From: Hansfordia pulvinata
Lineage: Eukaryota > Ascomycota > Sordariomycetes > Xylariales
Assembly (NCBI GenBank): GCA_006538405.1
Contig: BJKQ01000005.1
Location: 1,302,001-1,366,000 of the forward strand
DNA: 64,000 bases
Reading direction: 5' to 3'
Part shown: piece by piece, positions 1 to 64,000 of the stretch
Position numbering within the stretch: the stretch's first letter is position 1
Layout of the letters: each line of letters opens with the position of its first letter
The notes under the pieces: generated by a model
Database searches by the model: none
Seen by the model: only the letters and a program-made list of their open reading frames with translations
Told to the model about the DNA's origin: nothing
Position numbers and translations under genes: made by a program

Positions 1-1009
1 GCTGCTCCGCGCAGCAACAACAATAGCACTTCTTCTGGCCTCGCCCGCCGCCGCCGCCATCTGGAAGCTCGGCCCATTCGAGTTCGGCAAGCCCGCACCG
101 CCGACGAGCAGCTCGGGGCCAACATCCACGCCGTCATGACGTACCACCAGGAGAGCGCGTGGGCGCTGATCGACAGCCAGCTCGATCAAGATCAAGGGGC
201 CCAGAGGCAGCAGCACCAGCAGCCCTTCGTCTTCGACGACGGCTTCGCCCTCGGCCTGGCCGCGCATTACCACCTCCACGACGGCGACCACGCCGCCGAC
301 GACGACGACGACGACCTGGCCGCGCTGCTCGGGGTTCTGGGCTCGGGGTCCGACGGCGCCGCGAGGGGCTACTTGCACATGCTCCGCGCGTTCAGCTGGG
401 CCGTCCGACAGGGCCCGCAGGCCAGGCGCGCCGCCCGCACCCTGGCCGAGCTGCAGGGCGTCTCCCTCATGCGGACCGCGTCGCGGCACTACAACGCGTC
501 GGCGGAGGGAGGGGGGAAGGGGCGCCTGGGCGGGGGGCGGGACGGAGAGTAGTAGCGACAGCCCGGGGATGAGCATCGGCGTGTCGGACGCGGGGGGCCC
601 GGCGGCGGCGGCGGGCCTGGCGCGTCGACGGCGACAGGTTCCTCTTCGGGCCTCCGCTGCCGCCGGCGCCGGTGATAAATCCACCAAAAGGGCGGGGGGA
701 GACGAGGAGGAGGAGGATCAGGAGCTGGCCTGGCTCGTTAACCCCGGGACCGCGACCTCCGGGGCCGCCAAGGCTCCGGGCGAGCGCGAGGTGGCCGTCA
801 AGGACGTCATGAACAAGGTCATGGGGTTCGGCGGCGGCGGCGGCGGCGGCGGCGGGGGGGTCGACTGGGAGCGCGTCGTCATGGTGCCGCGATTCTTCAA
901 CTCCACGGGCGACGTCGAGCAGGCCGAAGCCCAGGTGCAGGACGGCGACTTCACGATACGGGTGGCGTACAAGCCGGACAAGCAGTTCGACAGCAAGGCC
1001 CTGTTTTAG
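1..1009 (+). CDS. Secreted protein of unknown function, 5' end just outside the window, frame interrupted
   Basis: The first bases, read in frame 2, encode a hydrophobic signal-peptide-like stretch (LLRAATTIALLLASPAAAA) followed by IWKLGPFEFGKPA. The start codon therefore lies only a few codons outside the window. Around base 109 the sensible reading moves to frame 1 (ADEQLGANIHAV, then MTYHQESAWALIDSQ), which stays open to a stop at 550-552. Coding character then appears in frame 2 (near 545-600), frame 3 (618-690, DGDRFLFGPPLPP) and again frame 2 to the stop at 1007-1009. The shifts fall in C- or G-rich runs; the first is explained by one missing C. A run of GGC codons (830-857) gives a polyglycine tract. 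I recognise no family. It could also be a decayed gene, but the same kind of break occurs in essential genes of this window. Confidence 0.55.
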
Positions 1010-1927
1010 CGGACATTTGCGGCATAGGTAGTCGAGGTGGAGGGAAGAAGCTGGGGCTACAAATTATAGGAATACATGGAAGACAACAAGTGAAAGAGAC
1101 CTTCCCGAAACAGGGCAATTAGAGTTTTGATAGAGGCTTCAGGCTATAGACTTGTATCCAAGCTTATAGAAAAGGCAGCATAAAGCAGCGGAAACTCGTA
1201 TACGAATGAACCACATAGATCACGACTCTCGCTAACGAAAGGGAATCCTTTCTCGTTACCCATTGTGGTTGACAGAGCGCCCAGCATGCAGCCAAGTCTG
1301 CTCCATTAAAGATCCCTTACGTAGTCGGCCGTAGCACGCCCAGACAGCACCAACTCCGCCAAGTCGACTGTCACCAGCAAAGACCCCTACGGCCGAGAGA
1401 CACAAGATCACCGCCGCAAGTGGGCAGCGACCTCAATCTACCCCGACCGATCGTCGCCATGCGCAGGGCAGTGCCGACGTTTCAAGGCCGCAGGGCGATT
1501 TCAGCTTCCCCTTGCTAGGTGATCCCGCCCAGGCCTCTTCACTGTCTGCCTGGAGCGGGTGCAGGGGGTCGCCGTCGGGCGCACGTAACGTCCTCGCACG
1601 CAGCCCACACTGAGCGCGCGGAAGTCGGCTCCCCCGGGGTATAGGGAGTGGCATCCTTGCAAGCCTCATCTCGTCCCACCAGCAGAACGACGTCGTCGGT
1701 CATGGGGGTCCGGTTCAATAATAGCTCTCTCAGCCCTGCGACAAGGCTCGGCAAGATAGAGAGTGCCTGGAGTCCGCGACCCTCAAAAGGGAGGCCATCT
1801 GCTACCACCTTTGATTATCTGATTTTAACACTTCTTCCAGCTCTTCAACTCCGAAACGACGACATCGACAACACCCAATACAACCTGCCATAAAACCACG
1901 CCCGACACAGCCGTCACCACAGACAAA
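1010..1927. other. Intergenic, no gene seen
   Basis: The 3' flank of the left-edge gene and the promoter of the small secreted protein. Short open frames on both strands here have no coding character. A CA/AC-rich leader (about 1850-1927) directly precedes the next start codon. Confidence 0.5.
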
Positions 1928-2532
1928 ATGCACGCCTCAAGCCTCTTCGCCCTCCTGGCCACCGCCTCCGTCTCCCTCCTGGGCGCCAGTGCCTCCCCCG
2001 TCGCCGAGTGTGAGTTTACTTTACCCCCCCCCCCCCCCCCCCCCCTGGTCGCTCCGGATTCCCCCACAGGCCCAGTGCCAGAATATGAGCAACATCACAA
2101 CGACGGAAAAACAAGAAAGAACCAAAGAAGCACCAAGGACGAGAAAAGCCAAAAGAAAAGAAAATTTAAGATTGTCGATATACTGACCCATCCACCTTCT
2201 TCCACCCGCCCACAGCCCCCGCCCTCGCCGTCTCGGCCCGCACCACGCCCCCGAAGAAGATCATCCAGGCCTGCACCACCGAAGACGACTGCAAGTGCAC
2301 CTCGGGCGCCTGCGACTGCTCCGGCGGCGAGGTCTCCACCTGCACCGCCCCCGACGGCTCGCCCCTCGCCAGGTAAGAGAAAGAGAGAGAGAGAGAGCCG
2401 CCCTCCCCTGAAGATGCTCATCTTTATTCGTCTATGCTTGCCCGTCCGAAGCATGATGAGCTGACATCGATCCCCTTGGGGACGTGTAGCGACGACGAGG
2501 TCGCCGGCTGGTGCACGTGCCAGGCCTCGTAG
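1928..2532 (+). CDS. Small secreted cysteine-rich protein (93 aa, three exons)
   Basis: The gene is read as join(1928..2009, 2216..2372, 2490..2532), 282 nt. Donors are GTGAGT and GTAAGA; acceptors are CACAG and TGTAG. The start follows a CACAAA context. Residues 1-23 form a classical signal peptide (MHASSLFALLATASVSLLGA then SAS). The mature part carries eight cysteines, spaced in the pattern ACTTEDDCKC, GACDC, STC and finally WCTC. It is small, secreted and disulphide-rich, like many fungal effectors and extracellular small proteins; no family is recognised, so an effector role is inference only. Intron 1 is long (206 nt) and contains a 22-base C run, and intron 2 contains a GA repeat. Open readthrough across intron 1 makes a false 178-residue frame. 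Confidence is good for exons 2 and 3 because phases and cysteines agree. Confidence 0.7.
2024..2045 (+). repeat. Poly-C run of 22 bases in intron 1 of the cysteine-rich gene
   Basis: An uninterrupted run of 22 C lies just after the splice donor at 2010. It may act as part of a pyrimidine tract but is far from the chosen acceptor at 2215. Confidence 0.95.
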
Positions 2533-2883
2533 GGACGGGACACTCTGCGGCCTGCAACGTATAGGCGAGACTGATGGTGGAGAATGTGAAACATCTGGAC
2601 ATGTGGCCCTGCGGGCAAGGGCCTCGCCATCATGACTTGGCTGCCCAGAGATGCTGCCTGCTGACGCAAACAGTAAGCTCGATAATGAGGGCACGGCACA
2701 GGCACGGTGGTAACTATGAACTTCGATGGATATGTGTGTATTCGCTTATGTATACTTTATTGAGCCCTGTCTTGGGTGTCGACCCGGCTCGACTATCCTA
2801 CCCGGTGAAACAAACGCTCAACTCCAAGCTCCTGAGCAATGCAAGTGGTGACCAAAGTGCAATCCAAGTCCCTCCCCTGAACA
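2533..2883. other. Convergent intergenic space
   Basis: The space between the 3' ends of the cysteine-rich gene and the copper ATPase. I see only 3' untranslated sequence. Confidence 0.5.
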
Positions 2884-5800
2884 TCAGTCCTCGGGGCGCT
2901 CAAGCGTGTCCAACGGGACGTAGCCCTCGTCTCGGACACGCGTGCGGCCAAGCACGGAGGCAACCGCGTCTTGGGCGCGTGAGAACACTCCTGTCCACCC
3001 CCAGCCGCTGCCTCTGCGACGAATGACACCCGCAGATGATGCTCCCTTGCCTGCCGACACCAGCTCCGCCTCTTGTTCCATCCAACGAGGGCGAGTCCAA
3101 AATTTGAGAAGCAAGGAGCTGACCACGACGCTGACACTGCTGCAGGCCATAGCAGCACCCGCAGCCATGGGATGCAGATGCCACCCCAGGGGCAGGAAGA
3201 TGCCCATAGCAAATGGGAGGCCCACAACGTTGTACAAGCAAGCCCAGGCCAGGTTGAACTTGATGCGGTTGAAAATCGTGCGAGAAAGATGAAGCGCCGC
3301 CGGTATGTCCATCAGCTCGTTAGGCCTCATGAGCACCATGTCAGCCGCTTCCATAGCAACGTCGGTCCCGCTCGCCATGGCAATGCCCACATCCGCAGTG
3401 GCCAGGGCAGGCGAGTCATTGATGCCATCTCCGACCATGGCCACGCACTCGCCCCTGGTCTTGATCTGGCGTATGATCTGCTGCTTCTGGTCAGGAGATA
3501 CCCCGGCAAAGACATCCTCGGCCGCGATGCCGACAATCGACGCCACGGCCAAGGCAGTCGACTTCTGGTCGCCAGTGACGATGGCCGTCTTGATGCCCAT
3601 GCGGTGGAGCACAGAAATCGCCGCCGCCGCGCCGTCCTTGACCGTGTCCGAAAGGCAGATGTGCCCGGCGAATCTGCCATCAATGGCGATGAAGATATTG
3701 GTTGTTCCGGAAGCGGTCGATTTGGAGGTGTTAGTCTTGGCGTTGATCTCCTCAGATGCGTCGATGGCCTCTTCAGGAACCTGGACTCCATTGTCCGTAA
3801 GGAAACGCACATTGCCCACAAGAACCTTGTAGCGGGCACGTTCGGGGCCGGTCTGAGGCTCGACAGTAGAGCCGATTCCCTTGCCCACCACGGCCTTGAA
3901 GTCCCCCACGCTGCCCTCAATGGCACCGTCAGAGCCCAGGCCAAGCTCGGAACGAGAAGCAGCCAGGATCGCTCTGCCCACTGGATGCTCACTGCCCATC
4001 TCGGCAAGACCGACAATGGTCCACCAGAGCCGCTGACGCCAGTCTCCATCTTGCCAGTCCGGAGTCGGTTTGGATGCCGCCACGCTCATTTTGCCATATG
4101 TCAGAGTTCCTGTCTTGTCAAGGACAACCTGCGAGATCTTGGTGGCAGTTTCGAGAGCGGCGCCTCCCTTGACCAGAATGCCGCACTCCGCACCTGTGCC
4201 GGTCCCAACCATGACAGCCGTGGGGGTTGCCAAGCCCAGCGCACAAGGGCATGCGAAAACGATGACGGAGATGCAAAGCTTGATGCAAACCATAAGCTTC
4301 CCGCCACTCTTCTCTTGCAGGAAAATCGAGGGAGGGTTGGACAGGGCATGACTCAAGACCATCCAGACGATGAATGTCAAGATGCCCAGCAAGAGAATGG
4401 TAGGGACGAAGTAGCCGGCCAAAGTATCAGCCACCCTTTGGATAGGGGCTCTTGTCGTCTGAGCATCTTGCACAAGCTTGACAATCTGGCTGAGCTGCGT
4501 GTCGCGACCAGCTCGCGTGACTCGGAAGTCCACACGACCAGCCCCGTTCACTGTGCCGCCAATGAGGTGACTCCCCTTCTTCTTCTGAACGGGGATCGCC
4601 TCGCCTGTCACCATGCTCTCGTCGGCATGAGTGTCGCCGCGAGTAATGGTGCCATCGGCCGGGATCTTGTCGCCAGGACGGAGAATGACAATGTCGCCTA
4701 CCTGGATGAGCTCCGTAGGTATCACCTTCTCCTCCGCAGCGTTGCCATCCATGCCCGGAGCCTTGGAGTTCTTGGCCTCGGCTTCGATGTCCCATTGCTC
4801 TGCAGCCTTTTCGGCCGCGATGGGGTCGGCATAAATAGTAGCCATGGACGGGGTCAGAGACATAAGACGCGACAGCGCTTTCGAGGTCTGTCCTTTTGCG
4901 CGGTTCTCCAGCCAACGACCCAAGGTGATAAAAGTGATGAGCATGGTGCTCGTGTCGAAGATCGTGCCGGGGCGGGAGTGCGGCTCGGACAGGAAGGACA
5001 CCATCATAGCGAAGATGCTAAAGACAAAGGCGGAAGATGTGCCGAGAACGACCAGAACATCCATAGTCGGTGACTTGTGGCGTATCGACTTGTATGCGGA
5101 TTTGTAGAAGCGCTTGCCAATGCCAAACTGAACGGGAATGGTCAAAAGCAGGCATATGATGTCGCCAAGGAACAGCCCGGGTAGAATCTCAACCCCGCCG
5201 AAGTCGAACACGGGCAGCATCATGGGGAAGATCATGCCAATGAATAACACGGGAATCGCAAAGGAGAGCGATACGCGGAACGCCCTTCGCCACTCCTGGA
5301 TTTCTCGAGTCTTGGCGAGCGACTCAAGTTGGGCGTTGTTGTCGTCATTGTCTGCGACGAGCGCGTTGAAGCCCTGTGCCTCTATCGTATCGACGATGGC
5401 ACGCAGCCCAGTCAAATTCGGCAAATGAGCAATGGTGAGCCTGCAGCTAGACAGACTCAGCTTTGCCGAACTGACACCAGGGAGTGCAGCGAGCTTGTCT
5501 TCGATACTTTGCGCTGCACCCGAGTCTGGGTCGCCGTAGACTTTGAGTTGGGTCGTGATTATAGCGGACGACTGGTCTTGAGCCTCGTGGACGGTCGAGA
5601 TGATTTCGGCGCCAAATCCCCTGTCTTCAATGATTTCGGCAATCTGCTCGGCAGTGAGGGTGGTGGGGTTGTGGGTGATGACGGCTCTTTCGGCCAGGAG
5701 GGAGATGTTGAACCGCAGGACACCGTCGAGCCCCGAAAATCCGCCTTCCACCGCTGACGTGCAGGCGCCACAGGTCATTCCCTCTATAGCAACGGTTGTC

Positions 5801-6511
5801 GTGGCAGCACGCGGGGTCTCGACGAGAGCAGTATTTTGCGTTGTTTTCGCTGGTTTGGAGATCTCGCTGTCAACCAGTGTCGCGCCAAAGCCCCGGTCCT
5901 CAATGGTCTCCAGGATATCGTCAACCGGCAATATGGTGGCATCGTGCTCGATGACGGCTCTTTCGGAGAGCAGGGAGATGCTGAAGTGCTTCACACCCGT
6001 GACGTTGGCAAAGCCGCTCTCAATGGCTGAAGTGCACGCGCCGCAGGTCATGCCCTCGATGGCAATAGTTGTGATGGTGGTCGGCGGCAGGTCGTCGTCG
6101 GAAGGGGTATCGCGGAAGGATGCTTCGCCTTGGGGCATAAGCGGGGAGGGCAGGTCGGTGGAAAGGATCTCGGCGTCGAAGCCGCGGTCTTCAATGGTCT
6201 CTTGGATCTGTTCGGCGGAAAATCGACCTGGATCATGCATGATGACGGCACGTTCCATGACGAGACTGACGGAGACATTGCCGACGCCGTCCACGCCCTT
6301 GAAGCCAGCTTCAACGGCAGAGGTGCAGGCGCCGCATCTGAGGAGCAGTTAGCAAGGTAAACGGTCGGCGTGGGAGGGTGCGGAGAGCGTACGTCATGCC
6401 GTCAATCCTGACGGTCGTTGTCGCCCATCGAGGGGTCTTGGGAGTGCCCAGTGACGAGGATCCGGGCTGGGGCTGTGCCTTGGGTATCGTCAGAGGTTTG
6501 GGCGTCGCCAT
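2884..6511 (-). CDS. ccc2: Copper-transporting P1B-type ATPase (CCC2/ATP7-like)
   Basis: A heavy-metal ATPase that pumps Cu(I) into the late Golgi/secretory pathway at the cost of ATP, by analogy with yeast Ccc2 and human ATP7A. The gene is read as complement(join(2884..6337, 6393..6511)), 1190 aa. The 55-nt intron splits the first metal site, and splicing restores GMTCGAC. Three heavy-metal-associated domains with GMTCGAC motifs start near residues 38, 135 and 226; a fourth, degenerate one without the CxxC lies near residues 300-365. The core has TGEA (about 617), the copper-path motif ACPCALG (about 735), the phosphorylation motif DKTGT (780-784), SEHPVG, and the hinge MVGDGINDSPAL. All catalytic motifs are intact. 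The start MATPKP was chosen because it is the first in-frame ATG giving a short leader before HMA1. The gene is convergent with the small secreted gene. Confidence 0.93.
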
Positions 6512-7505
6512 GTTGCCGGTGTCGGGAGAGTGCGGCGACCCAGCAGGTCGGGATCGGGGCGCATGCAAGGGGTGCAGGGCGGGAATTTCAGTGGACGCAG
6601 CGTCGAGGTGCGAGCGGTGGTCGAGAAATGCGCTGGCTATGCAGCGGACGGCATGATCACTCGGGGTCGAGAATTGTTGGTTGGGTGGGACGGCTACGCG
6701 CTGGCGTGCGCAGAGCGACGGGTGGTGACGATGCTGTTAAAAGAGCGGGAGGGCCGGGCGGGTGTGGCGGGCGGATCAACAAGTCGACAAAGGCCGGGCG
6801 GGCGCTTATTAATACCCGGGTCTCACAAAGTGATTATCGAGCGCGCGGACGGTGGCGGGCGCCTCCAAAAAAACAAAGGCGGGCGGCTTTATGACCAGCA
6901 AGCCGCAGTGTCTCAATGGACAATAGGGAGGGACGGGTGCTTTCTTCTGGGCGTTCCGTGTTTCTCAAGGCAATATCGTCGGTGGGAAGCCTTTACAGGA
7001 TGGTGAAGTGGGCGAGTACGTGGCCAGGATGGGGCGTGGGCAAGCAGGGGTTTATGCTGGCTGAAGAAGACGGGAGGATCAGAGCTAACTTAGGGCCGGG
7101 ATGGCGGCGGGAATCGGACGAGCAGAGAAGCAGACGCGGCAGCAGATTAGAGCAAGATTACGAATACAGACAAGACAGGGCTGGGTCTGAAAGTTGGTGG
7201 GCAGGGTCCGACCTGGAAGTTATCCGCATTACGAACAGCTGGGGGACTGGATTCGCTGCGGAGGAGATGTGTCGCATCACATGGAGTTACGGCAGGCGCG
7301 GCGCAAGATGCGACGGGACGATGCGACGGTAGCTTCTCCTTGCCTGCAAACCTTAGCGGGGCGCTCGTTGGGTAAGGCCACGAAGAGGAACCTCGCTCAG
7401 CACCTGCGCGTGGGGACGCTAGAAGTACCGCAATTCTCTCTTTCTCATCCCGGCCAGGCGCACGTGTACAAGTACGTGGCGGCTGACAACGCCGACGGGC
7501 TAGAG

Positions 7506-8548
7506 GTACGAGTACGGGGATCCCGGCTGGGCCGGTACCCACCCGAAAGCGCCGAGAACGCGAGCGCGGCGGCAGCGCGGGCGACTCTGTGGGCTGGCTT
7601 TTGGCGTGCGTACTCGTACGAGTACACCAGACGCGCACTTCCGACGGAGGCTGGAGGCAAAGTTGGGCTGGGCTGGGCGACCAATACAGGACGGGAATTT
7701 GTCATTCTTTCTTCTCATTAACCACCTCGTCGAACTCGTATGCGGAGATCACTGTCTTGACCCGAGACGCCTTACAAGTACGAGTATGCGCACTTTTTTC
7801 CGTCTCGCAGACTTTTCTCCTGACGGGGATGTAGATAAAGGGGAAGACGGCAGCAGCGAGCCAAGACTGAGACAACCTCGAGGCACGGCCCAGTCCCAGG
7901 CGGGCAGCTGCCCACGCCCAATCACCAGCCCTTGTCTGCCGTCCCGACTCCCATTAGCCCCTCGCCTGATGGCATTCTCGGACCTAATGGCGCCCTTTCT
8001 CCAGCTACTGCATTCGTCCTCGGAATGGTCATGCCGTCTCTGGCATTAGCCGAATCCCACGCCATGATAGAGCACAAGCCGATTACCTCGAATGGGTGCT
8101 CGACCTGCTGGTCGCGCAACTTTGAGAGATCCCCTGGTGAAGGAGATGTCACGGGAAAAGCCCACTCTGGGTCACGTAATCGAGCCCCGCGCATGCGTAC
8201 TCGTACGTACCGACTAACCACTCGTATTCCTGGGCAAGTGTGCTATCCAGCCCTCAGCCCAGTCAGCAAGCATGCCAACACGAGGTGAGTATCAGAGCTC
8301 GCTGCGAGAAGATTGGTACTCGTAGTCGCACGTGTTGCCGGACCCGTCCTCGAGGAACGCGGGCTCAACCTCTTTGAGAGCGGTGCCTGGGGACATCCCG
8401 GACATTAACTACCTGACCAGTAGCTTGCTGTTCGAGTATTTCCGCAGTCATGCTTTCAACCGCCCCGTAGAACGCAAGTAGCGTGCATAGTACGAGCACA
8501 GCGTATCTCATCTCAGCAGCCATGAAGATAAAAATAGCGGTACTCGTA
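7506..8548. repeat. Cluster of TACGAGTA/TACTCGTA octamers, including a 16-bp palindrome
   Basis: Copies are seen at about 7506-7515, 7610-7625, 7779-7787, 8197-8206, 8317-8324 and 8541-8548. The copy at 7610-7625 is a perfect palindrome (GTACTCGTACGAGTAC). Near matches occur at 7727 and 8219. More copies sit in other intergenic regions (21912, 28889, 40254, 41659, 51424). Confidence 0.8.
8365..8523 (-). CDS. Possible very small secreted protein (52 aa), weak candidate
   Basis: An ATG at 8523 opens a 52-codon frame beginning MAAEMRYAVLVLCTLLAFYG, a good signal-peptide profile with cleavage expected near AVES. The short remainder (MTAEILEQQATGQ...) has no cysteine. After the stop, another frame (about 8384 down to 8299) reads ALKEVEPAFLEDGSGNTCDY and continues to a stop, which could be the missing second half after a small shift or splice. 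The obvious GT...AG pair there would enclose only about 26-33 nt, too short for a normal intron. I keep it as a low-confidence candidate; it may be chance. Confidence 0.22.
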   Translation of the reverse strand: MAAEMRYAVLVLCTLLAFYGAVESMTAEILEQQATGQVVNVRDVPRHRSQRG

Positions 8549-9913
8549 AACAGCTGCGGGAGCACGTGTGAAGGGCCCCTAGCCTTAGCTGGACCCGGTG
8601 GCGTTCGAGGCCTGGGTTGGCGGCGGTGGCGCAATGGCCAGTCGGTGGCCGTCCGGTCAGACGCTGGGATAAAAAAGTATGGCAGGGCGGCCATGGGGCT
8701 GCGACGGTGTGACCAGCGAGGCTGTGTGGGCAAGCAAAAGACACAAGACCTTATGGCCACCAGGCATCATAGGTTGCCAGCGATGACGGGACGGCAGCTG
8801 CTGCAGGTATCGTGCCTGGGCTATGTGCGATCTCTTCAGCACATTGTCTCTTATCTCTGATATTTACCTCAGCTACAAGTACGCCTGCGAAGGCAAGATA
8901 TCGCAGTGTGCAATGGAATCAGAATGCAGTAGAAAGTATAGGCTTAGTCGAGATCGCGAAGAGATGATTGAATATGCCCCACGCTTCAATTGGGCCTCAG
9001 TCATGTTCTTCGACGAAGAGGCCCCAGATCAAATGGTGCCAGGACAGAATGGCCCATGACGACACAACGTCTGCTAGGTAGGTTAGGTACCGAAATCAAC
9101 TGCGACAATCGCCGTCGCGAACCCTCGAGGCACGGAGTAGACTCGAATCATCAATGACACGCGAGGGGCACAGCCGAGGGGCATCGAGGAGCGGGTGCTT
9201 GCCGAAGTACAGCTACAAAGAGCATTTGCTGCAGCGCATTGTCTGCCGACCATTCCTGCCACCTTGGAGCTGTCTCCCCACTCGCGTCAAGTAGCCGGTA
9301 CGCCAAAGTTGAGCCCGTCGCAGATCAGTGCATCGGCAGGTACGATTCGAGGACGAGTACCCCAGCGGCGCAGTGCGTCGAGTGAATGTGGGAGCACAGC
9401 AGCGAGGGGCCTCCACTTAGAACAACCTTCCCCAGCAAGAGAGCTACCAGCACACAGAGTACAGCCGCCGAGAGAGGCGAAGCCCCACACATGTTGCCGT
9501 CACCAGCGCCGTCATGGCCATCACCACCACCGCCGCCGCCGCCGCCACTCTACACCATCTCCATCCCCACCTCTACCTGACACATTGGCAGCTCGACCAT
9601 TCGACTCCTGTCGGTCTCACGCCACGACAGCTCCAGATATCCCATTACACGTCCCGCATTCTGCGCCCTCATCCCGGACACCTGGGCCAGCTCACCTTCA
9701 CCGTCTCAGGTCGCGGGGGTTGCCCCTCCGTCTCCGATACCGAACCTTGTCGTCACGTCTGCCAATTTCCTGCTGGTGGGCTTGTTTGGCGCCTTCACAT
9801 TGCGACTCGGGGCCCTACTGTCGCTCACTTTCTCATCACCGGTTTGCCTCTTGGCGACTTGCTCTCGCCCTCGGCCTCTTCCGTCTGCTGCGCACCAAGA
9901 TACCACCCCCACC

Positions 9914-10969
9914 ATGGAGCAAACCAAGGCCGTCATCGCCCTGGAGGTACGACGCCGCTGCCCCGCCCATGTGCCTTTGCTTGCATTGTGCTAATTAATG
10001 AACCAGCCATACCTAGCCCTCTCAAAGTCGGTCACGGCCCCGCGCGCCATCGCAGACCTTGTCATCCAGGCCACGTCCAACCCCAGCACATTCGTCTTCG
10101 CCGAGCTGCTAGCCGCGCCTCAGTTCCAGGCCCTCGCCGAATCTCCCGAATATGCCGCCCACCTGACTCTTCTCAAGATCTTTTCCTATGGCACCTACGC
10201 AACCTACCAGCAACATAACGACCTGCCGGCTCTCAACGATGCCCAGGCCCTCAAGCTGCGACAGCTCTCCCTTCTGACCCTCGCGCGCGATCCCAGCAAC
10301 CTTGCATATTCCCGCCTGCAGCAAGCCCTCGACCTCCCCGACTCGCGCTCGGTTGAGAACCTCGTCATCAGCGCTGTCTACGCCGACCTGCTTGCAGCTC
10401 AGCTCGACCCCCGTCGGGGCCTCGTCCATGTTTCCTCTATATCATCCCTCCGCGACCTTCCACCAGGCCATGTTCCCGACATGCTCTCATCTCTTCGCGA
10501 GTGGAGTTCTCGCTGCTCCTCAGCCCTCACCGACCTGGACGCCGAGGTTGCCTCGATCCGCACCGAGGCCAGTCGACGTGTTGCTGACCAGCGTGCCTGG
10601 GACGCCAACATGAACCGCCTCATCGAAGAAGAGAAGACTGGCAATCGTGCAACAGGGATGGGTGAAGGTGCGGGCTCGGGCGTCCACGGCCGGAACCAAT
10701 CCAACATCCTTTCACGTGCCATACATCGCGTCCAGCAGGGGGCACCGGCGCGCTACGGCAAGCGTGGTAGTGTTGAAGCCAACGTGGGAGATGACGATGA
10801 CGACGAGGGCGGCCAGAACCAGACCCATGGTTCTTCACAAGGCCCTGATGCGGACGCTTCGAATGCGATGGATGTCGACGATGACGGCGATGCGGATCCC
10901 GATGCGACGGCAGAGAGCTCTACTGGCACAAACCAAGGCAAGAAGCGAGCCAGTCGTCGGAAAATCTAG
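9914..10969 (+). CDS. csn7: COP9 signalosome subunit 7 (PCI-domain protein)
   Basis: A subunit of the COP9 signalosome, which removes NEDD8 from cullin-RING ubiquitin ligases; in filamentous fungi the complex links light, development and secondary metabolism. The gene is read as join(9914..9946, 10007..10969), 331 aa. The 60-nt intron has donor GTACGA, branch CTAAT and acceptor CCAG, and removing it joins MEQTKAVIALE to PYLALSKSVTAP. The N-terminal half is helical, and the winged-helix end of the PCI domain reads LRQLSLLTLA, LQQALDLPDSRSVENLVISA, then GLVHVSSI. The C-terminal third is acidic and ends in a basic tail (KKRASRRKI). An alternative start at 9998 (MNQPYLAL) lies inside the intron and is rejected. 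Length and order fit CSN7; the related eIF3m is a less likely alternative. Confidence 0.85.
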
Positions 10970-12649
10970 GGCCTCTCGTATACGCTGTGACTTTGTGAGG
11001 TCGCGGTCCGCATTTGGAACAACGAGATTCAAGTTCAGGCTCCACAAGCCTCAGCGATCAAAAGTTCTTGTCAGGAGAAAGTCGACACAGCAATTCCTCC
11101 TCTAGACATGACCTTGATCATGTCCTAGGCGAGTATCAACATCGTACTGCCACCAGATATATATCCCATGCGGCGCTACCCACATCGCAGCCTCGATTAT
11201 CTCACGGTTGTCGTCTACCCAGATAGCTAATGCCGACAATACAGCGGCATGTTTCAGCTGGCACTATGGAAACGCTTTGGAACAGCCCATCGGCTATCGT
11301 GGGCAAGAGGCTGAGGAACATTTCCCGTTGTTTACCCACAGCTTGCACAAAGCCCGTTCATCAAACCTTTGCCGTAATTTCGGAGGGGCCCCAGACTACC
11401 GATGGCACTGTGAGCCCAGGAAAAAGCGCGGAGCGCGCTTCAGAAGAGCGTTGTGCAATGTGGTCTATCGTCAGGATGAGCGCGTAGATAATTAGATCAC
11501 TTGATGAATTGATGAGACAACGATTAAACCAGCTGCGGGAGCGTCATGTCAACTAGACCAGCTCAGTCTTTGTAAAGGATTTGTACTTTGACGGGACTTG
11601 CTTGGATCACGAGCAGTAGGACCGAGCCAGTAATACTCGAGTCGAAACGGCAATCAAGAAAGACGAGAGACGAGGGACTGCAGGCTGGCGTAGCTGGCTA
11701 CCCGTTGACGCCACATTTCGGTCTTGGCGAGCGCTTTCGCGTCACATTTGTTTCGATCATGGCATCTTTGTGCCCTCCTCGTGGCTGTCGCTACAAATTA
11801 CTGTCTCCCCTCCAGCACCGCATCGCAGTTGTGAACATTGCCTCACTTTGGACGATTCCGTCTTGGTCATTCATAACGTTGCTGGCAAGGCGCTCTACTT
11901 AGGCGCCATGAAGCAGATTCTACCACGGAGCAAGGGTCCCGGAAAACTGGTCCCGAGTTGTTGATTTTGACATGGCAGAGATTGAGTAATTTATCGAAAG
12001 CAATGCCTGCGACACGGGAGCGCTACCACACAGAGATCAGGGCCTGACGTTGCTGTTTCTGAATGCGAAAAAGTTGTGAGTCTCCGTTGATCGATTTGAA
12101 GAAGATGCACACTGCCATGGCCGGCCAGCTAGCAAGCCGTTATACAAGGAGGTTATGAGCTGGAAACAAGTCTACTGATCGATTTGATGGTACAGTCTAA
12201 CTGGCATGCAGTCGACAAGATATGACAGCCTCTCAGGGGCTTATGGCTCAACACAAGTTCGAGTTTGACTACTGCACATATGCCTGCGGTCATATTGCCA
12301 CAATGAACAGAGCAAACTGTGTGTGTCCCGCACCCGACAGGATGGGTCGGGTCCAGCGTGGATCGCTCCAGATCCCAGGGGCTTGGCCGCACTAAAATGC
12401 TTGCTAGCTTCCAAGTTACAGGGGCGGCTTCCGGGCCCCGACGCCCCTCCAGGGTCGCGCTGGACGCGCTGTGGCTTCCACTTCAACGCGGGTTGGTTCG
12501 ATCAACTCGCGACAGCCTCTGTCCAACGTCAAAGCACCGACCGCAAGACGTCACCACAGCCAGCTGGCCCACGGCTCTGGCATCTTCGGCCTTTTCACCC
12601 ACCGCAGGCTGCCACGAGGGTCAGTCGCCGGCGAAATACCTGGCTCAGT
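10970..12649. other. Intergenic, no gene seen
   Basis: The region between CSN7 and EME1, both on the plus strand. Several short frames (for example 11230-11487 and 11588-11902) show no conserved pattern. The EME1 frame itself stays open upstream to 12323. Confidence 0.45.
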
Positions 12650-15001
12650 ATGCCCGCCGAGGTCATCGATCTGCTGTCAAGTCCATCCTTGCCCTCACCC
12701 CCACCCCGGCACCGCCGCAACGCGTCAGACAGCCCGTCCCCGTCGCGCCATGCCGAACCCGCTGTCCGCAACCCGGCTGCCTCCGACATCGCCCAGATCA
12801 CGACCCTCTTGGACAAACCCTCACAAGCCCCGAATGCCAAGAGCGCTCTCTCTGGTCCTTCAGCAACCCACGGGCGCCGCCCGGACCCCGCCCCGATAGC
12901 CCCCAAGCGTGCGAGTACCAACCTCAAGGCCCGGCCAGACACCGACTTCTTGTTCCTTTCCGACGATTTCGACACCACTGGCGACTTGGACCCCGGCCCT
13001 TCGAAAAGACCGAGACTGTCGCCCAGCCCGGTCCGTCGTCGTGAGAATGGCGACTCGCTCAGGAGAACATCCTCTGCCCTGACGGGCCCCAAGCCTTCCG
13101 AGCCGTCACAGCCGACCGGGATGAAGAGATGGAACTCTGTCGCAGATCCTATAGAATACAGCAGCTCGCCTCACATGATAGCAGAATTCAGGGCCCCTGC
13201 TAAGCGCTCCGACCTCGACATGTCTGACCATTTCGCGAGCTCGCCCCCGCCCCGGGAGCGGCCTTCCAAACCGGCCAAAGCGCCCAATGAGCCTCGGATG
13301 ACCCTCTCCAGCGACCCATTTGGGAGTTCTATAGGGCGGATACTTGAGGAAGCCGAACTTCCTCATGGTACCGCTTCAAAATCCTCCGGCAAGGGCGATG
13401 CCGACGCGGGGAAGGCTTCCGGAAGCAAGCCAGCTGCGCGCATGGTCTCTGAGGTCATCGATCTGTCAAGTGACTTCTTTGCCGACTCCCCAGCGGAACC
13501 GTCCGCGAAAGCCTCCAAAAGCCGGGTCGATTGGGATCCCATTTCCAGTTCGGCTCCCGAGGCCAGACCACCTCCGCGGCGGCTATCGAGCTCGCCCCCT
13601 GCGGCAGCTCCAAAACCAAAAGGGAACGTCATTGACTTGGATATCCTGGCAAGCTCAGACACGTCCGACTCTGATGATATGCCGGAACTCGGGGATCTCG
13701 ACTTTGCGAAGCTAAGAGCCGAGCATCGCTCGTACAGCTTGTCGCCCCGCAGGAAAGCCAAGTCGGCCAGCAGGACGGCGGCCAGGTCAAAGTCTGGAGC
13801 AACATCGAGATCTGCAGCTGCATCAAAGAAAACCATCGCACAGAGAGAAGCAGAAAAGGCACAGAAGGCGGGGCAGAAGGAGGCGGAGAAGGAACGCAAA
13901 AAGGCCGAGCGGGAGAAGGCCAAAGAAGAGAAGGCGATCGAGAAGGAGAAACAAAAGGCCTTGGCTGAAGTCAACAGGCTGCGGACCGACAAGAAGATCT
14001 CGACACCGGAGATGATAGTTGACTTACCAGAGGCTCTCGATGCCACTTGGAGGGCCCAGATCGAGGCAGTTCTCTCCGAAGAAAACATCCACTTCGAGAC
14101 ACGGCCAGGAGGCATGGACAATGTCATCAGGTGGCGACGGAAAGTACAGAGCAAGTTCAACGACTACCTCGGGTACTGGGAGCCGGCACCACTGCAGATC
14201 CACGACGAGGCGAACGCCGTGGCCATCATGTCGGCGGCCGGCTTTGTGAAGCTCGTCCTCGGCTCCGACGACCAGAGCCTGGACGCCCACGTGCTGCGGA
14301 TGAAGTCGCGGCACCCTGGCGGGAAGATTATGTACATGATCGAGGGCATGACCGTGTGGCAGCGGAAGAACCGGACCATTCGGCAACGGCAATTTGCGTC
14401 GGGCTTCCACAGCACCGGAGGCGGGGCCGCAGAGGGCTCCGCTGCACCGACGACAACAACAACCACGGGCGCGCCGGCGCCGCGCCGCCGCGGCAACAAC
14501 GCGGGTTCGGCGGCGGCGCAGCAGGAGCACGTGGACGAGGACCGCATCGAGGACGCGCTGATCGGGCTGCAGGTGGAGCACGGGGCGCAGATCCACCACA
14601 CGGCGGCGTCGCAGGAGACGGCGGCGTGGGTGTCGGTCCTGACGCAGCACCTGAGCACGGTTCCCTACCGGCGCGCGCGCGACGACGCGGCGGACGGGGC
14701 CGGCTTCTGCATGGAGAGCGGGCAGGTCCGGCCGGGCGACGGGCCCCGCGACTCGTACGTCCGCATGCTCTGCGAGATCAACCGGGTCACGCAGCCCATC
14801 GCGTACGGCGTCGTCGCGCGGTTCCCGACGCCGGCGCAGCTGGTCAGGGGGCTGAGGGAGCTGGGCCCGCTGGCGCTGGAGAACTGCCGCAAGGGGGAGG
14901 ACCGGGACGGGGCGCTGGCGGACCGGGTCATCGGGCCGAGCGTGAGCAAGCGCCTGTACAAGATCTTCACGTCCACGGATGCGAGCAGCACGGAAATTTG
15001 A
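12650..15001 (+). CDS. eme1: EME1/MMS4-like subunit of the Mus81 structure-specific endonuclease
   Basis: The non-catalytic partner of Mus81, which cuts branched DNA (nicked Holliday junctions, 3' flaps) during replication repair and meiosis in the nucleus. A single exon of 783 aa from MPAEVIDLLSSP. Features in order: Ser/Pro-rich disordered N-terminus with repeated VIDL(SS) motifs (near residues 4, about 270 and about 325), a strongly charged coiled coil of Lys/Glu/Ala (about 390-440), and then the degenerate ERCC4-type domain. That domain includes MIVDLPEAL, ITRW-like IRWRRKV, MIEGM and the helix-hairpin-helix end (VTQPIAYGVVARFPTPAQL, then LLE-like ALENCR). The catalytic ERKxxxD of Mus81 is absent, as expected for Eme1. 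The frame is open 109 codons further upstream, but VIDL close to the start is typical, so the inner ATG is preferred. Convergent with THI4. Confidence 0.85.
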   Translation: MPAEVIDLLSSPSLPSPPPRHRRNASDSPSPSRHAEPAVRNPAASDIAQITTLLDKPSQAPNAKSALSGPSATHGRRPDPAPIAPKRASTNLKARPDTDFLFLSDDFDTTGDLDPGPSKRPRLSPSPVRRRENGDSLRRTSSALTGPKPSEPSQPTGMKRWNSVADPIEYSSSPHMIAEFRAPAKRSDLDMSDHFASSPPPRERPSKPAKAPNEPRMTLSSDPFGSSIGRILEEAELPHGTASKSSGKGDADAGKASGSKPAARMVSEVIDLSSDFFADSPAEPSAKASKSRVDWDPISSSAPEARPPPRRLSSSPPAAAPKPKGNVIDLDILASSDTSDSDDMPELGDLDFAKLRAEHRSYSLSPRRKAKSASRTAARSKSGATSRSAAASKKTIAQREAEKAQKAGQKEAEKERKKAEREKAKEEKAIEKEKQKALAEVNRLRTDKKISTPEMIVDLPEALDATWRAQIEAVLSEENIHFETRPGGMDNVIRWRRKVQSKFNDYLGYWEPAPLQIHDEANAVAIMSAAGFVKLVLGSDDQSLDAHVLRMKSRHPGGKIMYMIEGMTVWQRKNRTIRQRQFASGFHSTGGGAAEGSAAPTTTTTTGAPAPRRRGNNAGSAAAQQEHVDEDRIEDALIGLQVEHGAQIHHTAASQETAAWVSVLTQHLSTVPYRRARDDAADGAGFCMESGQVRPGDGPRDSYVRMLCEINRVTQPIAYGVVARFPTPAQLVRGLRELGPLALENCRKGEDRDGALADRVIGPSVSKRLYKIFTSTDASSTEI

Positions 15002-15399
15002 TGTCTTGGGCCTTATGGCTGTTGGTGTGGTTATCTTGCATAGATATTTATGTATAACGCTGATGAGCGGGGGAGGTTGATTGTCATTAGATTATAACCC
15101 CTTTTTGGAGTGTTTTCTTGACAATTCCGCAGCAGACATAAAAGTTAATATTGGAGACACAATGACTATTGGGATGATGAAAAGATAATAAAGTCATTCC
15201 CGGAGTCTACAATAAAACATCAAAGAAGTGCGAGCTGGTTTCTTGTTGAGCGAGTGTATATTCATGTCCATCACCATGTTACTGGTAGCAATCGAATGCG
15301 GATGTTTCGTTACGTTAAGGACAGTAGTTGCACCCCACTGTGCTCGCTCTGCGCGCCCAAGTCGTGTATCCTAGTTCTGGAACTCCTCGTCACAGCGGA
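15002..15399. other. Convergent 3' space between EME1 and THI4
   Basis: AT-richer sequence containing AATAAA-like signals (around 15190 and 15210). No gene. Confidence 0.5.
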
Positions 15400-16760
<1,361 letters not shown>

Positions 16761-16761
16761 T

Positions 16762-17793
16762 CGAACACCGGCTCATGACTCGTCACTCAGATGTGGTTAC
16801 CTGATGGTGAGATATGATTTTTTTTTTTTTCATTTTTCAAACTGATCCTATCACCTGTAGCCGCCACCGCGGCGGTGGCTACCGGCGGATAACCCGGCCC
16901 AGGCCATGCCCTTCGCAGTCATGACGACGCGTACCGAAAGGGGCTCTTTTGGTCGACTGGGGGGCGGGTGCGTGACGAGGTTAGCAAGTTGGACTACTTG
17001 GGACCAGTCTCGCAGTCAAGGGGCTTCAATGATACTCAAGTGAGCTGCGTACGGAGTTTGGCAGGAATGTCCTGGTGTTTTGTTTGCGTTGGAGAATAGT
17101 GATGGAGAAGAAGAGGAGAAAAGGGGGCGAAAGTAAACGAAGAGGTCGCGGGTGTCTTTATACTGAATAGGAGGCACGGGGCGGGGTAGACGAGCTGTTA
17201 GTGATGGCCAGTGTCGTCATGGGGGAGCGCGCCGGGCCACTCGCCGTTCGAGAGGGCGACTGCGATTACGCTCCGAGCCGTCGGTGCCGTCCAATGGCAG
17301 AGATTCTATTTGCAGCCCATCGCCCGGGCTAGGACTGATGAAAAAAGCGGCCCCTCCGCTATAGGCGGCCGGCAGCGCAGTGAGGCGTGAGGCAAATACC
17401 TACAACGGGAACCTCGCAGAGGCGGCCCCTATGGATGATGGGACGGCGGGGCTGGCCGGCACTTCTAGCGCCGCAGTCGGCTGTGCCGATCAGCGCCGTC
17501 GCCGGCCCGTCCTCGCCCTGCCAGTCGAGTCACCGAGTGAGCGGCACCAGACCAAGCGCTGTCATTCTCGCCTTGCAGTGTACGGGTACTCGCACCTACG
17601 CCAAGTACATAACGTATACTCCTCGTACCCTGAGGCCCTGCTCCTGTCTTCGGCCGTGGGGACCGCATCGTGATGATCGAGCGAATCCCAGCGAACCAGC
17701 CCACACGCATCGCCGCGAAATAGAGCAGCCACCCCACGGCCCCAAGAACACCCGACGGCAACCGAAGGAAAACGAACAACAGCCGGCATCACC
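16762..17793. other. Divergent promoter region of THI4 and ATL1
   Basis: Contains a T run (about 16819-16832), a near-perfect inverted repeat CCACCGCGGCGGTGG (about 16865-16879) and a TACTCG-type word near 17587. No gene. Confidence 0.5.
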
Positions 17794-18549
17794 ATGGCCC
17801 GCACCGACGAGGCCCAGGCCTTCTTCTACGCCGTCTACAGCGCCATCCAGGAGATCCCCCACGGCCGCGTCACGACGTACGGCCACATAGCCAAGCTCAT
17901 AGGTACACGTGAGTTCAGCGCCTAGTTACCATCCGCGTTTTTGCCCCCTTGTCTCCCGCTCTCCCTCTCTCCCTCTCTCGGTGAGAAAATGTGGCCCCCT
18001 CCCGCCCAATCCCAGTCTGACATACGCCGGGCCATCTGGTTCACAGCGCAACGCCCTCGCCAGGTCGGCGTGTGCCTCAAGCACCTGTCCCACGACACGA
18101 GCGCGCGCTACAACTCTGAGAACGTGCCGTGGCAGCGCGTCATCAACTCCAAGGGCGGCATATCACCCAGGTACGTTGGACGTCCCTTCTTCAGCATGTG
18201 CGGGCGAGGGCGAGGGCGGGACGAGAGGCGTGAGCAGTTCGTGCGTTGGCGGCTTCTTGTCTACTGGTAATGGACGTAGGGTGAGGGGGGTTGAGAAGGA
18301 AGGAGGGGCGAGCTGCTGCAGATCCAACGTCATCGCGTGTGTCCTACTATCTTCTCACACGAGACGTCAACGAACAGGTCCCAGCCAGCCAGCACGAGGA
18401 ACCACGCCGAGGTCCTCCGAGCCGAAGGGGTGACCGTCTCCACGGGGGCGCTGGGCGAGCTGTCGGTCGACTTGGCCGAGTACGGCTGGTTCCCCAACGC
18501 GCTGCCTTCCGGTGACGGCGAACCGATCTCGGAGGGAGAGGAGGACTGA
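17794..18549 (+). CDS. atl1: Alkyltransferase-like protein (ATL, MGMT fold without the acceptor cysteine)
   Basis: ATL proteins bind O6-alkylguanine in DNA, flip the base and recruit nucleotide-excision repair, but cannot remove the alkyl group. The gene is read as join(17794..17908, 18047..18170, 18378..18549), 136 aa. Donors are GTGAGT and GTACGT; acceptors are TTCACAG and GAACAG. The protein begins MARTDEAQAFFYAVYSAIQE, then IPHGRVTTYGHIAKLIGTPQ and RPRQVGVCLKHL. The active-site motif of MGMT (PCHRV) is replaced by PWQRV, the hallmark of ATL proteins. The last exon reads NHAEVLRAEGV and ends in an acidic tail. Splice phases and the family sequence agree at both junctions. The gene is divergent from THI4 and convergent with the phosphatase downstream. 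Confidence 0.92.
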
Positions 18550-19044
18550 ACGTGCGTGAGCGGCGGGAAAAGAGGGGCGGGCCTACGACGCGCAGAGCTT
18601 GCATCGCGCGGATTTCATGGTGCTACGGGGCATGGGTCTGGCAAAAGCGAAAGCGGGAACAAAATTGGCAGAATCGTGTTGTATTTGAGCAAGTGTTTTG
18701 TCCACAATATTACTATTTGACGCGTCTCGACTGGCTGGCTGATTTAAGCCATGTATCCACCATTATAATATGATCTACGGTCCATCCGGTGCGGGCTACG
18801 AGATTCGGAGGCGTGGCTGAACTGAGTAGATTGGAATTGAGTTAGCCAAAGATCTCTTGCTTGCAGGCAAAAATAGAGTAGATGGCATCCTTTCAGATAG
18901 CGGTTGGACATAAATGATTCCACATGTAGTTCAGAACAGGTCTGTGAATTATGCTTTTTCATCATGTAGGATGGGGAGGGCGAAAAAAAATCGAGTATGG
19001 GACTTACCAAGGATGTTTGGCGAGGTGGGAAGAGCAGCGACGAG
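18550..19044. other. Convergent intergenic space
   Basis: The 3' regions of ATL1 and the phosphoglycerate-mutase-like gene, AT-richer than the genes. No gene seen. Confidence 0.5.
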
Positions 19045-19949
19045 CTACTCTTCCAATTTCCGCTTCTTGGGCGTGGATTTGAAGAAGGAATCCATAGTGC
19101 GCTGTTTGGAGTCAAACTGGGCGCTGCCAATGCCGCCGCGGGTCTTCTTCAAGCCCTGCAGGTGGTCCTGATTGTTGATGAACTCGATCATGAACTCCAA
19201 CCGTGGCGTTGCCGGTGTAGAATCGGACTCGGTCGGACCAGGGCCGACGTCATCCTTCGACGCGACTTCTTTCGAAACGGCTCGTGAAGGATCAGGCACG
19301 AGTTTCGCTTGAAGCACACCCGTGTTACCCCAGGCGGCAGAGATCTCCGACTTATCCTGAGCGCTGGCTGCCCTTGGATAGCGGGCGGCCAGAGCCTTCA
19401 GGAGCACATTCAGAATGATCCCGTGAGCCACGATCACGACCGTGACATTGTCAGAGGCGTGCTCGACCAGCAGGGGGCTCAAGTCTCGGTCCAGGAAGCG
19501 CCGGATGCGAGCCGCCATGGCCGCGTGCGTTTCCGCATCGGCCTTGGACGAGCTGCCCGCACCGGGCTCCGCGCGCGACCCAAACTTCTTGCCTTCAGAG
19601 GAGCCAAAGTCCTTCTCGCGAAGCTCGGGCAGCTGGACAACCTCGGGAGCGGCGTCCTTCGGTTGGGCTTTGGCGACGGCCTCGGCGGTGTGGAAGGCTC
19701 TCTGGAGGTTCGAAGTGAGGATCTTCTTGACGGGACCGACGAGGGCCCGTCGGCTGGCCAGGTGGGCGGCGAGCCGCTTGGTCTGGAGGACGCCGTGGCT
19801 AGTCAAGGGCGCGTCTCTGGAACCCGCACTGGGAGGGGGGGGGGGTCAGCTCAGGGAGTGCCGGCGCCGGGGGCGCGCGAGCCGGGGACGTACAGTAGGC
19901 CAGCTACGTTGTCAACCGACTCGCCATGGCGAATGAGCAGGAGGCGCAT
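19045..19949 (-). CDS. Histidine phosphatase (phosphoglycerate mutase-like) superfamily protein
   Basis: The gene is read as complement(join(19045..19828, 19894..19949)), 279 aa. The 65-nt intron (GTACGT...CCCAG) joins MRLLLIRHGESVDNVAGLL to AGSRDAPLTSHG. RHGES near residue 9 carries the catalytic phospho-histidine, the second histidine lies in VVIVAHGIILN, and the middle has the SNLQRAFHTAEA pattern of the family. The first exon is only 56 nt, so a search of long frames alone would miss the active site. The C-terminus is long for the family and ends with a basic segment (STPKKRKLEE) that resembles a nuclear localisation signal; before it lies SKQRTMDSFFKSTPKKRK, similar to PCNA-binding (PIP-box, QxxMDSFF) peptides. 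Substrate unknown; acid phosphatase or fructose-2,6-bisphosphatase-like activity is possible. Confidence 0.85.
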
Positions 19950-21016
19950 CGCCAAGCGACATCTTCCGATGAGCTGGGAAATGTCGGTGTTGGGAGGTGG
20001 ATGAAGAGAGCTTGGAAAAATCTGTGGCTAGCTGCGTTTTCCAAATTTGAGGTCTTGAAAAGGTGGGGCGCGGCTCCGATCACTTCGTTTTATTGCAATA
20101 CTTCCGGGTGGCTGGCTGATAGCTTGGTAAATGCATGGCCGTTTGTTGCATACACAGGCAGTAAGTCAGTGCACATCAACTTTTGCAGCAGATGTGTTGA
20201 TGTTTGCTTACTTCCCCAAAACGTGCATCAGCCCCGAAGCTTCGATACTTCGACGCAATGGAAGAACTCGCTGCGATGGTCGAGGTTCTCTCTGGTATCT
20301 ACGTGATCCAGTGAACCGATTGACCCAGTCCAGGCTCACCGTCCGTTATTAGGCGCCAAGCTTGCTGCAAGACTCCAGACAGCTGACGTCGACTTCTCCG
20401 TGGCGCCGAGCCGACATCATGATCACCGGCTATTGCATGACATCTCGATTTCCTCGGACTGCTGACATCTCCCTGTGTCACGGTATTCGTGTCTCTGCCG
20501 ACGCCAGTCAGCATCTGCTGTGGCTGCATACGTCGGGACCCGAGGCGAGTCACATGCACGATTAGTTCCAAAAGACAGGACGGCAGGGCATGGTTGCAGA
20601 TGGCGGCGCGTCGAATTCAACGCGCTGAGATCAATTAGCTAGGTACTTTTGCGGCGCCTCATTGTGTCTTTATTGGGACCAACCGGCCCGACCCAGTCCT
20701 ACATGCGTGCAATTGTTGCCAATATCCACCATGCCCAGAGTGTCAAAAAGAAGAAAAAATCAAAAACAGATCCCGCTAAGCTGAATTAAAAGTGCAATAG
20801 TAAAAGGCCCAACTCCCGACACTGCCAGGCCGTGTGCCTCGTCATATCCATCCGTCGTCGTCCCGTCGATGCAAGCCGCTCGGGGCTTGGGGCGGGCAAG
20901 TTGAAACACGAACCGTGCGCTGATCAAAACAATGGATTGTTTTCCCGCCCGCCGTCAAAGTTGCTTTTGCCACAAACTTGACGTTTCTTCTCCCTCTCGA
21001 TGACTGGGGAAACAGC
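19950..21016. other. Intergenic, no gene seen
   Basis: The promoter of the phosphatase and the 3' flank of the Cys-rich gene. Small frames around 20300-20600 look like chance. Confidence 0.45.
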
Positions 21017-21537
21017 CTACAGCTGGAAGGCACCAAAGGCCGTGGCGGCGAAGAGGATGGCGCCGACGGTCAGGCCCATCTTGCTGACGGACAGGTCGGG
21101 GGAGGCGCGGGGGCGGCGCCCTCGGAGGAGCTGGGCTGGGCGTCGGTGCTCTTGCCGTCGCTGTCGGTGGGGTGGTGTCGCCGGCGGAGACGACGACGCT
21201 GGCGGAGGCGGTGGCCGGGGGTCGACGTTGGAGACGGTGGCGGTGGCGGTCTTGTTGCCGGAGCAGAAGACGTCCTGCCAGGAGGCGCCGCCGTCGTAGA
21301 GGCACTTGGTCAGGTCGTCGACGGACTGGTCGACGGCGAGGCAGTAGAGGCCGCAGTCGTCGTAGTAGCTGACAATGTCGGTGTTCTTGCAGCAGCCCTT
21401 CATGACGTCGGTGTGGTTGCCGCCAAACTTCATGGCGCAGGCCGGGTCCTTGATGGGATCTCGTAGAGATTGGCGGAGCAGGCGACCGAGGGCATGGCCG
21501 AGGCGGCGGCCGAGGTGGCGGAGCTGACGGCGTCCAT
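21017..21537 (-). CDS. Cysteine-rich protein with hydrophobic C-terminal tail, one-base frame break
   Basis: The start at 21537 gives MDAVSSATSAAASAMPSVAC and then SANLYEIP; after about 21455 the next frame continues IKDPACAMKFGGNHTDVMKG to the stop at 21017. One extra C (ATCCCCATC) joins the two parts into about 173 aa. Eight cysteines lie in the first 80 residues (including CC, DDCGLYC and VFCSGN). A Pro/Ser-rich linker follows, then a hydrophobic end (MGLTVGAILFAATAFGAF) such as is seen in GPI-anchored or tail-anchored proteins. No clear N-terminal signal peptide is visible, which is unusual for a GPI protein; another upstream exon is possible. Part of the linker reads better in a neighbouring frame, so further small errors may be present. 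Function unknown. A GT repeat in the leader precedes the start. Confidence 0.65.
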
Positions 21538-21545
21538 GTTGAGGG

Positions 21546-21576
21546 TGGTGTGTGTGTGTGTGTTTGTAAGTGTGTG
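21546..21576. repeat. GT/CA microsatellite in a 5' leader
   Basis: A run of TG dinucleotides, interrupted near its end, lies about 10-40 nt upstream of the start of the Cys-rich gene (CA repeat in the sense direction). Confidence 0.9.
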
Positions 21577-23599
21577 AAACTGGTAGGGTGGGATGTGCTG
21601 TGTGTAGGGATGGAGAGCAGACGGCGGGCAGTAGTAGATGAGAAAGTCGAGAGAGTGCAAAGGCAAGACAGGAACCGCCCGACTCGACAAGGCAGGAAAA
21701 CAGGCCGGCTTGTATTTATACGAGCGAGGCTATTCTCAGCCGTGGGCGGGAGCAGGGGCCGCCAACGCAGGCGCGACAAGACGGCGTCGGTTGGCCTGGC
21801 ACCACGGAGACGCAGCAGCCAGTGAGGCGCCTGTGCGGGACGCGGTGCCGCCCTCCGACTCGTCTGCCCTCCGAAACAGGCTAGCCCTCCAGTCCCCGGT
21901 TCCGGGGTCTTTACTCGTATGAGAGGAGCACAGGAGGTCCACGGGTACTCGGGCTGCCAGAATCGTCGGTTGACTCAGGGTCCGCCCGCCGTCGGGTGCT
22001 GAAGCAGTGCCCCTTGGGGACCATCTACAGGGGCCTTGGCTGCTGTGGGCCCCCCAAGTCCAGTGCCAGTATTGTTCAGCTCATCACCTTAGGCCGCCCG
22101 CCCACCCACCAAGCCGGCTTCTAGGTGGTCCGCCAAGCCCATCGATCTCGGAATACGAACTCGCCAGCAACAACACTGCCCCCGGCCCGCGAGGGAGCCC
22201 AATCCTGTCAGCATCAACTCATGCAATTTTTTTCTTCTTCTTGTCGCTCCCCATCTGCTCTTCGTGTCGCCACGCCTGTTCGCCACGCATGCCTCGGATC
22301 ACGAGCACACCTCCCGTCCTCTGTAGCCAGCAACGCACCCGCCGATCCCGCCCAATCCACTCTCCCTTGCTCTCGGGTCTTTCCGTACAAGGCCTGCTGA
22401 TCGAACCCTGAAAACCCGTTGTCCCCAGCCTGGGTGTGGATCCCCGACGCTCATCCACCTTGATGGGGGTGGCTTCATTTGTCTGAGCCGCGTCCGAGTC
22501 CTCCATCCTGACTCGTCGCATGGCTGTATCCCTGCCACGCCTTTCGATGGGCTTGAACGGGAATCCGGCAACCCTACGTTCAGACACCCCGTAGAAGCGT
22601 GTTTTATATTACACCTACCGCAGAGATGATTGTCCGGGCTGTTTGCCTGTCAGGCAGCAGCGCTGCACTCGACTTGACCTGAAGTGAACTGCAGATCCAC
22701 CTCCCGGCTCGGCTTGCCCAAGTCGACGGAACATCGTAAGCCCCCAGCGATATGCAGAACCCGCACTAGTAAGGATTGGGCGCCGTTGTCATCAAAAGTG
22801 CTGCTCCGCGAATGCGTGAACGCCTTTCTGGTGGGCATATCGCAGCCTTGTCTCTTTCCTGCAGAAGACCTGTGCTCTCAATTGGAAGTCTTCGACTGCT
22901 TGTCGCGCGTGGGGTGTGAATGGAACTGTTGCAGCCGCCCAGTATTTACGTAAGCGCTGCATCTTCCAGTGTGCCAATCTGCGATCGTGAATCCTTGTTT
23001 CATCGGGGTCATATCGTGTCTTAGAGGCCTGGAGGACTGAACACGAGGCATATCGTACCTATTTTGACGGTCCGCAGGGCTGAGAACACGAGGCTGGTGG
23101 CAATGGCAGCGAGGCTCGGCAACGCCGTCCAGCATCTTTAAGGCGCAACAAATGTAGAGGAACGCAAGCGCACTCTGACAAAGCCTTGATCAGAAATGTG
23201 TGGCATTGACTATCACCGAATTTTCGCTACCAATTACGGCCATCCTTGGCTTTTTCATCCTTATTACAACTCCTTTCCTCTTCTGGTTTTCCTTGCTCGC
23301 AAACGAAGTACACCGCAACATCTCCCTCCTCATCGCGGTTGATGTTGCACAACCAAACTGCGCAGTGAGTCCCATGCGCTATACCGGCTCTCAAGCCCAC
23401 CAATTTTTGAAACAACCACGCAAAGCGGCAAAGGGGCGCGCAGCGCAGCCAACGGGACTGCAGCGCCGCAACCCCAGTGCAGCTTAGTAAAAAACCCTCT
23501 TCTTCCTCGCCCAATGCGCGAGGCTGGCCATCATGTACCGCTCAATCGTATAACCGGGCTCAGGGATTGCGAAAACCCCCAGAGTCGCACCAGAACAGA
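21577..23599. other. Intergenic, no gene seen
   Basis: About 2 kb with one TACTCGTA octamer (21912-21919). A hydrophobic short frame at 23200-23487 is the only eye-catching reading and has no other support. Confidence 0.45.
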
Positions 23600-26082
23600 C
23601 TACTGACCACCGCGGAAGCTGTCGTATTCGTTATCCAGCGACTCGTCCATGGCGGCGTCCGACATGTCCATGTCCACGTCCAGCGCGCCGGAGTTGTTCT
23701 CCCGCTTGATGATCTTGATCCGCGTGGCGGCGCTCACCGGAGGGGGTGCTTCATCCTGGATGAGGTTTTGCGTCAGTCCTGAGTCTTCGAAGGGGGTAAG
23801 ATATTAGGGGAAAGGGGCAAGCAGCACGTACAACGGACGCGCCTGTCTCGCTGTTGTGGGGCGAGGTCTCGCGGGTCAGGCTCTCGATGCTCACGCGCCT
23901 CGCGCCCGACGACGCCGTGGCTGCGCTCTGGTGGTGCTGGGCCTGGGCCTGAGTGCTGCTGGTAGCGGTCGCGTTGTTGTTGCTCGGGTGGCGTGCTCGT
24001 CCGGGCGCGGCGGGGTCGGGCGGTAGGCCGGGGCCGGGGTAGTGGGGATCGGCGTGGTGAAGACGGGCGGCAGGACGTCGGCGAACCGCTCGATTCCGGG
24101 GATCACGTAGCGCGGCGGCGCGGCGCTGCTCGACTGCTGTTGCTGATGTTGCTGCTGGTGCTGAGACTGCTGTTGCTGCTGTGGTTGCTGATGCTGAGGC
24201 TGACGGTGAGATTGCTGGCGCTCCTGGGCGGGGTTGTAATGCTCGTCAATGAGACCCGCGGCTACCATTGCCGCTCGGTAACCATTCCACGCCGCCGCCT
24301 CCGCCTCGTTGCTGTTGTCGTGAACGGCAACCGGTCTCTGAGGTCCCGGAGGCGCCACTGGGATCTGGGCAGCCATGTACGCCTGGTTGGTGGGCGGGTA
24401 GTTCGCGTTGTGAGCAGGACCTCCTCCTCCCGGATATCCGGCGGCGGGAGAGCTCTGGCCCTGCGGCTGCTGCTGCTGCTGCTGCATCTGCTGGAGCGCG
24501 GCGACCTGGGTGCGCATGCAATGGTTCTCGAACATCAGGCGGGCCGCCAAGTTCCCCGCGTAGCCGGCCTGGAAGCCGGCACCGGCACCGGCGCCGTACG
24601 GGTCGAAGCCCCCCGCGCCGTCGAAGTTGCCGGTGCCAGCGGCACCAACGCCCGGGCCGCGCAGGAGCGAGGTGCCGGGCTGTCCGCCGGGGCCGAAGTC
24701 GTAGCCGGCGCGGGAGAGGGCAGCCGCGGCGGCGGCGGCTTCGTGGGCTCCGTAGCCCTGCGGGGTGCGCTGCTCGGTGCCCGGGTAAGCCGGGGCCGGG
24801 GACGAGTAGATGCCGACGCGGGGCGTCTCGCGGAGGCGCTGGGGCACGGCCAGGGGGGAGTCCTGGTTGTGTCGCGGCTTTGTAAGTACGGGTAGGGTGA
24901 GGACTTTTGTGTGAAGACGTAATAAAAAAGGGCAAAGGGGAAAGGGGGTGGGGGAGACAACTTACAAGTCTGCTCGCCTTGCGCGGGTTGCTATCGGCCT
25001 CGCCCTTGACGAACGTGTCCGTGCTGTCTCCGCCGTCGTCGTCGCTGTCCTGGCTCTTCTTGATGTGGTGGTCCAGGAGGCGCTTTCGCTTGCCAGCCTC
25101 GGGCCTCACGCTGCCGGTGCGGCGGCGGCGGGAGCGCGCCGACTCGCCGAGGTCGTCATCTTCGGCATCTTCATCTTCTCCTGCATTGGCGTTGTCCTCT
25201 TCATTGTCCTCGTCCTCGTCGTCGGCACCAATGTTTGCAGGAGCAATCTCGTTGCCCTCCTCGTCGACGAGACGCTCGCGCTCGGCGATGCGGCCGCACT
25301 TCTTGGGGTTGTGCACGAGCTGGCGGGAGTCGGGCAGGTTGCTCTCGTTGTGGGTGCATGGCTCGGTGAAGGGGACGGCGCGGACGGCCAGGAGGGAGCT
25401 GGTGTCGCCCGGGTAGGCGCGGATGACGCCGCGGATGGTGGCGTCGTGCTGGGGCCCGTTCTTGACGATTGGGGGAGGCACCAGGTGGCCCTCGGCGACC
25501 ATCTCCTTGCGCAGGCGGTCGAACTTCTGCTTGAGCGCGAAGCCCGACATGCCCGGGTTGAAGCGGTGGGCCACCATCTCCCAGGGGATGGCCTTGTCGC
25601 GGCACTCGAGCTCGTAGACCAGGTTGAGCAGGACCTTTTCGATCATGCGGGGGCCTGAGGGAGGGAGGGAGAAGGTGATATGTCAGTACGATGGAAAGTT
25701 TCAGGGGGAGGTTTGGATTTTGAGACTCACGAGCCCAGGAGACAAGCTCACGACCACGACGGCCGCGGCCGTTGACTTTGCGCTCGTCGGCAGTCTTGGG
25801 GACGTGCGTGAAGTCCCAGCCTTCCAAGCGGCGGATGGCGTTCTGCTTCTTGCTCTTCTTGGCCTGGGCGACGGGGGTGGCAGGCTTCGCCTCGGCCTTG
25901 GGCGAGTTCTTAGCGGACTCGCCCGGGTCGACGTAGTCGCTGTCGGAAGGGTCCTCGTCCTTGATGATGGCCTTGCTTTTCGCAGCGGCCGCGCCACGGG
26001 GCGCCATGGTTGGAAGGGGCTTTCTGGGCCGGATGGGAGCAGGTGCTTCTTTGCCGTCCTTGGGGGCGTCAGCCGGGTCCAT
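23600..26082 (-). CDS. Large nuclear protein with a Myb/SANT-like helical domain and Gln-rich C-terminus
   Basis: Read as four exons: 26082-25731, 25654-24966, 24877 to about 23828, and 23778-23600; about 756 aa if healed. Exon 1 is basic/acidic and disordered up to IRRLEGWDFTHVPKT. Exon 2 begins RPRMIEKVLLNLVYELECRD and continues IPWEMVAHRFNPGMSGFALK and QKFDRLRKEM, a pattern like a three-helix Myb/SANT unit. It continues with a long acidic stretch and RRRRTG. Exon 3 is Ala/Gly/Gln-rich with polyglutamine runs. Near 23986 the frame changes at a shortened C run (HAT, then SNNNATATSSTQAQAQ), and the true end SGARRVSIESLTRETSPHN is in the second frame. The last exon ends DEYDSF-like DNEYDSFRGGQ. 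The exon 3 donor is unsure (GTGCTG fits the phase; GTACGT would need another base). A chromatin or transcription role is inference. Confidence 0.6.
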
Positions 26083-27572
26083 CGCGGCTGGATGAGCTTA
26101 CGGGCACACGGACAGAAAGATGATGCTCGGACTGAGAAGTCTTGCTCTTGAGGAGTTGTGAACTTGGAGGAGGATGCCACTCGAGTCTTGGACGGGGTCA
26201 GCTGGGACTGAGGCAGGCGATGCAGAATCAGGAGTCGGCCCACAGTGTAAACAAGGACTCAATGTGCCCTGCGATCTGGTTTCGCCCAATTGAGCCCCTG
26301 AAACTTGAGAGCGTGTATTAGTGGAGATGAGCAGATTTGAGTGAAGATGCGCCTTGTTCGCTCGGAGTGGCTGCCTGGGTCTTGTCCAAGTGGGTTGAGG
26401 CGCCTAAACAACAAACAGAAAAGGGGGATGGGCCGAGGGGGAATGGAGATGTACCGGAAAATTAGGAGGCGGCTGCTCCGAAGCTTTTCTTGAATGAACT
26501 TGCAAAAATGCTGCGATGAAGCTTGCTTATCCGAGCAAAGAACTTTGTAAGATAGACGATTGACAGAGGTGCTCTCAGCGAATACGCGTCACGCGAAGAG
26601 TAAGGTAATTTTGCAGACTCAAGCACTTAACCAATGGAAGAGTGAAACCGGCCCAGAGACCCAAGTTGGCAGCACTGTTGTTGACATGCAGGTCCGCAGA
26701 GCAACCCGGGTGCCCCAGCCAAAGAGTCAATCCGGTTGAGTGCTGTCCGGTTGCCCCGAGTGGTCGAGTCGAAACTGAGGCACTAAGAGGTAGGTAACTG
26801 GACCGGGCGGTGACACAACAATACCCAAGCCAGACTGCTTTCATTCAATCTTCACCCGGGAATCAGACGCAGAGAAGACGGGACTGGGCCCCGCTTCTGG
26901 ACAGGTACTTTCCCGTTGCTGTGCTGCCTGTTTGGCGAGACTGTGCAAACGCACCGAGGCCCTGCACGCTTGAATAAACGCAGCTTTGGCGAGGATGGAC
27001 ATCGGAGCAGCAGTTGAATACCGGGGCACTTCCCACCACTAGCTGGCGATCCGCCGTCTACTCTGACGAGCCCATGTAGACTGTCCTCTTGCGGGTGTAC
27101 CTTGCAGTGAGGCTCGAGATGGACTTTCCGGGGCGCCGCCCACGGGACGAAAGCCCGGCGCTGCTCCAGCAACCGCGGGACTGCAAGGTACAAGAAAACA
27201 GAAGAGACAGACAGACGGCGGCAGAGCATCCCATACCATTCAGGATGACAGGCAAAGAGCCAGCTCATTGTTGCGCGAGCGGAGACTTGATGAGAGGTTA
27301 CGTAGAGAAAGAACAAATGCAAACGGCATCTGGCCTCGGTGCATTCTATTTTGAATATCCATCTGTTGCTGCACCTGAACGAACGAGCCTCGGGCCATCA
27401 CGTCATTTGCACATATAACCGCGCGGGAGTGCCATCGTCATTGATACCGTGGTCAGCCGCCCAGAGTCTCGAGTGAAGGGATCCCTGCCGACATCGGCGC
27501 CGTTGCCCCATCCGAGCCCTGTCGCAAAGGTGCCTCTCCCGCCTGGCATTCCCTACATACAGTGCATACGTA
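26083..27572. other. Intergenic, no gene seen
   Basis: The promoter of the SANT-like gene and the 3' flank of the serine hydrolase. The minus frame 26852-27322 has no conserved pattern. Confidence 0.45.
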
Positions 27573-28864
27573 TTACAGAGCAGACCCCTTCGCGCCGCCA
27601 TGCTCCCCCCTCGACGCCCAGTATCCCGCCCAAAAGTCCTTCTTCCACGCGTTGATGAGCCTGTTGGCCTCCGGGTCCGCAAACGGGCTGACCTGCGTCG
27701 AGAAGAACCCGCCGACGCCGAGCTCCCGCGACACGAACCACACCGTGTTCAGCGCACCGCCCCACGCCAGCAGGTCGCCCCCGGGCTGCCCCAGCTCCGC
27801 CGCCTCGCCGCGCAGCAGCAGGCCCGCCAGCCCGTGGTTCACCTCCTCGCCCGCCACGGGGCCCGACACGTTGTCCCACGCGGGGCGCAGCTGCATCAGC
27901 ATCTCCGTCTGCGCGGACCGGGGCTCCAGCTGCGTCGCGAACACCATGTCCAGCGTGTCTCTCTTCAGCAGCCTGGGCTCGTCGGCGGCGAGGTCGGCCA
28001 GCACGCCGGCAAAGTCGCGCGCCCGCGCCACCAACCCCGCGCCGCCCTCCTGGTCGGCCGCGTTGTGCCCGAAGGTGAACTCGAACGGCTCCAGGCTGCC
28101 ATCTTGCGCGCGCTGGGCTCCCATCATCCTGTTGGCGGCGTACTCGGGACCTCGGGGAGGTTGAACGTCGGGTAAGGAGCTCGCAGGCCGAGCGGCTTCC
28201 AGATGTGCTCGACGAAGTAGTCCGTGAGGCTGACGCCCCCGTGCAGCCGCCGCACCGCCTCGCCCGCCCATTCCAGCCCGGTGCCGTACAGCCAGCCGGT
28301 GCCCGGCTCGAAGGAGAGCGGGGCGTCGAAGCGCTTGCGGACCAGCTTCGAGGCGCGCCCGCGCCGGCCCTCGGGCGTCTTGGCGGACCACGAGGTCAGC
28401 AGCGGGCCCAGGAAGTAGTACCCCAGCCCCGACGTGTGGGTGAGCAGGTGGCGCGGCGTGATGGGGACGGTGCTGGGGGCGTAGGTGAAGTCGCCGTCGC
28501 TGGTCTCGCCTGTGATGATGGGTTTGTTCTTGAGTTCTGGTAGGATGCGGTCCACGGGCTCGTCGAGGCCGATGAGCCCTTGCTCGATGCACTGGAGGAG
28601 GGCAATGCTGGTGATCAGCTTGGTGGCGCTGCCGACTTTGAGGGCCGCGTCGGCGTTGAGGGGTGCTGCGTCGGGGGCGATGGAGTCGTAGCCTGCGACT
28701 TTGCTGTAGATCTCGTTGCCTGTGTCGGGTTAGCTACCACCTTGTCGAGAATGACAAGAAAGGGACTACTTGCCATGCTTATCGACACACGTAGCGATCA
28801 CGCCGTGGATCTTGCCGGCGCCCTTGGCCGTGTACTGCGCCAGCAACTCGTCGAACTCGGACAT
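27573..28864 (-). CDS. Beta-lactamase-related serine hydrolase (class C fold), one-base frame break
   Basis: Read as 28864-28774 plus 28719-27573, about 412 aa if healed. Exon 1 gives MSEFDELLAQYTAKGAGKIH and then GVIATCVDKH; exon 2 continues GNEIYSKVAGYDS. The intron (54 nt) uses a GC donor (GCAAGT) with acceptor ACACAG. The active-site SxxK is in VGSATKLITS, and the LTHTSGLGYY segment fits the usual position of the second motif. Around 28146-28148 the frame changes: FNLPEVP in one frame is followed by EYAANRMMG in the next, explained by one missing C. The C-terminal part (GHNAADQEGGAGLVARARDF, WGGALNTVWFVSRE) is typical. In fungi such proteins include esterases and polyketide-pathway hydrolases; the substrate cannot be told here. 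No signal peptide, so probably cytosolic. Confidence 0.8.
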
Positions 28865-30344
28865 GGCGACGTTGGTGAGGATGAGGGGTACGAGTAGTTG
28901 GTTGCCAGCAGAAAATTATCGGGGCCGTCGAAGGAGATGGCCAGCCCAGCTCTTATATCACAGTATCCCTGCTATCTCGGCCCTTGCAGTCGCTGGTCGT
29001 TGTCTTTATATGTACGTCAGCTTATCCCCGGAGGCCTTCTTGACTCCCTGCCTCACCCCCTGTGCTGAGGTGGGGTCACTCCTAGCCCCGGTGTAAGTGA
29101 TCCGCCCCAGCATCGCAAAGCTGTGAGGGGCGCGATCTTTCCGCTAGGACGAATTGTCCCTATAGGGTCGGCTTCGACCGCGGCGTACCCAAAGAGGCTA
29201 CGCCCGCACTCGGGCGGAAGCCTCTCATAGGCCCCCCCAGTGGCCCCGTCGCCTGCCTGTCGCACAGCCACATTCCTGTAAATTACCATCGTACGACTTT
29301 TGACGCGCTCGCCGACCGACGTGTTTCTCACCATACACTTCATTCGGAAAAGCTCAGAGGGATTGTGCCTGAGTTTGAGAGGGACAGACTACCCTTTCAG
29401 GCTGGATGAAAGACTGATACAATCGTGAAATGGACTATCGTTGTTGCAGTCTGGTCGGTCGCTGACAGCCAAGTCGGTGCTAGCGTGAGGTTGCGGCCGC
29501 GCGCCGCTGAGTTGTACGTCATCAGTGCAACGTCGGCCCTGCGACGATTGCGCTCCAAACTGGACGTTGAGAACGCATTTCTAAGCAAAGCCATTGCAGA
29601 CGAAGAATCTTGGTCTAGTTTGTCTGCTTCAGCTGACAGACGTTGCTCTTCCTGGGTTTCTTGATTGGCGAGGTGTTGGACCCTGCACGACCAGCTCAAT
29701 CGGTGATGAGCGTACCGCGCTCAGGCGCTGCGACCGGGTCGCTCGCATTGAGCCACTCTCATTCCCAGAGCAACACAGGCTCTCGTGCCAGGAGCGGTAG
29801 CAATCACACATCACAGTCAACTACAGGCACAGGGGATTATGGGGTATCTATCTCATTATCATTTGCCGCGAGTCCTGGTTATTCAGGGGGCAGTGAGGGG
29901 GAAGCAAGAGGTATCGCATCCGGAAACTATCATCAAGCCTATCCCGGCTGTCATCCTGCGCCTGCGCGCCTATCGTGAACCATCAATCAAAAACGCCCGC
30001 AAATCCTGGTCCTGTCCATGTCCATGTGTGTCCCTCGTCACGTCTGCCGTGACATCCAGGGACCGAATCCGAAAAGAAAGACATAAGGAAATCGTCCAAA
30101 GAAGTGATTGTGTGTATGGTGTGTGCCGGGTGGGCAAAGGAGCGTGTGTACAAGATATTCTTGTGTGTTCATCTGACTGTCAAATGCTGGGCAAGTCAGC
30201 TTCAATTCGTATGGATTGAGGAGTGAGGGTGACGGGAGGCACTTACGAGTCTACGTGCAAGATCGTGTCCTGCATTCATCGTACGGAAAGGACTGAATGT
30301 GTAGTTGGTAGGGGTGTTGTGTTGGTACAGATATAGGGAGGAAC
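28865..30344. other. Intergenic, no gene seen
   Basis: The promoter of the serine hydrolase (with a TACGAGTA octamer at 28889-28896) and the 3' side of the coiled-coil gene. No convincing frame. Confidence 0.45.
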
Positions 30345-31451
30345 TCAGATGGCAGCACCGACACGCTGGGTGTTGCGGTTCCCTTCGCGCTTGAAGAGAC
30401 CACTAACCTTGGCCATGACGCCCTGCTTTGGCTCCTGGCGACGTTGCTCACGAGCGCGAGCATGCAGAGCAGCCTCGATGGCCTGCGCCATACTTTGCTG
30501 CGCGATGTCGGTGATGAGCTCGGGCAGAAGACGAATGAGAGTCTGAAGTGACTCGACTTGGTTGCCGGTGGCGCTCAAGTTGGTGTTGATGGCGTTCAGA
30601 AGGTTGCTCATCGAGTTGACGTTCTGCCCCATCGCATTTGTGTTGCCCTCGATGGCGTTGACGTGCTGACCGATGACGCGGACTTGGCGATCCAACATCT
30701 TATCATGAGCCGCCATGCGGTTGTCATGCTCAGACTGACGGTTGTCATGCTCAGCTTGGCGGTTGTCGTGGTCGGACAAGGAACCAAGGACACCTGCTAT
30801 CCCACCAGGCATCTTCTCAAGAGAGGCCATGGCATTGTCGGTGATGGCTTCGGCATTCGCGTTGGTAAGTCCATGAGCACCAGTAGCAGCAAGGCCACGA
30901 AGAGCAGCACGAATCTCCTTGCGAACCATCTCGCGCATGGAGCCCTGAGGGCCGGCATTCATGCGCAAGGCATGGTTGACAACATCGTAGACCTCGGCGT
31001 CACGGCTTACGCGGTCTTGGATGGTTGAGATGCGAGCGTGAGTGGTCGCAGATTCGAGACTGTCGACGTTGATGCCATCACGCTCACGAATGGCACGAGT
31101 GATCTCGACATAGAGTCGAGCAATGTTCTCATGACGGTTCCACTCAGAACGAGGGACCCCGGCAGTGACCATCTTCAGACGCATCAGCATCGAATAGTCT
31201 TTGAGCGTCGCGCGGGTGTCGTAGAGAGGCGTGGTGGTGATGGGGAACTCCTCCCTGGCGCGAGCCTCTTGAAGCTGGCGACCCATCTGATCAAGGGTCG
31301 AAGCGTTGACAACGCTGCCGTCAACAATGATGGTGAAATCGCCGTTGCCGGCGCTGTTGAGGCCACCAATTCCAGAGTCGATGGAACCAGTTGGAGAGTT
31401 CATGGTGGGTGAGGTGGGGTTGCCGCCAGTCTGGTTCTTAGTGGGAGACAT
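30345..31451 (-). CDS. Coiled-coil protein of unknown function with heptad repeats (368 aa)
   Basis: A single intact frame with start MSPTKNQTGG in a good context (CCACCATGT). Residues 1-40 are Ser/Thr/Asn/Gly-rich and probably disordered. A helical middle follows (for example LKDYSMLMRLKMVTAGVPRS, then EWNRHENIARLYVEITRAIR). Residues about 225-255 contain a 7-residue repeat (HDNRQAE, HDNRQSE, HDNRMAA, HDKMLDR). Next come Asn-rich heptads (AIEGNTNAMGQNVNSMSNLL), a pattern of a long parallel coiled coil. The C-terminus is basic (KVSGLFKREGNRNTQ). I recognise no family. It is one of the few genes here without introns, and the sense strand upstream is pyrimidine-rich for several hundred bases. 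Cytoskeletal, nuclear or virus-like-fibre analogies would be guesswork. Confidence 0.8.
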   Translation of the reverse strand: MSPTKNQTGGNPTSPTMNSPTGSIDSGIGGLNSAGNGDFTIIVDGSVVNASTLDQMGRQLQEARAREEFPITTTPLYDTRATLKDYSMLMRLKMVTAGVPRSEWNRHENIARLYVEITRAIRERDGINVDSLESATTHARISTIQDRVSRDAEVYDVVNHALRMNAGPQGSMREMVRKEIRAALRGLAATGAHGLTNANAEAITDNAMASLEKMPGGIAGVLGSLSDHDNRQAEHDNRQSEHDNRMAAHDKMLDRQVRVIGQHVNAIEGNTNAMGQNVNSMSNLLNAINTNLSATGNQVESLQTLIRLLPELITDIAQQSMAQAIEAALHARAREQRRQEPKQGVMAKVSGLFKREGNRNTQRVGAAI

Positions 31452-33953
31452 GGTGGCGGAAACGAGTGTTGCTGAGAAATGGTGAGTTGAGATGCGAGAT
31501 GTGAGAGAGCGAGAGAAGTGAGGCTTACATTGGTGTCGTATGAAGGAAACGAGTGCAGGGTGCAGTCGGTGCTGTGATGTCGAAGGAGTGGCTGAGATGA
31601 AGAAGTCAGAATGCTGAATGCTGCGAAGATCGCGAATGAAGTGGTAAACGAAGTGGATGAAAGAAAGACGTTTGGGAAAGATAGCAGTGGGTGAGAGGAA
31701 ACAGAAAAGTGGTTGCGGGCAGAGAGCGGGGGAATGAAGGTGAAGGTGAGTTGAGAGTGTGAGTGAGCAAGGGGAAAGCGACTTGGGCAGCCCAGCTTTG
31801 GGTGATGGGAAAAGTGGGGGTGGGACAGTGTGCGGGCGGACGAGCAGCAGCGCATTCGAAACGGCGAAATCAAGCCGAAATCAGAGAGGAGAAGATGAGG
31901 AAAAGACGAGCCGGCGCGTCTGAAGTCTGGGGTGCGTTGGGAGACGAGATAGAGAGGGCATCACTCACCTGTCTAGCTAGCAGAACGAAGTTATCGCAGG
32001 AGTCGAAAGGAGTGGCCGGAAAAGACTGGCGAGAATGGTGTCGTGTTGTGGTGTTGGGAAGTGAGAGAGAGATGCGAGAGAAGAAACAAAGGGAGAGACG
32101 GTAGTTATGAGGTATGTTCAGGCCGGGAGTGTGCGGACGGGCATGTACGGGACGGGTGTTCAGACTGGGCCGGGACGAAGGGCAGGTCGCGAGGGGCGAT
32201 GGGATGGGCAGAGAGAGTCGTTTTAGGGTGCAAACGAAAAAGATGGGCAATTCAGGCGATTGAAACAGAGTTGGCGCAGAGTGAGAGGCGGACAGATCAA
32301 GTCAGGAGGGCGAGGTAGAGTGGGAGTGGGAGGGGCTGGGCTGAGTTGTTGAGATGGCAGCATATGGCACGGGCGGCGATTCAACATCACCAGTCGGTCG
32401 GTTGTGTGTGCGGGCGCGCTTGGCGAGGTGAAGGCAGAACCTCGGGCGTCCATTGCTGTTCAGTCGCCGGCAGCAACAGGCACTGCCCACTGGCAGAGCA
32501 AAATCCGGTTTGGCCTGCCAAGAGCTGCCAATCAACGCCCGGGTTACCGGTGCCCTTTTTTTCTCTCTTCATTTAATGTCATTCAATGACAGCTCTGCGC
32601 TTCGCCCTGCGCTGCCCCGCGCGCCTGTCTCCCCTCAACTTGTTCGCGGGTCCGCCTCACTCGGCCACCAGAGCGCACCCGTCCTGCAAACACTGTAAAG
32701 TCGGTTTTGCGAGGCCGTAAAGGCAGCGGTGATTTCCTCTGCTCTGCTATGATCTGGTGTTTTTATTCAAGTTGGCTGGGCAGATTCCTCTTGTCCTGGC
32801 TCATAGACCAAATACACCGTTGCCTTTGCTGTCTTGTACTGGGCGACTGGGATGCTTGGAGTCAACGAGCCAGCGCCACACAAAAAGCTGCATTCAGCCA
32901 TTAACTCTCTGTGTGCAGAGCCACAACGGGATTTGAACTGCTTTGTGGGAACGAGTAAACATCCGGGCTCATCTGCGCCAGTGCACCAGTCGCCTCTTCT
33001 TCTCGGGGCCAAGCGGGGGGCAGCCGAGGCCGGTGCTTCAATGATGAAGGACGCAAAGGCGTTTGACAGCAGTAGCTGGCCCTCAATGCATGCCCCCGCA
33101 TAACCCCCAGAAACAGCAAAGCAATCGGGTCAAGCCACGGCCATCACAGACCAGGAGCAATGGAAGCTCCGGCAGTGGGACAACTTGGTCGGGATTTGGG
33201 AGACTGTCAGTCAATAGTAGGTATAGACTACAAGCCGTTTTTGGCGCCCGTGGTGTGCTCGATTGAACTTGGCGAATCCCGTGGAGAGTTGGGCGCTGCC
33301 CCTCGATGGCGCTCTTGGAAGCAAGCATCGCTACCGGTGCTGGCGCTTTTAGACTTCTCAGCCTGAGAACTTACGCAGCAGCTCAGCCTGCAGTCTCTTA
33401 CTGCATGATTTCAGAACCACGCTGCTGCGTCGTCGCAAGCTGAAAATTCGAGAGCCGACATGAATCACGGCGATGGACCTGTGCCGAGCCGCGGGGCGCT
33501 GCGACCGGGCAGAGCACAGCTGCGCTGGTGGTAGTTCATGTTTGGCCTACCAGGAGCACAAGACATCGTGCGCTGGGTATCATTTGGCGGGTACTGCATC
33601 AACGCGAAGTTGTGGAAGGCAGATGTAGGAGAATTGTTCTGATTGTCGTACCGAGACCTTGAGCCGATGCTCCCCGGAAGAAGAGGTAATCGAGGCCGAA
33701 GAGACCAGTACCGAAATACAGGCGCGCGACTCGCAAAATCGAAGAACCCGGAAACTAGACCATCTCTTATACCGCCGAGAAAACCAAACGAAAAAGAACC
33801 CCGGAACCCTGTGCTGCCTTTCCATACCCTGCTGAGCCGCAAAGTCAGCCCAAGTCCGAAGCGCAATGAACCAAAATATTGAGATGGGCAGCAGTACTCA
33901 CAGAAAAATAGCAGAAAAATAGCCACAGCTCTCGCGATACCTCCCCCTTGAGC
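31452..33953. other. Intergenic with a long pyrimidine-rich leader
   Basis: From about 31460 to 32350 the sense (minus) strand is strongly C/T-rich, as expected for an extended leader or promoter of the coiled-coil gene. The rest shows no gene. Confidence 0.45.
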
Positions 33954-35154
33954 CTACGGCGCGTACCCAATCTCCGACCAGTACTGCCCACCAAGTCCAT
34001 GCTGAAGTCCATGTCCGTGATCATGCTCATGCTCCTCCCCTTCTTCATATCCGCACGCATGCGCCGACCAAGCATCCACGTCAAAAGCGTGAGCTGTCGC
34101 GTGCAGGTGCGCCGGTGTTGACGTGGCGGGCGATTCAGGCTTCATCCTCATCGAGGCCCTCGGACTCGTCCTGCTCGTCGTCCGAAGATCCACCATCTGC
34201 GGTTCGGAAACATGGTTAGTCGACGTCGGGTACTCGGATTGCTGTTGCCACGGTTGACAGTTCATCACGGCGAGGTCGTAGGCGCTCGGCGACAGGAGTC
34301 GCTCGCGCTTCGGCGGGGTGCCAAATGCGCGGGGGTGCGCGGCGGATGTCGGCGGCGCGGGCGGGTCTACGATCAGCACATCGTCGTCGTCGTCGTCGTC
34401 GAGGAGGAAGGTCACGGGGCCCGGTGGCTTCTTCGTCGCGGACGCGGAGGAGCCGGGGGGAGGCGGCGTCGGCGAGGGCGTCGGGGGAAATACGGCGCAG
34501 GCGTACGCGGCGGCAGCGCCGGCGACGCGCGCGTACTCCTCGAACTTGACGGAAACGCCACTCGCGTCTCCCCCCTCGCGCTTCAAGTCGTTGTCATTGA
34601 CGTGGTGCTCGGGCTTCAAGGCGGCGTATGCTTCCTGGCGGCGGTGCCAGTCTTCGAGTTTAACTTCACCTTTGATGGCGAGCGCGGACGGCTCCTCGAG
34701 GTCGCCCAGGTCGGCGGGGGCGTCGCCCGGCTTGGCGCCGACGCGGCGGCGCTTGCGGCTGTTGGCGACGGCGGGGGTGCCCTTGCCCTTGCCTCCGGCG
34801 GTGGTGGTCGAGGCGGAGGAGGCGCCGCCCTCTTTCTTGATGCTGGACATGTTCTTCGCGCTGATGCCGTGGGCCTTGAGCAGGCGCTCGTATCGCTTGG
34901 CGCTGTCGTGGGCGGGCTGGTCAGCACAGGACTTGAGGAGGGGATGGACAGGGTGATGCTTACGCTGCGGCCTTGGTGACGATCTGGCACTCGGCGGCGA
35001 CCTCCTGGAAGTCGACCTGTGTATCGTGAGCTTCGGGTGAGCGGCTTCAGGGGTTTCAAGGGACGGAGCTTACCTTGCCGCCGTTGGAGTGCTTGATGCA
35101 CGAGACCAGGAAGCGGAGCTGGGACTCGGCGTCGAATGCTTGAGCCTTAGGCAT
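33954..35154 (-). CDS. Myb/SANT-like domain protein with His/Glu/Asp-rich C-terminus, one-base frame break
   Basis: Three exons: 35154-35074 (81 nt), 35016-34964 (53 nt) and 34916-33954. Exons 1 and 2 give MPKAQAFDAESQLRFLVSCI, KHSNGGK and VDFQEVAAECQIVTKAAA. Exon 3 continues AHDSAKRYERLLKAHGIS only if one C is added to the CCC at its first bases (34914-34916). This is a three-helix Myb/SANT-like unit of about 65 residues. The rest (healed total about 365 aa) has a basic patch (SRKRRRVGAK), Pro/Ser-rich stretches and a poly-Asp run. The box SAYDLAVMNCQPWQQQ is followed by a final HEHDHGHGLQHG segment. The SAYDL box and the His/acidic tail recur in the gene at 38130-39030, so the two are probably paralogues. 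A DNA-binding regulator is a reasonable inference. Confidence 0.65.
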
Positions 35155-35921
35155 CTTGAATGTTGTTCAATTGAGGAGTGGTGGGAAAAAATAGAGGATG
35201 AAGTGGGAGTTGATGGGGAGATGGCTGAGGCTGAGGGTGTGGACGTTGGAGTGTTCAAGTGTTGGGTGAGTGGGTGGGTGCAAACAGTTGGAACGCGTGG
35301 AAGTGTTGTTTTGGTTCTGCTGGGCGTCCCCTGACTTGGGGCTGTTGCTGGGGACTACTGCTGACTGGACCTCTGGAGGGAGGACGGTATTTTGAATACA
35401 GCACAGGGTTTAGTCCAGAATGTGAGAGGGCAAGCCAGAGGAGATGGACAGGGCTTGCACTGGCTTCTTGACACGAGAATGCCAATTGAGATCTTATGTC
35501 TTCTGCTGCCCAGTGGTGGCCAAGAGCAGGACATCCTGGTGGTCTCTTCTGCCCACACTGGAGGCTTTGGTCGTCTGGCATCTCATGGCTCCAAGGGTGA
35601 GCTGGTGAACTCTACTGCACAGCCAGGGCCCAGGTTCCAATGAGTCTTGCCTCAATGGCAGCATTGTCATTTCGAGCGACACTGCCCACAGCCTGCACAG
35701 TCTGCATCAAAGGAGACATTTCACTTTCATGCAAGGGCAGGCTCAAGTCTTTTGGTCATTGATCAATTCATAGGTCAGGCACGAAGCCTTTGTCCTCTAC
35801 CAAGTCCATCCTTAGGCAAGATCCTCACTGGTTGCCTTGGTCATCTCCATGCTCCGTGTCTTGATCATAATGGAAACGCACTGAAACCCGAAGATTGAGA
35901 CTGTTCCCTTCCGTGGAAGAT
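35155..35921. other. Intergenic between two minus-strand Myb-like genes
   Basis: The leader and promoter of the 34-kb gene, C/T-rich in its sense direction near the start. No gene. Confidence 0.5.
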
Positions 35922-36347
35922 CTAGGCAACGTCGTCGTCGGCCTCCTCCTTCTGAGCCTCTCCATCCTTCTCGGCCTCTCCGTTCTTCTCATCCTCACCA
36001 TCCTTCTCCTCCTTGGCCTTCTTGCCGCGGGGTTTCTTTGAGGTAGGCGAGGCGGCGTCAGCCTCAGGACCGGCAACGCGCTTCTTCGGGGTGGAGCGGG
36101 GGGTTTTCTCGCCGGAAGCCTCATTCTCGAACCACTCGAATTTCTTGCAGAGCGTCCAGAAACGGGTGCGGCAGGACTTGGCATCCTTGTAGTTGTGCTT
36201 GTCGGCCAGCTCGCCAAAGTTGATGGAGGCTCTGGCCGAGGCCGGCAAGTACTTGAGCGCGTCACACAGGAGTTTCATCTCAACGGGGGTGAGGACCTGG
36301 GCGTCCGACTCGGCTCCGCCGGCGTTGGTGTCCTTCTTGGGAGGCAT
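35922..36347 (-). CDS. Short Myb-like domain protein with basic/acidic tail (141 aa)
   Basis: A single-exon frame starting MPPKKDTNAGGAESDAQVLT. Residues about 20-75 read PVEMKLLCDALKYLPASARA, SINFGELADKHNYKDAKSCR and TRFWTLCKKFEWFEN. This is the helix-helix-helix layout of the small fungal Myb-like proteins found further right. The tail alternates Lys-rich (STPKKRVAG, KKPRGKKAKEEK) and Glu/Asp-rich segments and ends EEADDDVA. The tail style matches the common exon at 45778-46140. Probably nuclear; partner and target unknown. The sense strand upstream is pyrimidine-rich. Confidence 0.75.
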   Translation of the reverse strand: MPPKKDTNAGGAESDAQVLTPVEMKLLCDALKYLPASARASINFGELADKHNYKDAKSCRTRFWTLCKKFEWFENEASGEKTPRSTPKKRVAGPEADAASPTSKKPRGKKAKEEKDGEDEKNGEAEKDGEAQKEEADDDVA

Positions 36348-38129
36348 GTTGATCTGTCCAGAGTTAGCAGGAGTCCAGCTCGTGGAAAAGAGCAGCGGGG
36401 AACCGATGCGTGACGGTGACGTGGGATTGGCAGGTCAGGGCACATCAAGCTGGTGAGCACTTACTATTGGATCCCTTGGCAACTGAGTTGGTGTCTCCTT
36501 GGTGAAGCTTGGACGATGTCTGTTGAAGTGGTCAGTCTAATGACAGGAGACGACGGACTGCGATGGCGATGGTGTCGTGGAGTAAGGACGACGCTCACCT
36601 GAATAGACGAGGATGCGCGACGATACCGTGCGTATGTGGCAGAAGCAGGAGACCCTAGTATAATGAGCATTCAGGTAAGTAGGAAGGATAAGGCAATGAG
36701 TTGAGGATGAACCTTCGCTTGGTAGTGTGGGCAGAGAAGGGATTGGTGGCTTGAGAGCTGATGGGTGAAGGGAGGATGTGGCAAGAAAGGGGAGAGACAG
36801 GTGGTAGGTTAAGGCGAGAGGAAGAAAGGTACAGAAGCGCAATGGCGACAGAGGGCAGTGTTGGCACTCGGCTCAACCTCCGCGGGCTCGCCTTCTAGAT
36901 AAAGCCTCTAGCCTGCAAACGCGCAATTTTAGGTGTTAAGGCAGGCAATTTTGTTCGTTTTGTGGGCGACAAAGGCGAGTGTGTGTAGTGAATGGTCTGG
37001 CTTACTGAGTCCGGTGACAATCGAGAGGCCTTGCACGCACCTAGGGCAGTTACGGGGTCGGTCACACGTGTTTGTCTTCTCATCTCGCCATCACCTTAAG
37101 GCCAGCCAGTCTAGCAGCACAACCCAGACAGCTGGGGGGCCATCCTCCAGGCCAGGCAGATGCGAAGAAGGCGTGTGCACCTCCCCTCCGTATGACTATA
37201 TCGATCATCTAATTTAAGGCTGAGGCCGGGTCGACTTTCTCGAGACAAGCATCATTCGTCTGTAGCTGAGAGGCAGCAGGCTATGTCGCCGCGCCACTCT
37301 CGTGAACACGTCCAGCTTTCTCGAGTGGACGTGGGCCCCCTTGAGTGAGGAGCAGTCGAGCTTTTACGTGACCAACCCCTAAGCCTCTGCTATCGGCCAA
37401 GGCTTCATCTTCGCCGAGTTGCAGAGAGATAGAAAAGGGGCACCCTTGATGCGTGCTGTAACCGCGCCATGCAGTACTGCTTCTGGTCATTTCTTCAAGG
37501 CCTTCACGTAATAGAACGACGAAGCCATAATGTCCCAATGGAGGGGCCGCTCATGACACGCGCTCAGGGCCAGGCTTGATCGCAGCGCATGTTCGCGAAC
37601 AGAGGAGCCTGCCTAACAAGAGATCTTACCTCGATTGCACTCAGACAAGCCGCTGGCAAGGTGGGAGCGCGCTTCTATCAGACGATGAGCATTGCGGCTT
37701 CCGCCATGCACATGTTTGGACTTGATGAGCTGAGCCTCGTGTGCCACATACCCATAGAAGTCTGCTTGACAGCAGGATATTGCGAGTCAGGAAGACAGTA
37801 CTTGAGAGAGGCCAGGGGCCACGGCACGTCATGAGCATAGAAGTCCAATTTAGAACTTGACAGTCTATATCATTGCTCAGGAGCTGAGATTCATAGTCCA
37901 AATTGTGCTAGCCAGATCGAAGACCAGTACACTGCGTCAACAGACATTCCCGAAAAGAAACAAAATCAATTCCGACTCCAGGCGCCAGTACTCCAAGCCC
38001 TATCATAATCAGAATACCTCATAAGTCATACCCATGTTCATCTTCTCATCAAGACTCCGCCCAATACCCTTCGTACACGAACAGCGGCAGTTTACACATT
38101 ATTAATGGCGGCGGCGATCTACGCCTGGT
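36348..38129. other. Intergenic, no gene seen
   Basis: The first 500 bases are a C/T-rich leader in the minus sense direction with possible leader introns. The remainder lacks coding character. Confidence 0.45.
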
Positions 38130-39030
38130 CTATGCCACGCAGTCCCAGTCCTCATCCTTGACGTGGTCATGATCGTGCTCGAGGCTGTGGTCATGCTCAA
38201 GGTCGTCGTCATCGTGCTCGATGGAGCGGTTCAGAAAGTTGAACGGCTCTTGATGGGCGTACATGTGCTGCTCACACTGTCCCGCCATCATGTTCTCAAA
38301 AGGAAACATGGTCGGCACGGTAGGGAACTGCATTCCCTGCTGCCAGCACATGGGGTTCTCCTGCGGGAGGGCAGAGGTCATGTGGAGGTCGTAGGCAGAC
38401 GGTGGGGGGTTGTTGAAAAACTCGTTGGTGGGACTAGGGGCTAGAGTAGCCGGGGTGAAAGGGTCCGTCTCACTGGCCGGAGTGAGAAACCGGTATTGGG
38501 ATTGTAGGTTGTGCGGTGTCACCAGCGAGGGTGGCGCGGGTGTAGATCCGGGAGTCATACCCGGCGTCATCCGGGTGTCCAACCCGTAGGGAAGCTCCCG
38601 TTTGACGCCGATGTCTGTGCGACGGCTTCTCTCTTGGCTGCCTGAGCCCGACTTGGAGTTTTGAGAGTCGTCGTCGCCGTCATGAGAGCCTGGGCTGTCA
38701 CCGCGCTCGGACTTGTGGCTGTCTTTTGTAGCTTTCGGATCCTTTTTGGACTTGGTGACGCGGTTTTTAGAGGCCGTTCGATTCCTCTTGGTGGGCTCGC
38801 TCCCGGTGATGGAGCTTTTGAAGCGGGAGTATCTCATGCGGGCGGCGTGTCCATTGGAGATCTCTTGAGCTAGGACAGGGTCTTTGGCGACCAAGTTCCA
38901 GTCAATCTGCGGCTGTCAGTGATGCGGACCACAAGCGGCTCAAGACGAGACTTACATCTCGAAGATTCTTCTGTTTCAGGATGGCGAAGAGAAATCTCGA
39001 CATGACATTGTCGGCAGTGGAGGAAGCCAT
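38130..39030 (-). CDS. Myb-like domain protein with His/Asp-rich C-terminus (283 aa)
   Basis: The gene is read as complement(join(38130..38906, 38956..39030)). A 49-nt intron (GTAAGT...CGCAG) joins MASSTADNVMSRFLFAILKQ, KNLRD to IDWNLVAKDPVLAQEISNGH. The first 60 residues form a Myb/SANT-like unit ending AARMRYSRFKSSI. A basic Ser-rich part (KRNRTASKNRVTKSKKD), Pro/Thr-rich repeats (MTPGMTPGSTPAPP), the box SAYDLHMTSALPQ and CWQQGMQ follow. It ends in a His/Asp/Glu tail (EHDDDDLEHDHSLEHDHDH). The box and tail are shared with the 34-kb gene. The tail could bind metal ions, but that is a guess. The frame is intact. Confidence 0.78.
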
Positions 39031-42000
39031 GGCTGCAGCGGGCTGGTGTTACCAGCAAAATAGGACAGAAGGAGTGTCGCGAGCTCGTGCGGACTCTGAG
39101 GCTGGATCTGGTGTCGGGTCTCGCGGAGTTTGGTTGCTGCTGTGGTCGCGAGTTGAAAGGCGCAGTGGGGAGTGTGAATCGTGAGGGCCAGGTGTGAAGG
39201 CGGGTGCGGAGGTTAAATAGGCTGATACAGAGAACTGGTTGACAGGGACAGGGCAGGCTCGGGAGCTGAATGGCAAGATCACACCAAGGCAGCAGACAAG
39301 GACTGGAGGCCAGATAGTCCGAGGAGGCAGCACAGGCAAGGCAGAGGTAGCCGGGTCAGGAGGCTGAACAAGGAAGACAAGGCCGAGCAGCAGGGCAGTT
39401 GAGGCCTTTCAGCACTTCAGAGCAGGCATTGCGTTTGAGTGTCGGAGCAGCTGGGGATCATGCCTGAGGCCGAGGTCAGGGCAGAAGGGCGGGACAAGAG
39501 GCTGCAGCGAGCCGGGCGACTGGCTTTAAGTGGTTGCATGGAGGGCCGAAGAGGGGAGGGGAGGCGAGGGAGGGGGCCTGGCCATGCCGGGCCAGCGTCT
39601 GGGTGGCGCGGCGTACTGTGTGGTGTGCGCAGGAGGGGGACACTGTACCGCGAGCCGAGCATCACGACTAAACACAGAACCGGGCAGCATCAGCAGCCGG
39701 CTGCCTTGGGCCAGGTTGCCGGGCAACTAGCGAGACCCGGGGCGAGGCGGATGGGGCCAGGGGCCATGGCGAGGCGCATAGCAGGCCGGACGGTGATAGG
39801 GTGGTCGTGATGGAGGGAGACGCAAGTGGGCGTGCGGGTGGGAGGACAGGATGGGCGTGTCTTGGCCGGCTGGAGGCGGCGGCCCAATGACGACGGCGTG
39901 TCGAGTCGGTGGGACGCGAAAGTGGGATGCTGCGCGGTCACCGCGTAAAGTGGCTCCGGATCCAGACTAGCGCGTAGCCGATCCCTGCTGCGCTAAGGCC
40001 GCCACTGCGCCGATGCCAGGGACGCCTGCAGACTCGCACGGTACAGGCAGCCAAGTACCTCCAATCGCAGCCCGGCCTCTGGTTGCCTCGTTGGAGAGGG
40101 ACATGGTCCTTGGAGATACCAGGGTGACCTGTTCCTCTTCCAGTACATAGGTCAGGCAGCTGGAGGTCCAGTGGCATTGGAACCTGAAGACGGTAGGTAG
40201 CGAAGCCAGAAGAAAATCCAGCTTCGTAGGTACACAGGCACGTAGCTATCCAGTACTCGTATCAGCCGACCCGTATGAGGCCGAAAAGGAAGCACTCCAG
40301 CACGGCGGGTGACGGCGCATGCGGCCTCATCTGTCGCCGGGTGCCGCAACAGTGCAGATAACTGCAGAGAGCCGCACCCAAGCTATCTCGATGCACAGCA
40401 AGGGAGAGGAGCGGGTAAAACGGATGAGTCACTGGCCAATCTCGGGGCTGGGTTTCCTGCGTTCCAGCTGCTCCCCAGGTCTTCCACCAAGGGTCACATA
40501 CCTCAGCACAGTCCTCGTATGAGGACACCCCGAGGCAGTGTGGCAGTCCCCGGCCCGGCACCCGGTTCAGTTCTCTACGAAGATGGGCCGAAGTCCCTGC
40601 TGTGGTCAGCATGGGCACGGGCCATCCACTTTACACGTCGCACCAGATGCTCGTACGCGCCTCAGCCTGGACGTTGCACTGACGAGTGTCGCTGCTGGGT
40701 GCTCGGCCTCAGCACGCCACCTCACCACTGCGCACACCAGCCAACGTGCAGTTCGTCCACTTCCCACGTCTGCACGCCCTCTCGAGTCAGAAGAATACGG
40801 CAGTCAGCCAGTCTAGTCAGGGGTCGAGCTACCCTCGCACGGGCAGAGTTCGGCTGTGTGTCAGCTCCCCTCGTTTCTCCCCGATCACTCGGGCGCCCAC
40901 TCTAAAGGGCCGTTTCGCCTGCCACCGCGGCGACCCCATCCACATGCCAGCTTGAGCGGGGCAGGCCCCAGATGACTTGCTCGATATCGTCACGCAAGAC
41001 ATCATCCGGCAGAAAAAGTTTGGGCGGGATCCGAGCTCCGGATTGGCCAATGCCTCGTCGCCCGCAGCTTGCCACTGGCATGAACAATCTGGATGGAGAG
41101 TAATCAAACCATTCCCACCGGGATCTGACGGGTCCATCCTCACCGCCACAGGAGCTCTACCGAAGAATTCGCGCCGACCCTGTCTGTTAGGTATGGGCAC
41201 CCTATCGCGATACATAGAAGTGGCAGCTGGGCGGTTTACTTGCAGGCAACCGATCACTCGGTACCAAACGCAGCACAAGCCACGTCCTCGCTCGTCCGTG
41301 GGTGCAAGCAGCGACAGACACACATTTCATCATCAATCGGCGGCCCGCGGCAGAATTTGAAGGTCACAGGGAAGCCCATCGAAGAAAAAAGCAAGCTGCG
41401 CAAGGAGGGGGGGAGCAAATAAATGAGGTGGCAGGGGCGCGCGGCCCAGACGCGCCGCGGTGGCACCCATTAAGCTCCGTCGGCGACACTGTGCGGAGCC
41501 GTCCTTCGCGTCCGAAACGCCTGCTCACGTGAGTCACTTAAGCACTGCGGGCCAGGGTCAGTTCGCAGCGGGCCAACATGGACAGTTTTGGAGGTGGGAA
41601 TGTGCCGTGATGGGCTGCCCTGACGCGGCTCGTTGGGGCGCATGATAATCCAGGCACATACGAGTAGTAAGCCAATTGAGGCCCTGTCAAAAATAAATTT
41701 TCTGGTCATCGACGCAGCCGTGGTCGCATTCAGCCAACAAAAGAAAATCATGGGACTGGTTCGGATTGAGGTGCTGCGGCCTGACCCTGACGAGTGAGGC
41801 TTTGCGATAGCAGCATGGCTGCCTCTGTCGCCACTACATGTACATATTGGTGACTGTGCATCTCAACCCGGCTCGCGCACGCTGCCCTGGTCGCATCGAC
41901 GTTCAGCACGATGATCGAGGTGGCAGATGCCGGGCTGTGAGCGACAAGTTATCGGATCGTTGCTCTCCCTTGCCGATATGCGCTCGTACGCCAACCGTAT

Positions 42001-42439
42001 TGGCCTCGCTGCACAGCCCAGGAGGTCGTGATCGAGCGCCTCCATGTATCTCGCAAGGTGGTACTGCTGCGCATGGTACGAATATATGTGCCTGGATGTC
42101 CCCTTGCAACAGCCCCGTGGGTTTAGACCCATCTCCAGCGCAGGCGGAGACTAACGGCTGTGGCTAGAGCACACCCAGAGCTGTGGCTTTGCGCCCGACT
42201 CCTTACATCAGCCACGCCCATGGATTCGCCAACGTGGAAAGGCGCTCGAGGCGCACCAGCACCTGGCAGTCGCAGTCGCAGTCGCAGTCCAGTCGCGGGC
42301 CACTCGCTCTCAACACCCACCGGCCTCTCCTCCACTGCCATTTTCCCGTCTTTACTCGCACGTGAATACGCCCGCCCCTATAGTTCCACTTCTCCGGCGC
42401 GACCCTCCGCGGCCCGTGAAGCCACCCCTTCCCACCACA
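39031..42439. other. Long divergent intergenic region of the Myb-like cluster
   Basis: About 3.4 kb between the minus-strand 38-kb gene and the plus-strand 42.4-kb gene. It holds two octamers (TACTCGTA 40254-40261, TACGAGTA 41659-41666). I see no gene with conserved features. Confidence 0.45.
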
Positions 42440-43504
42440 ATGAACAAGAATTGGGGCGACCGCGCAGACAAGGACCTCTTCTTCACCATACTGTCCATCA
42501 AGAACATTGGTGTCATCAGCGGCGCCGAATGGTCGGACATTGGCAACCACATGCGCGCCCTTGGCTACGGCTTCACCAATGAAGGCTGTCGGTAAGCAAG
42601 CCTCGCCTCGCTCGCTCTGCTCTGCCCTCCTGCCTCGCTATCTGTACTGGCCCGGCTACAATCCCGCCCCGGCGTCGGCCTTCGCGTTGCATCCAGGGCG
42701 GCTGATTAGCCAAGCCGGCTCACAACTTGTACCTGGTGGCGCTCGCCCTCGGCTACGGAGCCCGAATCTCGGCGAAGTCGCCCGGGTGCCAGAACCGTGA
42801 CCGCCCATCAGTAGAAGCCCCGTGCCTGTAATCACTCTCCTGTGCTAGATCAACCCGTTGCTCCGTCCGTCCTTGAGGCTCGAAATCTGACTACCGTTAG
42901 TCAACACTTCCAAGGCCTGCGCCGGTCACAGCACAAGGGCGAGCTCAACGGGAACCTGGACGGCCCACCACGTAAAGGGGACCCGACACAAAACCCCATC
43001 ACGCGTCGCCCAGGTCCGGGTCGCGGCAGGCCCAGGAAACACCCCCTGGATGCCGCGGCCGCTGTGGGGCATGAAGATGTCCCCGCCCTCCCGCCAGCGT
43101 CGGCACCGGCGTCGGCATCAGCACCGGCGGTTACCGAAGCAGAGGAGGCCGAGGCGACAGCACTGAACGCGCTCGCAGAGGCAACTCAGCAGCCTTCGGA
43201 CCCTTCTGAGCCGATACTCTCGACGGAAGCGCCGATTGACATTTCCCTCACGGAAGCCCCACCGGATAGCATGACCATGAATCACGGGAACGGCACGTTG
43301 GAAGAGCCCCCGACAAAACGTCAGCGTCTTGAGGAGCTGGAGCCTCCACCCCCTTCAGACGATGAGGCCTTGTTGGCGTTGGCGGCGGAGGGCCTTACCG
43401 GCCCTGGCGACGATTATGACCCCCCAGAGTGAGCAAAGTCTTCATGAATACAATGCGTCGGTGACGGGGGCTGACCTGTGTACAGATATTACGACGAGGC
43501 ATAG
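42440..43504 (+). CDS. Myb-like domain plus AT-hook protein (232 aa, three exons)
   Basis: The gene is read as join(42440..42591, 42901..43428, 43486..43504). Exon 1 encodes one Myb-like unit (MNKNWGDRADKDLFFTILSI, EWSDIGNHMRALGYGFTNEG) and ends in phase 2 inside an arginine codon. Exon 2 begins QHFQGLRRSQHKGELNG, so the joined motif is CR-QHFQGLRR, the usual third helix of this family. An AT-hook (GPGRGRPRKHP) follows near residue 90, then an Ala/Pro/Glu-rich region and KRQRLEELE. The 57-nt last intron (GTGAGC...TACAG) adds YYDEA; without it the frame would stop three codons earlier in the sequence at 43432. Intron 1 is unusually long (309 nt). Nuclear DNA binding is well supported; the target is unknown. 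It has the same domain as the array that follows. Confidence 0.8.
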
Positions 43505-44091
43505 CAACGTTCGAACTACAGAAGGCATACGACTACCAGCAGACTCTTGATAGGTCTACTCATCACGTGTGCACAGGGGTGTATCAAAGCATCATAGCTC
43601 ACATGCCGACAATCAAGAGAAGCAATGGATGGACAAGATGCGATGATGACACCTAATGATTGACATTGTACATATCTGTGTAATTAGCCGATTTTTTCAG
43701 TCTAGAGTTTAGGACAAGGAGACGAAATCACCAAATGAACGATACTACAGCAAGTCACTCCCGTTCTGGCCAGCGATAAGGGTGATCGTATTGCGAGTGG
43801 TTGGCATTGAATGGGCCGTGTGTCCATTGTGCTGCCCACAACCTTGGTGACTGCCTCGCCAGTCACCCAGCAACAAGACAGCTCTGCCCGACCACACAAC
43901 CCGCCAGAGTCGTTGTTGAGGCATCCATCTTACCAGGACTATTCCTAAAATCCACACGATCATCCCGATAAATGTTTCGATCCCAGCACCAACCACCCTT
44001 GACCCCAAACCCGATCGTACACCTGCCGTTACCTCTGCGCTGCAACACAGCATCACCCACCAAACAACCCAACCAGGACAACAACATCAAA
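43505..44091. other. Intergenic, leader of the first-exon array
   Basis: The 3' flank of the AT-hook gene. A C/A-rich leader (about 43960-44091) then leads to the first array exon. Confidence 0.5.
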
Positions 44092-44252
44092 ATGGTTAAA
44101 GGCAAGGGAATCTCTTGGGATGCCGCAGCGGACCAGGCTCTGCTGATCTCGATCCTCCCGCTGATCGGCACGATTTCCACGGACAAACAAGAAGCCATCA
44201 TCACGAACATGAAAGGTCACGGCTACGATACGGCCACTTGGGAGGGGATTCG
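44092..44252 (+). CDS. Array first exon 1: Myb-like domain with own ATG and phase-2 donor
   Basis: An ATG in AAAATGG context opens MVKGKGISWDAAADQALLIS and continues ILPLIGTISTDKQEAIITNM, KGHGYDTATWEGI. The exon ends CG|GTAAGT, phase 2 in an arginine codon (161 nt). No following sequence before the next ATG encodes the expected QHLQ helix; nearby AG sites (44306, 44312) lead to non-homologous readings. Joined to the acceptor at 45778, it would give GIR-QHLQKLKKKEG and a 136-residue protein. It may otherwise be a truncated duplicate. Confidence 0.65.
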
Positions 44253-44587
44253 GTAAGTCGATGACACTGTGTTCGCCGTGTTTTGGCGTGTCCTGTACCT
44301 GTAGCTGCAGCGACAAGGTCGCGTCAAATGTCCAGTGGCATTGGTCTGCCTGGCTGCCTTTGGTAGCCAGTTGCAACTCAGTTGCTGTCTTTCAACTCAC
44401 CTCGCCTTGAGTCGCCCCGAGCACATCCAATTCTTCTGGTTTGCTCACTCGCTGCATTCTACTGCCTCTCTCTACACTCATCCCAGTCAAACCTTTCATC
44501 GTTTTCGATACCTGCATCATCATTGCAAGCTCATTGCACCAACTCTCTATCCTGATCTTTTCGACTTCATCCCCTCTATCAGCTACG

Positions 44588-44745
44588 ATGTCTAAGTCCG
44601 CTGGGAAGTGGGATGGCGAGACGGGCATGGCCCTCTTCCAGACGATCTACCTCGTCACCAACCCCCAAGTCACTCCCGAGCAGCAGAACCAAATTGTGGA
44701 CGCTCTGAAAACCCAAGGTCACGATGTCACCTGGAACGCCATCAG
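44588..44745 (+). CDS. Array first exon 2: Myb-like domain with own ATG and phase-2 donor
   Basis: The ATG at 44588 opens MSKSAGKWDGETGMALFQTI and continues YLVTNPQVTPEQQNQIVDAL, KTQGHDVTWNAI. It ends AG|GTAGGC in phase 2 (158 nt), again within an arginine codon. A C/T-rich leader of over 200 nt precedes it. It is not in frame with array exon 1 if spliced from it, so it is not simply a second exon. Joined to 45778 it would read AIR-QHLQKLK, a 135-residue protein. Confidence 0.65.
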
Positions 44746-45050
44746 GTAGGCTTGACAGTGTAGCCCCGACCCTTTCGTGTCCCTTTCCTTCACTTGCAGA
44801 ACATGTTGCACCGCACATTTCTCTGCCTATCCCACTCCTACCACGCTTTAACCATTTCTTGCCATCTGCAAATTTGTCCCTACAACTCTTCCTCATTCAT
44901 ACTCCTTCTCAACTCTTTATACATCTGCCACCGCATCTTCAAGAACCTACATCTCTTCAGTCTCAATCTTGTCCCCAATTGCCTCTTCTTATTACATAGT
45001 CCGGTCGCACTCTTTAACGTTGCCGTTCAACATCTCGGCTCGGAGCAAAC

Positions 45051-45208
45051 ATGGCTGGCCAGCGCAAGCTCACCAACTGGAACGCTGAAGTCCACGAGGA
45101 CATTCTCCTTGCCGTGATCAAGCACGCCAAGTTGACTGCTGCCATGTGGGAGCCCATCATGAATGAGCTCCATGGCAAGGGCCATGAGTTTACGCGTGGC
45201 GGACTAGA
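45051..45208 (+). CDS. Array first exon 3: Myb-like domain with own ATG and phase-2 donor
   Basis: The ATG at 45051 (AAACATGG) opens MAGQRKLTNWNAEVHEDILL and continues AVIKHAKLTAAMWEPIMNEL, HGKGHEFTRGGL. It ends GA|GTAAAC in phase 2 (158 nt, the same length as array exon 2). The next in-frame codon would be a stop, so without splicing the product is only 53 residues. Joined to 45778 it gives GLE-QHLQKLK, a 135-residue protein; the usual arginine would be glutamate here. Confidence 0.62.
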
Positions 45209-45495
45209 GTAAACCCCCCTCTGATATTTTCGTCTCTGTCCCTTTTCTCTGATTCACCTCCATCTCATCCCGCGCCGGGCCTTGCAATGCCAGGCACCCA
45301 ACTCTCTGATCCGTTTGCCTGCCCACCACTTAGCCTTAATCTTCTCCCACTTCTCACCTTTCTTCTTTCTATCTTCTTCCTTCACCACGCTGCCCATCCC
45401 ACCCAAGGCTCCTCATCTTACTTGATCGACCTACACCACTTGCCCACCTTCCAACATCACTCACCCACATCATTCCACCTCATCAAACAATTACG

Positions 45496-46140
45496 ATGGC
45501 TCCCAAGACTGCCTGGAACGACACCACCCGCTCAGACCTTCTGCGACTGATCGTAGAGGTGGCTGCTATTACCTCGGACCAGTGGAAGCTAGTCGACACT
45601 GCCTTGCAGGCCCGAGACTACGGCTACAACGCCAACGCTGCCCAGTACCGCTCCCTCATCTCCCTCTCCCTCTGTCTTCATCTCCTTCTCCCTCCTCAGT
45701 TTCTGCCTGCATTCTCATTGTCTTTTCTCCTGATGACCAAAGTCGTGCACATGCTAATCACCCCGCCCGCATCGCAGACAGCACCTCCAGAAGCTGAAGA
45801 AGAAGGAGGGCTCCGCCGCCCCATCGACCCCCAGCACCAGCGCTCCTGGCACCCCTGGTACCAAGAAGAGCGGCGGAAAGTCCACCGGCAAAGGCTCCAA
45901 GGCCAAGCGCGCTCTCGAGGACAACGAGGAAGACGACCCTGACACCCCGTCCAATAAGCCGAAGGTCAAGTAAGCAAAGCCCATGATCCCTTCCCCCCCT
46001 CTCTCTCGCCCACCGGGGCCACCCGTCCTTAGCCAAAGGGGACGAAATTACACGCATAGCTTACTGACGACGAATCGCATAGGTCGGAGGATGGTGCGAA
46101 GCCCACCACCGACGAGAAGCTTGACGAGGGCGAGGCCTGA
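45496..46140 (+). CDS. Array first exon 4 with common tail: Myb-like domain protein (132 aa)
   Basis: The gene is read as join(45496..45644, 45778..45969, 46083..46140). Exon 1 encodes MAPKTAWNDTTRSDLLRLIV, EVAAITSDQWKLVDTALQAR and DYGYNANAA and ends CA| in phase 2 (donor GTACCG, weak). Exon 2 starts ACAGCACCTC and gives QHLQKLKKKEGSAAPSTPST, then a Lys-rich part (KKSGGKSTGKGSKAKRALED), an acidic run (NEEDDPDTP) and NKPKVK. Exon 3 (acceptor GCATAG) ends SEDGAKPTTDEKLDEGEA. The domain matches array exons 1-3 in layout: W near residue 7, LL, a second W near 30, GY near 43, then the QHLQ helix. The tail is highly charged, like the 35.9-kb gene. Likely a small nuclear DNA-binding protein. Confidence 0.78.
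45645..45777 (+). other. Intron with the acceptor proposed to be shared by four first exons
   Basis: The 133-nt intron of the last array gene, with a branch-like GCTAATC about 24 nt before the acceptor ATCGCAG (45771-45777). All four upstream first exons end in phase 2, which fits this acceptor. Confidence 0.6.
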
Positions 46141-47347
46141 GCTCCCTGATAACTTGTGACCAGCATCTACCTACTCAGAAGAGTCTAGACGGACGGCAGG
46201 AGGCTCTCATTTGATCAAGGTGGTTCACGACTCTCAATAATTGGCACTGGGATGGAGAAGTTGCGAATGGATTCTGATATTTGGCGATTGCGTTCCTCTG
46301 GATTTGGGAGGTGCTCACGAGCATCGGCCCCTGGGCATGGCAAGGAGGATGATTTTCGGGTGAGCCAGCGCGCCAGTATAGTCAAGCAAATGAAAGACGA
46401 GACCTCGGTCGCGATCTGACAATGCACTGCGCCCCTGCTTCGCACACCCCTGATTGTGACATTTCGTGCTGCAGAGCCCTGTGCGGGACATGCGTGTGGA
46501 TGTGATACGGTGTGTGTTGCGCCGCGTGATGGTTCGCAATACCGGAGAAGGCAGCCGTTAAGAAGTCGCTCACAGGCGCATTCCGTCCATTTTCTCCGAA
46601 AGTTGGTCAGCTTCGTGTGGATATTCACATGATGCCCCAAGAGTACCAGGGGATGGACAGTCATGTTCAAGGGAGGTGGTGAGGTTAGGCTGTACAGCAG
46701 CATCGAGGAGGAGCTGGCTGCCCCGCAATGAAAGGCGATCAGCAGGGGTCCAGTACTTCTACGAGCAATGCTAGGTCTAAGCCGGGTTGCCTGTCGGGCT
46801 AAGCACAGCCCCATCTCCAACGCTAGTCCCATTCAGACGCTGTAACAGACGTCTCTCAGCGGCCTCCAGCGGCGATGGCAGTCCTGGAGGTGAAAGTACC
46901 GATACACCACTGCACTCCATGGATCCAATGGAGGTAAGGCCACCTCAGCGCCCGCCATACGTCAGTCCGCCGCCCTCCCGTCCCGCCGTTCGGTCCCACT
47001 CGTCCCCTCCACAGCGACAACGACGACTGCTTCACCTTCACACCGGCGACAGCGATTGCAGCCACGCGCATTGACTTCTGAGCTCCCGCAGGAGCTTCAT
47101 TCATCTTACTCGGGCCGCCGACAGCCCGCGACAACAGCTACTACCCGTCCGGCTCTTCCGCCCCCGCTGCCTTACTTTGAGCTCTTATCGATTGCTGTAA
47201 GCTGAGCCCCTCTGTCAGCCTCCCTGCCGCTGTTCGGCGCAACCGCTTCTTTGGTCGGGCATTCTTGCGACTTTGTCTCGCACGGCCTAAAAGGTGCAAG
47301 CTGACTCTGCGCATCTACAGACACCTCATAGATCTCACCCGATCACC
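46141..47347. other. Intergenic, SEC18 promoter and leader
   Basis: No gene seen. The last 250 bases before SEC18 are C/T-rich leader. Confidence 0.5.
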
Positions 47348-49907
47348 ATGAGCCGCTACACAGGCTCCAGCAACCCGCTCTTCGCCAACCGCGGCGGAGG
47401 CGGCGGCAACCCCCCTCCACAACAGGCTCCGGCCCGACGCCCCGCCCCCGGCGCCGCTCCCGGTGGCTACGGCGCTCCGCCTCCCGGCTACGGCTCTCCC
47501 GCGCCGGGCTACGGGAGAGAGCCCCCCCGACAGCAACAACCGCCCCGCGGCTACCCGCCTCAAGGGCCTCCCCGGGAGCTCGCCACGGCCCTTCCATGCC
47601 CGTCGTCCACCTAGGTGCTGACAAGGCTGCTTCCGAAAGCGATACCTGGCGCAACCTTGCTGTTGTGTCTCCGCAAGACTTCAACATTACTGGAGGTGAC
47701 GCCGTTCACATCTCCGGCCGCTTCATCTACATCCTGCTCGACGGCCGATATGTTCTCACCGCCCGTGCCGACCCTGTATGCCCCCCGGGCAGGGTCCTCC
47801 TCAACGTCACCCAGAGAGAGATGGTCGGCACCAACACCACAGGTCAGGGTTACGATGGCCCCAAAGACCTTCTGGCCGAGCTGAGCCTCGAGCTGGCGTT
47901 TGCTGGCAGCAAGAACGACCCCTCTCAGGCCCTCGACCAGGACGCTCTCGCTAAGGCCTTCAATGCCCAGTTCTCCGGAGACATTCTGGCTAGAGGCCAG
48001 CAAGGTCTGTGGGAGTGGAAGGACGCCAAGGACAGAAACAATGTTAGGATCTACCGCTTCACGTTTGCTGTGAGGGCGGTCACCGTCATGGACAACACGG
48101 TGGAGAAGGGCCAGCCGAAAGAGAACGACAAGGGCATGGTCAACGCCAACACGGTCATCAACTTTTCCAAGGCCGGCGGGGACAAGAACGCGGGCATGAA
48201 GTTCATGGGCTCCACCACACGCCCCGCCGCCAATGCCATTCTGCGGCCGGACTTCAAGTTCGCCGACATGGGTATCGGTGGTCTGGACGAGGAGTTCAGC
48301 ACCATTTTCCGTCGTGCTTTCGCCTCTCGCGTCTTCCCTCCTGGCTTGGTCCAGCAGATGGGTATTTCCCACGTCAAGGGTATCCTGCTGTACGGCCCCC
48401 CTGGTACCGGAAAGACGCTCATTGCCAGGCAAATTGGTAAGATGTTGAACGCCAGAGAGCCTGTCATCATCAACGGTCCCGAAATCCTCAACAAATACGT
48501 CGGTGCTTCGGAAGAGAACGTTCGTAAGATGTTCAAGGCCGCCGAGGACGAATACAAGGCGGAGGGTGACGACAGTGGTCTGCACATCATCATCTTCGAC
48601 GAGCTGGACGCTGTATGCAAGCAGCGTGGCAGTGGTGCTGGTGGAGGTACCGGTGTCGGCGACAGTGTCGTCAACCAGCTTCTGTCCAAGCTTGACGGTG
48701 TCGATCAGCTGAACAACATCCTGCTGATCGGAATGACGAACCGAAAGGACATGATTGACGATGCTCTGCTGCGCCCCGGCCGTCTGGAGGTCCACATGGA
48801 GATCTCGCTGCCCGACGAGGCCGGCCGTGTCCAGATTCTGGGTATCCACACCGCCAAGATCCGGGCCATTAACAAGCTCGGTGCTGATGTCAACCTCAAC
48901 GAGCTTGCCAAGCTCACCAAGAACTACTCTGGTGCCGAGTTGAACGGTCTGGTGAAAGCCGCTCTCTCGTACGCCTTCACTCGGCACACGAAGCTCGGTG
49001 ACGTCACCGGCGTCCAGGGCAACCCTGAGGATGTCATGCTCACATGGGATGATCTCCTGAATGCCCTCGAGGATGTCAAGCCCGCCTTTGGTGTGTCGGA
49101 GGAAGAGCTCGAGAGCGCCGCCCCTTACGGCATCGTCCACTACAGCCCCCACATCAAGAGCATCCTGGCGAACGGCCAGAACTTTGTGGAACAGCTACGG
49201 ACGCCTGGCAATGCGCCGCTGTTCTCGGTTCTGGTGCACGGTCCTCGAGGCTCTGGAAAGACGGCTTTGGCAGCCGAGATTGGTCTCAAGTCGGAGTTCC
49301 CCTTCGTCAAGCTTGTGCGGCCTATCGATGTTGGCACCAGCGAGGCCGGCAAGCTCGAGTTCTTGAGGCGAACCTTTTCCGACGCATACAAGTCTGCCAA
49401 CAGTATTGTGATTCTTGACCGCATTGAGACCCTCATCGACTGGAACCCCATCGGTCCTCGCTTCTCCAACGCTGTTGTGCAGTACCTGAGCGCTCTGCTG
49501 CAGACCACTCCCCCCAACGTGAGTTCCCGGATCACACTTGATTGTTTGTTACCGCTAACATCTTGCAGGGCCGCCGCCTACTTATTATTGCCACTACTGG
49601 CCAAAGGACAATGCTAGAGCAGCACGGCACCCTCGAGTTCGACCGAGAGATTGCCGTCCCTGCCGTCAAGGACCTGGACGAGCTGCACGCCCTTCTGCAG
49701 GCCTCTGGCAAGCTGCCCGCTGATGTCAACCTGAACGAGACTCTGAACGAGCTGAGCCAGATGACGAGCACCCAAGAAGTCGGCATTGGCGTCAAGGCTG
49801 TGTTCTCGGCGATTGAGACCGCCCTGGTCCGGAGAGACCAGCCCCTCACCCAGAGTCTGGCTGTCGAGCTGAGCGAAATCATCTCCACGAGAAACCCTCG
49901 TTATTGA
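47348..49907 (+). CDS. sec18: SEC18/NSF, AAA ATPase of membrane fusion, one-base frame break
   Basis: The hexameric ATPase that, with Sec17/alpha-SNAP, takes apart SNARE complexes after vesicle fusion in the cytosol. Exons run 47348..49518 and 49569..49907 with a 50-nt intron (GTGAGT...TTGCAG, branch GCTAAC), about 836 aa. The N-terminus (MSRYTGSSNPLFANRGGGGG) is Pro/Gly/Gln-rich. Near 47574-47576 the frame changes; one extra G restores PPRGARHGPSMPVVHLGADK. The N-domain contains NLAVVSPQDFN. D1 has Walker A GPPGTGKT, Walker B IIIFDELDAV and the second region MTNRKDMIDDALLRPGRLE. D2 has Walker A GPRGSGKT and the degenerate Walker B IVILDRIETLID, as in all NSF proteins. The gene is essential in fungi, so the break is almost surely a sequence error. 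Confidence 0.93.
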
Positions 49908-51884
49908 TTTTGTTAGATGGCAGCGCCGTGATAGAAAAACACAGAGCAAGAGATGATTGTTTTGTAGACGACCGACATGTGAAATAGGGCGGAATGGAGA
50001 GTGGAACCCGCTGCGGCATGCTTCCTGGTTCGCAATCTCAGACATATAAATATACATTTACTATATGAACTTATTCCCACAATCCCGGTTGGGCGAAATT
50101 TCCATATCGTACGATTTTGGGCACGTCTTGTCTTGACCGGCGCGACATGTTTGTCTTGCTCGGGGGCTAGTAGGAATCCTTACATGAATCATCAGCGTTC
50201 GTTTGGTAGATGCGCCACGAGTCACTATCAGACCCGCCTACACTGTACGCACTATGCACCCTTGTCGGTGCCTGACTTGGCGACTAACCCTCCACTGAGG
50301 CTTGATCTTCAATTGAACAGTTCAGGCCATTCTCCTGCAGGCCAGCCGGCTGCTGCTGCGGCCCATTTCATCTGGCAAAATGACGCCCAGCCTCGTGTCG
50401 GTGGAGACCGTGGCATGTAAAATTGCCTTGCTTTGTTGGTTGCATGCAAACTCAAGTTCATGGGAGAGAGCCAACATCAACAACAGTGGGGCTATCGCCT
50501 TTCCACCAGAGTTGCTGCCTGAACACAACGCAACACTGCGCCTTTGATCTTTTGTTTCTGGCTTTTTATCTGTATTTTGGCTTGATGATTCCTCTCTTTT
50601 GGAATCTATGACTCGTGTTCGATGGGGCTGCGGTTGCGGCTCGCTCTCGGAATCGGGCACTCGTTTCGGCTTGTTTGCATCGGCGCATCAAGCATGCGGC
50701 GGAGAGCAACTCTTGACTTTGTGCAAACGACTTCGGTTTTTGCAGACGGGTCTTTCGCCCATATTCACGGGGTTTGTCGGACTCGGTTCGCATTTCGGCA
50801 TCGCTGGGGAGGTGGTCGTTGGGACAGTATCTATGCCATACGGCATCACGGGATTCGCAACTGGAGTTCTCATCAGCTTGCCTTCAACCCAAGTTATTTG
50901 TCTGCGATCAATGTCAGAAAATAGAATCGACAAAGTTATGAGGCGTCCGTGGCGCAAATTGTCGTTGCTTGGGGTTTCGATTGCGCCCCTACTCGGTCAA
51001 GGCTAGGTACAGCATTCTGCAAATGCAGGTATCCTGGCGAATGCTGCCCGATTAGAAATTCAAGAAGTTTAATAATCTGCAATGAATATTAAATCTGAGG
51101 AAATTTGAATTACCGAGGAGAATACTAGGTCAAAATCGATGTCGAGTCGAAGAAGAGTCATTGACCAGTTTTGTCAGCGAGAAAAATTGGAGAAATCCAG
51201 CAACCACCACCACCACCACCACCAACCGATTGCGACGACGACGTTCCACAGGTTTTCTTGGCGACGCCGCGACGGTCACTTGACTGGTGATTACTGGATT
51301 CTAGGGGTCAGAATTACATCTGATCAACGTCACGACCAGTCCACTTTTGAGGCGCGATCAACGGTCGGGTTACGCGTTTGGGGACTTTCAGCGGACCGCG
51401 ATCGAGATCGTTGACGAGGCGCGTACGAGTATTGAGGAGCTTCGGAGTGAAACCGGACTTTGCCATCTTTCTACTCTCTCCGTTGCAATTGATGATCCGC
51501 ATGGTATCGGTCTCCGGAGGAACCGGGCGGACGAAACCCTCCTTTCCTCGACGTGACCAAATACTTTCCTTCCCCACCGACAGCGCCAGGAACCATTCTG
51601 CCGGATCGACGCCACGCTCGCGCCAGAGCGCTGCCTCGCCCAACCACGCCCCGGATAATCCAGCCGAGGGGCGACGCGACGGCGACGGCGACAAGACAAG
51701 ACAAACCGCAGCGACCCCGAAAGTCCCGACCCCGCTCGAACGTCTTCTCGACTCTCAACTGCGAACGAACCGGCGTCCCAGATCTCGAGAAGCCTCTCGT
51801 CTTGTCTCGCGGCGGTGGCCGTCGATTATTCCCCCCTGCCGCCCGCCGGCACACAGCCGGCCCTTCACCCCGGAGCAACCTTTG
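49908..51884. other. Intergenic, no gene seen
   Basis: Convergent space between SEC18 and the bZIP gene. It contains a CAC repeat (51203-51224) and one TACGAGTA octamer (51424-51431). Frames at 50599-51006 and 51378-52352 are chance or antisense readings. Confidence 0.45.
51203..51224. repeat. ACC/CAC trinucleotide repeat
   Basis: About seven copies of ACC in a row in an intergenic region. Confidence 0.9.
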
Positions 51885-52881
51885 TCAAAAAGGCGGGTGC
51901 GGCAGGTGCGGCGGGTGCAGCAGCTGGCTCGGGGCCCCGGCGAGGCCCTGCTGATCGGACGACGACGAGGACCCCGGGGCCGCGCCCCCGACGGTCTGGC
52001 GCTGGATGTAAGTCTGCATGAGGTCGCAGGTGCAGTGGCCCTGATCGAGGATCTCGTTCTTGAGGCCGAGGACCTCGTCCCTCAGCTCGCTGACCTGGGC
52101 CGCCAGGCAGTGGTTTTGGTGGGACAGGGCGCGCTCCTGCTCGTGCAGCGCGGCCTCGCTGACCTTGGTCTTCTGCCGGCACTTGTGGGCCGCGATGCGG
52201 TTGCGCTCCCGCAGCGACTTGGGCCGCGGCGGCTCCGTCGAGGTCGCCAGGGGCATCATCATGTCCGAGGGCTGCCCCTGCGCTGCGTCGTCGTCGTTGC
52301 TGCCGGCTCCCGCTGTCGTCGTCGTGGTTGTTGCCGACATCTCGTCTCCTAGGTACGCCAGGTGCGCGTCGGCCTCGGGGAAGGGCTGGCTGAAGTTTAC
52401 GACACTACTGTTGCTCTGCTGCGTTAGTTGTCGATGACCCGCGCTGGAAGAGAGGCGATTCGGGCTTTTTTTCTTTTTTTTCTCGTGTACTCACCCCGCA
52501 TCGAAGGTCGACTTCAAAGACGGTCAGCCGGTCAGCACCCAGGACGAACGATCAGGAAGACAAAAGCAGAAGACAGAGAGAGAGAGAAAAGAGAAGGAGA
52601 AAAACAGACAACATGGCTGGGTCGCCGTCGCAACGAGGCTTGCTTACATGGTACTGTGCCATGAGGGGATCCAGAGCAAAATCTGCAGGGTCTCCGTAGG
52701 CTAGGAAGCCAGCGTGCGTGTCAAAGGCATCGGAGGGGCCACTGGGGCCGTGGCTGAAGGCCTGGGCCTCGTGGTACCCGCGGTAAGGGTCTTCAAGTTC
52801 CAGGGTCTGTCCAGGACCGGCATAGCCAGTCTCGCCCTCGTTCGGGGCCCTGGGCTCTTCGTCGTCTGGTGGCTCGTACAT
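51885..52881 (-). CDS. bZIP transcription factor (259 aa, with a 17-nt microexon)
   Basis: The gene is read as complement(join(51885..52413, 52495..52511, 52648..52881)). The start MYEPPDDEEPRAPNEGETGY opens an acidic activation-like region. The 17-nt middle exon gives STFDAG, and the joined junction reads AQYH-STFDAG-NSSVVNFSQPF. The basic region RPKSLRERNRIAAHKCRQKT contains the bZIP signature N-x7-R (NRIAAHKCR). A leucine-zipper-like helix follows (ALSHQNHCLAAQVSELRDEV, LGLKNEILDQGHCTC). The short end after the basic region and the Cys-rich GHCTC tail resemble the ATF/CREB group of fungal bZIPs. Phases agree only if the last acceptor is CAGAG at 52414-52418, rather than the CAG upstream of it. 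Target genes cannot be inferred. Confidence 0.85.
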
Positions 52882-55800
52882 GTCGGTCGAGAGGAAAGGT
52901 AGGGCCAGGAAAGGGAACGACGCCTTGACTGGTGTCTTGTATGTGGGGTTTTTGACATAGATAGACGATGATGAGGCTGGCGCCGGGGAATCGCAAGATT
53001 CGGAGTCTAGAGGGGGGGGAGTGGCAATCCCAACCGCTTAACGTAGACAGTAGCCCGCTTCTGGCCCGGTCCAGGGGGGGCCTATCAAACGCCTGCTGCA
53101 GTGCGGAGAACTCGTCCGCAATAGCGGCACATCCTGGCCTCGCTCCTCCTGCTGGGCGGGCAATTCTGTCTGTCTACTTTCTTGGATTGTCGAGCAGTTG
53201 CAACTTGTTTGCGGCCCTTGGAGAGCCGGCAGCGGTCCCGTGGCTCGAACGGCCGACGGGCTCGTGGATGGCCCCAGCGGAACAGCCCCCTGTGGGAGTC
53301 GGGGGCGCGTGCAAAACCCAGACGCCGGCGTTCTCGGATAGCGGAAGCATGTCTCTGCCCGTGCTCCCCTCCCGCGGATTTTGTATCACTGCAGTGGTGA
53401 GCCACAGGGCCAAAGCCACAGACAGCAAGCACGGCCTGCTGAGGTCTGCCATGCAATGCCGGCCGGCGGCGCTGTGCGACCTCAGCCGAGCGAATCTCGA
53501 CGGGCCGGAATTGTGGCTAATACTGGCCAGACAGCCAATCACGTGCGGGTGTCGGCACGTCTGACGATAGGTGGTAGGTAGTACCTGCCTGAAGGTAACC
53601 AAGTAACGAGTACCGGGCGAGTAGGTGCGGTCGGGATGTGACGGAAAAGCCACGAGGCACGAGGCAGGCACGCAGGCACGCAGGCACGCAAGCACGCTGG
53701 CAGGCAGGCGCGGACGGACCCATCCCGTCCGCCCACCCGCGCTATTCCCCCGGACCCCCCATCCCCATTATTATCGTTATTATCATTATTGTCATCTTGC
53801 TGCTTGCGCATGTCTCTGTCTGGCTGCACCCTTTGTGGCTCCCCTTCACCCTCCCCTTCCCTTATCCAAATGCCTTCTCGTCCATGATTGCTCGCGACTT
53901 CGCCCAGACAGCCAACCGGTCCAGACCCGGTTCTCTGTCGATCACTGCGACGAGTCCGACATCTCGACCGCGCCGATCCTCGGTGCTCAGCCTCCCACAG
54001 AGCACGTCCACTCCACAAAAACACTCGTCTCCGCCTTTCCCGGGACGCAATCGCTCAGCTTCACAAAAGTCTGGCCCAGTCCATCCTGCTCGGCATTGGC
54101 TCGTTTCCATCTTCACTCTTTCTCCTGAACCCACGCCGACGGACACGATAACCCGGACATCCTCGATACAAGAAACGAACCTGTTTTGTTATATCGGAGC
54201 TTCGGAACGCAACGGTCATGTGCAAACCCCAAAAGTCCCAGACTTCGAGTCAAGAGTCGGGGTGGTCCCACTGTGGCAAAAACACGACCTGGTTTGCTGC
54301 TCCCCACAGAGCCGGCGGCCGGGCCGGCAGGTTGCATTCCACCACAACGCTACGCTTCAGTTTCGACGAGCTCCAGTCGAGGAGTGGGAAGCTTGTCAGA
54401 TCAGATTGATGGGTCGCTGGTTGGTGAGTGCCAGCTTCCCCCTCACTCGCGACACCAATACAGATCATGACACGCTCAAGACCGGCCCTCAGACAAACCA
54501 TACAACCCCTGTCTCTCAACAAACCCATCTGAAAGCTAGCACGAGTTCACTTTGATCCTCGGCGACACTGTTTGTTCCCCTCGTTACCGGTATGACTGGC
54601 GCGCTTACACTTTCAGAAGAAGATTGCCTTGAACAAACAATCAAACACGGTCTGCCTGCCTTGCAAGGCTGGATCGCGGTGATGCGGCATGCTGATATCG
54701 TCTGCTCCGAAACTCCAGTCTCCTTACTGGACGCAATCAAGTGATTTTGCAGGAATTTTCAGATCCAAAGTTCACGATTTGCCTCCGCCGAGGTTAAGAA
54801 AGAAATTTAAAAAGTCAAGCATCTTTCAAAGTGGAAGCCCAACGACCCCTCAGCCTAGGTCTTGTTAAACGAATCCCAAGGCCAATGCAAGCCGAAATCT
54901 CGCCCCGAAAACTGCCTCGATCTCTTGAAAACTTGGACCCTCGACATGCGTCTCATCGAGAGCGCAGCAGAATCGAATTAGCCGCGGCCCTTCTGTTCCC
55001 GACAAAGCCTTGGATGCGTTCACGGCGGGCCGAATTATCGAACCAAAGCGAAAACAATCATGAAGCATCATCGTCGGGCTTTACTACGGACTCGTCGTGG
55101 AATGACGATTCCAATCAAGAGGAAAAGGGTATAATCTTACAGGAGTACCACGAAACATGCAACTGAACGCCAAACCCGGGCAAACAACGAGGAGCCTCTC
55201 GAGTCGGGTTCACAGTGTTGTGCTCTGATCGCGCCTGGGTCCCTCTCGCCCTCTCCTTTGACGATTTCGAGGCTTCCATTTCTCCAAATCATTCCTCAAG
55301 AAGCCTGGAGTTGAATATCAAGAGCCACTCCTCTTCGCGCCCGACTATCCGACCCCGAGCAGTGGCTGAAGTGCCATGTGCCCTGGCGAGTAGTTGCCTC
55401 GCTGAGAGACAGACGATAGCCCGGGTTACCTAATCGGGCCACTTATACCGGGGCGGCGCCCACCTCCGCGAGACCTGGACACCGGGGCTTCGTACTCGGT
55501 GCTGATTGGCCTGCACCCGCACCATAGCGGCGGCGGCCGCCCGTCCGGGCTTGCTGTTGGGTATAGTTTAGACTCAGTGCCGCTATACAGGACCATCAGC
55601 CGCGCACCGAACCATCTAGGAGCAAGACAATTCCCGGGCCGTCGCTGCCGTCGAGAGGGAAAGAGGAAGCCCCGAATCTGATTCTCAGACCTCATGTCTT
55701 ACGTCCGAGGGAGTAGCCTGGTAAAGACCGAAAGGCCTCTGAGCCTTGAGGCTTCCACCTCTTTCAAAGCCCTTCATCAACACGCCTCGGTCCTGCCACC

Positions 55801-57458
55801 CATCACGGCCCATCGCGGGAAGCCGTGCTTTGTTGTCACCTGCGATAATCACCAGCCCGGGTTCTGAATCTTGTCTCGTTTGGAGCCAAGCCAGCCTTCA
55901 ACCCGACTCGAATTGCGGATCTAGCAGTGATCGGAGTGTGTAAAAGATGAGCATGGTGAGTAGACCTCTCCCAAGGTCCTTGCATTCTGGGCTTCCGGCC
56001 TTGAGCGCTTAAGCTGCATGCCCAAGACAGCTCCCACCAGTGCACCTTTCGGGGCTGGACGACTGGCGACAGCCTCGTCCCGGAGTCGTGCATGGACCTA
56101 TGAAATCAGGCTCTGGCCTTGCACAGCGTACACTTCTTATTAATTTGTCTATGGTAGAATCTCGGGGGTGATTTAACCACTTTCAAACGTGTTAAGCACG
56201 GTCGTGAAGCTACAGTAGCTACTATTCAAAGTTGTATATCGCAACATCGCGTATTGTGCCGCTCGGTGATATAAGCCTGCCCTACAACGTTATGGCCCCG
56301 GACGCAATTTCTGCTTTCGATAATCCCTTACTCTGCATTCCCCAGGACAAGTACAGCTTTACGACCGCCATACTTAGATAACTAAACGAAGCACCAATTT
56401 GCACGGAGCCAGGCTCATGGGCTTTACCTCTGCGGACTCTCGCCCAGGCGAAACTTGGCACTAACAGCACAGTGACAACGACCCGGCAGCGCTGCCCCCT
56501 GACGACTCACGGGTCTTACGGAGCCCGATCGCGAAGTAGGTCTGGGCCCGATTCGCGGCGGAGAAGGCCTGGCCTGGGAACTGGAGGTGAATGCGCTGGT
56601 AATGATAGCCGTGGTCCTTTGGTAGACCCCGGACGTCGCCGTCGCAATTTGCGTAGCGGTTAGAGTGCAAGCTGGCTCTTGTCTGTAAGCAAAAGGACAA
56701 GGCGTGCGTGCGAGGTCTGGCATCTTCGGCCCAGACAACCCAGGCAAACATGAATCCATTGAACGCCCATAAGCTCGGAAATTCCCTTGTCTATTGAGAA
56801 GGAAGAGAGAAAAAAAACAAGGAACAGAAAGCAGGGCTGGACATATGGCGCAGCATCGAGGCGTGCGGGACACGATCGCGGATCGCTCACTGGGCGGCGA
56901 CGACGACATTGAAGACGGAAGCGCGGGTTCCTCCATGTCGCTGGCGCTCTGCGCCTTGATCGGCCATTCGCGGGGTAGTTGTACCGACGAGGGACGACGG
57001 CCTTGTCGTTCAGTGAAAGACGGTGGTGGGGCAGAATGAGTGCAAAGAAAGCGGAGAGAAAAGGACGGAAAAGGAGGGGGCGGGGTGCAGGGAGCCGAGC
57101 GGAGCGTGGTGGGCGCGTCGGGAGAGAAGGGGGCCGGACCGAAAGAAGCGAGGATGCTGACTGGTCCTTCCCCGTCGGCGTCAACGAGAGGCGCGAAGCG
57201 TACCACGCACGAGGCCACCATCTAGGACTGCGCCGAGGCGAAGACGGCGCTGGCGGGTACTGTGTCTTGCGCTGAGTGGCCCGAATTCAAAGGAGTCGCT
57301 AGCCACGGCCGAGTTGTGAAAGTACGGGTCACCAGTAACGCAAAGAGAGGTGAAATTAACAAATTGATTCCAACGCGTCAAGTCAAAACACAAACGCATA
57401 ACTTATAAGCTACAGAACACACCCCCTCTCCTCTTCTCTCGCTTCTGCCCCTCCAAAT
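52882..57458. other. 4.6 kb without a convincing gene
   Basis: Holds an 8-bp-unit tandem repeat (53655-53710), an ATT-rich microsatellite (about 53767-53795) and several long frames of biased composition (53638-54555 plus, 56424-57221 minus). None of these shows family motifs or codon-position bias that I can support. Part of it may be a long leader or decayed sequence. Confidence 0.45.
53655..53710. repeat. Short tandem repeat of AGGCACGC-like units
   Basis: Five to six imperfect copies of an 8-bp unit (GCACGCAG and variants) followed by GGCAGGCA. Confidence 0.85.
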
Positions 57459-59384
57459 CTACGCCCTCTCGTTGCTGGGGTAGGTGTATTTGCCGAGGGG
57501 GAAGAACTCCTCCTTGAGGGTGCGGGGGCTGGTGAAGCGGCGCAGGACGTCGGGGCTGCCGGCCTTGTCGTTGGTGCCGGAGGCGCGGGAGCCGCCAAAG
57601 GTCTGCTGGCCGATCAGGGCGGCCGTGGTCTTGCAGTTGATGTAGAAGTTGCCCGCGGCGTAGCGCAGCGCGTCCTCGGCCTCGCGGATCGCCGCGCGGT
57701 CCGAGGCGAACACGGCTCCCGTCAGCGCGAACCCGCCCCCTCCTTCCTGGTCGACCTTGCGCAGGGTGTCGGACCACTCCTCGTCCGGGTACACGTGCAC
57801 CGCGACGACGGGGCCGAAGATCTCGCCGTTCATGAGGGCGTGGTCCGCCGAGTCGACGGCGTAGACGGTGGGTCGCACGAACCAGCCCACGGAGGCGTCG
57901 TAGGTGCCGCCCGCGACGGTGGTGACGGCCGGGTCGGCGTTGGCGGCATCGATGACGCCCTTGATCTTGGCGAACGAGTCCCCGTGGATCACGGGGCCCA
58001 TAAAGGCCTGCATGTCGTCGTGGCCGCCCTGGGTGATGGACTCGGCGCCGGCCTTAAGGCCTTGCAGGAACTCGTCGGCGCGCGAGCGCGGCACGTAGAC
58101 ACGCGAGGTGGCGGAGCACTTCTGCCCCTGGTACTCGAAGGCGCCGCGGATGGTGTGCTGGACGGCGCTGGGGACGTCGGCCGAGGGGTGCAGCAGGTGG
58201 AAGTTCTTGCCGCTGGTCTCGCCGACGATGCGCGGGAACTCGCGGTACTTCTTAGCCGCGATCCCTTGCCCGATCTTGCCGTAGATGGAGCAGAAGACGT
58301 CGGACGAGCCGATGAAGTTGAGCCCGGCAAAGTCGCGGTGCTCCAGGACCGCCTCGGTGATCTCGGCGGCGTCCCCGGGCACGAACTGGATCACGTCCTT
58401 GGGCAGGCCGGCCTCGAGCAGGATCTTGTAGACGAGGGTGCTGGCGTAGATGGCGTGCGGGGAGGGCTTCCACAGGACGACGTTGCCCATGAGGGCGGGG
58501 CCCGAGACGAGCGAGCCACCTAGCGCGGTGAAGTTGAAGGGCGACACGGCGTAGACGAAGCCCTCAAGGGGGCGGTAGTCTACGCGGCTGGGATTTCGGA
58601 GATGACAGTCAGCTCCTCACTTAAAAACAGGCAGTCCGGGATATTGCAGGGCACCAGTACTCACGTCCAGATGCCGTCGGTGCCGCGGGTGGGCTGCCTG
58701 CCCAGGATGTCGGCGGCGTAGTTGCAGTTGAGGCGGAAGAAGTCGGCGAGCTCGGCGGCGGCGTCGATCTCGGCCTGCCAGACGTTCTTGCCCTGGCCGA
58801 GCATGGTGGCGGCGATGAGCTCGTGACGGTACTTGCCGGTGACGAGCTCGGCGGCGCGCTGGAAGATGGCGACGCGGTCGACGAAGGGCGTGTCGGCCCA
58901 CCGCTGGCGCGCCGCCAGCGCCGACTCGATGGCCTCGCCGACCTGCGCGCGCGACGCGTACGGGTACTGCGTGAAGACGGTCGCGTGCTCCGACGGCATC
59001 ACCTGGTCCGTCGTCTTCGAGGCCGGCTGGGGCTTGCCGTTGTAGAAGATTTCGCTCTTGACGGGCAGCTGGGAGCGCAGCTTCTGCAGCGCCGCCGTGA
59101 CGTCGCCTAGCTCCTTGGAGTTGGGGCGGTACTTGGGCTGCGGATGTCGATTTTCCGTTAGTTTAGCTTATGGGGGATCTTCCTAGCAGCAAGGGTGGAG
59201 GGAGACTCACGTTGGGCTCGTTGCGCTCCGGGGGCACGGTGAAGGGGACGGTGGCCTTGCCCCGCGAAGCAGCCACGGTGTTGAGGGCCGCCCGCCTCAG
59301 AGGAGAGGCAGTGGGCCTGGAAGCCAGCCGCAGGAGGGGGCTGACATGCTGGAGGGAGGCGGTCGATCCTCTGTTTGCAATCAT
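57459..59384 (-). CDS. put2: Delta-1-pyrroline-5-carboxylate dehydrogenase, mitochondrial
   Basis: An aldehyde dehydrogenase that oxidises P5C/glutamate semialdehyde to glutamate with NAD, the second step of proline use, in the mitochondrial matrix. The gene is read as complement(join(57459..58587, 58665..59137, 59211..59384)), 591 aa. Introns are 73 and 77 nt with GTGAGT donors. The first 45 residues (MIANRGSTASLQHVSPLLRL, ASRPTASPLRRAALN) are Arg/Ser/Ala-rich, a mitochondrial presequence. The catalytic core has FVYAVSPFNFTALGGSL, the glutamate region IVGETSGKN, the nucleophile in FEYQGQKCSATSRVYV, and EIFGPVVAV. The end is EEFFPLGKYTYPSNERA. The frame is complete and intact. Proline-pathway genes are often clustered in moulds, but I see no PRODH here. 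Confidence 0.93.
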
Positions 59385-59420
59385 GGTGATGTGAGAGGGC
59401 TGTGATGCAACTGCGGAGGT

Positions 59421-59470
59421 GAGGTGAGGGGAGGGGAGGCGAGGGGAGGCGAGGGGAGGCGAGGGGAGGA
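59421..59470. repeat. G-rich minisatellite in the P5C dehydrogenase leader
   Basis: Three perfect copies and one changed copy of the 10-bp unit GAGGGGAGGC (59431-59470), preceded by similar sequence. It lies 37-86 nt upstream of the P5C dehydrogenase start; the plus strand could form a G-quadruplex. Confidence 0.9.
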
Positions 59471-60183
59471 GTGAGGAAGTGCTGCTGGGAACGAGGGACT
59501 TGGAGTGAGGCTCACATTGCTCTTTATGATATCAGGCTCGACCTTCTCTGTCTGCCATCGCCGCCATTAGCCGGCCATCTGTTCACCGGACGGCCTGCAA
59601 AGCCGTTCGCGGGGTGCAGGAGATCAGCGCCGGTGGTGGTGGTGGTGGTGGTGGCGTCGGCGGAGAGGGACAGAGAAGAGCCCCGGCCTCGGATGGACGC
59701 GCCCCACTCCGCCGTCTCTGCCGACTCGGGAGCGCTCCCGACTGAGCACCGCAGTGCAGTACGGTACAGTACTGTACATAACGGGGCAGCAGTACAGCAT
59801 CTCTGCCACTATAGCCGCCGCCGTTATAGCGCCCGACCGGCCCCCGGAATGGCGCCCGTAGAGCGAGCGGTTAGCCCGCACAGAGTGGACTGCCGCTTTT
59901 CTGGGGAAGATAGCGCGCGCAGTCTATCAATGGCGGACCGCATTGGTGATTCGTTGGCAGTAGGGAGGGATTGACTGACTATCGCGACCCCTGACCGCAC
60001 GCACTTACACGGTTCCGTGCACCGGAGCTCCGGCAGATGTTGAAGCGCAGTCGGGAGGCTTCTCATATTGAGCAATACCTAACTTCAAGTCATGTCTGCT
60101 TGTCGGCCTCGTATGATACTGATACAGCACAGCAGCCCGTCCATGTGAAGAGGGCAGCCTGGTAATGCCATGAACTGTAGCCA
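59471..60183. other. Divergent promoter region
   Basis: The region between P5C dehydrogenase (minus) and the membrane protein (plus). It has a GGT repeat (59634-59652) and a palindromic stretch GTACAGTACTGTAC (59763-59776). No gene. Confidence 0.5.
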
Positions 60184-61293
60184 ATGTCGGCCCAGCAACA
60201 TCACCCCGTTCCCCAACTGCTGCCGCCAATGAGCGACAATGACACTCCCCTCCCGGGCCTCTTCGCCGCCGACCTCGCCGCCGCGGCCACCGCCGGCACC
60301 CTCGTCGCCCCCATCATGGTCATCCTAGACAGGTGGGCGCAACCTCCCCCTTTCTCCCATCATTCCCCAGCCCAGAACAGCCATCTAACACGGCCGGAAA
60401 AAAACAGAGCCGTCGTCGAGCGCATGGCCCGCGGGCAGCCCCTCCTGCGCTCCCTCTGGGCGCAGACCAAGATCGCCGCCAGGCGGCCGCTGCGCTTCGC
60501 CTTCTCCCGGCCCTTCGGCATCATGTGGACGCTGTACACGGCCACGTACGCGGCGGCCGGCGCGTCCGACACGGCGGCACGCGGCTGGCTGCGCACCTCG
60601 TCGCCCGCCGCCGCCACCTTCGCCGCCACCACCGCCGTCAACGTCCCCGTCGGCATCTGGAAGGACGTCCGGTTCGGGCAGATGTTCAGCAGCGGCAGCA
60701 GCAGCAGCAGCAGCGGTAGTGGTGGCAGCCCCACAACGACGAGGACGACGACGACGGCAAAGACCACCACGACGGCGGCCGCGTCGCTGGAGAGAGCGGC
60801 CAGGGAGAGCATCGCGGCGGCGGTCAAGTCGTCGCCCAGGACCGTCCCGCGGGCGGCGACGGCGACGTTCCTGCTGCGCGACTTCATCACCATCTACGGG
60901 TCCATCACGCTGCCCCCGCGGCTGTCCGAGCTGCTGGTGTTTCCCGGCAGCGACAGCATCGACGGCCCCGCGGCGCCGCTCCTGGAGAAGGAGGTCCTGC
61001 TGCAGCTGCTGGTGCCCGTGGCGACGCAGCTTCTCGCGACGCCCGCGCACGTCGTCGGCATGGACATGGTGCAGCAGCAGCAGCAGCAGCAACAGGCGGC
61101 GGCGGGGTGGTTGGGGGGTGTCCGGGCGCGGCTGGCGCGCAACGCCGACAGCCTCGCGGCCATGACGGCCATGCGGTGCCTGCGCATCCTGCCCGCGTTC
61201 GGCGTCGGCATTGCCGGCAACCAGAAGCTGCGGCGCGCCCTCCACGAGCGGGTGAGGCCTGGGGGGCTGTCGGGGTTGGGAGCCGTCGACTAG
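60184..61293 (+). CDS. Conserved fungal membrane protein, probably mitochondrial
   Basis: The gene is read as join(60184..60332, 60408..61293), 344 aa, or 329 aa if it starts at the second ATG (60229, MSDNDTPLPG), which I slightly prefer. The 75-nt intron (GTGGGC...AACAG) joins APIMVILDR to AVVERMARGQPL. It resembles a fungal family with mitochondrial-carrier-like features: LFAADLAAAATAGTLVAPIM, FSRPFGIMWTLYTATYAAAG, TFAATTAVNVPVGIWKDVRF, LLRDFITIYGSITLPPRLSE, LLATPAHVVGMDM, then a terminal RCLRILPAFGVGIAGN. The hydrophobic segments suggest several membrane helices. A Ser/Thr repeat tract (60688-60790) and a polyglutamine run (61070-61095) are encoded by trinucleotide repeats. Transport activity is not established; the carrier similarity is from memory of the family. 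Confidence 0.7.
   Translation: MSAQQHHPVPQLLPPMSDNDTPLPGLFAADLAAAATAGTLVAPIMVILDRWAQPPPFSHHSPAQNSHLTRPEKNRAVVERMARGQPLLRSLWAQTKIAARRPLRFAFSRPFGIMWTLYTATYAAAGASDTAARGWLRTSSPAAATFAATTAVNVPVGIWKDVRFGQMFSSGSSSSSSGSGGSPTTTRTTTTAKTTTTAAASLERAARESIAAAVKSSPRTVPRAATATFLLRDFITIYGSITLPPRLSELLVFPGSDSIDGPAAPLLEKEVLLQLLVPVATQLLATPAHVVGMDMVQQQQQQQQAAAGWLGGVRARLARNADSLAAMTAMRCLRILPAFGVGIAGNQKLRRALHERVRPGGLSGLGAVD
60688..60714 (+). repeat. AGC repeat encoding polyserine
   Basis: A run of AGC codons inside the membrane-protein gene, encoding serine. Confidence 0.9.
61070..61095 (+). repeat. CAG repeat encoding polyglutamine
   Basis: Eight consecutive Gln codons inside the same gene, between two predicted membrane regions. 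Confidence 0.9.
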
Positions 61294-61501
61294 GAGGAGT
61301 TCCAATCTGATCTTGTCTATTCTATTCCTTATAGTCTATTCTATTCTATTTCATTCTCTTCTATTCCTTATAGTCTGCACTTTGGGTGCATCGTAGGTGC
61401 TGTCAGCATCCCAGCATCTATCCCGTCGGTGCCTCCGACTCGTATGGCCCAAGCCCGAGCAGTCAGCCAAGACGTCACTCACTCGCTCGCTCCCCGCCTA
61501 C

Positions 61502-62408
61502 CTACAGCTCGCTCCACGACCCGGCAAAGTTCTGCGTCCACGGCGCGTCGCCCATCAGGTCCTCGTCGGCCGGCAGGTCGTCCCCGGGGATGTCCTGGCG
61601 GTCCGGCCAGCACTGCATCTCGGCCCGGAGCGGCGACGAGCCCGACAGGCTGTTCTGCGGGAACAGGACCTGCATGTCCTGGTCGCGGCCCCCGAAGATC
61701 CCCGACATGCGCAGCGGGAACCGCGGGTCCGCGACCACCTCCCCCCTTGGCGTCCGGACCGTCGGCGTCCGCAGCCGCCCGCGCGCCGCCGCAAAGCTGA
61801 CGTACCGCGCACACTTGGCGTCGTCCTCCCAGAGCACCTGCCCGTTAAAGGACCGCGGCACCGCCACCTTGGGCCACGCGGCGAGGCCGGCGTTGTCCAT
61901 GAAGATGACGCAGATCCTGGAAGGGAAATCGAGGGGGCCTCATGTTAGTATCAATCGGGAGGCAGGAGAAGAAGAAGAAGAAGAATGGAACAGCAGGGCC
62001 AAAAAAAAAAAAAAAAAGGAACGCCCAGCTGGTGGCTGTAGACTCACCAACCGTCGGAACCCGCCTGCGCTCCGGTCCAGCCGTCCTCCGTGTTTCCCGC
62101 GTAGAGACCGTTGCCCAGCTGGAAACCATCGCTAGGGCTGTCCGTCGGAACCCACTCCAGCCGCTTCCGCGTCCGGTACTGTCGGGCGATCGACTGTATT
62201 AATCTGCATTAGAGCGCGCACTGTGGCCGATAGAAGAGGTCGCGAGCATTGCCACTTTAGGTCGGCTGGCCGATGCGGAACACGAAAAGATTCGGGGGGC
62301 TGCAAGACTCACAGCCTTCTCTATCCGCCATAGCCAGGGGCTCATATCGGCAAGGCCCGACTCGATGCTGGCCAGGAGGAGAGTTGCTAGGAAGACGAGC
62401 TTGACCAT
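61502..62408 (-). CDS. Secreted protein of unknown function (218 aa, three exons)
   Basis: The gene is read as complement(join(61502..61916, 62048..62193, 62313..62408)). Exon 1 is a signal peptide (MVKLVFLATLLLASIESGLA) plus DMSPWLWRIEKA. The acceptor of intron 1 is TAATACAG (62194-62201), because the earlier CAG would bring a stop. Exon 2 reads SIARQYRTRKRLEWVPTDSP, then DGFQLGNGLYAGNTEDGWTG. Exon 3 restores GW-ICVIFMDNAGLAAW and ends NFAGSWSEL. Three cysteines lie in the mature part. Intron 2 (131 nt) contains an 18-base A run on the plus strand. No family is recognised. The codon phases and uninterrupted 138-codon last exon make it a real gene; an extracellular role is inferred from the signal peptide. 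Confidence 0.68.
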
Positions 62409-63898
62409 TTTGGACAATGAACGAACAAAGCAGAAGAGGGGGGAGAGGGGGCTTTATCGTGGTTTCCAACTCTCGGGTTGACTGGGTTTTCTCTTGCCTT
62501 GCCCTCTCTTTGATGAAAGCTACGATCCAATGAGGAAAGCGAGTATGATCAATTGTGACTTCTAGACACATGCGCATTTGAGCGACTTGATATAGATGTA
62601 AGCCACCATCGCGAATGAGAGCCAGTCGCGAGGCTCGCCGTCTCTAAAATTGGCTACAGCTCACCATCTTCTTCTCTTCGCCGCCGAGAAAAGGCTGAAC
62701 CTAGCACGGTGGAGGCCTTGCCTCGTGGAAGGTGGAACGTCGCCTTGAACACCGGGCTGAGGCATACTGTATGCAGCAAGTTTAAGACCAAGGCAACGCC
62801 TCTCCGGCAGCTCGGCGACCAGCGCGTGCAAGTTGCCATCGATGAGACTGATAGCTCACCTTCACTGCCAGGGCCACTTTACTGGCCCCAGGAACGCTCA
62901 CCATACTCACGCGGTGACTAGTGCCCGACGGCCCGTCCGCCAGGCTTCGAAGATGGGACTCGCCGCTTCGGAAGACGATGCCCCTCGGCGTTAGTCGCGA
63001 CCTGAGGCGGAACTCACTATGCCCGTCACTGCCTAAAGTACGGAGACAGGTTCAACCTTTATATAGGGCGTATTCCGCGTGGGGTCTAGTGGCCAACGGC
63101 GGGATGGTTCTTTTTCAGCGCTGGCAAATTATCACAATACCCACCCGGCCTCAGTCTCCGTATCGCAAAAGAAAACAAGAAAAGAATTAAACAATCATAA
63201 GAGTTTAATAATAGACGAATTTATAGCTTCTTCAGTAAAGGATAGCTTCGACCCGCCAATTGGACCGCATGTCCCCGGGTGGCTGTCAGTGCATCCCCGG
63301 ACATAGTCATTGCCCATGAAGCAGGCCGACTCCTCCGTCAGGTACCCGCTCGTCGTGGCGTTCCTCGGGGAGCCAGCCCGCCCGCCCCTCCTGCCCGTCC
63401 GCGGCCCCGGCCGTCAGGGTTGTATTCGAATAGCTTCAAGCCTTATATCACTACCCTTCGCGAGCCATGCTGCCTTGGCTTACTCCACGAACCATGCCGC
63501 AGCCACACCATCGCTGCCCATGTTCGTTCGTGCTTTTCCGTGTCCGTCCGCCTCGTGTCAACGGCAGCACCAGCAGCCCAGGCTGTCGGTCTCCGTCTCA
63601 TATCGCTATCAATCCTTCTGAAAAGACGATCGAGGCACTGATCAGGATGTCCCTCACGTCACAAAGGCATGCACAGCGATGACGGCCGAAAGGCCCGTCG
63701 GAGAGAAAAAATATGGAAAATCAACACAATAGTATCCACGCGCACGAGCTGTGGGCCTCGTTATAATGAGTTTGATACGGCCTCCAAGACCAGGACAGAA
63801 ATGAATGAGGACGATGCTGCCGACCAGCAGCCACACGACCTTGCTCCTCCACGTAACCACCGCTAGAACTACCTGTTACTGACCACCGCCAGAACTAC
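62409..63898. other. Intergenic, no gene seen
   Basis: The promoter of the secreted protein and about 1.5 kb with only short chance frames. A 26-bp tandem duplication lies at its right end. Confidence 0.45.
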
Positions 63899-63907
63899 CT
63901 GTTACTG
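63856..63907. repeat. Two-copy 26-bp tandem repeat
   Basis: Units at 63856-63881 and 63882-63907 differ by one base (T/C). On the minus strand each copy ends in the same splice-donor-like word CAGGTAGTT. Confidence 0.95.
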
Positions 63908-64000
63908 ACCCAATTGGACGTGAGGAGCCCACTGTTATTGTTGTCCTCGATGAGATCCACACTTCCGCACTTCTTGCAGCCGTGGTCGAGCAGTCGCTGT
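63899..64000 (-). CDS. Possible exon of a gene entering from the right
   Basis: On the minus strand the frame from 63999 reads QRLLDHGCKKCGSVDLIEDN and NNSGLLTSNWVSN, then reaches CAG|GTAGTT at 63898. The CKKC pair and balanced composition look protein-like, unlike the neighbouring intergenic sequence. If unspliced, a stop follows immediately after an arginine, so this could also be the protein's C-terminus. I cannot name the family, and the window edge prevents further reading. Confidence 0.35.

Follow-up and report, generated by a model that had tools for sequence, protein, structure and literature searches.

The window, a stretch of 64,000 nucleotides on contig C5 of the 46.8-Mb assembly of Hansfordia pulvinata, carries on its plus strand four tandem exons that all begin with an ATG and end at a GT in phase 2, together with a constant part of two exons and, outside this array, a cousin that we call the AT-hook gene, after the name used in the initial annotation. 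The four exons lie exactly where that annotation had placed them, and the features are as follows.

44092..44252, plus strand: variable first exon e1 (ATG ... WEGI-R), phase-2 donor GTAAGT at 44253
44588..44745, plus strand: variable first exon e2 (ATG ... TWNAI-R), phase-2 donor GTAGGC at 44746
45051..45208, plus strand: variable first exon e3 (ATG ... RGGL-E), phase-2 donor GTAAAC at 45209
45496..45644, plus strand: variable first exon e4 (ATG ... NANAA-Q), phase-2 donor GTACCG at 45645
45778..45969, plus strand: constant exon (QHLQKLKKKEG, then a Ser/Thr/Pro/Lys-rich tail), acceptor CAG
46083..46140, plus strand: last constant exon, acidic C-terminus, TGA at 46138-46140
42440..42591, plus strand: first exon of the AT-hook gene, with the same phase-2 junction
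42901..43432, plus strand: second exon of the AT-hook gene (QHFQGL ... GRGRPRK ... stop)

The lengths of e1-e4 all equal 2 modulo 3, with the GT directly after each, and the single constant acceptor at 45778 is compatible with the phase-2 donors of all four. Joining e1, e2, e3 or e4 to 45778 and then to the last exon gives open proteins of 136, 135, 135 and 132 residues, respectively, and the four in-frame junctions proposed earlier (R-, R-, E- and Q-QHLQKLKKKEG) are all exact. The constant exon comprises 64 codons and is in phase 2 at both ends; it is followed by an intron (45970-46082) with the donor GTAAGC at 45970 and a TAG acceptor ending at 46082. Skipping of 45778-45969 would preserve the frame and would place any variable exon directly on the acidic last exon, with helix 3 incomplete. 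The ATG of e3 is preceded by an in-frame stop at 45015-45017. The leaders of all four units had been described as C/T-rich, which is true of e2, e3 and e4 (C/T fractions of 0.68, 0.65 and 0.66 over the 100 nt before the ATG; 95th percentile of the window, 0.63), but not of e1 (0.55); as a hint of separate promoters, the leaders of e2, e3 and e4 are only suggestive.

The junction type is also that of the AT-hook gene, as had been claimed (exon 42440-42591, acceptor 42901, R-QHFQGL). Its first exon is 20-34% identical to e1-e4, and no Pfam model matched its protein.

When left unspliced, e1, e2 and e3 run into a stop (TAA, TAG and TAA) one codon past the donor, since GTAA or GTAG in phase 2 reads as a stop, and the frame of e4 remains open beyond its donor. 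These stops fit an account in which each of e1-e3 is a short gene in its own right, or an upstream open reading frame of one long messenger, and splicing to the tail is confined to e4, which its position as the variable exon nearest to 45778 (133 nt) would likewise favour. The products of e1-e3 would then be peptides of 53-54 residues with helices 1 and 2 only, perhaps partner-binding or dominant-negative microproteins; however, they would be without most of helix 3, and in each unit a GT stands at the intron position of the family. We regard this account as unlikely, and the gene models of relatives, described below, bear on it as well.

Coding signal and acceptor choice

Using a codon model trained on the 7046 codons of the window's long open reading frames, we obtained mean codon log-scores of 0.217, 0.273, 0.258 and 0.238 for e1-e4, which exceed those of 801 out of 801 nearby stop-free plus-strand placements of 150 nt; these placements overlap, and the comparison is a ranking that carries no P value. 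In all four exons, both remaining frames scored negative. The count of open reading frames that start with ATG and span at least 50 amino acids is unremarkable (8, versus a mean of 5.0 and a maximum of 11 in 1000 simulations). Chance open reading frames are ruled out by the codon score for e1-e4 and additionally by homology for e2-e4, and no match to Rfam was obtained at the gathering threshold. Between the units there is no notable DNA similarity, the best blastn match among those listed being a 12-base inverted one (E 0.027), and amino-acid identity among e1-e4 is 15-33%, from which we conclude that the units are old. Recent duplicates are ruled out, as the units lack DNA similarity among the matches listed. 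The same strong divergence, together with the absence of a QHLQ-like second exon near e1-e3, would suit partial tandem duplicates that are decaying and whose second exons have been lost, which had been offered as the more sober alternative; yet the frames of e1-e3 are open, and their codon use is coding-like.

From the e1 donor to position 45800 there are 62 AGs, which we surveyed with a helix-3 pattern and a branch-site test of our own definition, judging sites by the usual branch-site and donor consensus sequences. Only 45778 fits the helix-3 pattern in phase 2, for all four units, and it is preceded at 21 nt by a branch-site-like CTAAT; the earlier statement that e4 alone is followed by a QHLQ exon is thus borne out, with one compatible AG in 62. 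Could each unit nevertheless have a second exon of its own, with an unusual acceptor and no QHLQ-like motif, that such tests miss? For e3, two CAG or TAG acceptors with a branch-site match lead to 5 and 72 residues, and the latter, a TAG with a branch-site-like CTGAT that opens an exon from 45334, yields 72 open residues in C/T-rich sequence. Against this stand e1 and e2, within 150 nt of which no acceptor of the CAG or TAG type has a branch-site match, the lack of any other AG among the 62 that fits helix 3 by our patterns, and the models of 18 relatives, none of which by eye shows a conserved exon of this kind; separate second exons are, in our judgement, quite improbable.

The acceptor survey also bears on whether e1, e2, e3, e4 and the tail follow one another in one messenger that encodes a multi-domain protein. 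No AG in this window joins the e2 donor to e3 in frame, and e1-e2 and e3-e4 can be joined only through GAG or AAG sites that have no branch-site match; acceptors before e2-, e3- or e4-type units are used in gene models of relatives. A tandem-repeat Myb protein with fused repeats was rejected for e2-e3 from the phase-2 donor of e2.

By eye, the donor of e1 (GTAAGT) is the best of the four and that of e4 (GTACCG) the poorest, and the donors of e2, e3 and e4 are imperfect against the usual consensus. A good e1 donor and a poor e4 donor would, we infer, aid distal donors in competition. The introns needed to reach 45778 measure 133 nt for e4, 569 nt for e3, 1032 nt for e2 and 1525 nt for e1. The last three are long for fungi of this kind; introns in Verticillium dahliae average 100 bp, according to one report (PMC5294800). 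One would expect the near donor to be used with a near acceptor, which counts against the distal joins. Among splicing events in Sclerotinia, intron retention was the commonest (39.8%) and alternative first exons made up 1.1%, as given in a second report (PMC7749757).

Predicted fold and the part proposed to be exchanged

In the AlphaFold2 model of P0011, a relative from Xylaria flabelliformis, helix 3 spans residues 49-70 and the exon junction (residue 53) falls inside it, and in the predicted structure of the Verticillium protein P0013, a full helix 3 is present in unit 4, each of units 1-3 showing two helices with a short stub. The variable exons are thereby predicted to encode helices 1 and 2 with the first turn of helix 3, the greater part of which would come from the constant exon. 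The swap of DNA-binding domains envisaged in the initial annotation would concern this scaffold and not a whole domain, the AlphaFold2 junction being within helix 3.

The description of the domain as Myb-like draws on modest and unspecific matches among the fold chains listed and on Pfam, where Myb scores were below threshold or no Myb model was listed. The best were 15.3 bits for e2+tail (cut-off 24.4) and 11.5 bits for e4+tail (cut-off 27), e1+tail, e3+tail and the AT-hook protein drew no Myb model, and P0007 alone among nine relatives had one (17.2 bits, cut-off 27). Membership of Myb_DNA-bind_8, Myb_DNA-bind_4 and Myb_DNA-binding was rejected, all scores being below the respective cut-offs. 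A profile of the array family found no domain match in the Myb_DNA-bind_8 protein encoded at 35154 (probability 9.8%).

Gene models of relatives and age of the units

We retrieved 18 related proteins from the protein collection (16 Xylaria, one Nemania and one Verticillium) and placed them on the window with tblastn and visual inspection; all of them are gene models. At E<=0.001 the first search kept 6 of its 27 candidates, and at E<=10 the second kept 16 of 27, four being shared; a search with joined e1+e2+e3 gave 0 of 24 candidates at E<=1. The models fall into five conflicting architectures, a disagreement among annotators for which a layout of alternative first exons may account.

e4-tail, 8 of 18: P0001-P0004, P0006, P0014-P0016
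e3-tail without e4, 2 of 18: P0011 (Xylaria flabelliformis) and P0018 (Nemania sp. FL0916)
e3-e4-tail, 3 of 18: P0005, P0007, P0008
e2-e3 without tail, ending at the stop at the e3 donor (SALK*), 4 of 18: P0009, P0010, P0012, P0017 (all Xylaria)
four units and tail, 1 of 18: P0013 (Verticillium albo-atrum)

No model joins e1 or e2 directly to the tail (0 of 18). P0011 and P0018 both map to e3 and then the tail in local searches, and P0018 matches the locus at E<=10 in exactly two stretches, 45063-45206 and 45776-45940, with e4 omitted. P0011 and the e3-e4-tail model P0008 are 88% identical in their tails and 87% in their e3 parts, so that both kinds of model very likely use one and the same tail. 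A QHLQ or QHIA motif occurs once per protein in all 14 tail-bearing relatives, and e3 ends at SAL plus one codon in all ten that bear it. In P0005, the first 52 residues align to e3 without gaps at 44% identity, start Met and last residue coincide, and the e4 part has lost its start. Four Xylaria models match e2 by tblastn.

For e1-e3 as short genes, these models count in both directions. The four annotated as e2-e3 end at SALK*, as that account would have it, but six of the ten e3-bearing models (P0005, P0007, P0008, P0011, P0013, P0018) continue past e3 with junction residues that, by eye from the proteins, fit a phase-2 donor, and in two models e3 is joined to the tail. A single multi-domain messenger likewise finds its support here, in the four units and tail of P0013, in the e3-e4-tail models and in the e2-e3 models. 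The linkers in the relatives, however, are by eye mostly unlike between genera and resemble translated leaders, and the units keep their own Met (P0005 e4 excepted); combined with the joins that the acceptor survey disfavours, this leaves a multi-domain protein extremely unlikely. As a side observation, the public models of the locus (P0005, P0007-P0010, P0012, P0013, P0017) are probably often wrong, and in most of these eight, leaders upstream of an internal Met are read as linkers. P0006 (e4-tail) and P0012 (e2-e3), both from X. scruposa, lie on contigs of 277,096 bases, probably one and the same contig.

A tree of 32 units over 53 columns, whose inner forks are weak and from which the e4 part of P0005 was excluded, places all e3 units on one side of a branch (11 rows, this fungus and ten relatives; support 96/76; this fungus, Xylaria, Verticillium and Nemania) and all e4 units on one side of another (12 rows, this fungus and 11 relatives; support 97/81; this fungus, Xylaria and Verticillium). 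Since both clades span genera, e3 and e4 very likely arose before these lineages parted, as far as sequence comparison can tell. In comparisons that involve this fungus or Verticillium, e3 and e4 orthologues are 37-53% identical, versus 21-35% for e3 against e4 within a locus. This conservation speaks against partial tandem duplicates in decay: e3 and e4 are retained in Xylaria and Verticillium, e3 also in Nemania and with start and end in all three, and e2 is kept in Xylaria. Decay therefore appears very improbable for the array, at least as regards e3 and e4, and e1 alone could still be a relic.

The evidence is more graded for e2 and e1. In the tree, e2 joins the two leading units from Verticillium, and e1 clusters with no other unit. 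Three Xylaria have an e2 unit that is 33-37% identical to e2 here, the second unit of Verticillium is 29% identical to it, and e2 identity between genera (20-37%) is not above the level between different units; against shuffled sequences, the closest counterpart of e2 among those tested was the Xylaria e2 (z of 11.1), followed by the Verticillium e3 (7.5) and the second Verticillium unit (6.6). No clear orthologue of e1 was found among the relatives: it is 14% identical to the first Verticillium unit, and nearest to the e2 of its own locus (33%) and to the AT-hook exon (34%). The two leading units of P0013 had no match in the window at E<=0.01; searched alone, the second found e2 best (E 0.003) and then e1 (0.015), and the first found e2 at E 0.13. 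Each of the two leading units, which occupy residues 1-105 of P0013, has the other as its nearest match (35% identity), and by their sequences they may represent a lineage duplication separate from e1 and e2 of this locus. Overall, we are highly confident that e3 and e4 belong to an old array of coding first exons that has been conserved and has a single tail, confident to a good degree that e2 does so too, and inclined, with some reserve, to include e1.

A proposed choice among first exons

Among the readings tested, alternative first exons are favoured as the best. The locus would comprise four alternative coding first exons and a common 3' part, and each variable exon would start its own transcript at its own putative promoter. 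The exon chosen would encode helices 1 and 2 of a predicted small Myb/homeodomain-like domain, along with the first turn of helix 3; the phase-2 donor of that exon would be spliced to the single acceptor at 45778, and the constant exon would finish helix 3 and contribute the basic/acidic tail. Up to four proteins could result, in which the scaffold and the junction residue (R, R, E or Q) vary and helix 3 and the tail are otherwise alike. With its 133-nt intron, e4-tail is likely the default product; e3-tail draws support from the gene models of two relatives, P0011 and P0018, and for e2-tail and e1-tail we infer the joins from coding potential, from phase and from the lack of any other acceptor that could serve. 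We assign the full mechanism a probability of roughly 0.6, and no higher because of the long introns, the rarity of alternative first exons, the expected pairing of the near acceptor, the lack of e1-tail and e2-tail models, the four models that end at the e3 stop and the conflict among models in general. The original proposal, that the fungus may make four DNA-binding proteins by exon choice, is partly supported: alternative first exons are the best of the readings tested and gain from the e3-tail models, but four working isoforms are putative, the e1-tail and e2-tail joins occur in none of the 18 models and e1 is without a clear orthologue.

Several animal loci are organised in a comparable manner. 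UGT1A has a tandem row of variable first exons, with a promoter for each, that are joined to constant 3' exons. Like UGT1A and the vertebrate clustered protocadherins, the array has tandem, diverged coding first exons with their own start codons, one downstream part and an in-frame junction of the same phase; unlike them, it is fungal, holds only four units in 2 kb and has putative transcripts, and its variable part is a fraction of a small DNA-binding-like domain, cut within helix 3. Tandem 5' exons placed before a constant part also serve isoform choice in vertebrate protocadherins and in the sDscams of chelicerates, whose cap-proximal and also downstream cassettes are joined to the constant exon, as described in one report (PMC4835542). 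The likeness to sDscam lies in alternative promoters and in a variable 5' cassette that is spliced to a constant exon, with a precedent for picking one of several donors, whereas its cassettes generally consist of 2 or 4 exons coding for Ig domains and its products are cell-adhesion molecules. The likeness to protocadherins, UGT1A and sDscam is one of organisation and does not imply common descent.

We found no description of a fungal array of this kind in the open-access literature, judged mostly by titles. By a small measure, we lean towards seeing the locus as a fungal counterpart of the protocadherin type, kept since before the split of Verticillium and Xylaria, in which alternative promoters would set one of up to four helix 1-2 modules on a shared helix 3 and tail. 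If alternative first exons are indeed used, one compact locus would yield a small set of DNA-binding proteins in which the DNA-facing helix is mostly common and the scaffold and one junction residue differ. Should transcripts confirm this, the locus would offer a 2-kb model for choosing among several donors before one acceptor, and an exon boundary through helix 3 would let scaffold and DNA-facing helix evolve apart.

The tail exon had no second copy in the genome, in searches that included the e4+tail protein and a QHLQKLK pattern, and no further copies or arrays were seen among the best-scoring candidates obtained with e4+tail, e1+e2+e3, QHLQKLK, the AT-hook protein and P0018. A second DNA match to QHLQKLK, on contig C6, lies in a different gene, whose product looks by eye like a coiled coil followed by WD40-like repeats.

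Inside this window, small Myb-like genes form a nest about 12 kb across, at about 34000-39030 on the minus strand and then, with the AT-hook gene and the array, at 42440-46140 on the plus strand. The minus-strand members are as follows.

35154, minus strand: Myb-like gene, PF22980 (Myb_DNA-bind_8), 86.9 bits
36347, minus strand: Myb-like gene, weak, 14.7 bits (cut-off 27)
39030, minus strand: Myb-like gene, 42.8 bits

Genome-wide, PF22980 was found at no fewer than three loci, at least two of them in this nest and the third (contig C9) below the cut-off. The gene at 35154 resembles the array in its N-terminal Myb-like domain and in a phase-2 intron that lies, by eye, at the start of helix 3 (its second intron, about 34900-34963, GTAAGC, 61 nt), and differs in that the array units either fall short of the Pfam cut-off or have no listed match. 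A phase-2 intron at the start of helix 3 may be ancestral to the wider family. The gene at 39030 has a phase-0 intron, situated elsewhere in the gene.
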